A stretch of DNA of 64,000 nt. Origin: Chlorobiaceae bacterium. Lineage in GTDB: Bacteria > Bacteroidota > Ignavibacteria > UBA10030 > SZUA-254. The notes below the pieces were generated by a model. That model worked only from the letters and a program-made list of their open reading frames with translations, did not search any database and was not told the DNA's origin. The stretch is taken from NCBI GenBank assembly GCA_013824245.1, contig PNNN01000073.1, positions 1 to 64,000 on the forward strand. Reading direction: 5' to 3'. The stretch's first letter is position 1; every line of letters starts with the position of its first letter. The position numbers and the translations under genes are program-made. Below, piece by piece: positions 1-64,000 of the stretch.

Positions 1-29
1 GAAGTAATGATTGTAACCATTTGAGAATA

Positions 30-60
30 AAAACCCCGCATGACAAAGCGGGGTTTTTTA
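30..60 (+). terminator. Rho-independent terminator of an upstream gene
   Basis: A GC-rich stem (aaccccgc pairing with gcggggtt around an 8-base loop) runs into a T tract. It closes a transcription unit that lies left of the window. Bases 1-29 hold no recognisable gene end. Confidence 0.75.
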
Positions 61-83
61 TTTTCATCCAAAAATAATAAATC

Positions 84-112
84 TTGCAAAAATCACGAAT
101 ATTCTTTATATT
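84..112 (+). promoter_or_regulatory. Candidate sigma-70-type promoter for prs
   Basis: TTGCAA at 84-89 and TATATT at 107-112 are separated by 17 bases, upstream of prs and directly after the preceding terminator. This is pattern matching only. Bacteroidota-type promoters can differ from this consensus, so confidence is limited. Confidence 0.35.
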
Positions 113-199
113 TATTGGCAATTTTAAACCGAAAGCTTCATATTTTTAAGCTATCCGGCGTATTTTAAGGAATATTCATCCCTATTACCGATTACTTAG

Positions 200-1147
200 A
201 TGTCAGAGCTAAAACTTTTTTCCGGTCGTTCGAACCCGAATTTTGCTGAAAAAGTCTCGGATGTCATCGGTATCCCGTTAGGGAAAGTTGAAATCCAGAA
301 CTTCAGCGATGGAGAAATTTGGGTTAAGTACAATGAAAACATTCGCGGTACAAATGTATTCATTATTCAATCGACAAATCCGCCCGCTGAAAATTTAATT
401 GAATTGTTGGTACTTATAGATGCGGCAAAACGCGCATCGGCACGGCGCATCACGGCTGTAATTCCGTACTTCGGATATGCAAGGCAAGACCGAAAAGATC
501 AACCGCGTGTATCGATCACGGCTAAGTTGATTGCGAATCTTGTAACTAAAGCCGGAGCCGACAGAGTGATCACCATGGATTTGCATGCACCGCAGATACA
601 AGGATTTTTTGATATACCTGTAGACCATTTATATTCATCGGCGGTGTATACAGCGTTCTTTGCGAAGAAAAATATTCCAGACCTCACGGTGGTTTCGCCC
701 GATGTCGGCGGAATAAAAATGGCGCGGGCATTTGCCAGACGGTTAAACGCAGAATTGGTACTGATTGATAAGCGGCGCCCGAAGGCAAATGAAGTTGAGG
801 TTATGAATGTGATTGGAAATGTAAATGACAGGAACATTTTGATTGTAGATGACCTAATTGATACAGCCGGCACATTTTGCAACGCAGTTAAAGCGCTTCG
901 AAACGCAGGAGCAAAAAAGATTTACGGCGCCTGCACTCATCCGATATTTTCTGGCGGTGCTATAGAGCGTATTAAAGCATCGGATGTAGAGATGATTTAT
1001 GTTACCGATTCAATTCCGCTGCATAATGCGGCGGCTAAATTTGATAAGGTTGAAATACTTTCAGTCACCGATTTATTCGGTGAAGCAATTAAGCGAGGAT
1101 TCTCGAATCAATCGATTAGTTCGCTGTTTGATATAGACAAAGGATAA
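200..1147 (+). CDS. prs: Ribose-phosphate pyrophosphokinase
   Basis: It makes PRPP from ribose 5-phosphate and ATP for nucleotide, His and Trp synthesis in the cytosol. At 315 residues it has the family's usual length. The ATP-binding segment FGYARQDRK lies near residue 91, the flexible-loop region VSPDVGGIKMA near 165, and the PRPP-binding loop VDDLIDTAGT near 217-226. It is the first gene of a co-directional run; rplY follows after 14 bases and pth 24 bases later. The prs-rplY-pth order is common in bacteria and supports the call. Confidence 0.97.
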   Translation: MSELKLFSGRSNPNFAEKVSDVIGIPLGKVEIQNFSDGEIWVKYNENIRGTNVFIIQSTNPPAENLIELLVLIDAAKRASARRITAVIPYFGYARQDRKDQPRVSITAKLIANLVTKAGADRVITMDLHAPQIQGFFDIPVDHLYSSAVYTAFFAKKNIPDLTVVSPDVGGIKMARAFARRLNAELVLIDKRRPKANEVEVMNVIGNVNDRNILIVDDLIDTAGTFCNAVKALRNAGAKKIYGACTHPIFSGGAIERIKASDVEMIYVTDSIPLHNAAAKFDKVEILSVTDLFGEAIKRGFSNQSISSLFDIDKG

Positions 1148-1161
1148 CTCAAGGATAAATT

Positions 1162-1866
1162 ATGCGTGAATTAATTATAGAAACAGAAGTAAGAACTCAA
1201 CTTAAAAAGCATTCGAATGTTGTTCGAAGAAGCGGAAAGATACCCGGTATATTTTATCTTCACGGTGAAGCAAATATACCTATCTCGGTGAGCGAGAAAA
1301 GTCTTAAGCCGCTTATCTACACATCGGAAACCCATATCGTTAGTTTACAATTTAGCGACGGAAAGATGTTGAATTGCATTCTTCGCGACGTACAATACGA
1401 CGCGGTAACCGATAAGCCGATTCACTTCGATATGCAAGGATTGCGTGAAAACGAAGATATTTCGCTCGAAGTGCCCGTGATTATAACAGGCGGTACACCT
1501 GCCGGCGTCCGCGATGGCGGAGTGCTTCAGCAGTTAATCTATCGGCTTAAAGTTTCGTGCCTCCCCAAATTCATACCGGAACATATCGAGATTAATGTTG
1601 AGGATCTGAAAATCAATGCCTTCATTCACGTTTCGGATATTAAGATTGATAACGTTACGGTTTTAGATAACGCGAGCACATCTATTGTAGGCATCATGCC
1701 GCCGACAGTTGAGAAAGAAGTTGCCGCGGTAGTACCGGGCGCTGAAGAAGCGGCTGAACCAGAAGTTATCACCAAAGGCAAGAAAGTTGAAGAAGGCGGA
1801 GCGGGTGAAGCAAAACCTGAAGCTGCCGCCAAAGCCGCACCGGCACCTAAAGAAGAGAAAAAATAA
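1162..1866 (+). CDS. rplY: 50S ribosomal protein L25/Ctc family
   Basis: It binds 5S rRNA in the large subunit. The 234-residue protein is the long, two-domain (Ctc/TL5) form: an N-terminal 5S-binding beta domain (about 1-95) and a C-terminal beta domain (about 96-190), the latter opening with the VPVIITGGTPAGVRDGG segment. The last 45 residues are a low-complexity Ala/Glu/Lys/Pro tail, often seen in this family. It sits between prs and pth, the usual place. The tail length varies between species and probably has no catalytic meaning. Confidence 0.95.
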   Translation: MRELIIETEVRTQLKKHSNVVRRSGKIPGIFYLHGEANIPISVSEKSLKPLIYTSETHIVSLQFSDGKMLNCILRDVQYDAVTDKPIHFDMQGLRENEDISLEVPVIITGGTPAGVRDGGVLQQLIYRLKVSCLPKFIPEHIEINVEDLKINAFIHVSDIKIDNVTVLDNASTSIVGIMPPTVEKEVAAVVPGAEEAAEPEVITKGKKVEEGGAGEAKPEAAAKAAPAPKEEKK

Positions 1867-1890
1867 AATTCTCTTTCTGGTTGATGTTGA

Positions 1891-2463
1891 GTGTTTATCA
1901 TTGTCGGGCTTGGAAATCACGGTTCTGAATATGAGCATACCCGGCACAACATCGGATTCGATGTGGTCGATTCGATTGCCGCGCAATGGCATTTGACTCT
2001 CAGGCACTCCAAGAGTGAATACTTAATGGCTCAGAAATCGATTGCGGGAAAAGAAATTATACTTATTAAACCGCTGACGTATATGAACAACTCAGGTTTA
2101 GCGGTTCAGGATGTTCTTTACAAATATGAAGCCGACATTGAAAATCTTCTTATCATTGTAGATGATTTTCATTTGCCGTTAAGAACGCTTCGACTTCGGA
2201 AACGAGGAAGCGCCGGCGGACACAACGGTTTGGCTTCGATAATATATACATTAGGAACAGAGCAATTTTCAAGACTGAGATGTGGAATAGGTTCTGAGTC
2301 GATGCCGAAACCGAATGAACCAACATCTGATTTTGTGCTCTCTCCTTTTGATGATTCTGAAAAAGATAAAGCAAGGCAGATGATCGAAACGGCACGCGAT
2401 GCCGTAACAACACTTATTCATAAAGGAATCGATTTCACTGTGCAACATTTGAACAACAAATAA
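1891..2463 (+). CDS. pth: Peptidyl-tRNA hydrolase
   Basis: It releases peptides from prematurely dissociated peptidyl-tRNA. The protein of 190 residues opens with the diagnostic IIVGLGNHGSEYEHTRHNIGF. Asn9, His19 (the catalytic base, E. coli His20), the Asp of IIVDDFHLP (near 91) and the Asn of GGHNGL are all in place. The start is a GTG at 1891; this puts the family's N-terminus directly before the first strand, and no ATG is available closer. It follows rplY by 24 bases and is probably cotranscribed. Confidence 0.95.
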   Translation: MFIIVGLGNHGSEYEHTRHNIGFDVVDSIAAQWHLTLRHSKSEYLMAQKSIAGKEIILIKPLTYMNNSGLAVQDVLYKYEADIENLLIIVDDFHLPLRTLRLRKRGSAGGHNGLASIIYTLGTEQFSRLRCGIGSESMPKPNEPTSDFVLSPFDDSEKDKARQMIETARDAVTTLIHKGIDFTVQHLNNK

Positions 2464-2477
2464 TTTTAATTCACCCT

Positions 2478-2517
2478 ATCCGTGAATTTTTTTCGAAAGA
2501 AAAAATTATTCACGGAT
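2478..2517 (+). promoter_or_regulatory. Strong hairpin between pth and rpsF
   Basis: ATCCGTGAAT at 2478-2487 pairs with ATTCACGGAT at 2508-2517, and the inside extends through T-rich and A-rich strands around cgaaag. It could be a terminator/attenuator after pth or part of the rpsF leader, where autoregulation by S6:S18 is known in other bacteria. The specific S6:S18 RNA motif was not demonstrated here. Confidence 0.5.
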
Positions 2518-2546
2518 CAATCAAAAAACGTCCGAAGGGATTATTC

Positions 2547-2975
2547 ATGGAACAAAATAAACATCAGTACGAAACAACTTTCATTGTCAATGCGTCGTTA
2601 GACGATCCTCAGATTGAAACGATAGTTACGAATGTAACAGAAACCATCACGCGCAATGGCGGCGAAATAACCGCAGTGAACAGATGGGGAAGAAAGCGGA
2701 TGGCATTCGCGATCAGCAAGAAAAACAATGGCTATTACGCCAACATAGAGTTTGTAGCTCCGGGCAATATGATGCCGCAACTCGAAAGGGTTTATCAATT
2801 AGACGAGAACATACTCCGATTCTTAACTATCCATCTCGACAAAAAAGCCCTTACAGCTAAAGAGCAATCATTCTTGTCTCTCCCGATCATCGATTCTACG
2901 ATACAAGAAGAAGAGATCAAGAAACCTTTGTTCGATGATGAAGAAGAAATACCGATCATTCCCAAAGATATTTGA
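2547..2975 (+). CDS. rpsF: 30S ribosomal protein S6
   Basis: It is a small-subunit protein that pairs with S18 on the platform. The core (about residues 7-100) has the S6 fold with YETTFIVNASLDD at the start and NRWGRKRMAFAI in the middle. With 142 residues it is longer than many S6 proteins because of an acidic C-terminal extension (about 110-142) rich in Glu and Asp. It is the first gene of the rpsF-ssb-rpsR-rplI set, a very conserved bacterial order. Confidence 0.96.
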   Translation: MEQNKHQYETTFIVNASLDDPQIETIVTNVTETITRNGGEITAVNRWGRKRMAFAISKKNNGYYANIEFVAPGNMMPQLERVYQLDENILRFLTIHLDKKALTAKEQSFLSLPIIDSTIQEEEIKKPLFDDEEEIPIIPKDI

Positions 2976-3023
2976 GAATGCCCGCACCTAACCCTCAACA
3001 ATCAAATTGAACGAGGATATTAT

Positions 3024-3497
3024 ATGGCTAATCTCAAGATGCCGCAAATCAACAATGTTACTATAACCGGTAATCTCACTCGCGATATTTTATTCAGACG
3101 TACATCAACTGGTACAGCGGTTGCAAATTTCACAATCGCATCGAATAAACGATATCGTGATCTTAATAATGAGTGGCAAGAAGATGTTTGCTTCATTAGT
3201 GTAGTGTCTTGGAACCGTCTTGCCGAAAGTTGTGCCGAGATTTTAAGAAAAGGCAGCGCTGTTTATGTGGAGGGAGAATTGCAAAGCCATATCTATAAGT
3301 ACAACGACGGTATGAAGCGTACCATACTGGAAATAAAAGCACATCGTATTCAATTCCTGAATCGACGCCCTATCAAAGAGAATGAATTCGAAGAGGCATC
3401 TTTCCCGGATGAAAGTCCGTTTATACTCGAAGATGATTCTTTCGATAAATTCTTAACGAGCGAAGAATCACAACTTATAAAAGAACAACAAGCATAA
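3024..3497 (+). CDS. ssb: Single-stranded DNA-binding protein
   Basis: It coats single-stranded DNA in replication and repair. The OB fold occupies about residues 9-115 (NNVTITGNLTRD, then FRRTSTGTAVANFTIASN). Its place between rpsF and rpsR matches the classic operon. The acidic tail is odd: the usual DDDIPF-like tip that recruits partner proteins is not at the C-terminus, which ends SEESQLIKEQQA. Acidic-aromatic segments (PDESPF, LEDDSF) occur internally 20-35 residues before the end and may do that job. That last point is inference. Confidence 0.93.
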   Translation: MANLKMPQINNVTITGNLTRDILFRRTSTGTAVANFTIASNKRYRDLNNEWQEDVCFISVVSWNRLAESCAEILRKGSAVYVEGELQSHIYKYNDGMKRTILEIKAHRIQFLNRRPIKENEFEEASFPDESPFILEDDSFDKFLTSEESQLIKEQQA

Positions 3498-3518
3498 AGA
3501 TTTTAAGGAAAATTAATC

Positions 3519-3758
3519 ATGGCAAAACAAGAACAACAACTCAAAAAAAAGCGCCCCTGCCGATTTTGTGAAAGCAAAGAAATCTACATCGATTACAAAG
3601 ATGAGAAGCGCCTTCTAAAATATATCTCGGAACAGGGAAAGATAATACCAAAAAGAATAACCGGAACCTGTGCAAAGCATCAGCGCCAATTAGTTCAAGC
3701 TGTTAAGCGCGCGCGCCACCTTGCGCTTATCCCGTATGTTTCTGAAACAATTCGATAA
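3519..3758 (+). CDS. rpsR: 30S ribosomal protein S18
   Basis: This is a 79-residue basic small-subunit protein that forms a heterodimer with S6. It carries the S18 core [22 protein letters not shown] near the middle to C-terminus. An N-terminal CRFC pair plus the later Cys and His suggest the zinc-binding (C+) variety. ssb lies 21 bases upstream and rplI 22 bases downstream. Confidence 0.96.
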
Positions 3759-3780
3759 AGACTGAAGAGAAGGAATTTTT

Positions 3781-4224
3781 ATGAAAATCATTTTACGCAA
3801 AGATCATGATAAATTAGGCAAGATCGGCGAACCGGTAGAAGTGAAAGACGGTTATGCCCGCAATTATCTTATCCCCCGCAATATAGCATTTGCGGCAACC
3901 ACGGGTAATCTCAGAGCATTGGAGGAAGAAAAGAAGCAACATGTGGACCGCGATAAACGCGATTTGCAGCATGCACAAAAAATCGCAAGCCAGCTCGACA
4001 AGGTTTCAATAACCCTGAAAGTTAAAGTCGGCGAAGACGAGAAACTTTTCGGCTCTGTTACTGCCCAGATGATTGCTGAAGCACTGATTGAAAAAGGGAT
4101 CTCTCTTGATAAAAGAACTATTGATCTCGAAGAACCAATTAAAGCACTCGGTATTTATACCGTGAATATTAAACTGCACACTGAAGTCACGGGAAAATTG
4201 AAGGTCTGGGTTGTCCGTGAATAA
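3781..4224 (+). CDS. rplI: 50S ribosomal protein L9
   Basis: It binds 23S rRNA domain V with its N-terminal domain, which carries the L9 signature (GYARNYLIPRNIA, about residues 23-36). A long connecting helix (about 41-75) is followed by the C-terminal domain (VKVGEDEKLFGSVT onward). At 147 residues it is the standard length. It is the last gene of the operon and is followed by a terminator. Confidence 0.96.
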   Translation: MKIILRKDHDKLGKIGEPVEVKDGYARNYLIPRNIAFAATTGNLRALEEEKKQHVDRDKRDLQHAQKIASQLDKVSITLKVKVGEDEKLFGSVTAQMIAEALIEKGISLDKRTIDLEEPIKALGIYTVNIKLHTEVTGKLKVWVVRE

Positions 4225-4270
4225 CCGCACAAACCAACAAATACCGATAAAATAAATCGTTCTTTAAAAA

Positions 4271-4307
4271 ACTGCATCTAATCAAAAGATGCAGTTTCAT
4301 TTTTTTC
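4271..4307 (+). terminator. Rho-independent terminator after rplI
   Basis: ACTGCATCT (4271-4279) pairs with AGATGCAGT (4287-4295) around a short A-rich loop and is followed by a T-rich stretch to 4307. It separates the ribosomal operon from ccdA. Confidence 0.85.
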
Positions 4308-4332
4308 TAATTAATATTTAAAGGATTTTTTT

Positions 4333-5067
4333 GTGGAAAACGTTGGTATATTGGCAGCTTTTACTGCCGGTTTTATTTCTTTCATCTCACCATGTGTCCT
4401 TCCCATCGTTCCCGGTTATTTATCTTTTATTTCAGGCGTCAGCTTCGATGAAATGCAAACAGCCGCTAACAAGAGCGCTGTTCGCAAACGCATTCTTCTG
4501 AATGTTCTTTTTTTTATAATCGGTTTCTCGATAGTTTTTATATCTCTCGGAGCATCAGCAACATTCATCGGCAAATTTTTGCAGGAACAGATGAATATCA
4601 TCAGCAAAATTGCCGGAGTTGTCATCATCATTTTCGGTATTCATATGGTTGGAATTTATAAAATTCCGTTTTTGAATTACGAAAAAAGATTCCACACAGC
4701 CGGCAAACGTATGGGACTTGTTAGCTCTATGATTATCGGTTTCGCATTCGCCTTCGGTTGGACACCGTGTATCGGTCCATTCCTCGCAACGATCCTCCTC
4801 TACGCAAGTAAACAAGAAACAATCGGGCAAGGGATTTTGCTGCTGTCGGCATATTCATTGGGTCTGGGAATACCGTTCTTTTTAGCAGGATTGAGTGTTT
4901 CTTTATTCATTGATCTGTTCAATAAATTCAAAAGACACCTCCACAAAGTTGAGGTTGTTGGCGGAATTTTATTGATACTTTTCGGTGTTCTTATTATGAC
5001 TAACTATTTAACTGTCCTTTCAGGGTATTTTGCAACATGGTTTCCTTTTCTAAACGAGTTGGGTTAA
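4333..5067 (+). CDS. ccdA: CcdA-type thiol-disulfide transmembrane protein
   Basis: It passes electrons from cytoplasmic thioredoxin across the inner membrane to extracytoplasmic thiol proteins, for example in cytochrome c maturation. The 244-residue protein has about six membrane segments. Each half carries one redox Cys next to a Pro: SPCVLPIVPGYL near residue 22 and GWTPCIGPFLA near 145. These are the diagnostic pair. Translation starts at a GTG (4333). The next gene, korA, begins one base after its stop, so the two are probably cotranscribed although no functional link is obvious. Confidence 0.92.
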   Translation: MENVGILAAFTAGFISFISPCVLPIVPGYLSFISGVSFDEMQTAANKSAVRKRILLNVLFFIIGFSIVFISLGASATFIGKFLQEQMNIISKIAGVVIIIFGIHMVGIYKIPFLNYEKRFHTAGKRMGLVSSMIIGFAFAFGWTPCIGPFLATILLYASKQETIGQGILLLSAYSLGLGIPFFLAGLSVSLFIDLFNKFKRHLHKVEVVGGILLILFGVLIMTNYLTVLSGYFATWFPFLNELG

Positions 5068-5068
5068 A

Positions 5069-6898
5069 ATGGCAAAAGATTTAAAAAAATTAGATGAAGT
5101 AACTATACGGTTTGCAGGCGATTCCGGAGACGGAATGCAACTAACCGGTTCTCAATTTACAACCACCACAGCCCTTTTAGGGAACGATCTCAGTACTCTT
5201 CCTGATTATCCGGCTGAAATTCGCGCACCTGCCGGTACGTTGTTTGGAGTTAGTGGATTCCAGATTCATTTTGGATCCAAGGAAATTTCCACCCCCGGTG
5301 ATGCATGCGATGTTCTTGTTGCAATGAATCCTGCCGCGTTAAAAGTAAATCTCAGAAGTCTTCGAGATGGCGGAATAATAATCGCCAATAGAGATGGATT
5401 CAACGATAAGAACTTGAAACTCGCCGGGTATGAAATAAATCCGCTCGATGACGGTTCACTTGATAAATTCCAACTTCATTCGGTGGACATTACGAAGCTC
5501 ACAACCATAGCCATACAAGATTTAAATTTGACTACAAAAATTGTAGAGCGAAGTAAAAATTTCTTTTCGCTTGGAATGATGTACTGGATGTACTCGCGCC
5601 CTATAGAATCATCCGTGAAATGGATTCAAGAAAAATTCAAAAAGAATCCTGAAATTGTTGAAGCGAACATCCGGGTTTTGAAAGCAGGATATAATTACGG
5701 TGAGACCACTGAAATATTTCATGCCCGCTACGAAGTAAGAGCCGCCGATCTGTATCCGGGTCGTTATAGAAGCATAACCGGAAATGAAGCAACCGCGTGG
5801 GGTTTGCTTGCGGCTTCAGCAAAATCGGGTTTAGATTTATTCCTCGGCAGTTACCCCATAACACCTGCAAGCGAAATTCTACATGAACTTTCACACCATA
5901 AAAATTTCAGAGTTAAAACATTTCAAGCTGAAGATGAAATTGCAGGCATCACATCCGCAATTGGAGCATCGTATGGCGGTGCGATTGGCGTTACAACAAC
6001 CAGCGGTCCCGGACTCGCATTAAAAACCGAAGCAATGGGGTTAGCTGTTATGCTGGAACTTCCTCTCGTGATTGTTAATGTTCAGCGAGGCGGACCAAGC
6101 ACAGGTTTACCGACAAAGACCGAACAAGCAGATTTATTGCAAGCAGTTCACGGAAGAAACAGCGAAGCTCCTATTCCTGTTCTTGCCGCATGTACGCCTG
6201 CCGGCTGTTTCGATGCCGCATACGATGCGGTGAGAATCGCATTGAAATATATGACACCTGTAATATTACTATCAGACGGTTACCTCGCGAATGGCGCAGA
6301 GCCATGGCTTATTCCTGATGTTAAATCTTTACAGGATATCGATGTAAAATTTCGCACAGACCCTAAAAATTTCTTCCCATACTCAAGGGACGAGAAAACA
6401 CTCGCGCGCCCATGGGCAATCCCCGGTACACCCGGTTTGGAACATCGCATTGGCGGACTTGAGAAAGAGCATATCACCGGTAATGTAAGTTACGATGCGG
6501 ATAATCATGAATTCATGGTTAATCTCCGACAACAAAAAGTTGACGGAATAGCAAACGATTTACCTCTTGCTAAAACGGAAGGCGATGACAAGGGCGATCT
6601 TCTCGTTGTTGGTTGGGGCGGTACTTACGGCGCAATTAAAACTGCCGTTGAGAAAAAAAGAAAAGAAGGTAAATCGGTTTCGCATTTACATTTGAAATAT
6701 ATTAATCCATTTCAGAAAAATATCGGCGACATTTTAAAAAACTTTAAGTACATCTTAGTGCCTGAATTAAACCTTGGTCAACTCTCTCAGCTTCTTCAGG
6801 CGAAGTATCTTATTCCCGTAAGAAAGTTAAATAAAGTCCAGGGATTGCCTTTCAAAGCGAATGAAATTGAAGCCAAGATAGATGAAATTTTAAAATAA
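5069..6898 (+). CDS. korA: 2-oxoacid:ferredoxin oxidoreductase, fused gamma-alpha subunit (KorA type)
   Basis: With KorB it oxidatively decarboxylates a 2-oxoacid (probably 2-oxoglutarate) to acyl-CoA, reducing ferredoxin, or runs in reverse in a reductive TCA cycle. The 609 residues contain an N-terminal gamma domain (about 10-190; GDSGDGMQLTGSQF near 16) fused to an alpha domain (about 225-600) with GSYPITPASEILHELS and the TTTSGPGLALKTEAMGLA segment. This gamma-alpha fusion is typical of KorA. korB starts immediately after its stop. The substrate is inferred from the family and not provable here. Confidence 0.93.
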   Translation: MAKDLKKLDEVTIRFAGDSGDGMQLTGSQFTTTTALLGNDLSTLPDYPAEIRAPAGTLFGVSGFQIHFGSKEISTPGDACDVLVAMNPAALKVNLRSLRDGGIIIANRDGFNDKNLKLAGYEINPLDDGSLDKFQLHSVDITKLTTIAIQDLNLTTKIVERSKNFFSLGMMYWMYSRPIESSVKWIQEKFKKNPEIVEANIRVLKAGYNYGETTEIFHARYEVRAADLYPGRYRSITGNEATAWGLLAASAKSGLDLFLGSYPITPASEILHELSHHKNFRVKTFQAEDEIAGITSAIGASYGGAIGVTTTSGPGLALKTEAMGLAVMLELPLVIVNVQRGGPSTGLPTKTEQADLLQAVHGRNSEAPIPVLAACTPAGCFDAAYDAVRIALKYMTPVILLSDGYLANGAEPWLIPDVKSLQDIDVKFRTDPKNFFPYSRDEKTLARPWAIPGTPGLEHRIGGLEKEHITGNVSYDADNHEFMVNLRQQKVDGIANDLPLAKTEGDDKGDLLVVGWGGTYGAIKTAVEKKRKEGKSVSHLHLKYINPFQKNIGDILKNFKYILVPELNLGQLSQLLQAKYLIPVRKLNKVQGLPFKANEIEAKIDEILK

Positions 6899-7957
6899 GT
6901 GAACAATATGAATCTTATTGATGAAATATTAAAAGACGCACCAAAAATTCCGATACAAAAATACACTGCCAAAGATTTCCAGTCCGATCAGGATGTTCGA
7001 TGGTGTCCGGGTTGTGGCGATTACTCAATATTAGCTCAGGTTCAGCGCGTACTTCCTGAATTGAATATCCCAAAACACAATATAGTTTTTGTATCAGGAA
7101 TCGGATGTTCCAGTCGTTTTCCATACTATATGGATACTTACGGTTTTCACGGAATTCACGGACGCGCCGCTGCAATTGCTAGCGGCTTAAAAGTCGCTCG
7201 TCCTGAACTTTCCGTTTGGGTTGCAACCGGCGACGGAGACGGATTGAGCATCGGTGGAAATCATTTCATCCATATCTGCCGTCGTAATATAGATGTGAAA
7301 ATAATTTTGTTCAACAATCAAATCTATGGATTAACTAAAGGTCAATACTCTCCAACCTCTGAGTTCGGAAAGATCACTAAATCAAGTCCATTCGGAGCGC
7401 CCGATCATCCTTTCAATCCACTTTTAGTCGCACTCGGAGCCGAAGCATCATTTGTTGCTCGCGGATTGGATCGCGATCCGAAATTATTACAAAATATAAT
7501 TCGCCGGGCTGCCGAACACAAAGGCACTGCTTTCATGGAAATGTATCAGAATTGTAACGTATTCAACGATGGGGCTTTCTTCCAATTCACAGAGAAAGAA
7601 ACAAAAGACGATAATATTGTTGTACTTGAAAATGGAAAACCGATGATCTTCGGAAAAGAAAAAGATAAAGGTTTAAAGCTAGAAGGGTTTACACCGGTCG
7701 TTGTTTCTCTGAAAGATAGCAAATACTCGATCAACGATTTAATTATTCATAACGAAAAAGATACAATGTTATCTTTTATACTCGCAAGAATGTCAAACCT
7801 ACCCGGACTACCGCGACCTGTTGGAGTTGTTTACGCTGTTGAAAGGCAGACTTACGAGGGGGAAGTGATGAAGCAGATAGATGCCTCTATAAATAAACAA
7901 GGCGTAGGAGATTTGGAAAAACTGCTTACACATGGAGAAACATGGGTTATCAAATAG
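6899..7957 (+). CDS. korB: 2-oxoacid:ferredoxin oxidoreductase beta subunit (KorB type)
   Basis: This is the thiamine-pyrophosphate-binding subunit of the complex encoded with korA. CPGCGDYSIL near residue 36 and GIGCSSR near 65 are the conserved Cys segments. GDGDGLSIGGNHFIHICRRN near 113-132 is the ThDP/Mg motif, followed by NNQIYGLTKGQYSPTS. The annotated GTG start abuts the korA stop; an ATG at 6908, three codons in, is an equally good start. With 352 residues it matches KorB, which is somewhat longer than pyruvate-type beta subunits. A clear terminator follows. Confidence 0.93.
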   Translation: MNNMNLIDEILKDAPKIPIQKYTAKDFQSDQDVRWCPGCGDYSILAQVQRVLPELNIPKHNIVFVSGIGCSSRFPYYMDTYGFHGIHGRAAAIASGLKVARPELSVWVATGDGDGLSIGGNHFIHICRRNIDVKIILFNNQIYGLTKGQYSPTSEFGKITKSSPFGAPDHPFNPLLVALGAEASFVARGLDRDPKLLQNIIRRAAEHKGTAFMEMYQNCNVFNDGAFFQFTEKETKDDNIVVLENGKPMIFGKEKDKGLKLEGFTPVVVSLKDSKYSINDLIIHNEKDTMLSFILARMSNLPGLPRPVGVVYAVERQTYEGEVMKQIDASINKQGVGDLEKLLTHGETWVIK

Positions 7958-7983
7958 TGTTATAATTTATTTTTTATTCACTG

Positions 7984-8010
7984 AGGCGAGAAGAAATTCT
8001 CGCCTTTTTA
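7984..8010 (+). terminator. Rho-independent terminator after korB
   Basis: AGGCGAGAA (7984-7992) pairs with TTCTCGCCT (7997-8005) around a GAAA tetraloop and is followed by TTTTA. It ends the ccdA-korAB unit. Confidence 0.85.
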
Positions 8011-8022
8011 TTATATTAGAAT

Positions 8023-9027
8023 ATGGAAACTGCAATTGAAAATATAATCGAATTAATAAAGCGAAATCATAATTTCGTCATTACAACACATGTCAACCCT
8101 GATGGTGACGCAATCGGTTCGGAGTTTGCTCTCCATCGAGCTATACGCCAATTGGGTAAGAATGCTGTAATCATAAATCATAATTCAACACCCGATAATT
8201 ATCTGTGGATGGATCCCGATAATCTGATTTTACATTTCATCCCCGAACATCATCGAGATCATATCTTGAATGCAGATATCATTTTCATACTCGATGTGAA
8301 TCAACCAGATCGCCTAAGAAGTCTCGAACCGTTTGTTAAGCAGTCTAAAGCTCTCAAGGTCGTAATCGATCATCATCTTGAGCCGCATCCATTCGGCGAC
8401 CATTACCTTATCGATCATGATGCAACATCAACCGGAGAGATTCTTTACAAATTATTAATGAAACTTGATGATTTTAAAATCGATAAGGAAATTGCTGTCG
8501 CGCTTTATACAGCGATTATGACAGATACCGGTTCGTTCCGTTTTCCGAGGACTGATACCGAAACACATAACATAGCCGCTCATCTACTTCAGTTCGGAGT
8601 AGACCCCACACAAATATATGTAAACGTATATGAGAATTGGACATGCGGCAGAATGCGCTTACTTGGAGAAGCACTCGATACGATGAAAAATGTCCACGAT
8701 GGTAAAGTTGCATACATCATGTGCACTCAAAAAATGTTTAAAGATACGGGAACCACCGAAGTCGCGACGGACAATTTCACCGTTTACCCGATGAGCATTA
8801 AAGGCGTTGTAGTAGGTATCTTATTCAACGAACTGCAGAACGGAGTAAAAATAAGTTTCCGTTCCAAAGGTGATATACCAATAAATGAATTAGCTAAGGA
8901 ATTCGGCGGTAACGGTCATCTTAACGCGGCAGGTGCGCGGCTCTTCGATAAGAAACTTGATGATATCATAAAACAGGTAATAGAAAAAGTTGGCAAATAT
9001 ATTGCCGGAGTTAATATTAATAAATAA
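8023..9027 (+). CDS. nrnA: DHH/DHHA1 family phosphoesterase, NrnA-like (nano-RNase / pAp phosphatase)
   Basis: It probably degrades 2-5-mer RNAs and/or pAp in the cytosol. Metal-binding motifs of the DHH domain are visible: HVNPDGDAIGS (residues 23-33), Asp91 in LDVNQPD, DHH at 116-118, and MTDTGSFRF at 166-174. The C-terminal DHHA1 domain ends with GGNGHLNAAGAR, a slight variant of the usual GGGHxxAAG. The length, 334 residues, is close to NrnA of Bacillus. Paralogous phosphodiesterases acting on c-di-AMP share this fold, so the substrate is tentative. Confidence 0.85.
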   Translation: METAIENIIELIKRNHNFVITTHVNPDGDAIGSEFALHRAIRQLGKNAVIINHNSTPDNYLWMDPDNLILHFIPEHHRDHILNADIIFILDVNQPDRLRSLEPFVKQSKALKVVIDHHLEPHPFGDHYLIDHDATSTGEILYKLLMKLDDFKIDKEIAVALYTAIMTDTGSFRFPRTDTETHNIAAHLLQFGVDPTQIYVNVYENWTCGRMRLLGEALDTMKNVHDGKVAYIMCTQKMFKDTGTTEVATDNFTVYPMSIKGVVVGILFNELQNGVKISFRSKGDIPINELAKEFGGNGHLNAAGARLFDKKLDDIIKQVIEKVGKYIAGVNINK

Positions 9028-9086
9028 AAAAGAATTCAATCTGAGATACATTCCTTATTTCCAATAAGATTCTAGGATAGAGAGTT

Positions 9087-10586
9087 ATGAAAATAACACC
9101 ACAGAAATCAACCTTAAGGCAGGTAAAAGCCGATACAGTGACATTATTTATACCGGAAGATAAAAATATATTTTCCCGGGAAATCGGTAATTTAACAAAG
9201 ATATTCAGGGAAATAGATCATATTGTCGAAATTGAAAATTTTAAGGGAAAGATTGATGAGATTGTTAGCATCCACTCTCAAAGTAAAATTGCAGCGCCAA
9301 AATTATTTTTAGTCGGAATTGGTGAAGTCGATAAAATAACTGCTGAAAGATTACGTCATGCATCTGCCGCGGCGGCAAAGAAAGCTCAGACTCCTAAAGT
9401 GAAGCAGATAGCATATCAGCTTCCGCAATTTGAATATAATCTCGATAAAATTATTGCCTCAACTGCTATCGCCGAAGGAGCTATCTTATCTCTTTATAAA
9501 TTCGATAAATATATTTCGGACAAGAAAGATAAATCTAAAATAACTGAAATAATCATCTCGGATCCGGATGAAACGGTGATCAATGGAATAAAAAAACCGT
9601 CAGCAGAGACCCGCATAATTTGTGAAGCGGTTAAATTAGCCAGGGATTTATCTAACGCACCGAGCAACGAGATATATCCTGAATCATTAGCTGAAACGGC
9701 AAAACTATCGGCAAAGCAATATGGATTTACAGCAACTATATGGGATAAAAAGAAAATTGAGAAAGAAGGATTTGGAGGCCTGCTTGCCGTAAGTGCAGGT
9801 AGCGTAAAACCACCGAGATTTATAATACTCGAGCATAATGCAGAAAAAAAAGATTTTGATACGGTTGTTTTAATTGGTAAAGGAGTGACTTTCGATAGCG
9901 GCGGAATTTCGATTAAACCGTCAAACGGTATGTCTGAAATGAAGATGGATATGGCAGGTGCTGCGGTTGTTATTGGAACAATGGAAGCGGCATCACGATT
10001 AAAGTTGCCGGTTCATCTCGTTGGACTTATACCCGCGACCGAAAATTTGCCAAGTGGTTCTGCTTTGAAACCAGGCGATATTATCAGACATTACGGTGGT
10101 ACCACCTCGGAAGTGGACAACACCGATGCGGAAGGCAGATTGATTCTCGCCGATGCAATTGCTTATGCCGCAAATTACAAACCTAAAGCAGTCATCGATC
10201 TTGCAACTCTTACTGGTGCTTGCGTTGTGGCTCTCGGTCAGCATGCAACAGGTATGTTCGGCAATGATGATGAATTGATGACCCAATTAAAATCTGCCGG
10301 CGATAAAACATTTGAACGTGTGTGGCAGTTACCGATCTTCGAGGAGTATGAGAAACAAATCAAAAGCGACATTGCCGACGTGAAAAATATCGGCGGTAAA
10401 TGGGGTGGCGCAATCACCGCGGCGTTGTTCTTGAAGAAATTTATTCCGAAAAACAATCAATACAAATGGGTTCATCTTGATATTGCAGGAACAGCAATGC
10501 TGGAAGAAAATCTACCCTACGCACCAAAAGGCGGATCAGGTGTTGGTGTGCGGTTATTAATTGAATTTTTAAAGAATTGGAAATAA
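9087..10586 (+). CDS. pepA: Cytosol (leucyl) aminopeptidase, M17 family
   Basis: It removes N-terminal residues from peptides. At 499 residues it has the two-domain M17 form. The C-terminal catalytic domain shows the metal and catalytic segments GKGVTFDSGGISIKP (from about residue 264), the KMDMAGAA stretch, and the family signature NTDAEGRL (about 345-352). The N-terminal macro-like domain (about 1-160) is divergent, as usual. It ends 76 bases before the convergent gene on the other strand; only a weak five-pair stem (10593-10616) is seen between them. Confidence 0.94.
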   Translation: MKITPQKSTLRQVKADTVTLFIPEDKNIFSREIGNLTKIFREIDHIVEIENFKGKIDEIVSIHSQSKIAAPKLFLVGIGEVDKITAERLRHASAAAAKKAQTPKVKQIAYQLPQFEYNLDKIIASTAIAEGAILSLYKFDKYISDKKDKSKITEIIISDPDETVINGIKKPSAETRIICEAVKLARDLSNAPSNEIYPESLAETAKLSAKQYGFTATIWDKKKIEKEGFGGLLAVSAGSVKPPRFIILEHNAEKKDFDTVVLIGKGVTFDSGGISIKPSNGMSEMKMDMAGAAVVIGTMEAASRLKLPVHLVGLIPATENLPSGSALKPGDIIRHYGGTTSEVDNTDAEGRLILADAIAYAANYKPKAVIDLATLTGACVVALGQHATGMFGNDDELMTQLKSAGDKTFERVWQLPIFEEYEKQIKSDIADVKNIGGKWGGAITAALFLKKFIPKNNQYKWVHLDIAGTAMLEENLPYAPKGGSGVGVRLLIEFLKNWK

Positions 10587-10662
10587 AATAATCGGCGCAC
10601 CTTCGTAGATACGCCGTAAAAATCTCCTTTTATCATTTTTTTATTTGTTGCACCCCATATAA

Positions 10663-13600
10663 CTACTTTAACATTAACATTTTTTTTGTTTCTGAATAGA
10701 GTACTCTTCCATTGTCATTTGTTACCTCAAATCTGCAAAAATACATACCGCTTGGTACATCTCTCGCTGTCCACTTTACTGTATAGCTACCACGCAAAAC
10801 ATCTTGGTCAATTAATCTTGCAACTTCTTGTCCCAATGTGTTATATATTATTACGACAGCATGTCCATCTTTTGGGAGTTGGATATTTATTGATGTAATA
10901 GGATTAAATGGATTAGGATACGATTCACCAATTTTATAATTTGTAATATTTTGAGATCCCAGGAAATTCAGAGACCCAGAAGAATCAGATAACGTGATAT
11001 ACCTCCCTACCGAAATCAAAATAAATGAACGTTTCATCTTCTGGTTAGGCGGAGGTGGTGCATTAAATTTAAGCGTTATCGCTTCTCCAGAATTTAATGT
11101 AGAATATGAACTGTCTTTTTCAATTAAATCTTTCTTAACGTCTCCAAAAATGGAGTGTTCACATGAGTAAATGTTAAGTTCCCGCAATTGATAACTTGAT
11201 TTTAGTGAAACAGCATAATTAAAATAATCGAGGCGTGCTTTTTGTGTCCACACAATATTTGCCAGCCCCGAATTATCTGAAATGGAAGGTAAGTAAACCA
11301 ATGTCGGTCGTTGCCTGAAAGTAAATCCGGTTTTGTTAGAATAAACCCCACGCGGTCCATCAACAATTCCAATCTTATCAACCTTTGGTAACAAGTCCCC
11401 ACTCGCTTCTCCATCGATCGTACTTTGGATTGTTCTATCATATTTACTGTTCGATGTTTTAGCAATCGATAGCGTATCACCAGGATATACAATAATATGA
11501 TTACTATCGACAGCTCGTAATTGTTGAAGTACATCTTTCCCTTTAAGCTTCGCATTAGAAAGAGAATCTGGGTTTACATATTCAAATATTTTTCCGGTTT
11601 GAGATACATCGATTTTTGTATTTGCGGAATGATCAACGACTAATAATTTAAATTGATTAAAATAAGATTGTTCATGCTCATATTCACGAATTTGAATAAT
11701 ATATTTTCCATCATCAACTTTTAACGGTTTAAGTAAACGATAATAGTCGGTCACATCTTTGCCTTCATTATCTTCATATTCACTTTGAGGAATAATATTA
11801 TTATCTTCAATAAAATTCACGCCATCCCAGGTGTAAACGAATGGGCATGAAGGCGGTGGCGGTGGCGGCAATGGACAATTATCATAGTAGGCAGACCTCG
11901 TTTGTCCACCAAGATGTTCTACATCGCATCGAATTTGGAACATACCACCAGAAGTGATTAAAGGATTTACGTTACCGCCTAAATATACCCATTGGTTTTC
12001 ATCTAGATCATCATATTCATACCATTTATATTTATAAAAACCGGTTGGACACATTGGAATCACCTTCCATTGCCCAGTACTATTCGAAGAGACACAAGTC
12101 GCAGTTAATGGTATTGCCTCGATTCTTGCTCCCCAAGATGTAGGAGCTGATGTTGTAAAATTTATTGGATAAAGTAACCAATCACTACATGAAAATCCAT
12201 AACTACAAGAGCTCTCCCAGTATCTTGGTCGTAGTTCAATCTGAAATTTGTAATAAGTATCAGACCCGCTGAACTTGAACTTATCGATCTTTACAGTCTG
12301 TTTGCCAGCAGCTAAAACTCCATAATCAAAAAATGCGACAGTCGTTGTTTCAGGTGGGATGGTTAAACGACCTTGTACATAAGATTGATTTGTTAGTGTG
12401 AAATCCACACCGGAGTTGCAATCGTCAACCCACGATCTGAACGATAAATTGAATGCTTCTGCCCATGGCAGAAATGCCTGCATCCCAGTTAACCATCCCC
12501 ATAAATCGGATGTATAAATATACTGACATCGACTTGGCGTTTCACTTTTATAATAAGGAGCTTTGCTAATGGAAACCGGTGATTTGAAATTGTCCAACGG
12601 GTTATCCGAGAGACGATACGATGCAATATATTCTCCATTTACTGTAAAATGATGATACAACTTTTGTTTTGAGTCTCCTACCCAAAGTTCGTTGTTGATA
12701 TCTTGCCCAATACATGTCAATTCTGATGTCAACCTATCAAATTCTGTATAGTAGAGAGTATTAGCAACTGTACCGCCATAAGCTGGAGTGTGTACAGTTA
12801 CGAATGCCATTCTTTCCCGATCGATAAAAGCAATTTTCCCTCTCGCGAGAGATAAGACTTTTATAGGGTCATTGAGTCGCGATGTACCTATACCAGGAAC
12901 AAAATAATATTCTAAACTCTTTCTTACTATCCCGTCTCTTGTGATACCAATAATCTTCCCCGCAAAATCATCAGCAATCCAAATGGTATCAGATTGAGGA
13001 TTGCCAGCCAATGATGGATTTTGGTATATATCAAGATCTATCGGATGAGATAAACCAGATACAGTAAAATCGCAGACATGATGCAGATATCCAGATGAAT
13101 ATGCGAGTTTAACAATCTTATTTCTGTCTGTGTCGGCAACATAGACAGTGTCGTTTACATCCACACACATACCTTTCGGATTATTAAAACGATAATCTAA
13201 AGGATGATCCCCATACGATCGAATCCAATTTTCACTTTTTTTGCCGTACATTATTCGAGACCAAATATGATCGAGATGAAAGCTAATTGCATTGTCCGGA
13301 TTATAATCTGTATATAATGCATCTACGTCCATTCTTGTATCATCTCCAAAAAGTCTGCGCTCAATCGTTTCTGATGTTAACTTTGCATTAATTACTCTCT
13401 CATAAGACCAAGGATGAATTATGTTTTTCAGCATATTATTTTTTATTATCAAAGTAGCAGGAGATAATATATTGCGTTGTGGAGTATGTACTCCTGAAGA
13501 AAAATTCACGGCATACATTTTATTTTGACCACGCATAATCCGATTTGATTTTATGATATCAATTAAAACGTTGGAAGATTTCAATAACCATGAATATCCA

Positions 13601-13962
13601 TCTTTTTCAAATAAAATGTTGATTTCTCTTAAAACCGAGCCACCACAATCTAAAACATTGCAAACTGCAAGTGCAGAATCTTTGTTTATTATAACATTCC
13701 TAATTTCAATCGAGCTAATCGGACTAGACAGAATTGATTGATCTGTTTTTTCAAGAATAGACATAGATTGTGGAAGTATGGCATTTAATTTTACTTGATC
13801 ATCGACAACTATCGAATGGTTCAGTGTTGATACTAAAATCTCAATCTGCTCACGATCATTGTTAACAGTTGCCGGAGGTAATACCGGCGCTTTTTCTTGA
13901 ATAATTCTATATGCCGATACTATGAATGCTAGAAGTATAATTGGTAATATTATTTTTTTCAT
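10663..13962 (-). CDS. Large secreted protein with NHL-like repeats and T9SS sorting domain
   Basis: A 1099-residue exported protein of unknown role. It has an N-terminal hydrophobic signal or anchor (KKIILPIILLAFIVSAY). Beta-propeller (NHL-like) repeats span about 225-420 (NPKGMCVDVNDTVYVADTDR, and IWIADDFAGKIIGI). A segment CPFVYTWDGVNFIEDN lies near 735. The C-terminal Por sorting domain (YPNPFNPITSINIQLP to the end) contains LGQEVARL and PSGMYFCRF. The start chosen is the ATG at 13962, eight bases after a GGAGG; a GTG at 13968 is only two bases from it. It heads towards pepA convergently. Confidence 0.85.
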   Translation of the reverse strand: MKKIILPIILLAFIVSAYRIIQEKAPVLPPATVNNDREQIEILVSTLNHSIVVDDQVKLNAILPQSMSILEKTDQSILSSPISSIEIRNVIINKDSALAVCNVLDCGGSVLREINILFEKDGYSWLLKSSNVLIDIIKSNRIMRGQNKMYAVNFSSGVHTPQRNILSPATLIIKNNMLKNIIHPWSYERVINAKLTSETIERRLFGDDTRMDVDALYTDYNPDNAISFHLDHIWSRIMYGKKSENWIRSYGDHPLDYRFNNPKGMCVDVNDTVYVADTDRNKIVKLAYSSGYLHHVCDFTVSGLSHPIDLDIYQNPSLAGNPQSDTIWIADDFAGKIIGITRDGIVRKSLEYYFVPGIGTSRLNDPIKVLSLARGKIAFIDRERMAFVTVHTPAYGGTVANTLYYTEFDRLTSELTCIGQDINNELWVGDSKQKLYHHFTVNGEYIASYRLSDNPLDNFKSPVSISKAPYYKSETPSRCQYIYTSDLWGWLTGMQAFLPWAEAFNLSFRSWVDDCNSGVDFTLTNQSYVQGRLTIPPETTTVAFFDYGVLAAGKQTVKIDKFKFSGSDTYYKFQIELRPRYWESSCSYGFSCSDWLLYPINFTTSAPTSWGARIEAIPLTATCVSSNSTGQWKVIPMCPTGFYKYKWYEYDDLDENQWVYLGGNVNPLITSGGMFQIRCDVEHLGGQTRSAYYDNCPLPPPPPPSCPFVYTWDGVNFIEDNNIIPQSEYEDNEGKDVTDYYRLLKPLKVDDGKYIIQIREYEHEQSYFNQFKLLVVDHSANTKIDVSQTGKIFEYVNPDSLSNAKLKGKDVLQQLRAVDSNHIIVYPGDTLSIAKTSNSKYDRTIQSTIDGEASGDLLPKVDKIGIVDGPRGVYSNKTGFTFRQRPTLVYLPSISDNSGLANIVWTQKARLDYFNYAVSLKSSYQLRELNIYSCEHSIFGDVKKDLIEKDSSYSTLNSGEAITLKFNAPPPPNQKMKRSFILISVGRYITLSDSSGSLNFLGSQNITNYKIGESYPNPFNPITSINIQLPKDGHAVVIIYNTLGQEVARLIDQDVLRGSYTVKWTARDVPSGMYFCRFEVTNDNGRVLYSETKKMLMLK

Positions 13963-13984
13963 TTTCACTTCCTCCTTTTCACAA

Positions 13985-14929
13985 TTATCTTTTATCTATC
14001 TTAATCTTCTCGATCTTTGAATCGGGTAATTCTTTGAACACTTTTTTGTCTTTGTGAACGTAGATCTCGGATGTTTTATCGTTGTATCCGATCATATTTC
14101 CAGTGAAAATATTTTTAGTTCTTCCAGTTTGTACATCTATTATATACTTCTCTAAGGTTACATCGCCTGCTACCAATTCATCTTTTCCGATCCAGCGATA
14201 GAAATTCACATTCTCTTTTTTGATGTTGTTAGGAGTTATATCACGATTTGATATAGTTTCGAATAACTTAAAGCCAGTTCCTTCATAATTCGGTTGGTAC
14301 GAATATTCACCATAAGGCGAAAAATAAATAGCTTTATAAGGAGTTATTTTCCGATACCCTTTCTCAGGATTATATTGGTACACTTTTGTCAGGTCAGTAG
14401 TATAAATCATTCCATCAAATTGTGCCCAGTGAATATCTATTTCATTACATTTGCCTAAATCTCTTTTTCGTCCCGTTTTCAAATCCAATATCCATAACCT
14501 ATCAGCTTTCGTAAAAGGTTTACCTTCATATCTAAGTCCAGTAACGTAAACAATTTTGTGGGTGTCTTTAGACCAATCAAAAAGTTGTACCTCTGACATT
14601 TTAGCACATATCGTACCATCTAATTTTAGAATTAGCAAATCATCTTTTTGGTAAAAAGCTTGATTTATATCTTTATAGAACTCTATATCATGAAGAATTG
14701 CCGCAATGTAAAAACCATCAGGAGACAATTTTATCTTGTGGTCTATGAATACGTGATTTTGGTCTGTAGTATAAACTGCTTTTTTTTCTTTCGTTTCAAT
14801 ATCGTATTTATAGATTGTTACACCACTAAAATTATTCCCAAAAGTAGAAACTATTATCTTTTGCGCAAAAGTTATATGCGAAAACAATAATATCGTAATC
14901 ATTAAAATACTGAAATATTTTGTGATCAT
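13985..14929 (-). CDS. Exported beta-propeller-like protein of unknown function
   Basis: The 314-residue protein starts with a clear signal peptide (MITKYFSILMITILLFSHITFAQ). The rest reads like a TolB/WD40-like propeller: repeating short strands of the type GTICAKMSEVQLFDWSKDTH and LWILDLKTGRKRDLG, which describe state and conversion units. No catalytic motif is visible and no sorting domain is present, so it probably stays in the periplasm. It lies 22 bases upstream of the large NHL/T9SS gene and 21 bases downstream of a murein-endopeptidase-like gene, suggesting one transcription unit. I do not recognise a named family. Confidence 0.7.
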   Translation of the reverse strand: MITKYFSILMITILLFSHITFAQKIIVSTFGNNFSGVTIYKYDIETKEKKAVYTTDQNHVFIDHKIKLSPDGFYIAAILHDIEFYKDINQAFYQKDDLLILKLDGTICAKMSEVQLFDWSKDTHKIVYVTGLRYEGKPFTKADRLWILDLKTGRKRDLGKCNEIDIHWAQFDGMIYTTDLTKVYQYNPEKGYRKITPYKAIYFSPYGEYSYQPNYEGTGFKLFETISNRDITPNNIKKENVNFYRWIGKDELVAGDVTLEKYIIDVQTGRTKNIFTGNMIGYNDKTSEIYVHKDKKVFKELPDSKIEKIKIDKR

Positions 14930-14950
14930 AATAAGATTCCCTTTAAATTG

Positions 14951-16144
14951 TTAGTTGTTTCCATCTGGATCTAAAATTCTTATGTGTAAGTGATTAGTAT
15001 GATCTGCATCATATGTAATATTGTCGAGATTATTATCAGCTGAAAATATTAATGAAACATTACCAGTCTGACGAAAACAATTAATTAATTCCTGTGTTCG
15101 CTGTCTACTATAAAAAGTATTATTATTAATATCCACTGGCTCGCTCGAGTTATCAGTTCTTATATACCTAATATCTACATCCAAACCGTTCTGATGAGAA
15201 CCGTGTTGTGTTATGTCATTTACTATAAATGGGCCACCGCACTGTAAACTCATATCCATCGAAGTGATAATTGGATAATTTGGATAACTTGCATTCCATT
15301 TGCGTGCAACTTTCTCAAAAAGATTAATTAATTCTAATGTTGCCCAATTGTCCGTATCTGCTACATCACTACCCCTCCAGTATTGATATCCGATTCCATA
15401 ATTTGCAATACGTAAACCATTTACAAGGGAACCACTCGTCCAATTCCCTCTAGCGAGAGAATAATCATGCATTTCACGATTCGTATACCAAGCATTTGTA
15501 CTTAAGATTGTTTTGGATATTTTAGGCGGATCAGAAGTACTATTCTTATCATAATCGAAAAATTCTGCACCGTATTCGATGATGTTTCTTACACCATTTA
15601 TACCACCGTTTTCGTCTTCAACTGCATCACTAATTCCATCGCCATCGTAATCCCAGCTATTGCGATCAAAGGGTTTCACCTCTTCATAAATAAAATTTTC
15701 AGAAGGTTTACTACAAGCCTGCAGTTTTATTGTATAATTTCCTGGCTCTAAAGGGAATTTCCTGTTCGATTGATTCGACGATGATGCATCGAATATTATC
15801 TCTCCATCTCTAGTTTCATCTAGAACTAAATTATTAAGAGTTGTTGACATATATAAATAAGTTCTTTCAATGTTTGATACAGATAAATTGATTGTGCACC
15901 ATGATCCAGCATCAGATGGAACGCGCCATTTAAATGTTAGTTTATTTTTCATCCCAACAATCGGGTATAGAATTGCTTGCTCTGTTTCATTATACAATGT
16001 ATAACTTAGAAATCCATGGCGATCTGCATCAATATTATCCTTATCACACGATACATTAATAAATAAGATCATTGCGTATGTAATTGATAAAATAATCAGC
16101 AAGCAGATTCTAAATAATTTATTTATACATCCCATAACCATCAT
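14951..16144 (-). CDS. Exported MepA-like (M74) murein endopeptidase domain protein
   Basis: The C-terminal 150 residues look like penicillin-insensitive murein endopeptidase. HGSHQNGLDVDIRY carries the zinc His and Asp of the MepA signature, and DHTNHLHIRI near the end supplies the HxH-type ligands. It would cleave D-Ala-mDAP cross-links in peptidoglycan. The first 30 residues are hydrophobic; a Cys follows (NVSCDKD), so it may be a lipoprotein, but the lipobox is weak. Residues about 40-150 resemble an Ig-like domain. ATG 16144 is preferred over 16159 because GAGG lies just ahead of it. Coupling a cell-wall hydrolase with secreted proteins here may reflect surface remodelling (inference). 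Confidence 0.75.
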   Translation of the reverse strand: MMVMGCINKLFRICLLIILSITYAMILFINVSCDKDNIDADRHGFLSYTLYNETEQAILYPIVGMKNKLTFKWRVPSDAGSWCTINLSVSNIERTYLYMSTTLNNLVLDETRDGEIIFDASSSNQSNRKFPLEPGNYTIKLQACSKPSENFIYEEVKPFDRNSWDYDGDGISDAVEDENGGINGVRNIIEYGAEFFDYDKNSTSDPPKISKTILSTNAWYTNREMHDYSLARGNWTSGSLVNGLRIANYGIGYQYWRGSDVADTDNWATLELINLFEKVARKWNASYPNYPIITSMDMSLQCGGPFIVNDITQHGSHQNGLDVDIRYIRTDNSSEPVDINNNTFYSRQRTQELINCFRQTGNVSLIFSADNNLDNITYDADHTNHLHIRILDPDGNN

Positions 16145-16477
16145 ATTTTCTTTCCTCATAAATAGTTAATATTACCTCTACAATAATTTATCAATTTATG
16201 ACATCTAAAAATTACTGGATCCTTTTACCTCTTCTCACAAAATTCGCTTTCCCACCTTATCTGCTTCATTATACAATTATTTTCTTTGATTGTCAATCAG
16301 GAAATTCCTGAATTTTATCAAGGAATCCCTGATAGGGATTGATACCTGATCTATAATCCCCGGAAATAGCACAAAAGCGATAAAATAAAAAACCTCCAAA
16401 ATCCTTCTGTCTGGATAATGGAGGTCTCTCAAGTATTAAGGGTTATTTCAAAACCGCATTTTCACTTTTATTTTATT
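16145..16477. other. Intergenic region between two minus-strand exported-protein genes
   Basis: About 330 bases without a gene. It is AT-rich, holds the terminator of the gene at 16478-17887, and a small perfect hairpin (AATCCCTGATAGGGATT near 16323-16340). The promoter of the MepA-like gene presumably lies near 16160-16300, but no convincing consensus is visible. Confidence 0.6.
16381..16425 (-). terminator. Terminator after the T9SS protein gene at 16478
   Basis: Read on the minus strand, ACCTCCA (revcomp of 16419-16425) pairs with TGGAGGT (revcomp of 16392-16398), with an inner ATCC/GGAT pair, and is followed by TTTTTTATTTTA. Confidence 0.75.
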
Positions 16478-17887
16478 CTATCTAAGCAGTATAAATTTTT
16501 TCGTAAATGTTGCATCATCAGTCTGCAAGCGGTAGAAATAAACTCCGCTCGGCAGTGTTTCTGCATTAACCTCAACCGTCTTGAATCCGGCTTCCTCCAT
16601 TCCATCAACAAGAGTCAACACTTCCTGACCGATAAGATTGAACACCTTCAAACTCACCTTTGAATTTTTCGGCAAATCGTATCGTATCTTTGCAGTCGGG
16701 TTGAAAGGATTCGGATAGTTTTGATACAGGGCGAATTCCTTCGGCAATTCTTTAGCAACAGAATGCTGAACGATTATCTTCGCGCTTACAAAATTATCCT
16801 CGAAGATGGTAACCGATCCTTCTTGAGCTAACGAATATTGTTTCGGTTTTTCACCCTGATATGTTACTTCAATGTAGCCGTTATCTGCCAGCGGCGTTTC
16901 CCACTTCAATTTCAGAGGGAACGATGCACCGCTGATGCGGAGTGGAAATACCTGTTTCCCTTCACGATCGGAAATAGGTGCTTCTGCAAATCTGCCAGAT
17001 GCAAATCGAACATCCAATCCTTCAGGCGGAATCGGAGGCAGCTCAAACCTGTTCAAATTACCTTTGTAAGATGATGAACTAAATCGAACAGATTGCTTGT
17101 TCCCATCGTTATCTTCAATAACCAACGGAGAGAATTGACTCTTTGCAGATAACGGATTTGATTCTGCCTCATCATTCTCAACAATTGGTTTGATAGACGG
17201 TTCAAGCATCGAAGAACTATTAGCCAGAACAGCATAACCCGGATTAGAAGTTTTAACCCAATAACCGTTACCCGGTTTAAGCGTATCTTCCACAAAATAC
17301 GAACCGTTATAACCGTAAAACACGGTTGTAAAAGTAACCGGTGATAACGGAGTTACCATGGATGTTTTAATCGGGAAAGACAGCGATCCTATCATCGTCC
17401 AGCCCGGAAAAACAAAAACAGTTTCACGCGTTACCGCGCTGCCCTGAATTTGATATGCAGGTGGCGGTGGTGTGGAATATTTAACCCAGTAGGCGTTCCC
17501 TGCTTTAAGCGTATCTTCAATTGCATAATTACCGTTATAGGTATAAGCCGGAGACGATATAGTTGGGTAAATAGATGCGGGCCTCATATCAGTAACACGA
17601 ACCGGCGGGGATATTAAATTCCATGATGCCTGCGGTACCACAGAGGTCGTCATCCAATATCCACCCTGAGATCGTATACCGGGTATATATCCACCATCAA
17701 GTACTTTACCGGTATCAATATGAACCATCCGTTGCGCAGCAGTCTGACCGATAGAAGATTGCAGTGTGAACAATCCACCTGTGGATTTTCCACCACCGCC
17801 ATCTGCCACCGACCAAGGATGTGCCAACTGACCACTAAGCGGTAAGCTCAACATCAGTATTGTTAATATGATTATTATTGTTTTCAT
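16478..17887 (-). CDS. Secreted protein with T9SS C-terminal sorting domain
   Basis: A 469-residue exported protein of unknown function with a signal peptide (MKTIIIILTILMLSLPLSGQ). Two similar segments (about 85-160 and 165-225) share the pattern YTYNGNYAIEDTLKAGNAYWVK and YGYNGSYFVEDTLKPGNGYWVK, an internal duplication. The C-terminal 85 residues form a Por sorting domain (YQNYPNPFNPTAKIRYDLP, LIGQEVLTL, PSGVYFYRLQ, ending KKFILLR), which predicts export through type IX secretion and attachment or release at the cell surface. It lies 20 bases downstream of the tail-fibre-like gene. Confidence 0.85.
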   Translation of the reverse strand: MKTIIIILTILMLSLPLSGQLAHPWSVADGGGGKSTGGLFTLQSSIGQTAAQRMVHIDTGKVLDGGYIPGIRSQGGYWMTTSVVPQASWNLISPPVRVTDMRPASIYPTISSPAYTYNGNYAIEDTLKAGNAYWVKYSTPPPPAYQIQGSAVTRETVFVFPGWTMIGSLSFPIKTSMVTPLSPVTFTTVFYGYNGSYFVEDTLKPGNGYWVKTSNPGYAVLANSSSMLEPSIKPIVENDEAESNPLSAKSQFSPLVIEDNDGNKQSVRFSSSSYKGNLNRFELPPIPPEGLDVRFASGRFAEAPISDREGKQVFPLRISGASFPLKLKWETPLADNGYIEVTYQGEKPKQYSLAQEGSVTIFEDNFVSAKIIVQHSVAKELPKEFALYQNYPNPFNPTAKIRYDLPKNSKVSLKVFNLIGQEVLTLVDGMEEAGFKTVEVNAETLPSGVYFYRLQTDDATFTKKFILLR

Positions 17888-17907
17888 GGTTTCACCTATT
17901 GATATAA

Positions 17908-19752
17908 TTATCGTTGTGAACCATTTGAAGATCCATTACTCTTATCTAGCTGCTTAATAGTAGCATCCAATTCACTCTTAAGTTGAACTGCTTTTGCTTT
18001 TAATTGCTGCAAATGTTCTTCAGGTGATATTTGAATCTGATCTAAATTAATCTGTGCAGAATCATCAGTCTTGCTATCTGGATTGTAGTATGCTGTCGGA
18101 CTCATTACAGTTGATGTACCATATAGCGTTGGATAATAAGTAGCCTGGATATAAGGATATCCAGCTTGCGCACTGCTTCCACCTCCAACAAATCTCAAAT
18201 TCAAATAATATCGGTATGAACCTGCTGCTACCGAATAGAATCGTCTTGTGACACCAGGGTATCCATACGGCGTACTAGTACTTGTCGGCAACTCTGAAGG
18301 TATCCGAACAACACCAAGTCCCGGGAAAGTTGACTGGGAAGCACCAACAGTATTAATACCTAACCAAACCTCTGTGATAGTGCCTGTTGTATGGTAAATA
18401 TTTAACCATGCGCCACCTGTTACTTCAATATACCCGGCTGCAGGAACAGTAATATCTACTGAATCAGCTATAACCACTGTTCCACTTGTACTGTTTAAAA
18501 CCATGATAGTTCTCTGACTGTTTGAGATACCCGGTTCATCCAATATTTCTGCAGCGGAAATTGAGCTATCCGGTAATTGAACAGATTCATTACCGGCAAA
18601 TCTTGGTTCAAAAATGATTGAACGATTATTTCCATAAACAGCCGCGTAACCTTCACCAAGCCCGTACCAATTTCCCCAACCTTCAAAACCTACTTGCGAA
18701 GTAGTTCTATATGCTTTGATTCCGCCACCTTCTCCCCAGCCATTGGGACGAAGATCAACAATTGGATTTCCAAGCTCATCCTGAAGTGTTATCTGACCTC
18801 CATAACCACCCGGATATTTATTCGCTTTTATAGTTGGTTCTGCCGCTCCATTTTGAAATACATTAATAGCTCCATCCACAGTGCTTGAACCCACAAAAAG
18901 AGTATCCTTAACCTGAACTGCTCCGTTTACATCCAATTTTTTTGTTGGAGAATTTGTCCCTATTCCAACAAGTCCATTCATCGTTGCATAAAAATCATAT
19001 CGTCCGTATGTCCAATTGTAAAGCGAAAAATTATCATTATACATAGTTCCTAAACTCCATCTGTCTGCACCCGCAGTTCGAAGAACAAGATAATTTCTAC
19101 CGGAGCTATCACCTTTGTCAGCCCAAAATCCGGTTGTTCCAAAACCAGGAATGTTTTTTGTCCGGATAGCTGACAATGTTCCGGTTTTTACATCTACACC
19201 CCAAGGGATAGAGATATCTGCAGATGATCCTATACTGAGTCTGCCACCTGGCAAATTGTAACCAATTACGCTATCACGTACTAAAGGTCCAAGTGAATAT
19301 GCCGAGCTTGCAAGTTCTGTTCTTGGTGAAAATAAAATTGGCGAACTTATTCCAGGTCCTGATACTGCCGTAATTTCCATCCATAATGGTTGATAGAATA
19401 TTCCAAGCAGCGGAGATACTGATCCGAGAAGAACGCTGAATGTTCCCTGCTTAACAGTAATATTTGCCTGAGTCTCAACCCATTGACTTGCCCCGGCAGA
19501 AACATCGTTAAATAATTCGAATTTAATTTCGTACAAACCATCAGGGACCGGCGCACCAAGCGGGGTTGTTAGTAAACCCTGATATGATATTTTGTTCGGA
19601 ACAAATGTTGGCGCAACGGCAAGAGTATTTGGATTAGATGCACTTTGCTCAACCGTTCCTGAACTCTGTTGTGAGGTTACCGCCACCTGCGCATAAGCGA
19701 CTCCGCTTAGGATCAGGCAAATAACCACCATAGACACAAACAACACTTTCAT
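17908..19752 (-). CDS. Exported tail-fibre-like surface protein
   Basis: The 614-residue protein has a signal peptide (MKVLFVSMVVICLILSGVAYAQ). Residues about 50-140 match a module common in secreted proteins of this lineage (NKISYQGLLTTPLGAPVPDG, then KFELFNDV). Residues about 165-400 contain short repeats of fibre type (LDVNGAVQVKDTLFVGSS, GLVGIGTNSPTKK), as in phage tail fibres and endosialidase-chaperone proteins. The end is a charged coiled coil (HLQQLKAKAVQLKSELDA). No NPFNP sorting motif is present. A good GGAGATATT ribosome site precedes the ATG. Function is unknown; a trimeric surface fibre is a reasonable guess. Confidence 0.7.
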   Translation of the reverse strand: MKVLFVSMVVICLILSGVAYAQVAVTSQQSSGTVEQSASNPNTLAVAPTFVPNKISYQGLLTTPLGAPVPDGLYEIKFELFNDVSAGASQWVETQANITVKQGTFSVLLGSVSPLLGIFYQPLWMEITAVSGPGISSPILFSPRTELASSAYSLGPLVRDSVIGYNLPGGRLSIGSSADISIPWGVDVKTGTLSAIRTKNIPGFGTTGFWADKGDSSGRNYLVLRTAGADRWSLGTMYNDNFSLYNWTYGRYDFYATMNGLVGIGTNSPTKKLDVNGAVQVKDTLFVGSSTVDGAINVFQNGAAEPTIKANKYPGGYGGQITLQDELGNPIVDLRPNGWGEGGGIKAYRTTSQVGFEGWGNWYGLGEGYAAVYGNNRSIIFEPRFAGNESVQLPDSSISAAEILDEPGISNSQRTIMVLNSTSGTVVIADSVDITVPAAGYIEVTGGAWLNIYHTTGTITEVWLGINTVGASQSTFPGLGVVRIPSELPTSTSTPYGYPGVTRRFYSVAAGSYRYYLNLRFVGGGSSAQAGYPYIQATYYPTLYGTSTVMSPTAYYNPDSKTDDSAQINLDQIQISPEEHLQQLKAKAVQLKSELDATIKQLDKSNGSSNGSQR

Positions 19753-20021
19753 AATATCTCCTTATTTGAATTAATGATTCTGTTAATTTATAAAAAATAA
19801 AACCTCACCGGTGCTGTCCCAGTTCCGAAGAGGTGAATATTGTTAATACTTTTTCATTGATGATATCGAATCCATCGGCAAGAAGATATGAAACTTCTCA
19901 ATAATAGTCAATAGATTTACAGCTATTTGTTTATCATCTTGCATTTCGCTGCCATCATTTGTACATTATTGATGATTTTCTATTGATTTTTCATCATTTT
20001 AAAAATTTATATTAACATTTA

Positions 20022-21026
20022 ATGAAGCCAATAATTGCAATTTCTATGGGAGATTTTAATGGTATTGGTCCAGAAATAATATTGAAAAGTCTGCGCTCAC
20101 CCGGCATTCAGAAGATTTGTGTCCCGATGATCGTTGGATCCATCGATGTATTTGAGTATTATGCAAAGGGGATTCGACAACGAATCCACTTTAAAGAGGT
20201 TGATTCAATACCGGATAAATTTTCTCCTCAAGTTATACCCGTTTTTCATCTAAGAAAATTTCAAAACCCTGTTATAAAACCCGGTATAATCTCGCGCGAA
20301 GCGGGTGATTATGCAGGTGAAGCGATTGAAGTTGCCGCTGAACTCTGCAAACAAAAAGTTATTGATGGAATGATAACTGCGCCGATCTCGAAAGAAGCCC
20401 TGCATCTGGCAGGTTACCGGTTCCCCGGACAAACAGAAATGCTTGCTAAGATTTGCAATGCCGATAATGTTGCTATGATGCTCATTGCTAATAACTTGCG
20501 AGTGGGATTAGCCACGATTCACTTGCCTATTAGAATCGTTTCTAAAACTCTTTCGAAGGAATTAATCGCCGGAAAACTTTCCCTGATTTATTCTTCTTTG
20601 AGAAAGGATTTTGGAATTCGACAACCAATAATTGCCGTCCTCGGTTTGAATCCTCATGCGGGCGAGAATGGAAAGATCGGAGATGAAGAAATCATAATAA
20701 TTGAACCTGCGATTCGAATTGCAAAACGGAAATGCAACCATGTTGATGGTCCATTCTCATCGGATGGATTTTTTGGAATGCACACTTATCAGAAATACGA
20801 TGCCGTGCTTGCAATGTATCACGATCAGGGTTTAATTCCTTTGAAGATGATGGGATTTAATATTGGTGTCAATTATACTGCGGGTCTGCCAATTGTCCGC
20901 ACTTCCCCCGATCATGGAACAGCATTCCCTATCGCAGGTAAAGGAATTGCAAACCCATCCAGCATGATTGAAGCGATAAAATTAGCCGTTCAAATTATTA
21001 AAAACAGAAAACGAAAATCATTATGA
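20022..21026 (+). CDS. pdxA: 4-hydroxythreonine-4-phosphate dehydrogenase
   Basis: It acts in the DXP-dependent pyridoxal phosphate pathway, oxidising 4-phosphohydroxy-L-threonine. The 334-residue protein begins ISMGDFNGIGPEI. It shows the expected substrate/metal segments: TAPISKEALHLAGY with the metal His in FPGQTEML nearby, LNPHAGENGKIG, and MYHDQGLIPLKMMGF, with a final RTSPDHGTAFPIAG carrying another metal ligand. No strong ribosome-binding site is visible upstream. ftsE overlaps its end by four bases (ATGA), so the two are translationally coupled. Confidence 0.95.
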   Translation: MKPIIAISMGDFNGIGPEIILKSLRSPGIQKICVPMIVGSIDVFEYYAKGIRQRIHFKEVDSIPDKFSPQVIPVFHLRKFQNPVIKPGIISREAGDYAGEAIEVAAELCKQKVIDGMITAPISKEALHLAGYRFPGQTEMLAKICNADNVAMMLIANNLRVGLATIHLPIRIVSKTLSKELIAGKLSLIYSSLRKDFGIRQPIIAVLGLNPHAGENGKIGDEEIIIIEPAIRIAKRKCNHVDGPFSSDGFFGMHTYQKYDAVLAMYHDQGLIPLKMMGFNIGVNYTAGLPIVRTSPDHGTAFPIAGKGIANPSSMIEAIKLAVQIIKNRKRKSL

Positions 21027-21685
21027 TCCATTTTGAAAATGTCTCGGTCTCTTACAACTCCCAACCTATTCTTCTGAATGTCAATTTAGAAATTAAGCCC
21101 GGAGATTTTGTTTCTTTAGTGGGCGAATCCGGTGTTGGAAAAACAACTTTATTGAAATTAATTTATTTTGATCTATCGCCTGATGAAGGAAATGTATCTA
21201 TTGCAGGTTACACCTCATCCGCGATAAGGAAAAGAGAAATCCCTAAAATTCGCAGGCAGATTGGAGTAGTTTTTCAGGATTATAAACTACTTGAGGATAA
21301 AAATGTTTATGACAACGTCGCCTTTGCACTGCATGTAACCGGAGTAAAACGAAATGAAATCGGTAAACGGGTGCTACGAGTTTTAGCGGATGTCGGTTTA
21401 AGCCATAAGCGCGACAGTATGCCCGATGAACTTTCCGGCGGCGAGCAGCAACGTGTTGTCTTTGCGCGTGCGTTAGTGAACGAACCAATCGTTCTCCTCG
21501 CCGATGAGCCGACAGGGAATCTCGATCCAACAACTGCGCTTGATATACTTCTATTGATGAAAACAATCAATTCACGCGGTACAGCAGTTATACTTTCTAC
21601 TCATAATTATGATTTAGTAAGAAAAGCAGGCGGAAGAATAATTCAGATTAAGGATGGGAAGGTTAGTGAGATTGAGAGTATATAG
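21023..21685 (+). CDS. ftsE: FtsE-like ABC transporter ATP-binding protein
   Basis: It is probably the cytoplasmic ATPase of the FtsEX complex that controls peptidoglycan hydrolases during division. Visible are Walker [10 protein letters not shown] (about 36-44), the Q-loop VVFQDYKLL, the signature LSGGEQQRV, and Walker [14 protein letters not shown]. The 220-residue length and the [21 protein letters not shown] stretch fit FtsE and the related LolD/MacB group. The partner ftsX is not adjacent: the next gene is on the other strand after a repeat, so the identity rests on sequence only. Confidence 0.82.
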
Positions 21686-21692
21686 CATGAGC

Positions 21693-21742
21693 AACCTTGC
21701 GAAGGTTCAACTCAGTTTAATCAAGTCAACCTTCGCAAGGTT
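21693..21742. repeat. REP-like hairpin, copy 1
   Basis: AACCTTGCGAAGGTT (21693-21707) and its exact reverse complement AACCTTCGCAAGGTT (21728-21742) flank a 20-base loop. The same 50 bases recur at 22121-22170 with an identical loop. A shorter piece (GCAAGGTTT) follows at 21751-21759. Both copies flank the NifU-like gene. Confidence 0.85.
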
Positions 21743-21757
21743 CTAAAGCCGCAAGGT

Positions 21758-22006
21758 TTACTTGACCTCTTCTACTCTTTTAATCTCAGGCGCGCATTGA
21801 AGAACAGCACGCTCGATACCTGCCCGCAAAGTCATGCGCGACATTGGACAGCCACTACAAACTCCCTGCAATCGCACTTCTGCAATGCCGTCATCGGTAA
21901 CCCGCACCAACTCAACATCGCCACCATCGGCTTGTAGATACGGACGGCACATCTGGAGTGCCATCTCAACTTTTTCATTTACCGTCAAAGCTTTTTGTTC
22001 TTCCAT
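21758..22006 (-). CDS. NifU C-terminal-domain Fe-S scaffold/carrier protein
   Basis: An 82-residue stand-alone NifU-C (Nfu) domain that carries and transfers iron-sulfur clusters. The defining CSGCP pair (CxxC) sits near residue 52, within GVCSGCPMSRMTLRAGIE. The N-terminal half (VEMALQMCRPYLQADGGDVELV) is the usual Nfu start. It lies downstream of mrp on the same strand, another Fe-S carrier, separated by two hairpin repeats. A joint role in cluster delivery, for example to KorAB ferredoxin partners, is plausible but is inference. Confidence 0.9.
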   Translation of the reverse strand: MEEQKALTVNEKVEMALQMCRPYLQADGGDVELVRVTDDGIAEVRLQGVCSGCPMSRMTLRAGIERAVLQCAPEIKRVEEVK

Positions 22007-22038
22007 TATTAAATCCTTTATTTATTTAAGATCGTGTA

Positions 22039-22087
22039 AAACCTCCGACTTCTGACTATGCGTGAACACAGAAGAAGTCGGAGGTTT
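22039..22087. repeat. Hairpin of the CTCCGACTT family, copy 1
   Basis: AAACCTCCGACTTCT (22039-22053) is exactly complementary to AGAAGTCGGAGGTTT (22073-22087). A related hairpin sharing the ctccgactt stem core lies at 38400-38446. It may also stop transcription between mrp and the NifU-like gene, but no clean T tract follows on that strand. Confidence 0.75.
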
Positions 22088-22095
22088 ATCATTGT

Positions 22096-22170
22096 AACCT
22101 TGCGAAGGTGTAAGTCTCGTAACCTTGCGAAGGTTCAACTCAGTTTAATCAAGTCAACCTTCGCAAGGTT
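22096..22170. repeat. REP-like hairpin, copy 2, with an extra half-site
   Basis: The perfect 15-base inverted repeat AACCTTGCGAAGGTT / AACCTTCGCAAGGTT at 22121-22135 and 22156-22170 has the same 20-base loop as copy 1. An extra left arm (AACCTTGCGAAGGT) sits at 22096-22109. This suggests a mobile or gene-converting REP/MITE-type element. Confidence 0.85.
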
Positions 22171-22178
22171 CAGGTGTA

Positions 22179-23267
22179 TTACAAACTTATTTCTATTTTC
22201 TGATTTGATTTTCCTGACATCTGATGTATGCTTAACTGCGCCGCCATGTTCCGGGTGATCTGCCTGATAATTTTTGTTTGCTCGGCTTCCGGCTCCGAAA
22301 TAACTATCGGCTTGCCAACATCTCCGCCAATCCTTATCGGAGTGTAAATAGGTATCTCACCTAAAAACGGAACGCCTAATTCTCCTGCGGCTTTCTTTCC
22401 GCCGCCTGTGTGGAAAATATCTTCACGATGTCCGCAATGATTGCAGATGAAGTAACTCATGTTTTCAATAATACCGAGAACTGGAACGTTTACTTTCTCA
22501 AACATAGCATAAGCTTTACGGGCATCGGCAAGTGAAATATCCTGCGGTGTTGTCACAACAACTGAACCTGTAAGTGGAATTGTCTGTACAAGTGTGAGAT
22601 GAATATCACCGGTACCGGGAGGAAGATCGAACACAAGATAATCAAGCTCACCCCAATCCACATCAGACATAAACTGTTTTACCGCACCGCTCACCATCGG
22701 TCCACGCCAAATTACCGCCTGCGATGGATCGACAAGAAATCCTATCGACATAACTTTAACACCGTGCGCTTCAAGCGGAACAAGCTTTTGGTTCTGCAAC
22801 TGTGGCCTTTCATTTATCCCCATCATCAAAGGAATACTCGGTCCGTAAATATCGGCATCAAGTAATCCGACCTTTGCACCATCCAACGCAAGCGATACTG
22901 CAAGGTTAACTGCAACTGTTGATTTGCCAACGCCCCCTTTACCGCTTGCCACCGCAATTGTTGTTTTAACATTGGGAAGCAGATCGATATGCTGCTGAAT
23001 GTTGTTCGCACGGACACTTGCCGTCATCTCGATTGCAAGATTCCCAATGCCGTCAATCTGATTGCGGATTGCGGTTTCGGCAAGTTTTTTAAATTCATCG
23101 CGCACCGGGCAGGCAGGAGTAGTAAGTTCAATTTTAAAACTTACATTCTTCCCTTCGATTTTTATATCTTTGATAAAATTGAGCGATACGATATCTTTAT
23201 TCAAATCCGGATCGCGGACTATTTTTAACGCTTCTAATATATTTGATTCTGTTAATGGTTTTTTCAT
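22179..23267 (-). CDS. mrp: Mrp/ApbC/NBP35-family Fe-S carrier ATPase
   Basis: A cytosolic P-loop ATPase that loads iron-sulfur clusters. It has an N-terminal MIP18/DUF59 domain (about 8-85; RDPDLNKDIVSL and PACPVRDEF) and a ParA-type domain. The deviant Walker A ASGKGGVGKSTVAVNLA lies near 107-123. YFICNHCGHREDIF gives the CxxC used to bind the bridging cluster. With 362 residues it is standard for the two-domain Mrp. The NifU-like gene follows on the same strand. Confidence 0.93.
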   Translation of the reverse strand: MKKPLTESNILEALKIVRDPDLNKDIVSLNFIKDIKIEGKNVSFKIELTTPACPVRDEFKKLAETAIRNQIDGIGNLAIEMTASVRANNIQQHIDLLPNVKTTIAVASGKGGVGKSTVAVNLAVSLALDGAKVGLLDADIYGPSIPLMMGINERPQLQNQKLVPLEAHGVKVMSIGFLVDPSQAVIWRGPMVSGAVKQFMSDVDWGELDYLVFDLPPGTGDIHLTLVQTIPLTGSVVVTTPQDISLADARKAYAMFEKVNVPVLGIIENMSYFICNHCGHREDIFHTGGGKKAAGELGVPFLGEIPIYTPIRIGGDVGKPIVISEPEAEQTKIIRQITRNMAAQLSIHQMSGKSNQKIEISL

Positions 23268-23355
23268 TATTATTTTCTTTTTCTATTGAATGTATGAAAT
23301 CTTAAGTTTTAATATTGACCCTCTAGTCTGGAGAATGTCATAATAATAAATATTG

Positions 23356-23458
23356 CTTAGTGTTTCTGAGTGAACTTAGTGACTTATTGGTTAACATATC
23401 ATAATTCAGAACTAAATATAAATTCTTCACCACTAAGGCACTTAGAACACTAAGACTC
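23356..23458. repeat. Intergenic inverted repeat rich in CTTAGTG/CACTAAG
   Basis: Two TTAGTG-type half-sites (23356-23362 and 23375-23382) face ACTAAG half-sites at 23431-23436 and 23449-23454 in reverse orientation. It is imperfect and AT-rich. It lies between kbl and mrp and is otherwise empty of genes. Confidence 0.5.
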
Positions 23459-23495
23459 ACAATGATTTTTTGTACAACCGCGCTGGCGGTCATAG

Positions 23496-24707
23496 TTATT
23501 TAATCACCCCAAGTTTTCTGCCAACTTTTGCAAACGCATCAACCGCTTTGTCGATGTGATGCTTTTCGTGAATCGCAGAAATCTGAACTCTTATTCTATC
23601 TTTTCCTTTCGGGACAATCGGATAGAAAAATCCGACGACATAAATCCCTTCATCATATAAATCGCGAGCCATCTGCTGAACAAGTTTCGCATCATGAATC
23701 ATGATTGGGACAATAGGATGAAATCCATCTACGATTTCAAATCCTGCTTCCTTTATTTTCTGACGGAAATATTTTGTGTTCACTTCAAGCTTGTCGCGAA
23801 GCTCTGTTGATTGTTCCAACAACTCTATGGCTTTAATTGTTCCTGCAACCACAACCGGACTGACAGTATTGGAAAATATATAAGGTCTGGATTTCTGCCG
23901 GAGAACATCAATGAATATTTTACTGCCCGAAACACATCCGCCGGATGCACCGCCAAGTGCTTTACCGAAAGTAGTTGTGATAAGGTCGATTTTATCCAGC
24001 ACTCCAAAATGTTCGTGCGTGCCTCTTCCCTTCTTTCCGATGAAGCCGGTAGCGTGCGAATCATCGACCATCAAAATCGCATCATACTTTTCTGCAAGCT
24101 TAATAAGTTCATGTAACTTCGCAAGCTCACCATCCATTGAGAAGACGCCATCAGTCGCAATCATCCTGAATCTTCTCTCCATCGATTGTTGAAGATGAAT
24201 TTCCAGATCGTTCATATCGTTATGCTTGTAACGATAGCGATGCGCTTTGCAGAGGCGGATACCATCGATTATCGATGCATGATTCAATTCATCCGAAAGG
24301 ATTACATCTTCTTCTCCGAGCAATGCTTCAAATACACCGCCATTCGCATCGAAGCAGGATGAGTAAAGAATTGTATCTTCGGTTCCAAGAAATTTAGAAA
24401 CCTTTTGTTCTAACTCTTGATGAATATCTTGCGTACCGCAGATAAACCGGACGGACGACATGCCATATCCGTGCTGCTCCAATCCTTTTCTCGCCGCATC
24501 AACAACCGCGGGATGATTTGAAAGTCCCAAATAATTATTCGCACAGAAATTGATTACTTTTTTTGTTGGAGAAGTTTGGGGGAATTCCACATCAATATCA
24601 GCAGATTGAGGAGAAAGAATTACCCGCTCAACCTTGCAGATATTGCTGGTCTTGAACTCATCAATAACCTGTCGATAATGCTCTATTACTTTTTTACTTT
24701 TCGACAT
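23496..24707 (-). CDS. kbl: Glycine C-acetyltransferase (2-amino-3-ketobutyrate CoA ligase)
   Basis: A PLP enzyme of the alpha-oxoamine synthase family. It splits 2-amino-3-ketobutyrate with CoA into glycine and acetyl-CoA, the second step of threonine breakdown. At 403 residues it matches E. coli KBL closely in motif detail: FCANNYLGLSNHP, SSCFDANGG, LNHASIIDGIRLCKA, ATDGVFSMDG, DDSHATG, and the PLP Lys249 in TTFGKALGG. His143 and Asp215/His218 are in place. It is the distal member of the tdh-acpS-acs-acp-kbl2-kbl cluster. The paralog lies just upstream (24851-26098). Confidence 0.92.
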   Translation of the reverse strand: MSKSKKVIEHYRQVIDEFKTSNICKVERVILSPQSADIDVEFPQTSPTKKVINFCANNYLGLSNHPAVVDAARKGLEQHGYGMSSVRFICGTQDIHQELEQKVSKFLGTEDTILYSSCFDANGGVFEALLGEEDVILSDELNHASIIDGIRLCKAHRYRYKHNDMNDLEIHLQQSMERRFRMIATDGVFSMDGELAKLHELIKLAEKYDAILMVDDSHATGFIGKKGRGTHEHFGVLDKIDLITTTFGKALGGASGGCVSGSKIFIDVLRQKSRPYIFSNTVSPVVVAGTIKAIELLEQSTELRDKLEVNTKYFRQKIKEAGFEIVDGFHPIVPIMIHDAKLVQQMARDLYDEGIYVVGFFYPIVPKGKDRIRVQISAIHEKHHIDKAVDAFAKVGRKLGVIK

Positions 24708-24749
24708 AAAATGGGAAATCCTAAATTCTAAAATCTGCGCCAGAGACGC

Positions 24750-24834
24750 ATCAGCCTTCGGCTGATAAATCCTAAAAAGTTTAGAACTTTGAATTCCTGC
24801 CCGTCCCTGCTTCGCGGACAGGCAGGCGGGTAGG
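24750..24834. repeat. Intergenic hairpins, including a GC-rich REP-like element
   Basis: ATCAGCC/GGCTGAT (24750-24756 and 24760-24766) forms a tight stem. A second, GC-rich structure starts CCTGCCCG at about 24796 and ends CGGGTAGG at about 24834 with an inner TGTCCGCG-like stem. It separates the two alpha-oxoamine synthase genes and may end or attenuate transcription. Confidence 0.6.
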
Positions 24835-24850
24835 ATTTCGAAATTAATTC

Positions 24851-26098
24851 TTACATACCATACATAGCAATAATCTCGTCTTTTTTCTTGCCGAGAATAT
24901 TATACTTCGCTCCAACTTTTGTAAATGCCGCCACCGCTCTATCAATATGTTCGAACTCATGATCGGCTGAAATCTGGGTGCGAATACGTGCTTGTCCTTG
25001 TGCAACCACAGGGAAGAAGAAACCAATAACGTAAATTCCTTCAGCATACATATCGCGGGCTACATCCTGCGCGAGCTTCGCATTGTAGAGCATCACCGGA
25101 ACGATAGGTGTATCGCCTTCTTTAATATCCAATCCGGCTTTGATCATCTTCTCCCGGAAATATTTTGTATTTCTTTCTAATTTATCACGGCGTTCAGTTG
25201 TGTTTGAGATTAGATCGATAACTTTTATCGAAGCAGCAACAACAACCGGCGGAACAGTATTTGAAAATAAATATGGGCGCGCTCGCTGTCGGCATAGATC
25301 GACAATTCCTTTCCGTCCGCTCACACATCCGCCCGTGGCGCCACCGAGCGCTTTGCCAAGTGTTGTCGTGATGGCATCGATACGTCCCATTACATTGAAA
25401 TGTTCATGAGTGCCGCGGCCAGTCTTTCCGATAAATCCCGAAGCGTGCGAATCATCCACCATTACCATCGCGTCATATTTTTCAGCAAGATTACAAATCT
25501 CATCTAACTTTGCCATATCGCCATCCATCGAGAACACGCCGTCGGTAATGATAAGACGGAATCTGCAATTTTGAGTTTCCTGCAATTTTTCTTCAAGATG
25601 AGCCATGTTGTTATGTTTGTAATTGAAGAGCTGCGCTTTGCTCAGCCGCATCCCGTCAACAATTGAAGCATGAACAAGACGATCTGATATCATTGCATCT
25701 TCTTTATCCAACATCACTTCAAATATTGCGGCATTTGCTTCCATGCAAGACGGAAAAAGAATGGTATCCTCGGTTCCAAGGAACTTTGTCAATTTTTCTT
25801 CAAGCTCATGATGAATATCCTGTGTACCGCAGATAAAACGGACAGACGACATTCCGTATCCGCGCGCATCGAGTCCATCGTGTGCCGCCTTGACAACATC
25901 AGGATGACTTGATAAGCCAAGATAATTGTTTGCACAAAAGTTCAGCACTTGCTTTTGTGGTGCGCCAAGCGGAAACTCGACTTTTATATTCGCCGCTTGA
26001 GGAGATTCAATGTAGCGTTCTTCTTTAAAGAGTCCGTCCTGCTTGATGTTTTTCAGTGTGTTGTCGTAAAACGATTTTGCTTTTTCGCTGTAAGCCAT
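24851..26098 (-). CDS. KBL-like alpha-oxoamine synthase paralog next to an acyl carrier protein
   Basis: A 415-residue PLP enzyme, clearly a paralog of the kbl product 144 bases downstream. PLP residues are kept: Lys249 (TTLGKALGG), Asp215 and His218 (DDSHASG), His143. It differs at substrate-side positions: SCMEANAA replaces SCFDANGG, and LVHASI replaces LNHASI (Val142 for Asn). It also has a C-terminal extension (GKKKDEIIAMYGM). Its start is 9 bases after the stop of an acyl carrier protein gene, so it may condense glycine or another amino acid with an acyl-ACP or another acyl donor. That is inference; plain KBL activity is the conservative alternative. Confidence 0.85.
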   Translation of the reverse strand: MAYSEKAKSFYDNTLKNIKQDGLFKEERYIESPQAANIKVEFPLGAPQKQVLNFCANNYLGLSSHPDVVKAAHDGLDARGYGMSSVRFICGTQDIHHELEEKLTKFLGTEDTILFPSCMEANAAIFEVMLDKEDAMISDRLVHASIVDGMRLSKAQLFNYKHNNMAHLEEKLQETQNCRFRLIITDGVFSMDGDMAKLDEICNLAEKYDAMVMVDDSHASGFIGKTGRGTHEHFNVMGRIDAITTTLGKALGGATGGCVSGRKGIVDLCRQRARPYLFSNTVPPVVVAASIKVIDLISNTTERRDKLERNTKYFREKMIKAGLDIKEGDTPIVPVMLYNAKLAQDVARDMYAEGIYVIGFFFPVVAQGQARIRTQISADHEFEHIDRAVAAFTKVGAKYNILGKKKDEIIAMYGM

Positions 26099-26107
26099 AT
26101 TTGCTCC

Positions 26108-26362
26108 TTAAATTTTAGTGTATTCTTTTAGGAGGTTGATTATATTGTTCGCAGAATCGAACGCATCCGGTGTTGCTTTATCGTCGGGGATCTTGACTAA
26201 AAATTTCTTCTCAAGAAACATCTTTAACGATACCATCGAGAAAGAATCAACGATCCCGCTTGAAATTAATTTTGTGTTTTCATTAACGTCAACTCCCGAA
26301 TCTTCTTCGAGATATTCTTTTTTGACGTAATCGATAATCATTTTCTTTATATCTTCAGACAT
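26108..26362 (-). CDS. Acyl carrier protein
   Basis: An 84-residue acidic carrier protein. Ser40 in GIVDSFSMVSLKMFLE is the expected phosphopantetheine site (DSxS variant of DSL). The four-helix pattern and the length are normal, but it is not the fatty-acid-synthesis AcpP, whose motif is typically DSLDTVEL. It lies 9 bases upstream of the KBL-like paralog and is in the same cluster as a holo-ACP synthase and an adenylate-forming ligase, which would modify and load it. It is therefore probably a dedicated carrier. Confidence 0.85.
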   Translation of the reverse strand: MSEDIKKMIIDYVKKEYLEEDSGVDVNENTKLISSGIVDSFSMVSLKMFLEKKFLVKIPDDKATPDAFDSANNIINLLKEYTKI

Positions 26363-26553
26363 ATTAGCTCCAGTAATTGATAATTCATGAATAACTTATA
26401 TTCTTTTTAGTTCAAGATAAAATTCGAAATTCTAAATTCGAATACCTAAACAAATTCCAATTCCTAATTCCCAAAATAATATTTGACATTTATTGATTCG
26501 GATTTTGAATTTGTTATGATTTATGATTTCGTATTTAGAAACTGAACTCATTT

Positions 26554-28257
26554 TTAATCATTCTCTAACGTTGATGTATCTCCAATTTCTTCACCCCATT
26601 CCTTGGCGCGGAGGAGACGGCGCATGATTTTGCCGCTTCTTGTCTTCGGAAGCGAAGGAACGAACTCGATTTCCTGAGGCATAGCAAGAGGTGAAAGTTT
26701 TTTTCTGATAAAGTTCATAATATCCAACTCCATATCACCGCTCGGTTCAAATCCCGGTTTCAGTGCAATAAATGCTTTCACGACTTCCATATTCACCGGA
26801 TCGGGCTTTCCTACAGCGGCAGATTCTGCTACCGCTTTATGTTCAAGCAACGCAGATTCAATCTCAAACGGTCCAACCAAATGACCTGCAGTGTTTATTA
26901 CATCGTCATCTCTACCGACAAACCAAAAATATCCTTCATTATCGATACTCGCACGGTCTCCGCAAATATACCAGCCGTTTTTGAACTTGCTGTCGTATGT
27001 TGTTTTATTGTTCCAGTAAGAACGCATCATTGAGGGCCAGCCGGGCTTTATCGCAATAAGTCCGACAATACCGGCAGTAGTTATCGGCTCATAAGTTTTC
27101 GTGTTGAGAACGGTTGCTGTAATACCGGGGAAAGGTTTTCCCATAGAGCCGGGTTTTATTTTCATCCCGGGATAATTAGTAATCATCATTGCGCCGGTCT
27201 CGGTTTGCCAGTAAGTGTCAAGAAACATTTTGCCGAATGCTTTCTCAGACCAGACAACTGCTTCCGCGTTTAACGGCTCACCGACACTTGCAAGATGACG
27301 GAGCGAAGATAAATCGTATTTCTTAACCGCCTCGATCCCTTCTTTCATCAACAATCTGATGACTGTCGGTGCAGAATACCACATACTCACTTTATGTTTC
27401 TGGATGAACGCATACCATTTCTCTGTACCGAAGCCGGCATCGAGAACAACCTGAGTAACGCCGTTCGCCCACGGACCAATTATTCCGTACGACGTTCCGG
27501 TTACCCAACCGGGATCGGCAGTGCACCAATAGATATCATCCGATTGCAAATCTAGAACCCATTTAGATGTTATATACTGTGCGATGATTGATGAATGCGC
27601 ATGTTGCGCACCTTTCGGTTTACCTGTTGTGCCGGAAGTGTAATGAATAACGGACGGAGCTTCGGGACCGACTTTCACGATTTCAAACTTTTCAACTTTC
27701 GATGCTTTTTCCATCCAGAAATGGATTTCATTTATCTGCGGTGTTGCCGCTTCATCTGCATCAATAACAATTATTTTAGTTAACTCGGGAAGTTTGTCTT
27801 TAATCCTGCGTACTTTTGGTAAATGTTTCTTTTGAATCATGATCGCTTTTGTTTTTGCGTCATCAAGTCGCGTGAACAAAGCTTCTTCACCAAATGCAGA
27901 GAACAACGGTTGGGCGATACCGCCCATCTTGAGAATACCGACGAAACCGATATACAATTCAGGAACCTTATCCATGAATAGACAAACTCTGTCGCCGACA
28001 TTAATTCCGGTATCCTGTAAAAACTTAGCAATCGTATTGCTGTAAACCCGGATATCATCGTAAGTGAATTTTTTCACTTCGCCGGTGAATCCTTCCCATA
28101 TCAAAGCCAGCTTTTTGCCATCGCCCTTTTCGCAAATGCGATCACTGCAATAATATCCGATATTAAACATTCCGTTTTTACCGTATTCTAATTCCTCCTC
28201 TGATTGTTTCCAGTTAAACGATCTATATCTTTCTTCATATGAACCGATATGACTCAT
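26554..28257 (-). CDS. AMP-forming acetyl-CoA synthetase-like acyl-CoA/ACP ligase
   Basis: An adenylate-forming enzyme that activates a carboxylate as acyl-AMP and passes it to CoA (or possibly a carrier). P-loop YTSGTTGKPKGA is at 206-217, DTYWQTETGA at 347-356, and the C-terminal catalytic Lys is in PKTRSGKIMRR near 544. Trp350, equivalent to the Trp that limits the acyl pocket in acetyl-CoA synthetases, is present and argues for acetate or another very short acid. The length, 567 residues, resembles the Bacillus AcsA group. A good AAAGGAG site precedes the ATG; acpS ends 11 bases upstream, so both are in one operon. Confidence 0.87.
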   Translation of the reverse strand: MSHIGSYEERYRSFNWKQSEEELEYGKNGMFNIGYYCSDRICEKGDGKKLALIWEGFTGEVKKFTYDDIRVYSNTIAKFLQDTGINVGDRVCLFMDKVPELYIGFVGILKMGGIAQPLFSAFGEEALFTRLDDAKTKAIMIQKKHLPKVRRIKDKLPELTKIIVIDADEAATPQINEIHFWMEKASKVEKFEIVKVGPEAPSVIHYTSGTTGKPKGAQHAHSSIIAQYITSKWVLDLQSDDIYWCTADPGWVTGTSYGIIGPWANGVTQVVLDAGFGTEKWYAFIQKHKVSMWYSAPTVIRLLMKEGIEAVKKYDLSSLRHLASVGEPLNAEAVVWSEKAFGKMFLDTYWQTETGAMMITNYPGMKIKPGSMGKPFPGITATVLNTKTYEPITTAGIVGLIAIKPGWPSMMRSYWNNKTTYDSKFKNGWYICGDRASIDNEGYFWFVGRDDDVINTAGHLVGPFEIESALLEHKAVAESAAVGKPDPVNMEVVKAFIALKPGFEPSGDMELDIMNFIRKKLSPLAMPQEIEFVPSLPKTRSGKIMRRLLRAKEWGEEIGDTSTLEND

Positions 28258-28268
28258 GAATTCTCCTT

Positions 28269-28628
28269 TTATCCTTCAAGAAGTACAAATGCTGTTAAAT
28301 AATTTTTTGAATATGAATATGAACTGTGAATCTTTGTAACCTTTATTTTTTCCGCTTGCACTTTCAGAACATTAGTCAGATTAATTTGACCATCATCCGA
28401 CACTTCAATATCGTGCCAATATGAACCATAAGTTAATCCCCAACCGAGCGATTTCATCAGCGCTTCTTTTAATGCAAATTTTAACGCGATCTGAGATCCA
28501 TTTCTCTCATTACTTCGAAATGTTGAAATTTCTCGTGGGGTAAGAATCTCATTGATAAAATTCTTGTCACGCTCAATTTCCTTAAACCGCTCTAATCCTA
28601 CAATATCGATACCGATACCTTTAATCAT
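28269..28628 (-). CDS. acpS: Holo-[acyl-carrier-protein] synthase
   Basis: It transfers 4'-phosphopantetheine from CoA to the Ser of carrier proteins. GIGIDIVGLERF at the N-terminus supplies the Mg-binding Asp, and FALKEALMKSLG in the middle supplies the conserved Glu/Lys segment (FAxKEAxxK). Starting at the ATG 28628 gives 119 residues, the family norm; an upstream in-frame TTG (28649) is less likely. It sits directly before the acs-like gene and close to an acyl carrier protein, suggesting it also serves that carrier. Confidence 0.92.
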   Translation of the reverse strand: MIKGIGIDIVGLERFKEIERDKNFINEILTPREISTFRSNERNGSQIALKFALKEALMKSLGWGLTYGSYWHDIEVSDDGQINLTNVLKVQAEKIKVTKIHSSYSYSKNYLTAFVLLEG

Positions 28629-28761
28629 TTTGTTCGTAGGAATAGTCAAGTTACAAAGAGTTTATAACGATTGATGAAGAACGTATGGCAGCACATTGAT
28701 GAGTGCTTACAATATAACTAAAAGCGGTTATATTTCATAGAAAACCAATAAATAATTGTAA

Positions 28762-29991
28762 TTAAGGTCTAAGTAAAACCTTCAATGCGTCGCCGTTGAT
28801 TATCGCTTGAAAACCTTTATCATAATCTACTAATGGAACTTGGTGAGTTACGAAACCGGCTTTCATGAACCGTTTTGCCAAACCTTTCTTCAATATTTCC
28901 GTCATAATATCCCATGTCGACCAAACTCGCCTGCCGATAACGCCGTGAATCGTGATACCGGGGAAAATAACATGCTTCGAAAAATCTACCGGAAGTGTTC
29001 CACTTGTTAAACCGAGAAGAGCAATCTCTCCGCCCATCCGCACAACATTAAATGCATCGTCATATGCATGATAACTGCCCGACATTTCAAGCACTGCATC
29101 AACACCAGCACCATGATTCTGCTCTTTTGCTATTTTATAAAATTCTTTTTTCTCTTCAGGGATTGAGACATCATAACAAACATCAGCACCGAGAGATCGA
29201 GCCATTTTGAATTTTAATGTTTCTAATTTCTCGTGTGTGTTTTCTCCGTGTGACGCGTCGGTTACGAGAATCTTTTTAGCGCCGGCACCTTTTGCAATTG
29301 CAACCGACATCAATCCGATTACGCCGAGACCAAGAACTGCAACTGTTTTACCTTTTATCGATTTAAGAACTTGTACCGTATGTGTGGCATTTCCAATTGC
29401 ATCCATGAAACCTACAATCTCTTCTGGTATTTCACCATTTTTGAAAATCAAAGTGTTCTCAGCTGGAAGCACTATGTATTCAGCATATGATCCATCGCCA
29501 TGCAGACCACGAATCACAGTCTTCGTGCACACATGATAATCGCCAAGCTTGCACTGAGCGCACTCGCCGCATGTAATATGCATCTCGGCGGTGGCAATAA
29601 AATTTTTATTTAAGTAATCTATAAATGATTTATCCTTCGCCACTTGTGCGGCAGTCCGATTTTTAACGAACTTTTTGATTTCTTTGTACTCTTTCGATTT
29701 TTGGATCACCTGATTTGCAAGTCGAAGTTTTGCTTTCGCTCCGGCATCGGTGATGCGTCCGCAGAACTCATGTCCGATTGTTACACCGTCCGGCGAAATA
29801 TTCGCCATGCTGTTTTTCAATGAATCTTTTGAATTATAAATCCCGACATCGGTACCGCATATACCGGCGGCAACAACTTTAAATTGAATGTCATCCGGAT
29901 TTTGTACCGTTGGCATTTCTCTTTCAACAAGTTGAAATCCCTTTTGCCACGCCTGATACATTTGTGGTTTTTGTTTAATGACCGCTTTCAT
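28762..29991 (-). CDS. Zinc alcohol dehydrogenase, L-threonine 3-dehydrogenase-like, with an insertion
   Basis: It probably oxidises threonine to 2-amino-3-ketobutyrate, the substrate of the KBL enzymes encoded downstream. Catalytic zinc residues Cys45 (GICGTD) and His74-Glu75 (GHE) and structural zinc Cys141, 144, 147 and 155 (CGECAQCKLGDYHVC) are present, as is the NAD motif GLGVIG at 221-226. Its 409 residues exceed the usual ~341-350 because a Lys-rich helical segment of about 48 residues (about 85-132) replaces the loop between the catalytic His-Glu and the zinc lobe. Other medium-chain dehydrogenases (sorbitol type) remain possible, but the GNATHTVQ segment and the context favour TDH. 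Confidence 0.82.
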   Translation of the reverse strand: MKAVIKQKPQMYQAWQKGFQLVEREMPTVQNPDDIQFKVVAAGICGTDVGIYNSKDSLKNSMANISPDGVTIGHEFCGRITDAGAKAKLRLANQVIQKSKEYKEIKKFVKNRTAAQVAKDKSFIDYLNKNFIATAEMHITCGECAQCKLGDYHVCTKTVIRGLHGDGSYAEYIVLPAENTLIFKNGEIPEEIVGFMDAIGNATHTVQVLKSIKGKTVAVLGLGVIGLMSVAIAKGAGAKKILVTDASHGENTHEKLETLKFKMARSLGADVCYDVSIPEEKKEFYKIAKEQNHGAGVDAVLEMSGSYHAYDDAFNVVRMGGEIALLGLTSGTLPVDFSKHVIFPGITIHGVIGRRVWSTWDIMTEILKKGLAKRFMKAGFVTHQVPLVDYDKGFQAIINGDALKVLLRP

Positions 29992-30008
29992 GAAATTTCC
30001 TCAAATTA

Positions 30009-31406
30009 TTATTCAGATTGTTTCTTTCGAAGCCGTGCGGCAAACGAACCATCGATCTGGTGCCTGTGCGGCATCGTCTCGATGAATCCTTCTGCATTCA
30101 CGACAGATTTATTAACAAAATTATTAGCAGGTTCTATATAAAACTCAGGATGTGCGCCGATAAACGAATTAACCATTTCAGAATTTTCTTCCAGTTCTGT
30201 GGTACAAGTGCTGTACACAAGAACACCACCAGGTTTTAGCATACGCGCCGCACTCTCTAAAAGTGAATATTGCTGACGTATCATTCGTTTTATATCTTCC
30301 GGTTCGCGCTTCCATTTTATATCGGGTTTCTTGCGCAATGTTCCCAACCCGGAACAGGGGGCATCCACGAGTATCCGATCGGCAAGTTCTGTTTCAACAG
30401 TTGTAGCATCTGCGACAAGAACGCGTACATTTTGCACTCCAAGCCGGTCGCAACTTAACTTGAGCATATTGAGTTTTGTATCGTATTTATCGACTGCTAA
30501 AATCTCACCTTCATTTTTCATCATCTCGGCAATGAATGTTGTTTTGCCACCGGGGGCAGCGCACATATCAATCACTCTCTCTCCGGGATGGGGATCGAGA
30601 AGAATGACAGGCAGTGCCGCACTTTCATCCTGGATTGTGAAGAAACCTTGCTGGAAAATATTCATTTGTGATATTCCGGAGAGACTTTTCACTTTGATAA
30701 AATAATCGATAAATGTCGAACCATGAAATTGAATATTTTGTTTCTCAAGCAAAGACAGAAACTCAGCAGAACTAATTTTTAATTTATTAATCCGTAAAGT
30801 CAATCCCGGAATCTCATTATTCGCCGTTAAAAGTTTTTCAACTTCCTCCCTTCCAAATCGCGGGAGCCATCGCTTCACCATCCATAGCGGATGTGAATAA
30901 TAAACTGCAAGATACTGCGCTAAATCCTCATCAGGATTCGGATAATGAATTCCGTCTAATGTCCGGATAATATTACGCAGGACTGCATTCACGAAACCCG
31001 AAAATTTATCTCCGCGGATCCGCTTAATAAACTCAACCGCTTCATTGACCGCGGCATAATGGGGAACCTGAGTTAAAAATAATATCTGGTATAAAGCAAC
31101 CCGGAGTGCATTGCGAACATTTACCTCTGACTTTGAAAAATTACCGTGAGTGAATCCATTAAGAACCCAATCCAATCGTCCTTGCCATCGCAATACGCCA
31201 TGCACAATCTCTGCAAGCAAGCTTTTATCTAAGTCAGAAATTTCTTTGGATCTCAGTTCTACATCCAATAATTTATCTAAATAAGAATCTGTACGTTCAA
31301 CTCGATTTAATATTTTTACAGCGGTTCCGCGCGGACCTGCATACAGCATCTGCTTTTCGGTTATCTGCGGCTCAGTGTTAACTGCCTCTGGATTTTCTGA
31401 ATTCAT
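30009..31406 (-). CDS. rsmB: 16S rRNA (cytosine-967-C5)-methyltransferase RsmB
   Basis: It methylates C967 of 16S rRNA using SAM. An N-terminal NusB-like domain (about 25-165) precedes the Rossmann methyltransferase. The SAM motif DMCAAPGGKTT is at 280-290, the catalytic pair comprises DAPCSGLGTLRKKPDIKW near 350 and VYSTCT near 400. The 465-residue length fits. Its start overlaps the stop of the upstream GlmU-like gene by four bases (ATGA), indicating translational coupling; tdh follows after 17 bases. Confidence 0.94.
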   Translation of the reverse strand: MNSENPEAVNTEPQITEKQMLYAGPRGTAVKILNRVERTDSYLDKLLDVELRSKEISDLDKSLLAEIVHGVLRWQGRLDWVLNGFTHGNFSKSEVNVRNALRVALYQILFLTQVPHYAAVNEAVEFIKRIRGDKFSGFVNAVLRNIIRTLDGIHYPNPDEDLAQYLAVYYSHPLWMVKRWLPRFGREEVEKLLTANNEIPGLTLRINKLKISSAEFLSLLEKQNIQFHGSTFIDYFIKVKSLSGISQMNIFQQGFFTIQDESAALPVILLDPHPGERVIDMCAAPGGKTTFIAEMMKNEGEILAVDKYDTKLNMLKLSCDRLGVQNVRVLVADATTVETELADRILVDAPCSGLGTLRKKPDIKWKREPEDIKRMIRQQYSLLESAARMLKPGGVLVYSTCTTELEENSEMVNSFIGAHPEFYIEPANNFVNKSVVNAEGFIETMPHRHQIDGSFAARLRKKQSE

Positions 31407-32659
31407 TTTAAACCAAAATTCTTTCTATCTTTCATCGTGCTAATAAATATCTCTCTGACAAGTTTTTCATAATAATCCGACATTATAACGTTTCTTCGCG
31501 CCATCACTTTTCTCATTGTCTCTATACTTTTTTCAATATCATAAACCTGAAACGAATTTTCACCACCCCACGCGAATGATGGAATGGATTTAGGCAGAAG
31601 TCCGGCTCCGTACAAATTACAGGAAACACCGACCATCGTTCCGGTATCGAACATCATATTGATGCCTGATTTAGAATGATCGCCAACAGTCAATCCAACA
31701 AATTGCTGACCCGAATCTACCATCTTGCCGTCGATTTGTACACGCACAGTGCTATAGTTATTCTTTAAATCGCTCGTGTTCGTATCGGCGCCAAGATTCA
31801 CCCAGCTTCCTAAATACGAATGGCCTAAAAATCCCTCGTGCTGTTTGTTTGAATAAGATTGAATTACCGATGCCTCAACTTCGCCGCCAACTTTGCACCA
31901 TTCGCCAATCGATGTGCCGTGATAAATTTTTGCGCCAATCTTAATAACAGAATTATCGCCTATGAATGCCGGACCTTCAATAACTGCATTTGACATAACT
32001 GTTACATTATTGCCGATGATGATAGGTCCTTTTTCCGCATCAAGAACGGCGCCCGGTTTTATTGTGGAATTTTTGCCAATGAATATATCTTTACGATTTA
32101 AAAGATGAACACCACTATCGACTTTTCCTTCAATCTGTTTTTTCTTTTTCTTGAAGAAAGAACTATCGGCGATTATCTCATCCGAAGTTTTATGAACCAG
32201 ATCCCATGGGTACGATACCGTATCGACCTCCAACATTTCTGTTCGCAATCCTTCAAATCGGTTTTTGCTGAGAGTACCCTTTTTAATTTCTTGATCGAAT
32301 CGTTTTAGTGATTCTTTTTTCAGAAACACCGCAACAATATCTTTTCCGTTAATTAAAACTTTTTCTTCTTTATGAGAGTTTACTATATGTTTTTTCAATA
32401 CAGAGTTTGCAACAACTCTCCCATTGACAAACCAGGTATCATCCTTAGGTAATTGATTTATATTTTTTTGGGGATTGTCTTGGCGGTAAATATCAGCCAA
32501 CTCGTCACGCAAATGATAATGGATTTGAAATGGAGAAAAATATTTTTCTAATTTTTCTCTGAGAGTGAACACACCGCACCGTAGATCGTAAACCGGTCTG
32601 AGGTATACGAGCGGAAGAAAGTTTTTATAAGATTCGTCTTCGAAGATAGTTATCTGCAT
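31403..32659 (-). CDS. GlmU-like putative sugar nucleotidyltransferase with left-handed beta-helix
   Basis: The 418-residue protein is of the type found in Bacteroidota-related bacteria as a GlmU-like protein. The N-terminal half (about 1-180) opens with ITIFEDESYKNFLPLVYLRPVYDLRCG. The C-terminal half (about 190-390) has hexapeptide repeats of a left-handed beta-helix (IGKNSTIKPGAVLD, IIGNNVTVMSNAVIEG, IGDNSVIKIGAKIYHG). The substrate cannot be told from the sequence; UDP-GlcNAc or another sugar-1-phosphate is likely. It overlaps rsmB by four bases. Confidence 0.8.
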   Translation of the reverse strand: MQITIFEDESYKNFLPLVYLRPVYDLRCGVFTLREKLEKYFSPFQIHYHLRDELADIYRQDNPQKNINQLPKDDTWFVNGRVVANSVLKKHIVNSHKEEKVLINGKDIVAVFLKKESLKRFDQEIKKGTLSKNRFEGLRTEMLEVDTVSYPWDLVHKTSDEIIADSSFFKKKKKQIEGKVDSGVHLLNRKDIFIGKNSTIKPGAVLDAEKGPIIIGNNVTVMSNAVIEGPAFIGDNSVIKIGAKIYHGTSIGEWCKVGGEVEASVIQSYSNKQHEGFLGHSYLGSWVNLGADTNTSDLKNNYSTVRVQIDGKMVDSGQQFVGLTVGDHSKSGINMMFDTGTMVGVSCNLYGAGLLPKSIPSFAWGGENSFQVYDIEKSIETMRKVMARRNVIMSDYYEKLVREIFISTMKDRKNFGLK

Positions 32660-32671
32660 AGGATCACTTAA

Positions 32672-32710
32672 AAGAAAAAACGGAACCCCGATTCCTCAGA
32701 ATTCCGTTTA
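32672..32710 (-). terminator. Rho-independent terminator after rpmE
   Basis: On the minus strand AAACGGAA (32702-32709 reversed) pairs with TTCCGTTTT (32677-32685 reversed), followed by TTTCTTTT. It separates rpmE from the GlmU-like/rsmB/tdh operon. Confidence 0.8.
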
Positions 32711-32737
32711 ATAATTGTGATGAGATGTGAATTCTCC

Positions 32738-32962
32738 TTACGCTGTTGCGGGCGCCTCTTGTGTTTTTTTGCCGTACTTCCTATTGAACCGTTCAACACG
32801 TCCGGCAGAATCCATTAACTTCTGTTTGCCTGTGAAGAATGGATGACACTTATCGCATATTTCTATTTTTAAATTACCGGCGCTTGAGCGTGTTTCAAAA
32901 GTTGATCCGCAGACGCAGGAAACAACTGCTTTTTTATATTGGGGATGAATACCTTTTTTCAT
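32738..32962 (-). CDS. rpmE: 50S ribosomal protein L31
   Basis: A small zinc-binding large-subunit protein. The family starts [11 protein letters not shown], so the ATG at 32962 is the true start rather than an upstream in-frame codon that would add 21 non-homologous residues. Four metal ligands are visible, CVC near residue 16 and CDKCHPFF near 37, making this the C+ form; [11 protein letters not shown] is the conserved C-terminal motif. The last residues ([10 protein letters not shown]) form a short tail. An isolated gene with its own terminator. Confidence 0.95.
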
Positions 32963-33065
32963 AAAAAACTCCAATTCTGTATCAAAATGTTGAAATAATA
33001 TACGAAGAATCCTCAAGATTCGCAAGGATTAAAAGTATTTTTGACATTTTATGATCCTGCTGAAT

Positions 33066-33236
33066 GATTCCGCGTCACGAGGCGAGCAAATAGCTGCGGA
33101 ACGGTTTGCAGATTTGCGATGGGCGGGCTTTTTAGCACAAATGTTCATTTGGAGAACTGCACTTCCTTTAACCACAAAACTGTCTGCAAAGGACGAAACC
33201 CTGCCTATTGCAAATGTGCTGTTAGCTGCTCCCTGC
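33066..33236. repeat. Palindromic spacer P1 (attC-like) between rpmE and the Abi_C gene
   Basis: ATTTGCGATGGGCGGG (33112-33127) is imperfectly complementary to the segment 33199-33215 (CCCTGCCTATTGCAAAT). A 22-base stretch at 33082-33103, ending GCTGCGGAACG, matches P2 (34230-34251) at 20 of 22 positions in the same orientation. No gene of its own is supported in this 326-base gap; a short open frame here lacks signals. It resembles a recombination site between gene cassettes. Confidence 0.6.
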
Positions 33237-33288
33237 TGTCCATCCGAAGTTGTTCAGTTTGAAGCCGCACAAAACATTATTTAAGGGT

Positions 33289-34134
33289 TTATCCATTTTT
33301 TCCCTTGCGTTTAAGTTCAAATGTTTCCAGTAAGAATGTCGCAAGTGTAACACCTGCACCAACAGTCAATCGAGCATGCCTTTCATTTAATCCTTTTCTC
33401 TTTTTGTCTTTACCATGTCCAGTGCCGTATAAATTTCGGAGTTCCGCAACTTTAATCACAACTTGTCCAAGATTACTCAAAAGCACTTTTATAATGTCTG
33501 CCCCTTTCTTTGCATCATCAACATCGTCTGGAACAAGATCAAGAGCTTTCTGAACTTGTTTAAGGAGTTTGGGAATATCATCGTCTTTGTCAGCAGGAGT
33601 TTTTAATTCTGTCAAAATAGTTTTGAGTGTAGCTTCAACAAGTTCTTTTGTTGAACCGATTGCAAGCCCTGGGTCTTGGTCAATAGATTTCTTTATCCGT
33701 TCAATATATTCCTGAAAATGTCCTTTATCTAAAAGGTCAGTTGCATTTTCTAAATTGTCAAAACTTACTACCTGACCAACAATAGAAATTTTCCCGTTGT
33801 CAAATTGATAACCGTCTTTGAACAAAACTTTGGTCAACTTATCAATCCAAGTTTGTCTAATGTTTGCATTCCACGAGTCGGTTGTGCCTGTGAGGTCAGA
33901 AAGAATGTCCGCATACACATTAATTACTTGACGAACTTGCTTAGTATTTGTCCAATCAACGCTGGCGTAATATTGTGCAACTTGACGTCTCCTTTGTCCA
34001 GATGGTAACTTCTCTGCTGGCAATTGAGTAAATTGAATATCGTGGTTGTCAAAATATCTTTTAATTTCTCTAATTGTCGTTGACACAAGAAACTCTTGAA
34101 ATTCACTCCTCGTCTTTTTGCTTATTAAATCCAT
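33289..34134 (-). CDS. Abortive infection C-terminal domain (Abi_C) protein
   Basis: A 281-residue cytosolic protein whose C-terminal half (about 150-275) has the Abi_C pattern: DPGLAIGSTKELVEATLK, then ELRNLYGTGHG and RHARLTVGAGVTLATFLLE. Family members are linked to phage exclusion; the mechanism is not known. The N-terminal half is helical and unrecognised. No clear ribosome-binding site precedes the ATG. The gene is bracketed by palindromic spacers P1 and P2, an arrangement typical of a mobile cassette. Its defence role is inference from the family. Confidence 0.8.
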   Translation of the reverse strand: MDLISKKTRSEFQEFLVSTTIREIKRYFDNHDIQFTQLPAEKLPSGQRRRQVAQYYASVDWTNTKQVRQVINVYADILSDLTGTTDSWNANIRQTWIDKLTKVLFKDGYQFDNGKISIVGQVVSFDNLENATDLLDKGHFQEYIERIKKSIDQDPGLAIGSTKELVEATLKTILTELKTPADKDDDIPKLLKQVQKALDLVPDDVDDAKKGADIIKVLLSNLGQVVIKVAELRNLYGTGHGKDKKRKGLNERHARLTVGAGVTLATFLLETFELKRKGKNG

Positions 34135-34196
34135 TGGTTATTCTGTTTGTTTCTTGCAATCTGTTGATGTTCGCACTGTCGCCATAGGGTTGCAGC

Positions 34197-34350
34197 TAAT
34201 GTTGCGCGGCGTACCTCGCGAAACCAGTCGCGAGCGAATGGCTGCGGAACGTTTCGGCAAACAACGCAATATTTTTGAGCGATGCTTTTTTATTCATTGG
34301 TCTTTTCTTCGAGCGTTGTTATTTTGACTGTTATGCACCGCGCAACATTT
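34197..34350. repeat. Palindromic spacer P2 (attC-like) between Abi_C and DUF4145 genes
   Basis: Outer stem AATGTTGCGCGG (34198-34209) is exactly complementary to CCGCGCAACATT (34338-34349). Inner stems are CTCGCG/CGCGAG (34215-34220 and 34229-34234) and AACAACGC/GCGTTGTT (34260-34267 and 34313-34320). The left end CTAATGTTGC is shared with P4. The length and nested, imperfect pairing are like large integron attC sites, but the canonical core GTTRRRY was not found. Confidence 0.7.
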
Positions 34351-34375
34351 ATGTATCGAGATGTAGAGTTAAGGA

Positions 34376-35059
34376 TTATGTTTTTGTCTTGCTTGAGTTA
34401 ATTGCACTCTGACGCAAGAGAGCGGCTTGTTTAATTTTTCCAGGTCGAGTATAAAGTTGATATGTTAAATCTTTGAGTAAGGACAATAAAACATCTGCAC
34501 GCTCAGAAGTAACATCTGGGAGGTGTGGGTGTGAACCATCGTGACCCGATAGCATTATCTGATACGCAAGTTCTTTCCACTCATCACCGAGTCCAGAAGT
34601 TTTAATCATATCTTCGATCTGTGTCTTGATTTTCGTGGTCGCATCTGCTCCAATATTTACACATATGGCTTGAGTAGCTCGTCTGCAGACGGCCGCGAAC
34701 CCATTAAATGCACTAACCGACAGACAATCAAGCGCTTCTTCTATTTCAGTTTTCACGCTTTCCGGTACATGTTCGAACTCGAAGAGTTCTTTAATAGAAC
34801 TTACTACTTTGGGGCTAGTAACAATAGGGCGATTACCATTCCAACCTGTTATTGTCCATTGAATCGGGAGGGGAGCAAGACAATTGTCGCAAGAATAGGA
34901 TGCAATAAACTGTTTGATTTTATCCGGCCCCAAGATATCAGATTTAACGTTTGTCACTAGTGTAAATCGAGATGCAACTCTACACTGGGGACACACACAC
35001 CCCGGACGAAGCTCAATTAAGGCGGTAGGAGGCTGATCACCGAAGAAGGTTATTTGCAT
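34376..35059 (-). CDS. DUF4145-like protein with N-terminal zinc ribbon
   Basis: A 227-residue protein of unknown function. CVCPQCR and CDNC near residues 21-60 look like a split zinc ribbon. The C-terminal part has the DUF4145 helical pattern (FNGFAAVCRRATQAICV, then SGLGDEWKELAYQ and HDGSHP). DUF4145 is often found near restriction or defence genes. The start at 35059 is chosen because AGGAG lies seven bases ahead of it; an upstream in-frame start adds ten residues without a ribosome site. It lies between palindromes P2 and P3. Confidence 0.75.
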   Translation of the reverse strand: MQITFFGDQPPTALIELRPGCVCPQCRVASRFTLVTNVKSDILGPDKIKQFIASYSCDNCLAPLPIQWTITGWNGNRPIVTSPKVVSSIKELFEFEHVPESVKTEIEEALDCLSVSAFNGFAAVCRRATQAICVNIGADATTKIKTQIEDMIKTSGLGDEWKELAYQIMLSGHDGSHPHLPDVTSERADVLLSLLKDLTYQLYTRPGKIKQAALLRQSAINSSKTKT

Positions 35060-35120
35060 TGAAAGCTCCTGTATAGTAATTAAGGGCAAAATTAATAATT
35101 CGTTTTATAAACACATTTCC

Positions 35121-35210
35121 TGTGTTGCCTGGTGCATAACGCCACGAGGGAAAAACGAAGTGGGCGGATCCCGCTGAAAGCGGGAGACGAACATTGGAGT
35201 TTTTCCCGTC
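35121..35210. repeat. Palindromic spacer P3 (attC-like)
   Basis: GGGAAAAAC (35148-35156) pairs with GTTTTTCCC (35199-35207). Inside, TCCCGCT (35169-35175) pairs with AGCGGGA (35179-35185). The element separates the DUF4145-like gene from the T9SS gene at 35282-37027. Confidence 0.65.
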
Positions 35211-35281
35211 GATGAAATATATTTAAAAAGCAATGGTTTGCCAAAGGCATCCCTTCGGGACATTTTACTTTTTTGTTGTTA

Positions 35282-37027
35282 TTATTTAAGTAAAAGAAAT
35301 ATTTTAGTATTTGTGTAATCTTTTGTTTGCAACCTGTAAAAGTACATACCACTTGTCAGCATAGAACCATCAAATTGAATCTCATAACTTCCCATCTCTT
35401 TTTTCTCATCCGCCAAAGTCGCAACTTCTTGACCTAAAAGATTGAACACTTTGAGTGTAACGTACGATGCCTTTGGAAGATCGAACCTGATTATTGTTTT
35501 TGGGTTGAAGGGGTTGGGGTAGTTCTGTAATAGAGAATAATGATTAATAATATCCCCGGGACTGAAGATTCCATTCTCGCTTTCCTGGTGAAGTTCCGAA
35601 TCCATTCCGTAGTACTTTCCCTGCGAAGTCTGGACTACCGCTCGATAATGATATATGGTTCCTGATTCTAGCCCATGAAGTTCGCGAATATGTTCGGATA
35701 CGGCAAATGATTGGGCCAGACTGTCTGGTTCAGTTGACGATTCGTACAATGTAGATGTACCCCATTCAAACCATGTAGTACCATCAGATCCGTTGGGGTT
35801 GATCACTGATGTCAGGAGGTTTTGCATCGAAGATTGTAGCGAATCCGTTTTTGCGAGGATGCTCGGGCGGAAGTTGATTTGTTTGGGGTGCTGTGCGATG
35901 ATGGTCACTAATCCTATACTCGCATTGTTCAAGGTGAAGGAGTTTGTCGTTCGCATATCCACCGTATCTTCGAACGTTGTCATTGTCACTGGTCCCGTAT
36001 AGAACTCCTGGATGTTCTGCCATTGGAACACAATAGGGAAATGTTTCTCTAATGCAATGAGTCGAATTTTAAATGTATCCGACTGGGACTCGGAGAAGAA
36101 CGGATGTATGTCGATGTAGGATCCATCGCTAAGATCAGGTCCCAATCCGTGGTGGCCGCCTATGAATCGGATATCCCAATCCGGACCGGGAGGTGGCAGT
36201 AGGTTCTCTCCAAGTATATAATCGTAGGAGTAGTGTGCATAGGAATGTACACCGAACGCAAGATTTGGTCGATACAATCCTCCGTATGCTTTGATGGCCA
36301 CAGGGATAGCGAAGGAGGTTACGCTCGAGTCGAATTGCGTTCGAATATTGACGGACCGTATCTTTTGTATAACAGATGGCAGGAGTTGACTCTGGAGGGA
36401 AGCAGAACATGGATACTGCTGGTACGGCATTAAATCATCGAATAGAAAACTGAGCGTTGTGTCATCCGGTAAAGCAGGTAGGGTAATCGTTCGGACATCC
36501 CGATTCGGAGGATCCATGGACCAGCCGCACCGCAATGTGGTCGGTGCGCCATTTGTTTTTACTCGCACACTCGCATGGAACGATGTGTTTGTTATATTAT
36601 CGAAAACCGGTTTGTACAACGCGGGCGATACGGTAGCAACACGGCGTTGGCACAATTGCGGATGTGTATATGTGAACGGGGTATCGACGCCATTATCGAC
36701 GCAAAACCAATAATAAATATCGTCTCTACAAAATTTGCCTTTCGATTCTCGAAACTCGACAAAGGTGGTATCTTTAGGCGGATCATTCATTCCGTAAACA
36801 TATGACCAATGCCAATCCCCATCCCAGTAAGAATTCCAGTATCTTCCCCACTGGCCGAATGTTTTGAACGCAGCACGAAAGACGAGAGTATCGGGGGAAA
36901 TACTATCATAATAGGCATAAACTATCTCAGGGGGCTGAGCCTGAACTCTACTCAAACTACAGCAGAGGGTAACTATTTGGATAAGCAGTACGAATAAACT
37001 GGAATTGAATCCGGAATAAGTTTTCAT
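35282..37027 (-). CDS. Secreted protein with T9SS sorting domain
   Basis: A 581-residue exported protein. The signal peptide (about 1-30, FVLLIQIVTLCCSLSRVQAQ) is followed by beta-rich, fibronectin-like segments; SVINPNGSDGTTWFEWGTS with SGTIYHYRAVVQTSQGKYYG (about 410-475) is a fibronectin-type repeat. The C-terminal 85 residues form a Por sorting domain (LQNYPNPFNPKTIIRFDLP, LLGQEVATL, TSGMYFYRLQ, ending KIFLLLK). AAGGAG lies seven bases before the ATG. No enzyme motif was seen. It lies within the palindrome-delimited block, between P3 and P4. Confidence 0.82.
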   Translation of the reverse strand: MKTYSGFNSSLFVLLIQIVTLCCSLSRVQAQPPEIVYAYYDSISPDTLVFRAAFKTFGQWGRYWNSYWDGDWHWSYVYGMNDPPKDTTFVEFRESKGKFCRDDIYYWFCVDNGVDTPFTYTHPQLCQRRVATVSPALYKPVFDNITNTSFHASVRVKTNGAPTTLRCGWSMDPPNRDVRTITLPALPDDTTLSFLFDDLMPYQQYPCSASLQSQLLPSVIQKIRSVNIRTQFDSSVTSFAIPVAIKAYGGLYRPNLAFGVHSYAHYSYDYILGENLLPPPGPDWDIRFIGGHHGLGPDLSDGSYIDIHPFFSESQSDTFKIRLIALEKHFPIVFQWQNIQEFYTGPVTMTTFEDTVDMRTTNSFTLNNASIGLVTIIAQHPKQINFRPSILAKTDSLQSSMQNLLTSVINPNGSDGTTWFEWGTSTLYESSTEPDSLAQSFAVSEHIRELHGLESGTIYHYRAVVQTSQGKYYGMDSELHQESENGIFSPGDIINHYSLLQNYPNPFNPKTIIRFDLPKASYVTLKVFNLLGQEVATLADEKKEMGSYEIQFDGSMLTSGMYFYRLQTKDYTNTKIFLLLK

Positions 37028-37210
37028 CGCAATCTCCTTGAGGTGTATAACAATCTAAATTCAATTATTGTCTTTGATTTACGAGTAACATTTTCTTCAT
37101 CCTCACGAACGTACCAAACTGCAACTGGTAGGAATATACACCACGCTCGCAAGGGTAGTTTCATCAAACTAAGCTCCAACCTCTTGCTTTTCTACACAAG
37201 GGTATTTCGG

Positions 37211-37313
37211 CTAATGTTGCACGGGAAGTCTCCCTCCTTCGTCGGGATAAACTCCGTGTGGGTGAACGTGAGCTTCTTTTTCTCACAATTCAGCCACACG
37301 CATTGCAACATTA
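37211..37313. repeat. Palindromic spacer P4 (attC-like)
   Basis: Three nested stems are visible: TAATGTTGC (37212-37220) with GCAACATTA (37305-37313), CGTGTGG (37255-37261) with CCACACG (37294-37300), and GTGAG (37268-37272) with CTCAC (37282-37286). The left end GGCTAATGTTGCACGG is nearly the same as that of P2 (CAGCTAATGTTGCGCGG). Confidence 0.7.
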
Positions 37314-37381
37314 AATTTTTTCTTTTCTGGTTATTCATCTAATATTTTATTTTTATCTTTTATCGAAAAGCTTATCATCAT

Positions 37382-37498
37382 ACTCACGCAGTCCAAACAT
37401 TCCTTCACTTGTCCGCCGAAACTAACATGTCCACCAAAGCGGGACGCGTAGGTGGAAAGCGCAGGCGGAATCTATCCAACGAATCCATAAGCGTGAGT
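37382..37498. repeat. Palindromic spacer P5 (attC-like)
   Basis: Three nested stems: ACTCACGC (37382-37389) with GCGTGAGT (37491-37498), TCCGCC (37412-37417) with GGCGGA (37464-37469), and TCCACC (37430-37435) with GGTGGA (37451-37456). It lies directly beyond P4. Confidence 0.65.
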
Positions 37499-37740
37499 TC
37501 CCATGTTTCAACCCATCAAAATCGTGTTATGCAAATTACAAAACTGGTGGGTTATTGTCAAGCAATCTTTCGCCTTTCTACTCAACTTCTTATTATTTCT
37601 TGTAGGGTTTTAAATTCTTTCTTCTTCCCCTCCGTTTTTCAATACCCCCTAAATAAATCATTTTTCCACACCCTCAATTATTGCATAATTTTGAGGGGTC
37701 AAAACGGCTACATGTAAAAACCTGCTGTTTTGGGCATAAT

Positions 37741-38328
37741 CCTATGTCGGATCGTCGCATTCCTACATCGCATCGTCGCATTCCTACATCGCATCGTCGC
37801 ATTCCTACATCGCATCGTCGCATTCCTACATTGCATCGCCGCAATCCTATATTGCATCGCCGCAATCCTATATTGCATCGTCACGTTCCTACATTGCATT
37901 GCCTCAATCCTATATTGCATCGTCGCATTCCTACATTGCATCGTCGCATTCCTACATTGCATTGCCGCAATCCTACATTGCATCGTCACAATCCTATATT
38001 GCATTGCCACGTTCCTACATTGCACTGCCGCAATCCTATATTGCATCGTCGCAACTGCGAACGGAATTGTCGCAACTGCGAACGGAATCGTCGCAACTGC
38101 GAACAGAATCGTTACAACTGCGAACGGAATTGTCGCAACTACGAACGGGATTGTCGCAACTGCGAACAGAATCGTCGCAACTGCGAACGGGATTGTCGTA
38201 ACTCCGAACGGAATCGTCGCAACAGCGAACGGAATTGTCATAACTACGAACGGAATCGTCGTAACTGCGAACGGGATTGTCATAACTACCAACGGGATCG
38301 TCGTAACTTTGAACGGGATTGGAAAGAC
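37741..38328. repeat. 588-bp array of 28 tandem 21-bp units in two subfamilies
   Basis: Units 1-15 (37741-38055) follow CCTACATTGCATCGTCGCAT plus a final T, with frequent C/T and A/T changes. Units 16-28 (38056-38328) follow TGCGAACGGAATCGTCGCAA plus a final C. The two families share the phase and the CGTCGCA core, so the change happens without a break. Because 21 is a multiple of three and the units lack stops, long frames stay open on both strands; no ribosome site or start supports any of them. In the second family the dyad TCGCAACTGCGA (first at 38049-38060) recurs every 21 bases, intact in five of twelve places. Confidence 0.95.
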
Positions 38329-38338
38329 CAAATAAGAA

Positions 38339-38385
38339 GTGCGACTCACCTGCACATTTGAATCTTCGATGGAGGTGAGTCGCAC
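38339..38385. repeat. Perfect 13-bp hairpin at the right edge of the array
   Basis: GTGCGACTCACCT (38339-38351) is exactly complementary to AGGTGAGTCGCAC (38373-38385). It begins 11 bases after the last 21-bp unit. Confidence 0.8.
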
Positions 38386-38399
38386 ATGGCATTAAAGTA

Positions 38400-38446
38400 G
38401 AACTCCGACTTTTTCCACAGCATAACGGAATCAAAAGTCGGAGTTC
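38400..38446. repeat. Hairpin of the CTCCGACTT family, copy 2
   Basis: GAACTCCGACTTTT (38400-38413) is exactly complementary to AAAAGTCGGAGTTC (38433-38446). The stem core is shared with 22039-22087. Confidence 0.8.
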
Positions 38447-38601
38447 TTGCTTAGCAATATTAGCAAACATACCGATCTCAACAATTGATAAACTGGATTT
38501 GATCGGTTACTACTCTCGTTGGAAATTATAGCGTAGGTTGCATTATTATTTCTAATTTCAACCTCCCCTCAATGTCTGACTAAAAAGTAAAAAAAATAAC
38601 A

Positions 38602-38690
38602 GTGTCATTCCCGAATGCTTCTATCGGGAATCCAGAATTCTGGTAAAATCTGGGCACTGGACTCCCGCTTAAAACACGCGGGAGTGACAT
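38602..38690. repeat. MITE/REP-like element with terminal inverted repeats
   Basis: The ends GTGTCATTCCCG and CGGGAGTGACAT are near inverted copies. Inside are TTCCCGA/TCGGGAA, the perfect palindrome CCAGAATTCTGG (38632-38643), and ACTCCCGC/GCGGGAGT. Elements of this GTCATTCCCG type are common intergenic repeats in many genomes. Confidence 0.7.
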
Positions 38691-38761
38691 TAAAGAACTT
38701 TATGGTCAATCCAGAATAAAGGAGTGGTCTCTTCTAATAAATTATCGGGTAAATGATGATC

Positions 38762-39421
38762 TTACTTCGGTGTTTTAGAAACCCAGTAATCGCTTCCGAA
38801 AATTTCTCGGTTCTCAGAAACAAATCTCCGCGCGGAAACTTCAGTCTTAAATCGCCCAATAGCTACTCTGTATCTTCCGCGTGCCTCTAAAATACGCACA
38901 TCAAAACCGTTTTGCTCCCACTCGCCCGCTTTTGAACGCGCACTTGCTTTGTCTGTGAACGATGCGACGTAAATTGTGTACCTTCCAACTCCATCATCGC
39001 TTCCGGATTTTTCTGCCGCTTGATTTGTTGAATGTATCTTCTGTTGAGGTTTCTCTTTTACAATGATAGGTTCTTTTTCCTTCACAGTTTCTACGGGATC
39101 TGATTCTTCTATTTCATCTTTGATTTGCTGTTTAATCGTATCAACAGTTGGCGCACTGCTCTCGTCTATAGATTGATCAGGTACAGTGGAATTTATGGAG
39201 TTATCGCTTAACGATATCTCTTGTCTCGTAATCTCGGTATCGCTTTTCACCAATTGCCGATAAGTGAAAAATATAACGGCAGCAATTGTCAACACAATCG
39301 CCACTGCTATGACAATATTTTTTATCATGCTGAAATCTTTGGTGGGTTTATGAAGTATCGGTTGATACTCCGGTTTCTCGGATTCGAGATCTTCCTGGTT
39401 TGTATTATCGTTTAGGGGCAT
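38762..39421 (-). CDS. SPOR-domain membrane protein
   Basis: A 219-residue bitopic membrane protein. A Glu-rich cytoplasmic N-terminus (1-32) is followed by one membrane helix (IVIAVAIVLTIAAVIFF, about 36-52), a low-complexity periplasmic linker, and a C-terminal SPOR domain (about 147-215; RYTIYVASFTDKASARSKA, YRVAIGRFKTEVSARRF). SPOR domains bind denuded septal peptidoglycan, so a division role is likely. It is the last gene of the holA-side operon; the gene downstream of it is absent because the accessory island begins. Confidence 0.88.
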   Translation of the reverse strand: MPLNDNTNQEDLESEKPEYQPILHKPTKDFSMIKNIVIAVAIVLTIAAVIFFTYRQLVKSDTEITRQEISLSDNSINSTVPDQSIDESSAPTVDTIKQQIKDEIEESDPVETVKEKEPIIVKEKPQQKIHSTNQAAEKSGSDDGVGRYTIYVASFTDKASARSKAGEWEQNGFDVRILEARGRYRVAIGRFKTEVSARRFVSENREIFGSDYWVSKTPK

Positions 39422-39469
39422 TTATAATTTCCATAAATAAATTAGAGTGACTTCTGAATTATTCTTTTT

Positions 39470-39540
39470 TGTCATGTTGAGCGGAGCGAAACATCTCGAT
39501 TTTAAAGTATTTGAGACCCTTCACTTCGTTCAGGGTGACA
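39470..39540. repeat. REP-like element (TGTCATGTTGAGC ... TTCAGGGTGACA)
   Basis: TGTCATGTTGAGC at the left and TTCAGGGTGACA at the right have complementary ends (TGTCA/TGACA), with the GCGGAGCGAA core next to the left arm. This pattern is a widespread intergenic repeat in Bacteroidota-like genomes. It lies between the SPOR gene and holA. Confidence 0.65.
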
Positions 39541-39584
39541 ATTGGAGAGATTTTTCAGAAGTCTCTTAGAGTGATTTTATTAGA

Positions 39585-40619
39585 TCATCTAAACAGCATT
39601 TTACTATTGATGAAATTATACAACATTATCGTGAATAACAATTTCGGGTTCGTATCTGTGCTTTTTAATTTCTCATCCACGTCAAGCAATATCGCGAAAC
39701 ACCGCTCTATCTCGGATGATGAAAATGAACGGGCAATCTTTATATCTTCCTCTAAAAAGGGCAACTGTCTCGGATTCATTCGAAGGGTTTTAATCAATTC
39801 ATCTTTGCTTATCTTGCCTTCAATAAAATCGCGGATCGTCCATAACCGTTCGAAATACTTCGTGAGCATCACAATCATGCCTACCGGATACTCGCCGGCG
39901 TCGAGCATTTTTTCCGAAATTTCCAAACTCGTTGCAATGTCTTTTCTTCCGATCGCTTTTTGAAGTTCGAAGATATTATATTTTTTTGATATACCTACAA
40001 CCGCGCTGACATCATCAGAATCTATCGTCGGTTTCGTCCCGACATAAATAAACAGCTTATCTATCTCGTTTTGAATTTCCCTCAGTGATTTACCGACATG
40101 AGTTTGAATCAGATTACAGGCATCCATATTTGCAGATTTGCCACGCTCCGAGATTTTTTTGCTGATCCAAATCGGAATTTCGTTATCGTACAACTGCCTG
40201 AACTCTACAACCACCCCGTTAGTTTGAATGGCTTTGGAAAGCTTCAACCGCATATCAAGCTTTTCCCCCGCGATAGCAAGTATTGTGGATTGCACCGGCT
40301 TTTCAACAATCGACATTAGAAGTTCGGGCTTTTCAACCATGTCGAGATTCTTGACAATAACAACCCGACGATCTGCCATCATCGGAAAAGCAGATGCCAA
40401 AGAAACAATATCTTTAGCATCCACTTTTTCGCTCCCAACTATATCGAGGTTGAAACTTATCATCGATTCGTCGAGCGCATATTTTATAATCAGATCGATT
40501 GCCTGCTCAATCAGCAGATCTTCTTCACCCCAAAAATAATAGATCGGCGCAAATTGTTTCTGACGAAACAATTTTTCCAGATCGGTGAGACTCAATCGCT
40601 CTGATGCTGACTTACCCAT
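39585..40619 (-). CDS. holA: DNA polymerase III delta subunit
   Basis: It is the clamp-loader subunit that opens the sliding clamp. At 344 residues it has the family length, opening with LEKLFRQKQFAPIYYFWGEEDLLIEQAID, the conserved start of the delta ATPase-like domain, and continues with ADRRVVIVKNLDMVEK. The C-terminal helical collar region contains DIATSLEISEKMLDAGEYPVGMI and the LRMNPRQLPFLEED segment. It has no functional P-loop, as expected for delta. It lies 26 bases after the cyclophilin gene, in the same run. Confidence 0.9.
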   Translation of the reverse strand: MGKSASERLSLTDLEKLFRQKQFAPIYYFWGEEDLLIEQAIDLIIKYALDESMISFNLDIVGSEKVDAKDIVSLASAFPMMADRRVVIVKNLDMVEKPELLMSIVEKPVQSTILAIAGEKLDMRLKLSKAIQTNGVVVEFRQLYDNEIPIWISKKISERGKSANMDACNLIQTHVGKSLREIQNEIDKLFIYVGTKPTIDSDDVSAVVGISKKYNIFELQKAIGRKDIATSLEISEKMLDAGEYPVGMIVMLTKYFERLWTIRDFIEGKISKDELIKTLRMNPRQLPFLEEDIKIARSFSSSEIERCFAILLDVDEKLKSTDTNPKLLFTIMLYNFINSKMLFR

Positions 40620-40645
40620 GATTGATTATCTTCTTCAATCACTAA

Positions 40646-41287
40646 TTATTTACTGGCACGTGCCATTGATTCGATGACAACCTTTGTCACAGGAACATCC
40701 TGCATTTGCTGTTGTATTTCTTTCCCCTGGTATAAAGAGATTGCAGGAGAGTTACCGGTTTTAACTGCCCGAATCTTATCCACAACATCCATTCCTTCAA
40801 TCACTTTCCCAAAAACCGCATAGCCGGGATTTCCTTCTGAACGGTTGAGGAATGCATTATCAACTACATTGATGAAGAACTGGCTTGTCGCGCTGTTAGG
40901 ATCGTTAGTCCGCGCCATTGCAAGTGTACCGCGATCGTTTGTTAAGCCGTTGTCCGATTCATTTTTTATCTGGGCTTTAGTCGGCTTTTGTTTTATCGGA
41001 TCGGATGATTCGAAACCACCGCCCTGAATCATAAATCCTTTGATGACCCGGTGGAAAACAGTTCCGTTGAAATACTTTTCATCAACATAACTCAAAAAGT
41101 TTTTCACTGTAATAGGTGCTTTGTCTTCGAATAATTCAATTTTTAAAATACCCATCGAAGTTTTCATAACAACGATTGGGTTTCCTTTTGGCTGATCCAT
41201 TTTTGTGGCTTTCGTTTGTTGTGCAAAAAGTGTTACTGCGCTAATGATGATTGCAGCAACAGTGATGATTATTGAACGTAACTTCAT
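40646..41287 (-). CDS. Exported cyclophilin-type peptidyl-prolyl isomerase
   Basis: It catalyses cis-trans isomerisation of prolyl bonds, here outside the cytoplasm. A signal peptide ([23 protein letters not shown]) precedes the domain. [20 protein letters not shown] carries the catalytic Arg and the FxMQGG-like core, and [22 protein letters not shown] is the second signature. With 213 residues it resembles periplasmic PpiA-type enzymes. A stand-alone chaperone within a housekeeping operon. Confidence 0.92.
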
Positions 41288-41351
41288 TTATTTTATCTCC
41301 TTTATTTTTTGTTTATCAATAAGTTTCTGTAAATAAAATATTGTACCTGTA

Positions 41352-42395
41352 TTATCCAACTTTTGGCTGTTCGTCAACCGTTAAATCCCGTCGGGCAACC
41401 TCGCCGAAGTGCAATTTATCTTTTACAAAATAGTAAATTCCTATTGCCATAGTTCCCATGAAACCGATTGCGTGCGTAACGGTAGCATAACTGCGGGCGA
41501 CTTCTTCGTTTACGTTATAAAGTTTAGTGAGCGTTTGAATTGTAAAATAATGATAAGAGCCGGTTCCGCCCGGAGTTGGGAGAATGAACCCGATTGTTGA
41601 AATCGCCTGCACTACAAGCGCCGAAGCGAAATCGAGTGAATATTGTTCAACCATACCGAAAGCATAGAACGGAAGATATACCATGATGATATAAAACACC
41701 CAAACAAGAACGCTCAATATTCCGATCATTAAATAAAGGCGTGGCTCTTTCAAAAATAAAAATCCGTCGAGAAACGAATGTGCTATATGTTCAACAAGTT
41801 TACCCCTTTTAGGCGAAATGTGGCGAGTTACAAATCGGAGCATCTTTTCTACAAGGTCTCTACGCATCATTAAGAAAGTGAAGAGTACGAGAAATGACAA
41901 AGAAATTACTGTTAGCCAAATTCCGGTTTCTTCAAGCCAAGGAAAAACTTGCGTAAGCGGTCCGCTGTAGAATAGAGGTATTAAACTGATGACAACCATG
42001 AATGAAAGTATATCGAAGATGCGTTCTATAAAAACCGTTCCGAGGGCTGAACTGCGCGAAACGCCTTCGAGTTTCCCGATGGCGTAAGGACGTGCAAGCT
42101 CACCAAGTCGCGGTAAAACATTGTTCATCATATATCCAACCATCATAGAAGAAAATAGATTGCGGAAGCGTATCCCTTTTTTTACGGGACGAAGCAGATA
42201 CTCCCATCGCCATGCCCTGAATAGGTTGCTTATCATCAACGGCGGCAACATAGCCAGCACCCACCAGTAGTTTGCCTTCGATAAAATTAATAAAAGACTT
42301 TCAAAATCTGTTCCCCTGAAAGCAAAATAAAGAAACATGATCGTCAGTACTATACTAAATGTATATTGGATAAATGTCTTCAGCTTTTGATTCAT
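41352..42395 (-). CDS. Lysylphosphatidylglycerol-synthase-TM / UPF0104-type flippase-like membrane protein
   Basis: A 347-residue integral membrane protein with about eight helices and the family pattern of the MprF membrane domain (WRWEYLLRP near residue 69, LPRLGELARPYAIGKLEG near 94, and PTPGGTGSYHYFTIQTL near 270). It lacks the C-terminal aminoacyl-transferase domain of MprF, so it is a stand-alone member. These proteins are thought to move lipids or lipid-linked precursors across the membrane; the substrate is unknown. It lies 28 bases after lolA. Confidence 0.82.
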   Translation of the reverse strand: MNQKLKTFIQYTFSIVLTIMFLYFAFRGTDFESLLLILSKANYWWVLAMLPPLMISNLFRAWRWEYLLRPVKKGIRFRNLFSSMMVGYMMNNVLPRLGELARPYAIGKLEGVSRSSALGTVFIERIFDILSFMVVISLIPLFYSGPLTQVFPWLEETGIWLTVISLSFLVLFTFLMMRRDLVEKMLRFVTRHISPKRGKLVEHIAHSFLDGFLFLKEPRLYLMIGILSVLVWVFYIIMVYLPFYAFGMVEQYSLDFASALVVQAISTIGFILPTPGGTGSYHYFTIQTLTKLYNVNEEVARSYATVTHAIGFMGTMAIGIYYFVKDKLHFGEVARRDLTVDEQPKVG

Positions 42396-42423
42396 AAAAT
42401 GATTTTTTCTTTGGCAGATCCTT

Positions 42424-43074
42424 TTACCGCAAATCTATTACCTCAAAACCGTTCGGTGGCTGATATGAAAATGAGCTTTCTTTTACGCCGGAATTGATCA
42501 ATAGACTGGTGATTGCGTAAGTTATTGTGTTATTGCTTGCATCGATTATCTGAATTTTTTTTAAAACCGACTGATCTTCGTCGACCCACATTTTAATCGA
42601 ACGAAAAGACGAGCGTCCTTCTTTGGGAAGTAATTTTAATACAGCAATATCCTTACCTCCCGATTCTTCTCGATTCAGTAATGCTGCGTTGTAATTTTTC
42701 GGGATATTAGTTAACATTTTTTCAGGTGTCAGTGATTTCGGATCGTCCCGGTAATTATCTATCATGACCTGCTGATTGGTTTTATTAACAGACCAAACAA
42801 TTTTTCCATCGGTGATTATCAACTGTTGCTCGAGATCTATTCTGTATTTATTCCCTTTTTTCACAGTGAGTTTTCCATCGAATGATTGCTCCGATTTGGT
42901 TACAGCGAATAATACTTGTTGTGTAAACGAAATTGTTGCATCATTCCATGATTCGTATTTCTTCTGAATGTTTCTTAGAATCTTTTCCGCATCATCTCCG
43001 GCGATCAAATTAGAGAATAAAAATATAATCAGAGATGCAATCCAAAATATTTTATTTAGATAGATTCGTTTCAT
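42424..43074 (-). CDS. lolA: Outer-membrane lipoprotein carrier LolA
   Basis: A periplasmic chaperone that ferries lipoproteins from the LolCDE transporter to the outer membrane. A signal peptide (about 1-24) precedes a LolA domain (about 28-210): IQKKYESWNDATISFTQQ, SFDGKLTVKKGNKYRIDL and ITDGKIVWSVNKTNQQV are the typical strands. The start overlaps the ftsK stop by one base (TAATG). Presence of LolA argues for a diderm envelope. Sequence conservation in this family is low, but the pattern is good. Confidence 0.88.
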   Translation of the reverse strand: MKRIYLNKIFWIASLIIFLFSNLIAGDDAEKILRNIQKKYESWNDATISFTQQVLFAVTKSEQSFDGKLTVKKGNKYRIDLEQQLIITDGKIVWSVNKTNQQVMIDNYRDDPKSLTPEKMLTNIPKNYNAALLNREESGGKDIAVLKLLPKEGRSSFRSIKMWVDEDQSVLKKIQIIDASNNTITYAITSLLINSGVKESSFSYQPPNGFEVIDLR

Positions 43075-45473
43075 TATAATATATCCTTTAGAAGTCTATC
43101 AAGCTGCTGTTCATCTTCAATTAAAACCATCCGGGCTTTACTGCCATCAAACGGTCCCACGATACCTGCCGCTTCAAGCTCGTCAACTAATCGTGCGGCA
43201 CGTGAATATCCAACTTTCAGTCGGCGTTGTAACAACGAGACCGATCCTTGCTGATGTCTGACTATCAATCGCGCCGCCTCTTCGAAATATTCATCACGGT
43301 TGTCCGACATACCGCGTGCACCAGATTTCTTCCGCTCAAGAGTTGATGGAAGCTGAAACGGTTTACTGTAACCTTTCTGGCGACCCACATGATCGGTCAA
43401 TCGTTCAACCTCATCTGTTGAAACATACGCATTCTGAATACGCATCGGCTTTTGACCGCCCGCTGGCATGTAGATCATATCGCCGCTCCCTAAAAGTTGT
43501 TCAGCTCCATTCATATCGAGAATGGTGCGAGAATCAGTTTTAGTGGCAACCTGATAAGCTATACGGGCAGGGAAATTTGCTTTAATAACTCCAGTGATAA
43601 CATCTACCGATGGACGCTGAGTTGCAAACAAGAGATGTACTCCAACCGCTCTTGCCATTTGTGCAAGACGCGCAATCGGTTCTTCCACTTCACGCGCGGC
43701 TGTCATCATGAGATCGGCAAGTTCATCTATTACAACCACCAGATAAGGCATTTTACGATGAACAATTGTCTCGGTGTTTTTTAATCTTCCTGCTTTCAAA
43801 CGTTCGTTATAATCCTGAATATTTCTGACCCCTGCGGCGGCTAAGCGATCGTAACGTTTTTCCATTTCAAGCTCAACGCTGCGTAAAACAAAAACCGCAT
43901 TTTCGGGTGTAGTGATAATATCTTCATCGATGTCGGGCGATACAGCAAGAAAATGATTCTTCAACTTTTTGTATGGTGTCAGCTCTATCTTTTTTGGATC
44001 GATGATTACGAACTTTACATCTGAAGGATGCAAGCGGAATAAGAGACTTGCAAGAAAAGTATTAATACCGACACTTTTCCCGGAGCCGGTTGAACCGGCT
44101 ATTAAGAGATGAGGCATTTTTGTTAAATCATCTGTATAGATATCGCCGGAAATTGTTTTCCCGAGCGCGATAGGTAGATTTGCTTTCATCTCTCTAAATT
44201 TTGTCGAATTCAAAACGGATCGCAATGAAACAAGCGATGGATTTTTATTGGGAATTTCAACACCAACTGCGCTTTTACCCGGTATCGGTGCCATAATACG
44301 AATCCCTTTTGCAGCCAAAGCAAGCGCGAGATCATCAGATAAATTCACTATACGACTTATCTTCACCGTAGATGCCGGAACAAGCTCGTACAATGTTACA
44401 ACCGGACCAGGCGTTACACTTACACTCTCGATTTCAATTCCGAAATTAGCTAACTTCGCACGCACCAACTCAGCGTTAGCTTTCAATTCTTCTTCCGGAA
44501 TAATATCTCCCTGACGATGAGCATCAAGTAATTCAATTGAAGGAAAAACATAATCGATTTCTTCCTCCTCGACTTCTGGGAGAATTTTATCTTTATCAGA
44601 TTCAATTTCGGATACCGGTTCATCTTTCAGCTCGATAACTTTCATCGGCGGCTCTTCTTCCGACTCCTGTTCCGGTTCAATCTCTTCTTCCTCTTCTGAA
44701 ACTATTTCCTCTAATTCATCCTTTTCCTGAGGAATAATTTCGGTAGTGAACTCTTCCTCGTTCTTGTTAATCGAAACATCTGTTTCAGTTTCTGACGATA
44801 TCGGCGATGAATCATCAATCGTCTTGCGATTAAAGAGGGCGAGCCATAACCCTTTTATTCTTTCGATTGATTTGTGAATATCAAGATCAATTGCAAGAAC
44901 GATGGTAATAAAGAATGCTGTTGTAACCACTATTGGCGCGCCAACCCGTCCGAGTAATTTCACAAATATATCTGCAAGATATGCACCAACTATGCCGCTC
45001 CATTCTTTCGGTAAATCGATGATAACCAGATTTATAATGCCGAATGTAGCGGAGAATAAAAGTGAAAAGAGAAAAAGATAATTTGTTAAAGTAAGAAGTT
45101 TCCTCGATTCTGCGGCTCGAAGAAACACCCAACACCAGAAAACAATTAGAAGGGGGAATAAAATTGAAATAAAACCAACGGTAGAGTTAATAAAAAAATC
45201 CGCCGCAAATGCGCCGAATAATCCAAGCCAATTATTAATGCCAGAAGATAATGTTTTTACCGATTCATTGAATGGAAGCCGGAAGATATCGGTTATGGAA
45301 AGTTTGTCGAGTATTGCTTCATCGGAAAATGAATATCCGATAATACTCAGGAAAATCAGCACACCAATCACCATTCCGATGATTGCAAAAATGTGTTTGC
45401 GTCTTTCTGCCGCTCGCTTTTTCTGAGCTTTCTTTGAAACTCCTGTTGAGTTTTGTTTCCCGCGGTCAGCCAT
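43074..45473 (-). CDS. ftsK: DNA translocase FtsK
   Basis: It pumps chromosome ends to XerCD-dif at the septum. The 799-residue protein has four N-terminal membrane helices (about 28-210), a short acidic linker (about 230-310), the alpha-beta motor with Walker A AGSTGSGKS (near 460) and Walker B VVIDELADLMM, and a C-terminal gamma winged-helix domain (about 735-799; QQGSVSLLQRRLKVGYSRAARLVDELEAAG) that reads KOPS sites. The linker is short compared with E. coli, as usual in this lineage. It follows comB after 40 bases and overlaps lolA. Confidence 0.95.
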   Translation of the reverse strand: MADRGKQNSTGVSKKAQKKRAAERRKHIFAIIGMVIGVLIFLSIIGYSFSDEAILDKLSITDIFRLPFNESVKTLSSGINNWLGLFGAFAADFFINSTVGFISILFPLLIVFWCWVFLRAAESRKLLTLTNYLFLFSLLFSATFGIINLVIIDLPKEWSGIVGAYLADIFVKLLGRVGAPIVVTTAFFITIVLAIDLDIHKSIERIKGLWLALFNRKTIDDSSPISSETETDVSINKNEEEFTTEIIPQEKDELEEIVSEEEEEIEPEQESEEEPPMKVIELKDEPVSEIESDKDKILPEVEEEEIDYVFPSIELLDAHRQGDIIPEEELKANAELVRAKLANFGIEIESVSVTPGPVVTLYELVPASTVKISRIVNLSDDLALALAAKGIRIMAPIPGKSAVGVEIPNKNPSLVSLRSVLNSTKFREMKANLPIALGKTISGDIYTDDLTKMPHLLIAGSTGSGKSVGINTFLASLLFRLHPSDVKFVIIDPKKIELTPYKKLKNHFLAVSPDIDEDIITTPENAVFVLRSVELEMEKRYDRLAAAGVRNIQDYNERLKAGRLKNTETIVHRKMPYLVVVIDELADLMMTAAREVEEPIARLAQMARAVGVHLLFATQRPSVDVITGVIKANFPARIAYQVATKTDSRTILDMNGAEQLLGSGDMIYMPAGGQKPMRIQNAYVSTDEVERLTDHVGRQKGYSKPFQLPSTLERKKSGARGMSDNRDEYFEEAARLIVRHQQGSVSLLQRRLKVGYSRAARLVDELEAAGIVGPFDGSKARMVLIEDEQQLDRLLKDIL

Positions 45474-45513
45474 TAACGCTCTTTCATCAGATATTTAGAT
45501 GATATAAATTTCT

Positions 45514-46275
45514 CTAATTTATATCTTTTGGAAGTTTGATAATGTTACCGACCAGCATCGGAATAACCTGAACAGAATCCAAAGCGGCACAAATCTTCAA
45601 ATCATCGGCAAAACCGATTTCGGTGAGATATTTTCCATGCTCTGTACTTTTAAGCATTTTCAATATGCTTTTACCGAAACTTTTATCGAGCGTAGCACAT
45701 GCAACCCCGGTATCATCAAGTACCAGTTCGATACCGGCTGAACCAGCCATCTTGTTGATAATTCTCCCGGCACATACTGCATCTTCGATGCAAAAAACAT
45801 TTTCATTAGCCGCACAAAGAATCACTATATCTTCTTGAAGATTAATGAAGAATTCCACAACTTTCGAAAGATTCACAAAACCTGCAACAACTAAGTTCTT
45901 TGCATGTTTACCTTTCCCTATTGCTGTAGTACCGTTTGTTGTGAAAAAGATTATTGATTTTGCTTTCACAACATCTTCGGTAAATTCTTTGGGAGAATTA
46001 CCGAGGTTGAATCCTTCAATCATTTTAGAATTTCGTTCGCCTGCACGCAGGGTTACACCACCGAACAAACTTCCCGATATTTTTACGGCGTTCTCAATAG
46101 TACCTACAGGCATAATTTCTTTTGCGCCGTTTTGTAACGCTGTTGCGATAGTTGTGCTTGCTCGCAGTACATCTATGACAATTAAATTTTTATCTTTCAG
46201 ACCCATCTCATCTATATTGCCCGGGGTGAGATGAACGGTAATCGATATTTTCTTATTTATCTGGTTTGTCTTCAT
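45514..46275 (-). CDS. comB: 2-phosphosulfolactate phosphatase family protein
   Basis: A 253-residue member of the ComB family, which hydrolyses (2R)-phosphosulfolactate to sulfolactate in coenzyme M synthesis of methanogens. Family hallmarks are VIDVLRASTTIATALQNGA near 33, LRAGERNSKMIEGFNLGNSP near 76-95, FFTTNGTTAI near 111, and ILCAANENVFCIEDAVCAGRI near 153. Many bacteria without coenzyme M carry it, so the actual substrate here is uncertain; comA and comC are not in the window. It overlaps gcvT by four bases. Confidence 0.85.
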   Translation of the reverse strand: MKTNQINKKISITVHLTPGNIDEMGLKDKNLIVIDVLRASTTIATALQNGAKEIMPVGTIENAVKISGSLFGGVTLRAGERNSKMIEGFNLGNSPKEFTEDVVKAKSIIFFTTNGTTAIGKGKHAKNLVVAGFVNLSKVVEFFINLQEDIVILCAANENVFCIEDAVCAGRIINKMAGSAGIELVLDDTGVACATLDKSFGKSILKMLKSTEHGKYLTEIGFADDLKICAALDSVQVIPMLVGNIIKLPKDIN

Positions 46276-47360
46276 CTTTGTATGAAAGGAATCTTTACAA
46301 CTTTTGCAGTAACTTCTTTATTTCGAATCATAATATTTAAAGCAGAGCCGGGTTGTCCGTACTCCGTCGATACATATCCCATCCCTATCGCAGTGCCGAG
46401 AATAGGAGAAACGGTTCCGCTTGTAACAACACCTATCTTCTGACCGTTGCTTTTGATATTATATCCGTGGCGTGGAAAAGCGCGATCATCTTCAATTACA
46501 AACCCGACAAGCTTTCGCGAAATACCTTTTTTCTTGATCTCTAAAAGAACATCACGGCTGTTAAAATTATTTTTTTCAAGTTTAGTTATCCATCCGAGTC
46601 CGGCTTCGAGCGGATTAGTTGTTTGATCGATATCGTTACCATAGAGACAGAATCCCATTTCAAGCCGGAGCGTATCACGCGCACCCAAACCGATCGGTTT
46701 GATATCGAATTCTTTACCCGCTTCCATGATTGCATTCCAAACGCGTTCTGAAACAGCGATCGATGAATCGAAATATAATTCAAAACCCAATTCACCTGTG
46801 TAACCAGTTCGCGAGATAATCATATCGATACCGGCGAGATTGCCTTGTACAAATGAATAATAAGGCATTGCCGATAGGTTAGACCCTGTTAACTTTTGAA
46901 GAGTGGCGAGCGATTTCGATCCTTGAACGGCGAGAAGAGAAATTCCATCACTCTGATCTTCAAGTTGCGCATTGAAACCATCCATATTGGATTTTATCCA
47001 GTTAAAATCTTTTTGAAGATTAGCCGCATTAACAACGAGCATGAAATGATCTTTCATTCTGTACACGAGAAGATCGTCTACAATACCGCCATCCTGATAA
47101 CACATTGCAGAATACTGAACTTTGCCTTCAGATAATTTTGAAGCATCATTTGTAGTAACTTTTTGAACAAGAGCAAGAGCATCGGGACCGGTGATTTTGA
47201 ATTCACCCATATGTGAGACATCGAACATCCCAACAGTCGTACGAACCGCGCGATGTTCGTCGATAATACCGGAATATTGGACCGGCATCTCAAAACCGGC
47301 AAACTCAACTAACTTTGCCCCTAATTTTTTATGAATTGAATTAAATGCTGTCGGTTTCAT
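46272..47360 (-). CDS. gcvT: Glycine cleavage system T protein (aminomethyltransferase)
   Basis: It transfers the methylene group from aminomethylated GcvH to tetrahydrofolate, releasing ammonia. At 362 residues it has the expected N-terminal region (FVEFAGFEMPVQYSG, with the Asp in FDVSHMGEFKI) and middle segment (RTGYTGELGFELY, GARDTLRLEMGFCLYG). The start is the ATG at 47360 (MKPTAFNSIHKK), directly after the fsa stop; an upstream start would add eight non-homologous residues. The other gcv genes are not nearby. With KBL in the same window, glycine made from threonine could enter this route (inference). Confidence 0.93.
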   Translation of the reverse strand: MKPTAFNSIHKKLGAKLVEFAGFEMPVQYSGIIDEHRAVRTTVGMFDVSHMGEFKITGPDALALVQKVTTNDASKLSEGKVQYSAMCYQDGGIVDDLLVYRMKDHFMLVVNAANLQKDFNWIKSNMDGFNAQLEDQSDGISLLAVQGSKSLATLQKLTGSNLSAMPYYSFVQGNLAGIDMIISRTGYTGELGFELYFDSSIAVSERVWNAIMEAGKEFDIKPIGLGARDTLRLEMGFCLYGNDIDQTTNPLEAGLGWITKLEKNNFNSRDVLLEIKKKGISRKLVGFVIEDDRAFPRHGYNIKSNGQKIGVVTSGTVSPILGTAIGMGYVSTEYGQPGSALNIMIRNKEVTAKVVKIPFIQR

Positions 47361-47362
47361 AA

Positions 47363-48007
47363 TTACCTCGGCACCTTCTTCCAATCTGCAAGAAATTTTT
47401 CTAATCCGGCATCTGTCAGTGGATGTTTAATAAGCTGGGTGATTACGTTGAATGGGATTGTGGCAATGTCTGCACCCATCAAAGCTGCTTCAACAACATG
47501 CAGTGGATGCCGGACACTTGCAACTAAAACCTGAGTATCGAAACCATAATTCCGGTAGATAGTTAAAATCTGAGATATCAATTCCATTCCGTTAGTGCTT
47601 ATATCATCTAACCGCCCGACGAATGGACTGAGAATATACGCGCCCGCTTTTGCGGCAAGCAGTGCCTGATTTGGAGAGAAGCATAGCGTAACGTTTGAAC
47701 GAATACCTTCGGCTTTTAAACTCTTTACTGCTTTCAAACCTTCCTTGATCAAAGGAATTTTTACTACTATTTTATCGTCGAGTTTCGCAAGCTCGCGACC
47801 TTCGCGCATCATTCCATCATAATCAGTTGAAATAACCTCGGCGCTTATATCGCCGTCAACGATCGAACAAATTTCTTTGATTAGTTCTATAAAATTTTTT
47901 CCTTCTTTTGCCACAAGACTCGGATTGGTGGTTACGCCATCCAATAATCCCATACTCGCGGCTTCTTTGATTTCATTAATATTTGCAGTGTCAATAAATA
48001 TTTTCAT
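47363..48007 (-). CDS. fsa: Fructose-6-phosphate aldolase / transaldolase-like protein
   Basis: A 214-residue member of the small transaldolase family (TalC/FSA type). The start [20 protein letters not shown] is diagnostic, and the ATG at 48007 is therefore chosen; an upstream in-frame start would add 41 residues overlapping rng. The Schiff-base Lys is in VVKIPL (KIP, near 86). [29 protein letters not shown] is the C-terminal phosphate/active-site part. In bacteria lacking a classical transaldolase it serves the pentose phosphate pathway. It lies 19 bases after rng and 2 bases before gcvT. Confidence 0.93.
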
Positions 48008-48026
48008 TAAAAAAATCCTTTGATAA

Positions 48027-49670
48027 TCATGAAATAAATTGTTCCGTAATATCTTTCTTTTGCTTTGGAGAAAAGAAATGGAACTCTGATGCCGGAGTTG
48101 AAGTATCTTCAGCAAGTTTGATTGAAACAAAATATTTGAATCTCATCTTCGTAATTCGGCTTATAGTGCCTTCTCTTAGGTATTGAGCGACAGTTGGGTG
48201 AACAATAAGCTTAAGTCGGTATTCACGCGATTCTGATTTGAATCTGCGCACCCATCGTTCAATATGATTTACGATACTCGATTTGGACTCAATTAAACCG
48301 CCGCCGCCGCAAACCGGGCAGGGTTCGCTGAAACTATGGAGAATATTTTGCCGGATCCTTTGCCGGGTTATTTGGACTAACCCGATTTCAGTCATCGGCA
48401 AGACAGTAACTTTTGCACGGTCACGTTTAAATTCTTTGCGTAATTCATCGTATACTTTTTTTCGATTTTTTTCATCTTCCAGATCGATGAAGTCAATGAC
48501 GATAATTCCGCCGAGATCTCTCAATCTGAGTTGCCGGCAAATTTCCCTTGAAGATTCAAGATTCGTACGGAGCGAATTCAATTCTTGTTCGCGTTTCGCT
48601 GCATAACGGCCGCTATTCACATCAACAACAACCATCGCCTCGGTTTGTTCTATGATTATATATCCACCGCTCTTCAACCAAACTTTGCGGCTAAGTACTG
48701 TAGCGATCTCTTTTTCTATTCCATAAACATCAAAGATCGGTTCTTTATCTTTATATAACTCGATCTTATCAATCCAATCCGGTGATACCGTTTTTACGTA
48801 CGCACGAATTTCTTTAAATAATTTTTTCGAGTCGATTACTATTCGATCAACAGACTCAGAGAACAAATCGCGGATAACACTTGAAGTTGTTGCCATATCT
48901 TTATAGAGAATCGATGGTGGCTCTTCCGACTTTACACTTTTCTCGATCTCTCTCCATGTGGATAGAAGATTATCCATGTCTTGTTTCAATGCGGCTTCAT
49001 CCTGATCCATGGCAACAGTGCGTATAATGGCGCCAAAACCTTCGGGAAGAAAACTGCGAACAATCCGGCGTAACCGACGCTTTTCTTTAAAGCTCTGCAT
49101 TCTTTTTGAAACACCGATCTTGCCATCGAAAGGTAACAGTACCAAAAATCTTCCCGGAATCGATACCTCAGATGTAACCCTCACCCCTTTGCGGCCTACA
49201 GGTTCCTTTGTAACTTGTACTAATATATCCTGACCGCGCTTGATGTCCGGTAACGATTTTTGATAATTGTCGTTCCTCGTGGGTCTTTGCCGTTGTTGCG
49301 GTTGTGGTTGGGTTTTAACTTCAGGTGTTGTGGCTGCGGCATTTTCACTAGAGGGATTCTCAGCATCATCTCCATCTTCATCAACATCGACTTCGGAATC
49401 TTCATCGCCAACTAACGATGAATATTCAGAGAATGAACTTCCAATATCTGAAAAATGGAGAAAGGCATCTTGCTTTAATCCAAGGTCAATGAATGCAGCG
49501 CGGATTCCAGGCATTACTTTAGCGACGCGACCCAAATATATATCGCCAACCATGCGCTCCTTTTCAGGAGTTTCAACGAAGAGTTCAGCTAAACGCTTAT
49601 CCTCGGTGATTGCAATGCGAATCTCGTTCGCAGTTGCGTTGATTATAATTTCTTTTCTTACGTTTGACAC
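48027..49670 (-). CDS. rng: Ribonuclease G/E family endoribonuclease
   Basis: It processes rRNA and turns over mRNA. The 547-residue protein has an N-terminal S1 domain (about 32-180; [20 protein letters not shown]) interrupted by an acidic and Gln/Pro-rich insert (about 90-140), and a DNase-I-like catalytic part with the Mg-binding [17 protein letters not shown] (near 345) and VIDFIDLED (near 385). A zinc-link [11 protein letters not shown] lies near 455. The GTG at 49670 is chosen because a GGAGG Shine-Dalgarno lies six bases ahead; the longer frame from 49688 would start inside it. It leads a ten-gene minus-strand run. Confidence 0.93.
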
Positions 49671-49904
49671 TTTGTTCCTCCGACCCACTTATAGACATAA
49701 TATTTTGTGCTACCAGCCCATTAGGGTCTGAATAATTATATGAAATGCAACAACGCACACGGATCGGTGCCGCGGCGAAGTCGTGGAACGAAGCGAGGAA
49801 ACGGTTTATGATTGGGATGAAAACTCGTAATAGAAAGACGCTCGACATCGTTAACCAGAGACTTGTTGCTAATGAATTTAAAATATAATTTGTGTATGAC
49901 TTAC

Positions 49905-49926
49905 CCGAAATTTTATAAAATTTCGG
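49905..49926. promoter_or_regulatory. Perfect 10-bp palindrome upstream of rng
   Basis: CCGAAATTTT and AAAATTTCGG are separated by two bases. It may be an operator or a bidirectional terminator; the lack of a T tract on either side speaks against the latter. Confidence 0.4.
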
Positions 49927-50114
49927 TATTTGTTGTATAAAGTTACTAATTTTTTAACATCTTTGCAAGAATTCATAAATTTTTTGATTTCGGAATCATT
50001 CAAGGCATTTTCCGCATAGCTTCGTGATAATCCTCACCTTTGCCATTGTTTTTTTCGTTCTATTAATTTAATATACAATTGTGATTTAGGAAAATGCCCG
50101 CATGCATAAAATTA

Positions 50115-50262
50115 GATCACCATTGGATATAGGTGATCCCGATTTATTGGTGAAATACGAAGCACCGATTAATCGGATAAAAATCTCCTGCAATCTGATT
50201 AGTAAGATTAGCAGGCCGGACAAAGTTAGAATATAGCTCCGGAAAAGGTAACATATCCGGCA
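50115..50262 (+). promoter_or_regulatory. Hairpin-rich candidate leader of the pseudopilin-like operon
   Basis: Consecutive stems: GATCACC/GGTGATC (50115-50121 and 50132-50138), ATTGGTG/CACCGAT (50146-50152 and 50163-50169), CCTGCAATCT with AGATTAGCAGG (50187-50196 and 50205-50215), and TCCGG/CCGGA around 50238-50258. The order upstream of the operon on the plus strand is compatible with a structured RNA leader. No known riboswitch consensus was recognised. Confidence 0.4.
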
Positions 50263-50318
50263 CTTTCCTATTTACTTAGATACAAAATTAATAACCGGTA
50301 ATTTTTTAAGGGGTTTAT

Positions 50319-50819
50319 ATGAACACCGGACAAACAATATTTGCCTTGTTTGCTTTAGCGCTGCTTGGAACTGTTGTGGTATCCATGAACCGATCGTTAG
50401 GAAACAGCAATCAGGTTATTATTCAAGCAAAGTTAGGAGTTACTGCGATATCTATTGCCTCCTCACTTGTTGAAGAAGCACAAGGAAAAGCTTTCGATAA
50501 AAATACAGACGAAGATATTGTAACGGCAACCACACAACTCACTCCATCCGCGCAATTAGGACTCGAGACAGGAGAATTCTATCCCGATTCATTAAATGAT
50601 TTTGATGACTTCAATAACCTACAAAGAACGATCACACCCGATACTCTAAGTGGAGTTTTTAATATATCTTGCCGCGTTTATTATATCGATCCGGCAACTC
50701 CGAACGTTGCTCAAACATCTCAAACGTGGCATAAAAAACTAAACGTTCAGGTTACAAGTCCCCAAATGAAAGATACGGTGGACGCCGAATATATTTTCAG
50801 TTATTGGTATTTCAGGTAA
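50319..50819 (+). CDS. Pseudopilin-like membrane-anchored protein (PilV-position)
   Basis: A 166-residue protein with one N-terminal hydrophobic helix (TIFALFALALLGTVVVSM) following a four-residue MNTG leader, and a beta-rich exported part (about 60-166). Size, single helix and position before two similar genes resemble the minor-pilin set PilV-PilW-PilX, but the Glu5 and clear prepilin cleavage motif are missing. The ORF overlaps the longest version of the next gene, whose better start lies beyond the stop. Surface assembly role is inference. Confidence 0.55.
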   Translation: MNTGQTIFALFALALLGTVVVSMNRSLGNSNQVIIQAKLGVTAISIASSLVEEAQGKAFDKNTDEDIVTATTQLTPSAQLGLETGEFYPDSLNDFDDFNNLQRTITPDTLSGVFNISCRVYYIDPATPNVAQTSQTWHKKLNVQVTSPQMKDTVDAEYIFSYWYFR

Positions 50820-50830
50820 GGAGCAAAGTT

Positions 50831-51430
50831 ATGGGATCAAGTACAATTTTAGATATACTATCATCTCTTATCATCGCCGGATTTTTATTGTTGATGGTAA
50901 TACACATGAACAGTTCGTTAGTCTACTCTAATTATACCACAACTAACGATCTCACTGTTCAAGAAAATTTAGTCTCATTAGTTCGCATGATTGAAGATGA
51001 CTTTAGAAGAATAGGATATTGCAGAGATTTCACCAAAGTTCCTGATCCCTCTAAAGCAATTCTTGGTGCAGGCAGGCATAATATAAAATTTCAAACCGAT
51101 TTGTCGAACATTGGAAATGTTGATACACTCGAATATTCGATTGGGACAATATCCGGATTAACAGGCACACCGAATCCAAGAGACATGTATCTCTACCGCG
51201 ATGTCAATAATGTTCGACGCGGCGGTATAAGTCTGGGTGTAACAAAATTCGATTTCGTTTACTTCGATGCGCAGGGTGATTCATTATCATTTCCGATTGA
51301 TAATCCAAATGCAATCTATGAAATTCAACTTTCCGTACTGCTCGAAAGTCCGTACGCATACGACACAACATACTCATTTGCATTCTGGCGACAGTTACGC
51401 CTCGCAGCAAGAAATTTAAAAAATAGATAA
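50831..51430 (+). CDS. Pseudopilin-like protein (PilW-position)
   Basis: A 199-residue protein beginning MGSSTILDILSSLIIAGFLLL, a short leader then a membrane helix. VQENLVSLVRMIEDDFRRIGYCRDF (about 45-70) resembles the helix after the pilin stem in PilW-like proteins (LxRMIxxDFRRxGY). The ATG 50831 is preferred because AAGGAG lies nine bases ahead; the longer frame would begin inside the previous gene. The rest is a beta domain. It is followed 11 bases later by a third gene of the same type. Confidence 0.6.
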   Translation: MGSSTILDILSSLIIAGFLLLMVIHMNSSLVYSNYTTTNDLTVQENLVSLVRMIEDDFRRIGYCRDFTKVPDPSKAILGAGRHNIKFQTDLSNIGNVDTLEYSIGTISGLTGTPNPRDMYLYRDVNNVRRGGISLGVTKFDFVYFDAQGDSLSFPIDNPNAIYEIQLSVLLESPYAYDTTYSFAFWRQLRLAARNLKNR

Positions 51431-51441
51431 GGAAGATTTAT

Positions 51442-52641
51442 ATGGGTAAAGCAGCTATATTACTCGTGTTAGGTTTCAGTTTGATACTTGGTATTGTGAC
51501 ACCTAACTTGCATCGGCAAGCAAACCGTGCAGTGGAGAATTATCTCAGCTATCAGAAAAAATCGCAAGCTCATAACATAGCCACAAGCGCCGCTAACATA
51601 GCAGCAAATAAATTATTTTTAGACTCCACATGGAAAACCGGTTATTCAAACGTTTCATTCACTGGAGGAAAATTCAGTGTTACCGTAAGAGATACACTTA
51701 CGAATATGAAAAAGATAGAAGCAATCGGTACCTATATCGATTCCGCTGAAACGGTTAGGGTGTTATTGCAACCCAGTTCGTATTCAAAATTCGCGTACTA
51801 TTCTAAAATTGAAGGTGCGATCAACTGGATATCAAAAGACACCGTTTGGGGACCGTTGCATTCGCAAGCGAAGTTGAATATTCCATTACCAAATTCCCCT
51901 GTCTTTTTTGGAAAAGTTACAACCCGGTTGGGTACAAATCCTACAAAAAGCAAAGCGAAATTTTATGGCGGCTACCAAAAAGGTGTTAATTTAGATCTGC
52001 CTGCAGATATTAGTGGAGTTGTAAACGCGGCAAATGCCGGAGGTCGCGTTTTTGCGACCGGTGATTTATGGTTGACATTTGAAAACGGAAACGTTAAATG
52101 GAAAACTACTGCAACAGGAACAGTTACTACGCAAACACTATCTTCTTTCGCCCCCAATGGAGTTATTCTGGCTGCGAAAGGAAATATTCATGTTCAAGGA
52201 ACTATCGACGGCAGAGCAACAGTTTGCGCAACGGGCAGTTCGGGATTAGGGTTCGGGAATATTTATGTTGATGACGATATCCGCTATAAAGCCGATCCGA
52301 GAACGGGTGCATCTGATGATATGCTTGGTTTGGTAACTGAAAATAATGTTTTCGTGACAGATAATGCAGCAAACAATAGCGATTGTCGAATTGATGCCGC
52401 TATCTTTTGTTTGAAAGGTGGTTTAACGGCAGAAAATTATAATACACGTCCGATAAGTGGAACTTTGTATCTTTATGGTGGGGTAACACAATATCAACGT
52501 GGACCTGTCGGCACATACAGTGGTACTACAATCAATCACGGTTTCCAGAAAAATTATAAATACGACAATCGATTATTGGTTAGCTCGCCACCAAATTATC
52601 CGATGACAGGATCGTTCGAGATTGTTTCTTGGTTGGAATAA
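51442..52641 (+). CDS. Pseudopilin-like protein with beta-helix-like domain (PilX-position)
   Basis: A 399-residue protein with an N-terminal helix (KAAILLVLGFSLILGIV) and a stalk helix (about 25-55; AHNIATSAANIAANKLF), as in PilX/DUF4900-type proteins. The large C-terminal part (about 120-385) is rich in short strands such as NGVILAAKGNIHVQGTIDGRATV, suggestive of a right-handed beta helix. No cleavage motif was found. It is the last gene of the three-gene operon and faces the convergent SRP RNA gene, with T-rich sequence between. Confidence 0.6.
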   Translation: MGKAAILLVLGFSLILGIVTPNLHRQANRAVENYLSYQKKSQAHNIATSAANIAANKLFLDSTWKTGYSNVSFTGGKFSVTVRDTLTNMKKIEAIGTYIDSAETVRVLLQPSSYSKFAYYSKIEGAINWISKDTVWGPLHSQAKLNIPLPNSPVFFGKVTTRLGTNPTKSKAKFYGGYQKGVNLDLPADISGVVNAANAGGRVFATGDLWLTFENGNVKWKTTATGTVTTQTLSSFAPNGVILAAKGNIHVQGTIDGRATVCATGSSGLGFGNIYVDDDIRYKADPRTGASDDMLGLVTENNVFVTDNAANNSDCRIDAAIFCLKGGLTAENYNTRPISGTLYLYGGVTQYQRGPVGTYSGTTINHGFQKNYKYDNRLLVSSPPNYPMTGSFEIVSWLE

Positions 52642-52650
52642 AATAAAAAG

Positions 52651-52751
52651 AGGTCAAGCTACCCCACGTCACACAAGATTGACTTCCTACCGTTGCTTCC
52701 TTCCGGACCTGGCGGGGTTCGGAAATTTCTTGTTGCGTAGGACTTGACCCC
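52651..52751 (-). ncRNA. ffs: Bacterial signal recognition particle RNA (small type)
   Basis: On the minus strand the sequence holds the SRP core: CCAGGTCCGGAAGGAAGCA (reverse complement of 52694-52712), with the GGAA tetraloop and the Ffh-binding symmetric and asymmetric loops. GGGTCAAG at the 5' side (around 52744-52751 reversed) pairs with CTTGACC (around 52651-52658 reversed) to close the long hairpin of about 100 bases. A CTCTTTTTATTTT tract follows and ends transcription. The exact ends are estimated. Confidence 0.93.
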
Positions 52752-52836
52752 AAGTTCTAAATCAAATTACAAACTATCTACAGTTTTTCCTAAATTAGTC
52801 CGGTAACTGGAAAACCAAACATCTCCAAATGCAAAT

Positions 52837-53202
52837 CTAACCAATAACGCGCAGAATCGATCTCATGAGATTTTCTAATTCATAAGGTTTCGTTAGATAA
52901 TCGATTGCACCGCTTTTCACAGCTTCGAGAGCTACGGCAAGATCATCCACTCCTGTCAGCATTATAGTTCGAGACGTGGTTTTCCGTTTCTTCATTTCCT
53001 TAAGCACTTCAAGTCCGTTTAATCTTGGCATCCTGATATCGAGAAGAACAACATCGTACGATTTTTGTTTCATCATATCCAATGCAGTATCGCCATCGTC
53101 TGCAGTGTCAACATTAAAACCTTCGCTACTTAATTGATTCTTTACTAAAAACCGTAATTGGTCTTCATCATCAACATATAAGATAGAGTAACCCTTGACC
53201 AT
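52837..53202 (-). CDS. Single-domain response regulator (receiver only)
   Basis: A 121-residue CheY-like receiver. The acidic pocket (VDDED, residues 10-14), the phospho-acceptor Asp (LLDIRMP, Asp56), the Thr of MLTG and the Lys of LTKPYE are all present. There is no output domain. It lies 41 bases after the NfrB-like gene on the same strand, so it may regulate that exporter by protein contact. No kinase is encoded nearby. Confidence 0.9.
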   Translation of the reverse strand: MVKGYSILYVDDEDQLRFLVKNQLSSEGFNVDTADDGDTALDMMKQKSYDVVLLDIRMPRLNGLEVLKEMKKRKTTSRTIMLTGVDDLAVALEAVKSGAIDYLTKPYELENLMRSILRVIG

Positions 53203-53243
53203 CTAATCCCTCAAGATTGTTTTCAATGATTCATTTATTAATT

Positions 53244-54650
53244 TTAAGAACTATGTTCCGTTGCAGTTGGGAAGTGGTGCGCTGTTTTCTCCCACTTAAG
53301 CTCCTTCTTCCTTAAAGCTGCTTTCGTAAACTGATATAACGCTCTCCCTGTTGCGCTGAAATTTATAATATTTGAAATCGGTAATCTGAAAATGCTTAAG
53401 ATTGCTGCCCATATTCCATATACTCGTCTGACAGTAACAAAACGATGCATGATTCGCCAAATCATTAACAGACTATCAATAACAACCAGATCCCACAATA
53501 TTGTTCCTTTGATTACTATCGGTGGAAGTTGTCGATATGCTGCAAAACCCAACCTTATCGCTTCGTAGGAGATCAAATAAAGAATAACGACGTAAGCGAA
53601 GAAATTAATTATGTTCGCTATTACTGCTTTTCTATCGCGGTAAAGAACGAACCTGAATTTCGCATCACCGCGCCACCCGATTGTTTGCCACGATTGAAGG
53701 CAGATACCGGTAATCCATCTGCTTTTCTGTCTTATTGAAGCAGACATGGAGTGGGGGAAGTATCCGCGTGTTGCACAATCAATACCGAATGGTTTGTATG
53801 TGAATAAAAGATTGGCGCGTCCAAGCGCGAGACGCAATGCAAGATCGTAATCCTCGGTTAAAGAGCTTGTTCGAAATATATTTTTCGCAAACGAGGTTCC
53901 AACAAATTCGATAATCCATCGATTGAATGCGGTACCCACTCCGGCTGATGGAACAAACCCGCTAAAATGCTGGCGAACAAATAAATCCTTGGTGTGGTAT
54001 TCTGCAAATTCATCAGCATAGGTCCAGTGAATAAGATTCAAATGGCTTGTATCCAGAGGGAATACTGGCATTTGTACCATGTCGTATTCGGGAATAAGGG
54101 CGTTATCCACTTTCAATGATAACGGATGAATGACATCTTCAGAATCGTGCATGACAATGATATCGTATCGGACACCGGTTTTGTTTTCCCACTTTATCAT
54201 TCCGGCATGAATGCCGTTCAGATTATCTGCCTTGGTTGTTGGTCCGGGTTTATCAGCCACTACCGCATGAACATTTGGATATTGCTTGCTTACAAGTTCA
54301 ACTTTTAAAATTGTCCCCGGATCGTTTGGATAAACACCGACAAAGATATCGTAATTTTTATACTGGATAGTGCGGCAGGCATTTAATAACATTTTATCTA
54401 TAACATCTTGTTCGTGCCATGCCGGCACAAATATCGCGATTGTCTTCTCTTCTATCTGATAAAGTTTCTCCGGTGTCGCGTAACGGAATTTGTTGAATTT
54501 CTTTTTCATCAATAAATGATGAAACCAATAATAAAGGTCTACAAACACATCATCAAAACCGCTGATAAAAAGAAATGTGGCAACAATAAATGTCGCCATG
54601 TACAAAGAATCGTAAGAGGACCGGAATATTTGTACTAACCAATCGCCCAT
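53244..54650 (-). CDS. Membrane glycosyltransferase family 2, NfrB-like
   Basis: A 468-residue polytopic membrane glycosyltransferase. After an N-terminal helix, the GT2 domain (about 60-320) contains IAIFVPAWHEQDVIDKML, the nucleotide-sugar acidic pair in MHDSEDVIHPL, the catalytic acid in TEDYDLALRL, and the QKSRWITGI motif near 310. At least two membrane helices follow. This pattern matches NfrB of E. coli (needed for phage N4 infection and part of a secreted-glycan machine). It starts three bases after the stop of an NfrA-like gene, which supports pairing. Confidence 0.8.
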   Translation of the reverse strand: MGDWLVQIFRSSYDSLYMATFIVATFLFISGFDDVFVDLYYWFHHLLMKKKFNKFRYATPEKLYQIEEKTIAIFVPAWHEQDVIDKMLLNACRTIQYKNYDIFVGVYPNDPGTILKVELVSKQYPNVHAVVADKPGPTTKADNLNGIHAGMIKWENKTGVRYDIIVMHDSEDVIHPLSLKVDNALIPEYDMVQMPVFPLDTSHLNLIHWTYADEFAEYHTKDLFVRQHFSGFVPSAGVGTAFNRWIIEFVGTSFAKNIFRTSSLTEDYDLALRLALGRANLLFTYKPFGIDCATRGYFPHSMSASIRQKSRWITGICLQSWQTIGWRGDAKFRFVLYRDRKAVIANIINFFAYVVILYLISYEAIRLGFAAYRQLPPIVIKGTILWDLVVIDSLLMIWRIMHRFVTVRRVYGIWAAILSIFRLPISNIINFSATGRALYQFTKAALRKKELKWEKTAHHFPTATEHSS

Positions 54651-54653
54651 AGA

Positions 54654-55895
54654 TTAAAAGATATGATCATAAATAATGAAGAAACGGAAGCCGCCGAAAT
54701 ATTTCTCACCATCAACGATCTGATCGAGAGTTGCATCATAATGATTCGGAAGCTTATCGATATACAACCCGCGATAATATTCAGCCATAATGTATAAATC
54801 CCAATTATAAATCGGGAGAATGCGCAAACCGATAGCGGCATCTATTTGGTTATTATAATATTCACGTTCCGTATCTTTAATATACATTGATCTAACATAT
54901 AAATCTGCGGCACTGCATGTCCATTCGAAAACACGAACACCCGCCCTACCCTGAAGATATCCTATAGCATTTTTATACCGAGAATAATAACCGACAGACG
55001 AATAAACATCTAAGAGCGGTTCTAAAGTCATTTTCACATTGTCGTGAAATTCAAAGTTTGGATAAATTCCGTTTCCATAAATAACGAGTGCGCGGAAATC
55101 TTCGCGCCATCGGTCAACCCCGCTATCTTGCTGCACTAAATCGTAAGCAATCCCTAATTGACTTCTTAGTTCTAATCCGGTTAATGGTTTAATACCTAAA
55201 CCCACTCCACCAATCACAGCGTTATCGGAAAATATCAATGGTACTTCACCAAATTTTGATTTACTGTCGGTTGAGAAAGTTAAGAATCCATACGAAAAAA
55301 ACATTTTCTCGTGATCAAAATAATATCCCCGTTCTGCATCAAGATTGTAAAATATTGTGTTCCAACGAGTATCGGAATATGGGGCGACATAAATACGCGA
55401 ATACCAGTCCGACGGTTTGGGTGATACTTCATCTACGGGAGGTGAAATGGTTGCAAGTTGTGCTTCGGCGCTCTTCTTGATATTTTCATCCCGACTGTTA
55501 CACAATTCGCGTAGGACTGTTACTGCATCATCCTCCCTGTCAAGCGAAACTAAAATAAAAGCCATCTGCAATTTAATTGTATCGGATGGTTGTATGGCTT
55601 CGGCTTGTTCGAACTCTTTCAGCGCTTGTTCCAATTTATTGTTTTCGCTGTAAAGATAACCAAGCTGTCGGTGCAAAGCTAAATCATTCGGAGAAATCTT
55701 CAATGCTTGCTCGAACAACTGCTCTGCTCTATTCGGGTTGGTCTGCATTATAGCGTAAGCTTCATTCAGCAGAATGGCTAATGAATCGGCAGAAACTTGA
55801 GCCGTAACCGGATAATGACATATGCTTATAGTTAAAAATAATAGTGTATTAATCAGAAATAAACATTTCAATGATTTCTTATGTTGTTTAATCAT
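54654..55895 (-). CDS. NfrA-like TPR / outer-membrane protein
   Basis: A 413-residue exported protein. After a signal peptide (about 1-32) come TPR repeats (about 36-140; ALHRQLGYLYSENNKLEQALKEF, then FILVSLDREDDAVTVLREL). A C-terminal beta-rich domain (about 165-413) has alternating aromatic/polar strands and ends GGFRFFIIYDHIF, as expected for an outer-membrane barrel with a terminal aromatic. It resembles the C-terminal domain of NfrA. With the adjacent NfrB-like glycosyltransferase it probably forms a glycan synthesis and export pair. The match is to pattern and context, not to a verified alignment. Confidence 0.7.
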   Translation of the reverse strand: MIKQHKKSLKCLFLINTLLFLTISICHYPVTAQVSADSLAILLNEAYAIMQTNPNRAEQLFEQALKISPNDLALHRQLGYLYSENNKLEQALKEFEQAEAIQPSDTIKLQMAFILVSLDREDDAVTVLRELCNSRDENIKKSAEAQLATISPPVDEVSPKPSDWYSRIYVAPYSDTRWNTIFYNLDAERGYYFDHEKMFFSYGFLTFSTDSKSKFGEVPLIFSDNAVIGGVGLGIKPLTGLELRSQLGIAYDLVQQDSGVDRWREDFRALVIYGNGIYPNFEFHDNVKMTLEPLLDVYSSVGYYSRYKNAIGYLQGRAGVRVFEWTCSAADLYVRSMYIKDTEREYYNNQIDAAIGLRILPIYNWDLYIMAEYYRGLYIDKLPNHYDATLDQIVDGEKYFGGFRFFIIYDHIF

Positions 55896-56183
55896 GTACT
55901 CTCTTTTTACAGAAAAAAAACCTAACCTGTGGTGGAATTAGTTAACAAATTGAATAAAAATACAAAAATTCTACTCTCTAAACAAGTAATGAATTTTATC
56001 AAATTTAATGAATTGAAACAAAAATACCATTTTCCTTTGAGACACTGAGTGATACAAATCATTTAAACGATTGTGAAGAATTAATCATTATATTGAACTA
56101 TTTGCATCTCTACTTGAAAATTCATAAAATGCCATTTAATATTTATCATTGTTTGATAAAAACATTTAAAGAAAGATACCATT

Positions 56184-57419
56184 ATGAACGAAACAGTCCT
56201 CGATAAATTTCTTCGATATGTAAAAATCGATACACAATCCAGTGAAGAATCTGAAACTTATCCAAGCACTTCCAAACAACTTAATCTACTTAATCTTCTT
56301 TTTGAAGAATTAAAATCTTTAGGATTGAAAGATGCCCGCATCGATAAATACGGATACGTGATGGGAACTGTGCCATCGAACGTACCGCACAAAGTTCCTG
56401 CAGTCGGATTTATTGCTCACGTTGATACATCCCCCTCTGCAAGCGGCGAAAATGTTAAACCACAGGTAATCAAGTATCAAGGCGGAGATGTTGTATTGCC
56501 CGGAGATAAATCAATCGTAATCACGGAAGCTGAAAATCCGGAATTGAAACATTGCATCGGTAAAACAATAATCACATCCGATGGAACCACCTTGTTGGGC
56601 GCCGATAACAAAGCCGGCATAGCTATTATAATGACAGCAGCACAGTACCTTCTTAGCAATCCGAAAATTCAGCACGGCGATATTAAAATCGGCTTCACGC
56701 CTGATGAAGAAATAGGAGCTGGGACAAAATATTTCGATCTGAAATCTTTCGGTGCTGATTTCGCTTATACAGTTGATGGCGACACAGCCGGAGAATTAAA
56801 CAAGGAAACATTCAGCGCAAATTCTGCAACTATAACCGTACATGGAAGAAACATTCATCCCGGCTTTGCAAAAAATATAATGGTGAATTCGATCCGTGCT
56901 ATGGCAGACATCATTGTACGAACACCGAAAGACATGGCGCCCGAAACAACAGAAGGTTACGAACCATACATTCATCCGCACGTTTTAAAAGGTGAAGAAG
57001 AAAAAACTACACTGAACTTTCTATTCAGAGATTTTAAAACCGATGGACTTGATAAGCAGAAAAAGATATTAGAAAAGATAATTGAAGAAGTGAAACCGTT
57101 GCATCCCAAAACAAGGATTGAATTAGAGATAAAAGAATCGTACCGCAACATGCGAGAGGGTTTGGAGAAAGATCCGCGTGTTACCGAATATTTGTGGGAA
57201 GCTACAAAACGGTCCGGACTTGAGCCAAAATGGATTCCTATTCGCGGCGGAACAGACGGCTCACGACTCACAGCGATGGGACTTCCCTGCCCAAACATTT
57301 TCACAGGCGGTAACAACTTCCACGGTAAAACCGAGTGGGCTTCACTCGATGGTATGGAAAAATCTGTCGAGACAGTTGTAAATCTTACGCAAGTGTGGAT
57401 GGAGAAAAGCAAAAAGTGA
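56184..57419 (+). CDS. pepT: Peptidase T (tripeptide aminopeptidase)
   Basis: A cytosolic M20B zinc metallopeptidase that takes the N-terminal residue off tripeptides. AHVDTSPSASGENVKP (near 76) carries the first zinc His and Asp, LLGADNKAGIA (near 137) the bridging Asp, and TPDEEIGAGTKYF (near 171) the catalytic Glu pair. Its 411 residues are typical. An OPT oligopeptide transporter gene follows 160 bases downstream, so this is likely a peptide uptake and use unit. Confidence 0.95.
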   Translation: MNETVLDKFLRYVKIDTQSSEESETYPSTSKQLNLLNLLFEELKSLGLKDARIDKYGYVMGTVPSNVPHKVPAVGFIAHVDTSPSASGENVKPQVIKYQGGDVVLPGDKSIVITEAENPELKHCIGKTIITSDGTTLLGADNKAGIAIIMTAAQYLLSNPKIQHGDIKIGFTPDEEIGAGTKYFDLKSFGADFAYTVDGDTAGELNKETFSANSATITVHGRNIHPGFAKNIMVNSIRAMADIIVRTPKDMAPETTEGYEPYIHPHVLKGEEEKTTLNFLFRDFKTDGLDKQKKILEKIIEEVKPLHPKTRIELEIKESYRNMREGLEKDPRVTEYLWEATKRSGLEPKWIPIRGGTDGSRLTAMGLPCPNIFTGGNNFHGKTEWASLDGMEKSVETVVNLTQVWMEKSKK

Positions 57420-57578
57420 AACTTAAAAAATCAACTTCAAAGTTGATATAAAAAAATATAAACCCCAAATTAAACGCAAAAGAATTTGATTTGCTAAATA
57501 TTTTTTTTAACTTCATCTACATAATTATTATCGGGCAAACAGTGCCGATATTCCCAATATTCACAACAGGAGATTTTC

Positions 57579-59597
57579 ATGGAACATCAAACCAATACAA
57601 CAAGCGGTCTTCCTGATAATGCTTATAAAGAACTGAAAGAGGGCGAAGCTTATTACCCTCTTATGGATCCGGCAAAACCTTATCCCGAAGTTACGGGTTG
57701 GTCTGTTGGGTGGGGACTTGTTATGGCAGTCCTATTCTCAGCCGCCGCGGCTTATTCCGGTTTAAAGATCGGACAAGTTTTTGAAGCCGCAATTCCAATC
57801 GCGATTTTAGCCGTTGGATTATCGGCTGCATTTAAAAAACCAAATGCGCTTGGACAAAACGTCATTATTCAATCGATTGGCGCCAGTTCCGGTGTTATTG
57901 TTGCAGGAGCTATTTTTACTATTCCGGCTTTGTACATTTTGAATTTAGAAGCAAGTTTTTGGCAAATGTTCATGGCTTCAACGCTGGGTGGTTTCCTCGG
58001 TATCTTGTTTCTGATTCCCTTCAGGAAATATTTTGTGAAAGATATGCACGGTAAATTCCCGTTCCCCGAAGCAACTGCAACAACCGAAATATTAGTGGCA
58101 GGTGAAAAGGGTGGAAAACAAGCCGGTGTTCTTGTTGTTGCAGGTTTACTTGGCGGCTTCTTCGATTTTGCTTTCAGCGCTTTCGGTTGGTGGTCGGAAG
58201 TTGTTACATCACGGATGTTCCATTATGGAGAAGTCGTTGCCGATAAATTAAAAGTTGTTGCGAAACTAAACGTCTCGGCAATGGTTTTCGGATTGGGATA
58301 TATCGTAGGATTAAAATATTCGGCAATCATTGCCGCAGGGTCGTTTCTTTCGTGGTTCGTTCTTATTCCGCTCTTTTATGAAATCGGTCAGCATCTTACA
58401 ATACCGCTTGGCGCAACCGCGACCAAATTAATTGCCGATATGAGCGCGGAAGAAATTTTCAGAACTTACGTGCGGCAAATAGGTATCGGTGGAATTGCCA
58501 TGGCAGGAATTGTCGGGATTCTCCGCTCTTCAAAAATTATCGGTGGTGCATTCAACCTTGCATACAAAGAAATCTTCCATCATAAAACGGGCGACCTTGA
58601 AGCAACGGTTCGCTGGCAAACCGATCTCAGAATGAATTTCATTGTCCTGATGATTCTATTAACCGCTTTGATGCTCTTCGTCTTCTTCTATGCAGGTGTT
58701 GTTTTTAACTTCACACATGCATTAGTTGGATTATTGATTGTAATAATAATTTCATTCTTATTCACAACAGTCGCTGCGAATGCAATCGCTATTGTTGGAA
58801 CGAATCCTGTATCCGGCATGACATTGATGACACTTATACTTTCATCCTTCGTTCTTGTTAGGATTGGATTATCAGGAACATCCGGCATGATTTCAGCATT
58901 GATTATTGGAGGTGTTGTTTGCACCGCACTTTCAGTCGCCGGTGGTTTCATCACGGATTTGAAAATAGGTTACTGGCTCGGCTCTACACCAAAGAAACAA
59001 GAGACCTGGAAATTTTTAGGCGTGCTTGTTTCTGCGGCAACTGTTGGTGGTGTTATAATGATATTGAACAAAACATACGGCTTCACAGGTCCAAATGCAA
59101 TGGTTGCCCCGCAGGCAAACGCAATGGCTGCTGTAATACAGCCATTGATGTCGGCAACACCCGCTCCTTGGATTTTGTATTTGGTTGGTGCAATTATCGC
59201 TTTAATTTTGGTGATGGTAAAAATACCGCCTCTCGCTTTCGCTTTAGGAATGTATATACCGCAAGAGTTAAACGTTCCGCTTGTGTTTGGCGGACTTGTC
59301 GCCTGGTGGGTTACATCTCGTTCAAAGAATGAAAAACTTAACAACGCCCGTTTTTCACGCGGTACACTCATCGCTTCCGGGTTCATTGCAGGTGGCGCGC
59401 TGTTCGGTGTGTTCAATGCGTTTTTAAGATTCTCTGATCAGATGTTAGTCGAACGATTCCAGATCGATCTCGGTATCTCACAGTGGTATCTTGCTCATTG
59501 GGCAGAGAGCGCGAATGGTGAAGTACTTGGGTTAGTTATGTTCGTTCTTCTCTTCATATACATGGTATGGGATTCAATGCGCGCGAAGGAAGAATAA
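57579..59597 (+). CDS. Oligopeptide transporter (OPT family)
   Basis: A 672-residue integral membrane protein with roughly 14-16 hydrophobic helices. The N-terminal motif YPEVTGWSVGWGLVMAVLFSAAAAYSG, the KFPFPEATATTEIL segment near 160, and the GTNPVSGMTLMTLILSS segment near 408 are characteristic of OPT/EspB-like transporters. It probably imports oligopeptides (or peptide-metal chelates) with protons. Its neighbour pepT would then degrade them. Confidence 0.92.
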   Translation: MEHQTNTTSGLPDNAYKELKEGEAYYPLMDPAKPYPEVTGWSVGWGLVMAVLFSAAAAYSGLKIGQVFEAAIPIAILAVGLSAAFKKPNALGQNVIIQSIGASSGVIVAGAIFTIPALYILNLEASFWQMFMASTLGGFLGILFLIPFRKYFVKDMHGKFPFPEATATTEILVAGEKGGKQAGVLVVAGLLGGFFDFAFSAFGWWSEVVTSRMFHYGEVVADKLKVVAKLNVSAMVFGLGYIVGLKYSAIIAAGSFLSWFVLIPLFYEIGQHLTIPLGATATKLIADMSAEEIFRTYVRQIGIGGIAMAGIVGILRSSKIIGGAFNLAYKEIFHHKTGDLEATVRWQTDLRMNFIVLMILLTALMLFVFFYAGVVFNFTHALVGLLIVIIISFLFTTVAANAIAIVGTNPVSGMTLMTLILSSFVLVRIGLSGTSGMISALIIGGVVCTALSVAGGFITDLKIGYWLGSTPKKQETWKFLGVLVSAATVGGVIMILNKTYGFTGPNAMVAPQANAMAAVIQPLMSATPAPWILYLVGAIIALILVMVKIPPLAFALGMYIPQELNVPLVFGGLVAWWVTSRSKNEKLNNARFSRGTLIASGFIAGGALFGVFNAFLRFSDQMLVERFQIDLGISQWYLAHWAESANGEVLGLVMFVLLFIYMVWDSMRAKEE

Positions 59598-59606
59598 AGT
59601 TGTAAG

Positions 59607-59640
59607 AGGTGTCGCCCACTTATTAAGTGGACGACACCCT
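59607..59640. repeat. Hairpin after the OPT transporter gene
   Basis: GGTGTCGCCCACTTA (59608-59622) pairs with TAAGTGGACGACACC (59624-59638) with one mismatch. No T tract follows, so it is either a weak terminator or another REP-like intergenic element. Confidence 0.6.
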
Positions 59641-59708
59641 GCTTAAAAAATATCCGTCTCCCAGGGCTCTCAATAAATTCTAAAACAATTTAGGAGCGAT
59701 GGACAAGT

Positions 59709-62252
59709 ATGCGATTTTTAAGATTTATCTCATTGTTACTTCTTGCCACATTAGGAAAAGCACAAATCAGTCAATTTCCTTATCTTCAAAATTTTGATTC
59801 TGTTACGCCACCTGCACTACCGGTTCAATGGACTACAACAACAAACAAAACAGTTGCGGGAGACTTTACAACTACAAAATCATCTCCCTATTCAGATTCA
59901 AATGCTGTGATCAGTACAAACGCTACTATCAGCCAATCGTTGATTTCACCCCTGCTGGATTTTTCTGATAAACAGACAGACAGTTTAAAATTTTATGAAA
60001 GAAGATCGAGCACTCATAATTCCGGATTGTTGATTGAAGCATCTACAAACGGTGGTGCAACATTCGACATAGCAATAAGCGACACTTTGAAAAATCCCGG
60101 CACAACATCATACGTACTCAGAAAATTTAAACTTCCTTCATCACTGAATAATCAAAGTAATGTAAAATTACGCTGGTGTGTCATCGGCAACGGAACCGGA
60201 ACATCAGGTACAATTCGATTTGATGATGTTAGCATATCAGCATTATACAATACCGATGTTTCTGTTGATCGCATCAGTTTTTTTCCGGTATTTCCAATTA
60301 TTGGTGATTCGGTGATTATTCAAGCTACGTTAAAAAATTCCGGGTTACAATCGATACAAAATGTTTCTGTCGATTTCTATGAAGACAAAAACCACGACTC
60401 GCTCCCTCAGCCGGATGAAATATTTTCATCAACAACGAACCAAAATTTACTTCAACCCAACGATACAACGATTGTTCAAGCCGTACTTTCTCATGCCTCG
60501 TTTGGGAAGGAATGGATTTTCATAAATTCAATTCTCACCGGTGATCAGAATCCAGCCAACAATATTAAGAAGAAAATATTATCAGTCGGAATCCCACCTT
60601 ACTCGGTTGTAGTGAATGAAATAATGTTCGCTCCGAATAGTCCTGAGCCGGAATGGATAGAGCTTTACAATAATTATCAGGATACTGTTAATCTTAATGA
60701 ATGGAAAATCAGTAATCGCTATTCATCAACAAAACATTTCATCACAAATCAGAATATTCACATCCCTCCCGGCGATTATTGTCTTCTCACTAAGGATATA
60801 AATTTATTCACTGCAATTCATTCTGATATTACGTCGCAGATAATTCAAATTAGTTCGCTTCCCACATATTTTTTAAATAACACCGGTGATGCTGTTGTCC
60901 TATTTGATTATCGAGGAGCAATTTTAGATAGCGTTTATTATCTCCCCGTTTGGGGTGGATCTGATGGAAAATCTTTGGAAAGGATTGAATCAAAATCTGA
61001 ATCGAACGACTATACAAACTGGGGAACATCAAAAGATTCACTCGGTAGTACACCGGGTATTCAAAATTTTCTAACTCCTTTAGAATACGATCTTTGTATA
61101 ACAGGTGCATATACTGTCGACTCCACAACAATCAGAGTTATTGTTCGAAACGCGGGACATCAAGCGGTTCAGAATTTTACCGTCTCACTTTACTTCGATT
61201 CAAATATCGATTATATTGCCAATTCATCAGAACTAATATCAACACATCAGATAACTTCACCATTAACTTTTAAAGATTCTTTACCAATCAATTTTATATG
61301 GAACAATCCACCATCCGGGAAGAAGCTTCTTATTTCGGTCATTGAATACAATTCCGATATGAGATTGAGCGATAATACAATTATTTTCGAAATAAAAAAC
61401 CGATTCGCAAAAAACGCGATCGTTATTAACGAAATCATGTACCAACCGAAAACCGGTGAGGCAGAATATGTCGAGTTGTTTAATCCGGGAAAAGATAGTA
61501 TCGATATCCGTGATTGGAGCATAACTGATTTCAGAGACACCAGTATATCCAAAAAGTATGTCATTAGTGATTCGTCATTTGTCGTTGGAAGCGAAGAATA
61601 TTTGCTGATAGCTTTTGATTCATCGATCTACAATCGATTCTCTTACTTACTCGATACAAATTATAAAATGATGACCAAAAATGGATCTCTAAGTTTGAAT
61701 AATGACGGAGATGATATTATACTTTCAGATTTAACAGGCGAGATTATAGACAGCGTTCATTATTTCCCCTCGTGGCATAATCCCGATATCGAAGATGTTG
61801 AAGGTAGATCATTAGAAAGAATCAATCCAAATCTTTTAAGCAACGACCGAAGGAATTGGAGCACAAGCGCAAATTCGCTGGGCGGTTCACCGGGGCAACA
61901 AAATAGTTTGTTCGCGTCTATCGTTCCATCCGACGCTTCAATCTCATTCGCTCCAAATCCTTTTTCTCCAGACGGCGATGGATACGAAGATGCAACAATA
62001 ATCAATTATGAGTTACCATCAACTACAGCAACGATTCGAATTCGAATTTACGATTCCTCCGGCAGACTGGTTCGAACCCTCGCTGAGAATGAACCAAGCG
62101 GTGCGCTTGGAAGCATAATTTGGGATGGTTATAACGATAACCGAAATCGGGTTCGTATCGGAATTTATATCGTGCTTCTTGAAGCGCTCGATAGTTTCGG
62201 TGGTGCCGTGAAAAGCGTTAAATCGGTAGTAGTCGTAGCAACCAAATTGTAA
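59709..62252 (+). CDS. Secreted lamin-tail-domain protein with FlgD-like C-terminal domain
   Basis: An 847-residue exported protein. After a signal peptide (MRFLRFISLLLLATLGKA) come a beta-rich region and CARDB-like domains (about 190-290 and 460-560), and two lamin-tail (LTD) domains: VVNEIMFAPNSPEPEWIELYN (about 300-450) and VINEIMYQPKTGEAEYVELFN (about 575-730). The C-terminus (about 745-847) has FAPNPFSPDGDGYEDATI and IYDSSGRLVRTL, a FlgD-Ig-like module used as a type IX cargo end in this lineage. LTD domains in bacteria occur on secreted nucleases and adhesins; no nuclease motif is visible here. Confidence 0.8.
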   Translation: MRFLRFISLLLLATLGKAQISQFPYLQNFDSVTPPALPVQWTTTTNKTVAGDFTTTKSSPYSDSNAVISTNATISQSLISPLLDFSDKQTDSLKFYERRSSTHNSGLLIEASTNGGATFDIAISDTLKNPGTTSYVLRKFKLPSSLNNQSNVKLRWCVIGNGTGTSGTIRFDDVSISALYNTDVSVDRISFFPVFPIIGDSVIIQATLKNSGLQSIQNVSVDFYEDKNHDSLPQPDEIFSSTTNQNLLQPNDTTIVQAVLSHASFGKEWIFINSILTGDQNPANNIKKKILSVGIPPYSVVVNEIMFAPNSPEPEWIELYNNYQDTVNLNEWKISNRYSSTKHFITNQNIHIPPGDYCLLTKDINLFTAIHSDITSQIIQISSLPTYFLNNTGDAVVLFDYRGAILDSVYYLPVWGGSDGKSLERIESKSESNDYTNWGTSKDSLGSTPGIQNFLTPLEYDLCITGAYTVDSTTIRVIVRNAGHQAVQNFTVSLYFDSNIDYIANSSELISTHQITSPLTFKDSLPINFIWNNPPSGKKLLISVIEYNSDMRLSDNTIIFEIKNRFAKNAIVINEIMYQPKTGEAEYVELFNPGKDSIDIRDWSITDFRDTSISKKYVISDSSFVVGSEEYLLIAFDSSIYNRFSYLLDTNYKMMTKNGSLSLNNDGDDIILSDLTGEIIDSVHYFPSWHNPDIEDVEGRSLERINPNLLSNDRRNWSTSANSLGGSPGQQNSLFASIVPSDASISFAPNPFSPDGDGYEDATIINYELPSTTATIRIRIYDSSGRLVRTLAENEPSGALGSIIWDGYNDNRNRVRIGIYIVLLEALDSFGGAVKSVKSVVVVATKL

Positions 62253-62349
62253 TTTCAAACAAAAATTGGTTTGTCTGATTTCGTTTGATTGTTAAGTTCA
62301 TTCTTCTTAAATTGGCACGAGGAACATTATTTATTATAAAGGATAGAAT

Positions 62350-62877
62350 ATGAAAAAACCACTCGTTGGAATTGTAATGGGAAGCAAATCAGATTTGCCG
62401 ATAATGGCTGAAGCGGCGGAAATGTTGGAAACTTTTGGAATCCCGTTCGAGATTACTATTGCCTCGGCACACCGGACTCCAGAGCGCGCCGCTCAGTACG
62501 CGACGACAGCGCAAAAGCGCGGTCTCAAAGTAATCATTGCAGGTGCAGGCGGCGCGGCGCATTTGCCCGGCGTAATTGCATCGATGACCACACTACCTAT
62601 CATCGGAGTACCGATTAAATCGAGTAACTCCATCGATGGATGGGACTCGATATTATCGATCTTGCAAATGCCATCAGGAATTCCTGTCGCAACGGTGGCG
62701 CTGAACGGCGCACAAAACGCCGCCATCTTAGCCGCACAGATAATTGCACATTGCGATTCTAAAGTTGCTAGCAAACTTAAAGAGTTCAAAATATCTTTAA
62801 AGAAAAAGGTTGAGCAGAATATACACGAACTTGAGAAAGTGGATTATAAGGAGTACTTAAAGAAATCAAGTAAGTAA
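62350..62877 (+). CDS. purE: N5-carboxyaminoimidazole ribonucleotide mutase
   Basis: A cytosolic purine synthesis enzyme. VGIVMGSKSDLPIMAEAAEML at the start carries the phosphate-binding GSxSD motif; SAHRTPERAAQYA has the conserved His, and AGAGGAAHLPGVIAS the conserved His of class I PurE. At 175 residues it fits, with a Lys-rich C-terminal helix. AAAGGATAGAAT precedes the ATG. purK is not next to it. A run of simple repeats follows directly after the stop. Confidence 0.95.
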   Translation: MKKPLVGIVMGSKSDLPIMAEAAEMLETFGIPFEITIASAHRTPERAAQYATTAQKRGLKVIIAGAGGAAHLPGVIASMTTLPIIGVPIKSSNSIDGWDSILSILQMPSGIPVATVALNGAQNAAILAAQIIAHCDSKVASKLKEFKISLKKKVEQNIHELEKVDYKEYLKKSSK

Positions 62878-62955
62878 ATGAGTAGATGAGTAGATGAGTA
62901 AATGAGTAATGGATAGATGGAGTAATGGAGTTGTGGATTGTTGGATCGATAGAAT
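62876..62955. repeat. Degenerate simple repeat (GAGTAGAT-type)
   Basis: After purE come four copies of an 8-base unit resembling ATGAGTAG/A with drift into TGGATAG and TGGAGT. It is microsatellite-like, AT-rich and without gene signals. Confidence 0.8.
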
Positions 62956-62995
62956 GATGGAGTTTTGGAATTAGAACCATTTTTAAAGGATAATT

Positions 62996-63361
62996 ATGAT
63001 TAGCAATGTGAAATTTGTGAGTGTGCCGGTTTCGGATTATGATAGAGCGTTAAAGTTTTACACGGAGAAATTAGAATTCAAATTGATTACGGATCAAAAA
63101 TTCAACGACAATTCTCGATGGATTGAATTGCAAATAGGAGATTCTCAAACTAAAATAGTTTTATTCACTCCGCCCGGACATGAAAACCGCATTGGGACAT
63201 TCATGAACATGACATTCACGTGCGCGGATGTTGCAAAGAGTTATGAAGAACTGAAAAACCGCGGTGTTGGATTTAAAGTCCCCCCTACCAACGCGCCGTG
63301 GGGAACATATGCTCAATTTCTTGATTCCGAAGGAAACATTTTCGTATTATCATCTAATTGA
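62996..63361 (+). CDS. VOC-superfamily (glyoxalase/bleomycin resistance-like) protein
   Basis: A 121-residue single VOC domain of the paired beta-alpha-beta-beta-beta kind. VSVPVSDYDRALKFYTEKLEFKL (about 7-29) is the first module and SYEELKNRGVGFKVPP with YAQFLDSEGNIFVL the second. The final Glu of DSEGN is a likely metal ligand, and an early His is missing from the usual place, which suggests a non-glyoxalase-I member. AAAGGATAATT precedes the ATG. Substrate unknown. Confidence 0.85.
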   Translation: MISNVKFVSVPVSDYDRALKFYTEKLEFKLITDQKFNDNSRWIELQIGDSQTKIVLFTPPGHENRIGTFMNMTFTCADVAKSYEELKNRGVGFKVPPTNAPWGTYAQFLDSEGNIFVLSSN

Positions 63362-63434
63362 TAAATCAATTTATACCAAAATACTTTTTAATTTTCAATT
63401 TTTACTTTTTACCTTTTAATTTTTAATTGATCCT

Positions 63435-64000
63435 ATGCCAATTTCCTCCATAAATCCCGCAACCGGTGATGTAATAAAAACATTTGCGGAATTAACCGAT
63501 ACCGAGATCGAATCGAAAATCACTCTCGCACAGAATGTATTTAGTTCATATTGTAAACGATCATTCCAAGAAAAATCAGCGATGATGCATAATGCTGCCG
63601 ATATTCTGGAGCAAGAGAAAACAAAATTCGGCGCAATCATGACGATGGAGATGGGAAAACCGTTATGGGCTGCTGCCGAAGAAGCGGCAAAATGCGCGTG
63701 GGTTTGCAGATATTATGCAGAGAAATCGGAACAATTCCTCGCCGACGAAAGTGTACAAACCACTGCATCAAAGAGTTATATCAAATACCAACCGATGGGA
63801 ATTGTATTCGCAATTATGCCATGGAATTTTCCTTTTTGGCAAGTGTTCCGATTCGCCGCACCTGCGGTGATGGCTGGAAACGTCGGGTTACTTAAACACG
63901 CATCGAATGTACCGCAGTGCGCTCTCGCAATCGAAGATATTTTTCGGCGAGCAGGTTTTCCAGAGGGTGCGTTTCAATCACTTCTAATTGGTTCCGATAA
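63435..64000 (+). CDS. Aldehyde dehydrogenase (succinate-semialdehyde-type), 3' end outside the window
   Basis: The frame is open from ATG 63435 to the window end, giving about 188 residues. ISSINPATGDVIKTF at the start, TMEMGKPLWAAAEEA (about 70), and PMGIVFAIMPWNFPFWQVFR (about 120) are the NAD-dependent aldehyde dehydrogenase signatures; the MPWNFPFWQ Asn helps form the oxyanion hole. It resembles succinate-semialdehyde dehydrogenases (GabD/YneI type). The catalytic Cys lies beyond the window. No strong ribosome site is seen in the AT-rich upstream sequence. Confidence 0.88.
   Translation, partial: MPISSINPATGDVIKTFAELTDTEIESKITLAQNVFSSYCKRSFQEKSAMMHNAADILEQEKTKFGAIMTMEMGKPLWAAAEEAAKCAWVCRYYAEKSEQFLADESVQTTASKSYIKYQPMGIVFAIMPWNFPFWQVFRFAAPAVMAGNVGLLKHASNVPQCALAIEDIFRRAGFPEGAFQSLLIGSD

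Follow-up and report, generated by a model that had tools for sequence, protein, structure and literature searches.

A tandem array with a strict 21-bp period lies beside the promoter of a putative decayed integron in the stretch of DNA analysed here (64,000 nucleotides of a Chlorobiaceae bacterium, contig PNNN01000073.1, hereafter the window). The array belongs to a class of fast-turning tandem arrays that keep the 21-bp period strictly, and it is a member specific to its genus. Together with its leader, R2, it sits outside a divergent integron promoter; the recombinase gene of that promoter is deleted, and putative cassette genes remain behind the promoter. Elsewhere in the phylum, arrays of the same period and of unrelated unit sequence occur just upstream of a protein family termed X. 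The arrays belong to a little-known class in which the 21-letter rhythm is kept while the letters change completely; no literature on 21-bp arrays, or on arrays beside integrons, was found among open-access PMC papers. While the identity of the array is well supported, its mechanism is something we infer, including the steps that lead from association to function. Our leading reading, held tentatively and drawn from sequence, is that the array is a phased cis-element of an undescribed array-plus-X module and probably serves as a platform for phased binding close to a promoter.

Architecture, leader and turnover of the array

TRF returned period 21 at 37751–38053 (score 389) and 38048–38321 (score 338), with 0% indels in both. 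Read from 37751, the plus strand carries an A block of 14 tandem 21-bp units (37751–38044; consensus ATCGTCGCATTCCTACATTGC) and, in the same register, a B block of 13 units (38045–38317; consensus ATCGTCGCAACTGCGAACGGA), i.e., 27 full units across 37751–38317, followed by a degenerate tail unit (38318–38338, plus strand). The initial annotation had counted 28 units, 15 of the first family and 13 of the second; the tandem array is real, but the count comes down to 27 full units plus edges (14 A and 13 B), because the first row, at 37741, was half leader and the last was degenerate. The change from A to B without a phase break, reported at the same time, is confirmed by this unit reading and the lack of indels, as is the shared core, ATCGTCGCA being common to A and B units. 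In most arrays the 42-bp higher-order period is stronger than the 21-bp one (lag 42 > lag 21), so the units alternate in pairs. Two hairpins, each of a dispersed family and not assigned to a strand, lie to the right (GTGCGACTCACCT/AGGTGAGTCGCAC, 38339–38385; AGAACTCCGACTTTT/AAAAGTCGGAGTTCT, 38400–38446). Hairpins had earlier been placed on both sides of the array; the right-hand pair is real and recurs at sister loci, whereas the left one (37671–37697) is part of the conserved leader. A dispersed repeat (GTCATTCCCGAATGCTTCTATCGGGAATCC...) at window positions 38604–38708 has further copies at several other congener loci. An Rfam search gave no relevant match.

The R2 leader (37639–37761, plus strand; about 125 bp) aligns gap-free in 11 arrays and adjoins a gappy spacer. 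The window array is one of 12 in the genus that share it, with six matches in the window's genome (G000), six in a congener (G001) and none in 38 other genomes. The leader pattern found no match in 84,980 species or viral contigs, from which records near the window genome may be left out. Both genomes contain additional arrays, whose units are related or different. On a 793-kb congener contig (G001:C6), all four strong 21-bp arrays belong to the R2 element family, and control periods of 15–27 yielded nothing comparable. An assembly artefact is unlikely as an origin of the window array, because an array is also present at the orthologous site of the congener and the leader is common to the sister arrays. 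Contigs C29 and C48 of G000 stop only a few hundred bases from sister arrays, and array length there may therefore be underestimated.

Comparison of orthologous loci, covering one strain per species, revealed rapid turnover. The window orthologue in the congener comprises nine units, all of B type, against 27 units of A and B type in the window, and at three other loci the array is absent or replaced: at C52 an array is matched by none at the orthologous congener site, and at C8 and C15 R2-type arrays are matched by a different, "type-2" 21-bp array. A hypervariable minisatellite was among the possibilities first proposed, and that description is apt insofar as copy number, block content or the whole array differs between orthologous loci. 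The proposal that B grew out of A is not supported: the orthologue is B-only and the congener has its A-type units elsewhere, at another locus, so that an exchange of blocks among loci explains the A/B composition better. In type-2 arrays the lag-21 identity is ~0.41 (median 0.25), 407 aligned nt, about 20% divergent, contain no indels, and the leader is unrelated, without significant homology to R2. Degenerate type-2 arrays with their own conserved leader are found beside the same promoter type, R1, at L107 5950–6500, L110 6310–6800 and L111 6000–6500; two of these arrays take the place of type-1 arrays at orthologous sites. Across these replacements the 21-bp period is retained. Cyanobacterial STRR heptamer repeats are also intergenic and have a length that is a multiple of 7; a 7-nt sub-period is nevertheless restricted to type-2 arrays here and absent from those of type 1.

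Divergent promoter, deleted recombinase gene and putative cassette remnant

R1, a conserved promoter region with the start of a 5′UTR (37487–37563, minus strand), adjoins R2 in divergent orientation and points away from the array. Its −35 (TTGACA, 37561–37556) and −10 (TAATTT, 37538–37533) elements, separated by a 17-nt spacer, were read by eye and not called by a consensus scan. R1 also lies upstream of an intact tyrosine recombinase on contig C12 of the window's genome (G000:C12) and contig C1 of the congener (G001:C1). At array loci, the 5′UTR passes directly into the last recombinase codons and the sequence behind them, i.e., the gene has suffered an internal deletion. What remains of the recombinase 3′ end is degenerate; it is weak in the window copy (37331–37361, minus strand; z about 2) and reaches z 9–39 at the deletion junction in several sister copies. 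The nearest leader-side gene is on the minus strand in 10 of the 10 loci that have sequence on that side.

An accessory island beside the array had been recognized initially, and it is indeed present, all its features lying on the minus strand. An attI/attC-like inverted repeat (TTTAATGTTGCAATGCGTG...CGTGCAACATTAGCC, 37207–37318), identified by inspection, precedes the first accessory gene, which encodes a 581-aa protein with a T9SS sorting tail (35282–37027) that had no match in the genome-contig search. Further genes encode a protein with DUF4145 (34376–35089) and an Abi_C/AbiJ-like protein of phage-defence type (33289–34134), and between them lies a 24-nt attC right half (TATTGCGTTGTTTGCCGAAACGTT, 34248–34271) with 0 mismatches to integron-cassette sites of relatives, where 0 such matches are expected by chance. 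A degenerate attC-like site (33094–33230) closes the putative remnant; it was recognized by inspection and missed by the automated scan, which returned no attC site in the window island, the other attC-like sites being likewise degenerate and visible by inspection only. In the congener the flanking core genes are the same and different genes occupy the island position. The island is best read as a putative remnant of integron cassettes, because the attC right half is identical to that of relatives' cassettes and clear attC-like sites lie behind the intact recombinases. On this reading, the window shows integron fragments with a promoter persisting as gene-swap sites that carry phage-defence genes. 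Chromosomal integrons, CALIN and In0 elements likewise have a promoter, a recombinase (here at two sister loci) and attC sites, and their accessory cassettes, too, include genes for defence; the window locus resembles an integrase-less remnant. It differs from these elements in keeping the promoter and 5′UTR, in the internal deletion of the recombinase and in the 21-bp array outside the promoter.

The intact sister loci differ from integrons in that the recombinase is co-directional with the cassettes and has no integron-integrase patch. The recombinases of G000:C12 and G001:C1 score 235.9 and 245.1 bits against TIGR02249 (cut-off 265), and their match spans only profile positions 2–179 and about 232–314, the region of ~180–232 being missing; 27 residues stand where VchIntIA (2A3V) has 67. 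Nine further homologues in the order also score below the cut-off, their best match stopping at about position 180, and no patch-sized insertion was seen in that region among 11 aligned sequences. At the same time, 3 and 4 attC-like sites lie downstream of these two recombinases, with none upstream and none in shuffles; one attC-like site each follows the recombinase in G015 and G005, and the 3′ end of the recombinase gene carries a conserved sequence, a candidate attI. As far as gene arrangement shows, the sister loci appear integron-like. We do not claim integron membership for them, because the recombinase is without the patch (I2 domain), which the literature holds to be defining and essential for integron integrases (PMC2426708, PMC7790495). 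A patch-less recombinase heading attC cassettes would provide a natural case for asking whether integron integrases can, or once could, work without I2. IntI-like tyrosine recombinases without the patch and with attC-like sites downstream are located at L045:6440-7378 and L046:6722-7645, with homologues in L113–L124. In many genomes the contig stops just past the patch-less recombinase gene, as expected before repetitive cassette arrays.

Arrays of the same period beside protein family X

A protein-level search detected more arrays of 21-bp period, built of unrelated units, in G004, G011, G013, G021, G024 and G030, and one in G031 that lies inside a long reading frame; as the search favours seven-residue periods, these hits are no proof of prevalence. 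In the congener, a type-2 array is directly followed by a gene for a 206-aa protein, X. Members of the X family (L107:6570-7187, L183–L211) are ~200 aa long and have a possible Fn3-like C-terminus, judged by eye; a genome holds as many as 13 copies, usually with a separate 21-bp array in front of each. X had no match of note in Pfam, PHROGs, PDB, plasmids or viral contigs and only a negligible one in NCBIfam.

When X copies were searched for without reference to arrays and their flanks then examined for periods of 12–30, a period-21 array was found upstream of 16 of 20 copies and downstream of 2 more. Two more distant genomes added 8 copies, all with such an array 220–450 bp upstream. In total, 24 of 28 X copies from six genomes of the phylum have a 21-bp array of unrelated sequence 220–850 bp upstream, and 3 of 400 random windows reach the period-21 score. 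Arrays that keep their period but not their sequence, tied to one uncharacterised protein family in distant genomes, suggest that spacing is under selection, a rare situation. CRISPR and other repeat-plus-protein arrays share leader-array polarity, a degenerate tail and, in relatives of the window genome, a conserved protein near the array; however, in place of identical repeats and unique spacers there are contiguous 21-bp variants of one another, with no Cas genes. No X copy was detected in the window's genome, within about 1 kb of an array or elsewhere, and its arrays are therefore orphans, an observation that runs counter to an array-plus-X module at this locus.

Candidate functions of the array

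In the cis-element reading, the conserved trait would be the 21-bp spacing, equal to two helical turns, with dyad-rich units, and not the letters. Bound partners may possibly be aligned on one face of the DNA along the array, which would probably act as a phased binding platform. Turnover of the array sequence would come from unequal recombination and from conversion among loci, and the window array, as an orphan, would be either kept or drifting beside a promoter that now serves captured cassettes. Tested against column-permuted arrays, the units have the higher fold potential in 12 of 14 blocks (Stouffer −4.1/−4.7; related arrays were treated as independent, which members of one family are not), a result in keeping with dyad binding or hairpins. 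A bolder and rather doubtful extension envisages a phylum-wide two-part system of a period-fixed, sequence-free array and an Fn3-like X acting as guide, platform or variable peptide, whose orphan arrays would be re-used beside integron promoters, together with an attC integron lineage lacking the I2/patch thought essential. The readings considered here overlap, their likelihoods need not sum to one, and we rank the cis-element first, followed by translation and a neutral repeat.

Translation is possible, if on balance improbable: the array or a recent ancestor would encode a hydrophobic heptapeptide-repeat protein (IVATANG / IVAFLHC / IVVIQYC ...) on the plus strand, in the divergent direction to the integron promoter, 21 bp being seven codons. 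One frame alone (ATC GTC GCA...) is nearly stop-free over 13 blocks (1 stop vs. 4.8 expected from column shuffles, p 0.0025), and only in that frame are substitutions amino-acid-conservative (z 3.7 when families are collapsed, 3.6 when CpG sites are left out and 4.2 on transversions, arrays within families not being independent); the other frames reach a z of at most about 1 in the collapsed test. This conservative variation is not predicted by a pure DNA element and counts against the cis-element reading. The initial annotation had dismissed the open frames as evidence of coding, rightly as regards openness itself, but the substitution test singles out one plus-strand frame. Codon-position variability in that frame follows the order 3 > 1 > 2, and the indel-free type-2 arrays also favour coding. 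However, the start codon is not conserved across array copies, an in-frame TGA stands at the array entrance in 5 of 11 arrays, the R2 leader is without coding signal, type-2 arrays give at most a hint of one, and the synonymous excess is small. The predicted product has no Pfam or PDB relative, and single-sequence AlphaFold models, with a helix for A and strands for B, give a mixture not taken as evidence of a fold, i.e., there is no common fold. An open frame shifted relative to the motif was dropped as a candidate; the I-V-S/A register was seen in G001:C1 and in the degenerate array of G006:C59.

Less probable still is a neutral minisatellite, in which slippage and unequal crossing-over amplify local sequence, and period and neighbours reflect history instead of function. 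The array shares tandem units, copy-number differences between related genomes and block homogenisation with VNTRs, and the variation in copy number and content between orthologous loci, the 42-bp higher-order units and several R1-bearing loci that have no 21-bp array are all in keeping with neutrality. Neutral amplification does not predict one period across unrelated sequences and genera, a single protein family next to the arrays in 24 of 28 cases or a gap-free leader beside a gappy spacer. The constancy of the period at 21 across such sequences and genera, and the ties to one protein family and to one promoter type, set these arrays apart from VNTRs. Least probable of all, and quite unlikely, is that the array is an integron part, either attI-like accessory sites bound by the patch-less recombinase or a regulator of its promoter: R2-type arrays in this genus adjoin the recombinase promoter region, at the intact locus G001:C1 the recombinase is preceded by an array, and in another genus the recombinase has a degenerate 21-nt array upstream of it (0/300 simulations), but the intact integron at G000:C12 has no array, units resemble the attI region no better than chance in most families, and most arrays of other genera are not near a recombinase. 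In another genus, 47-bp tandem repeats occupy the array position beside an R1-type promoter (L112:6132-6305), with the R2 core TTTTGGCATAATCCT kept.
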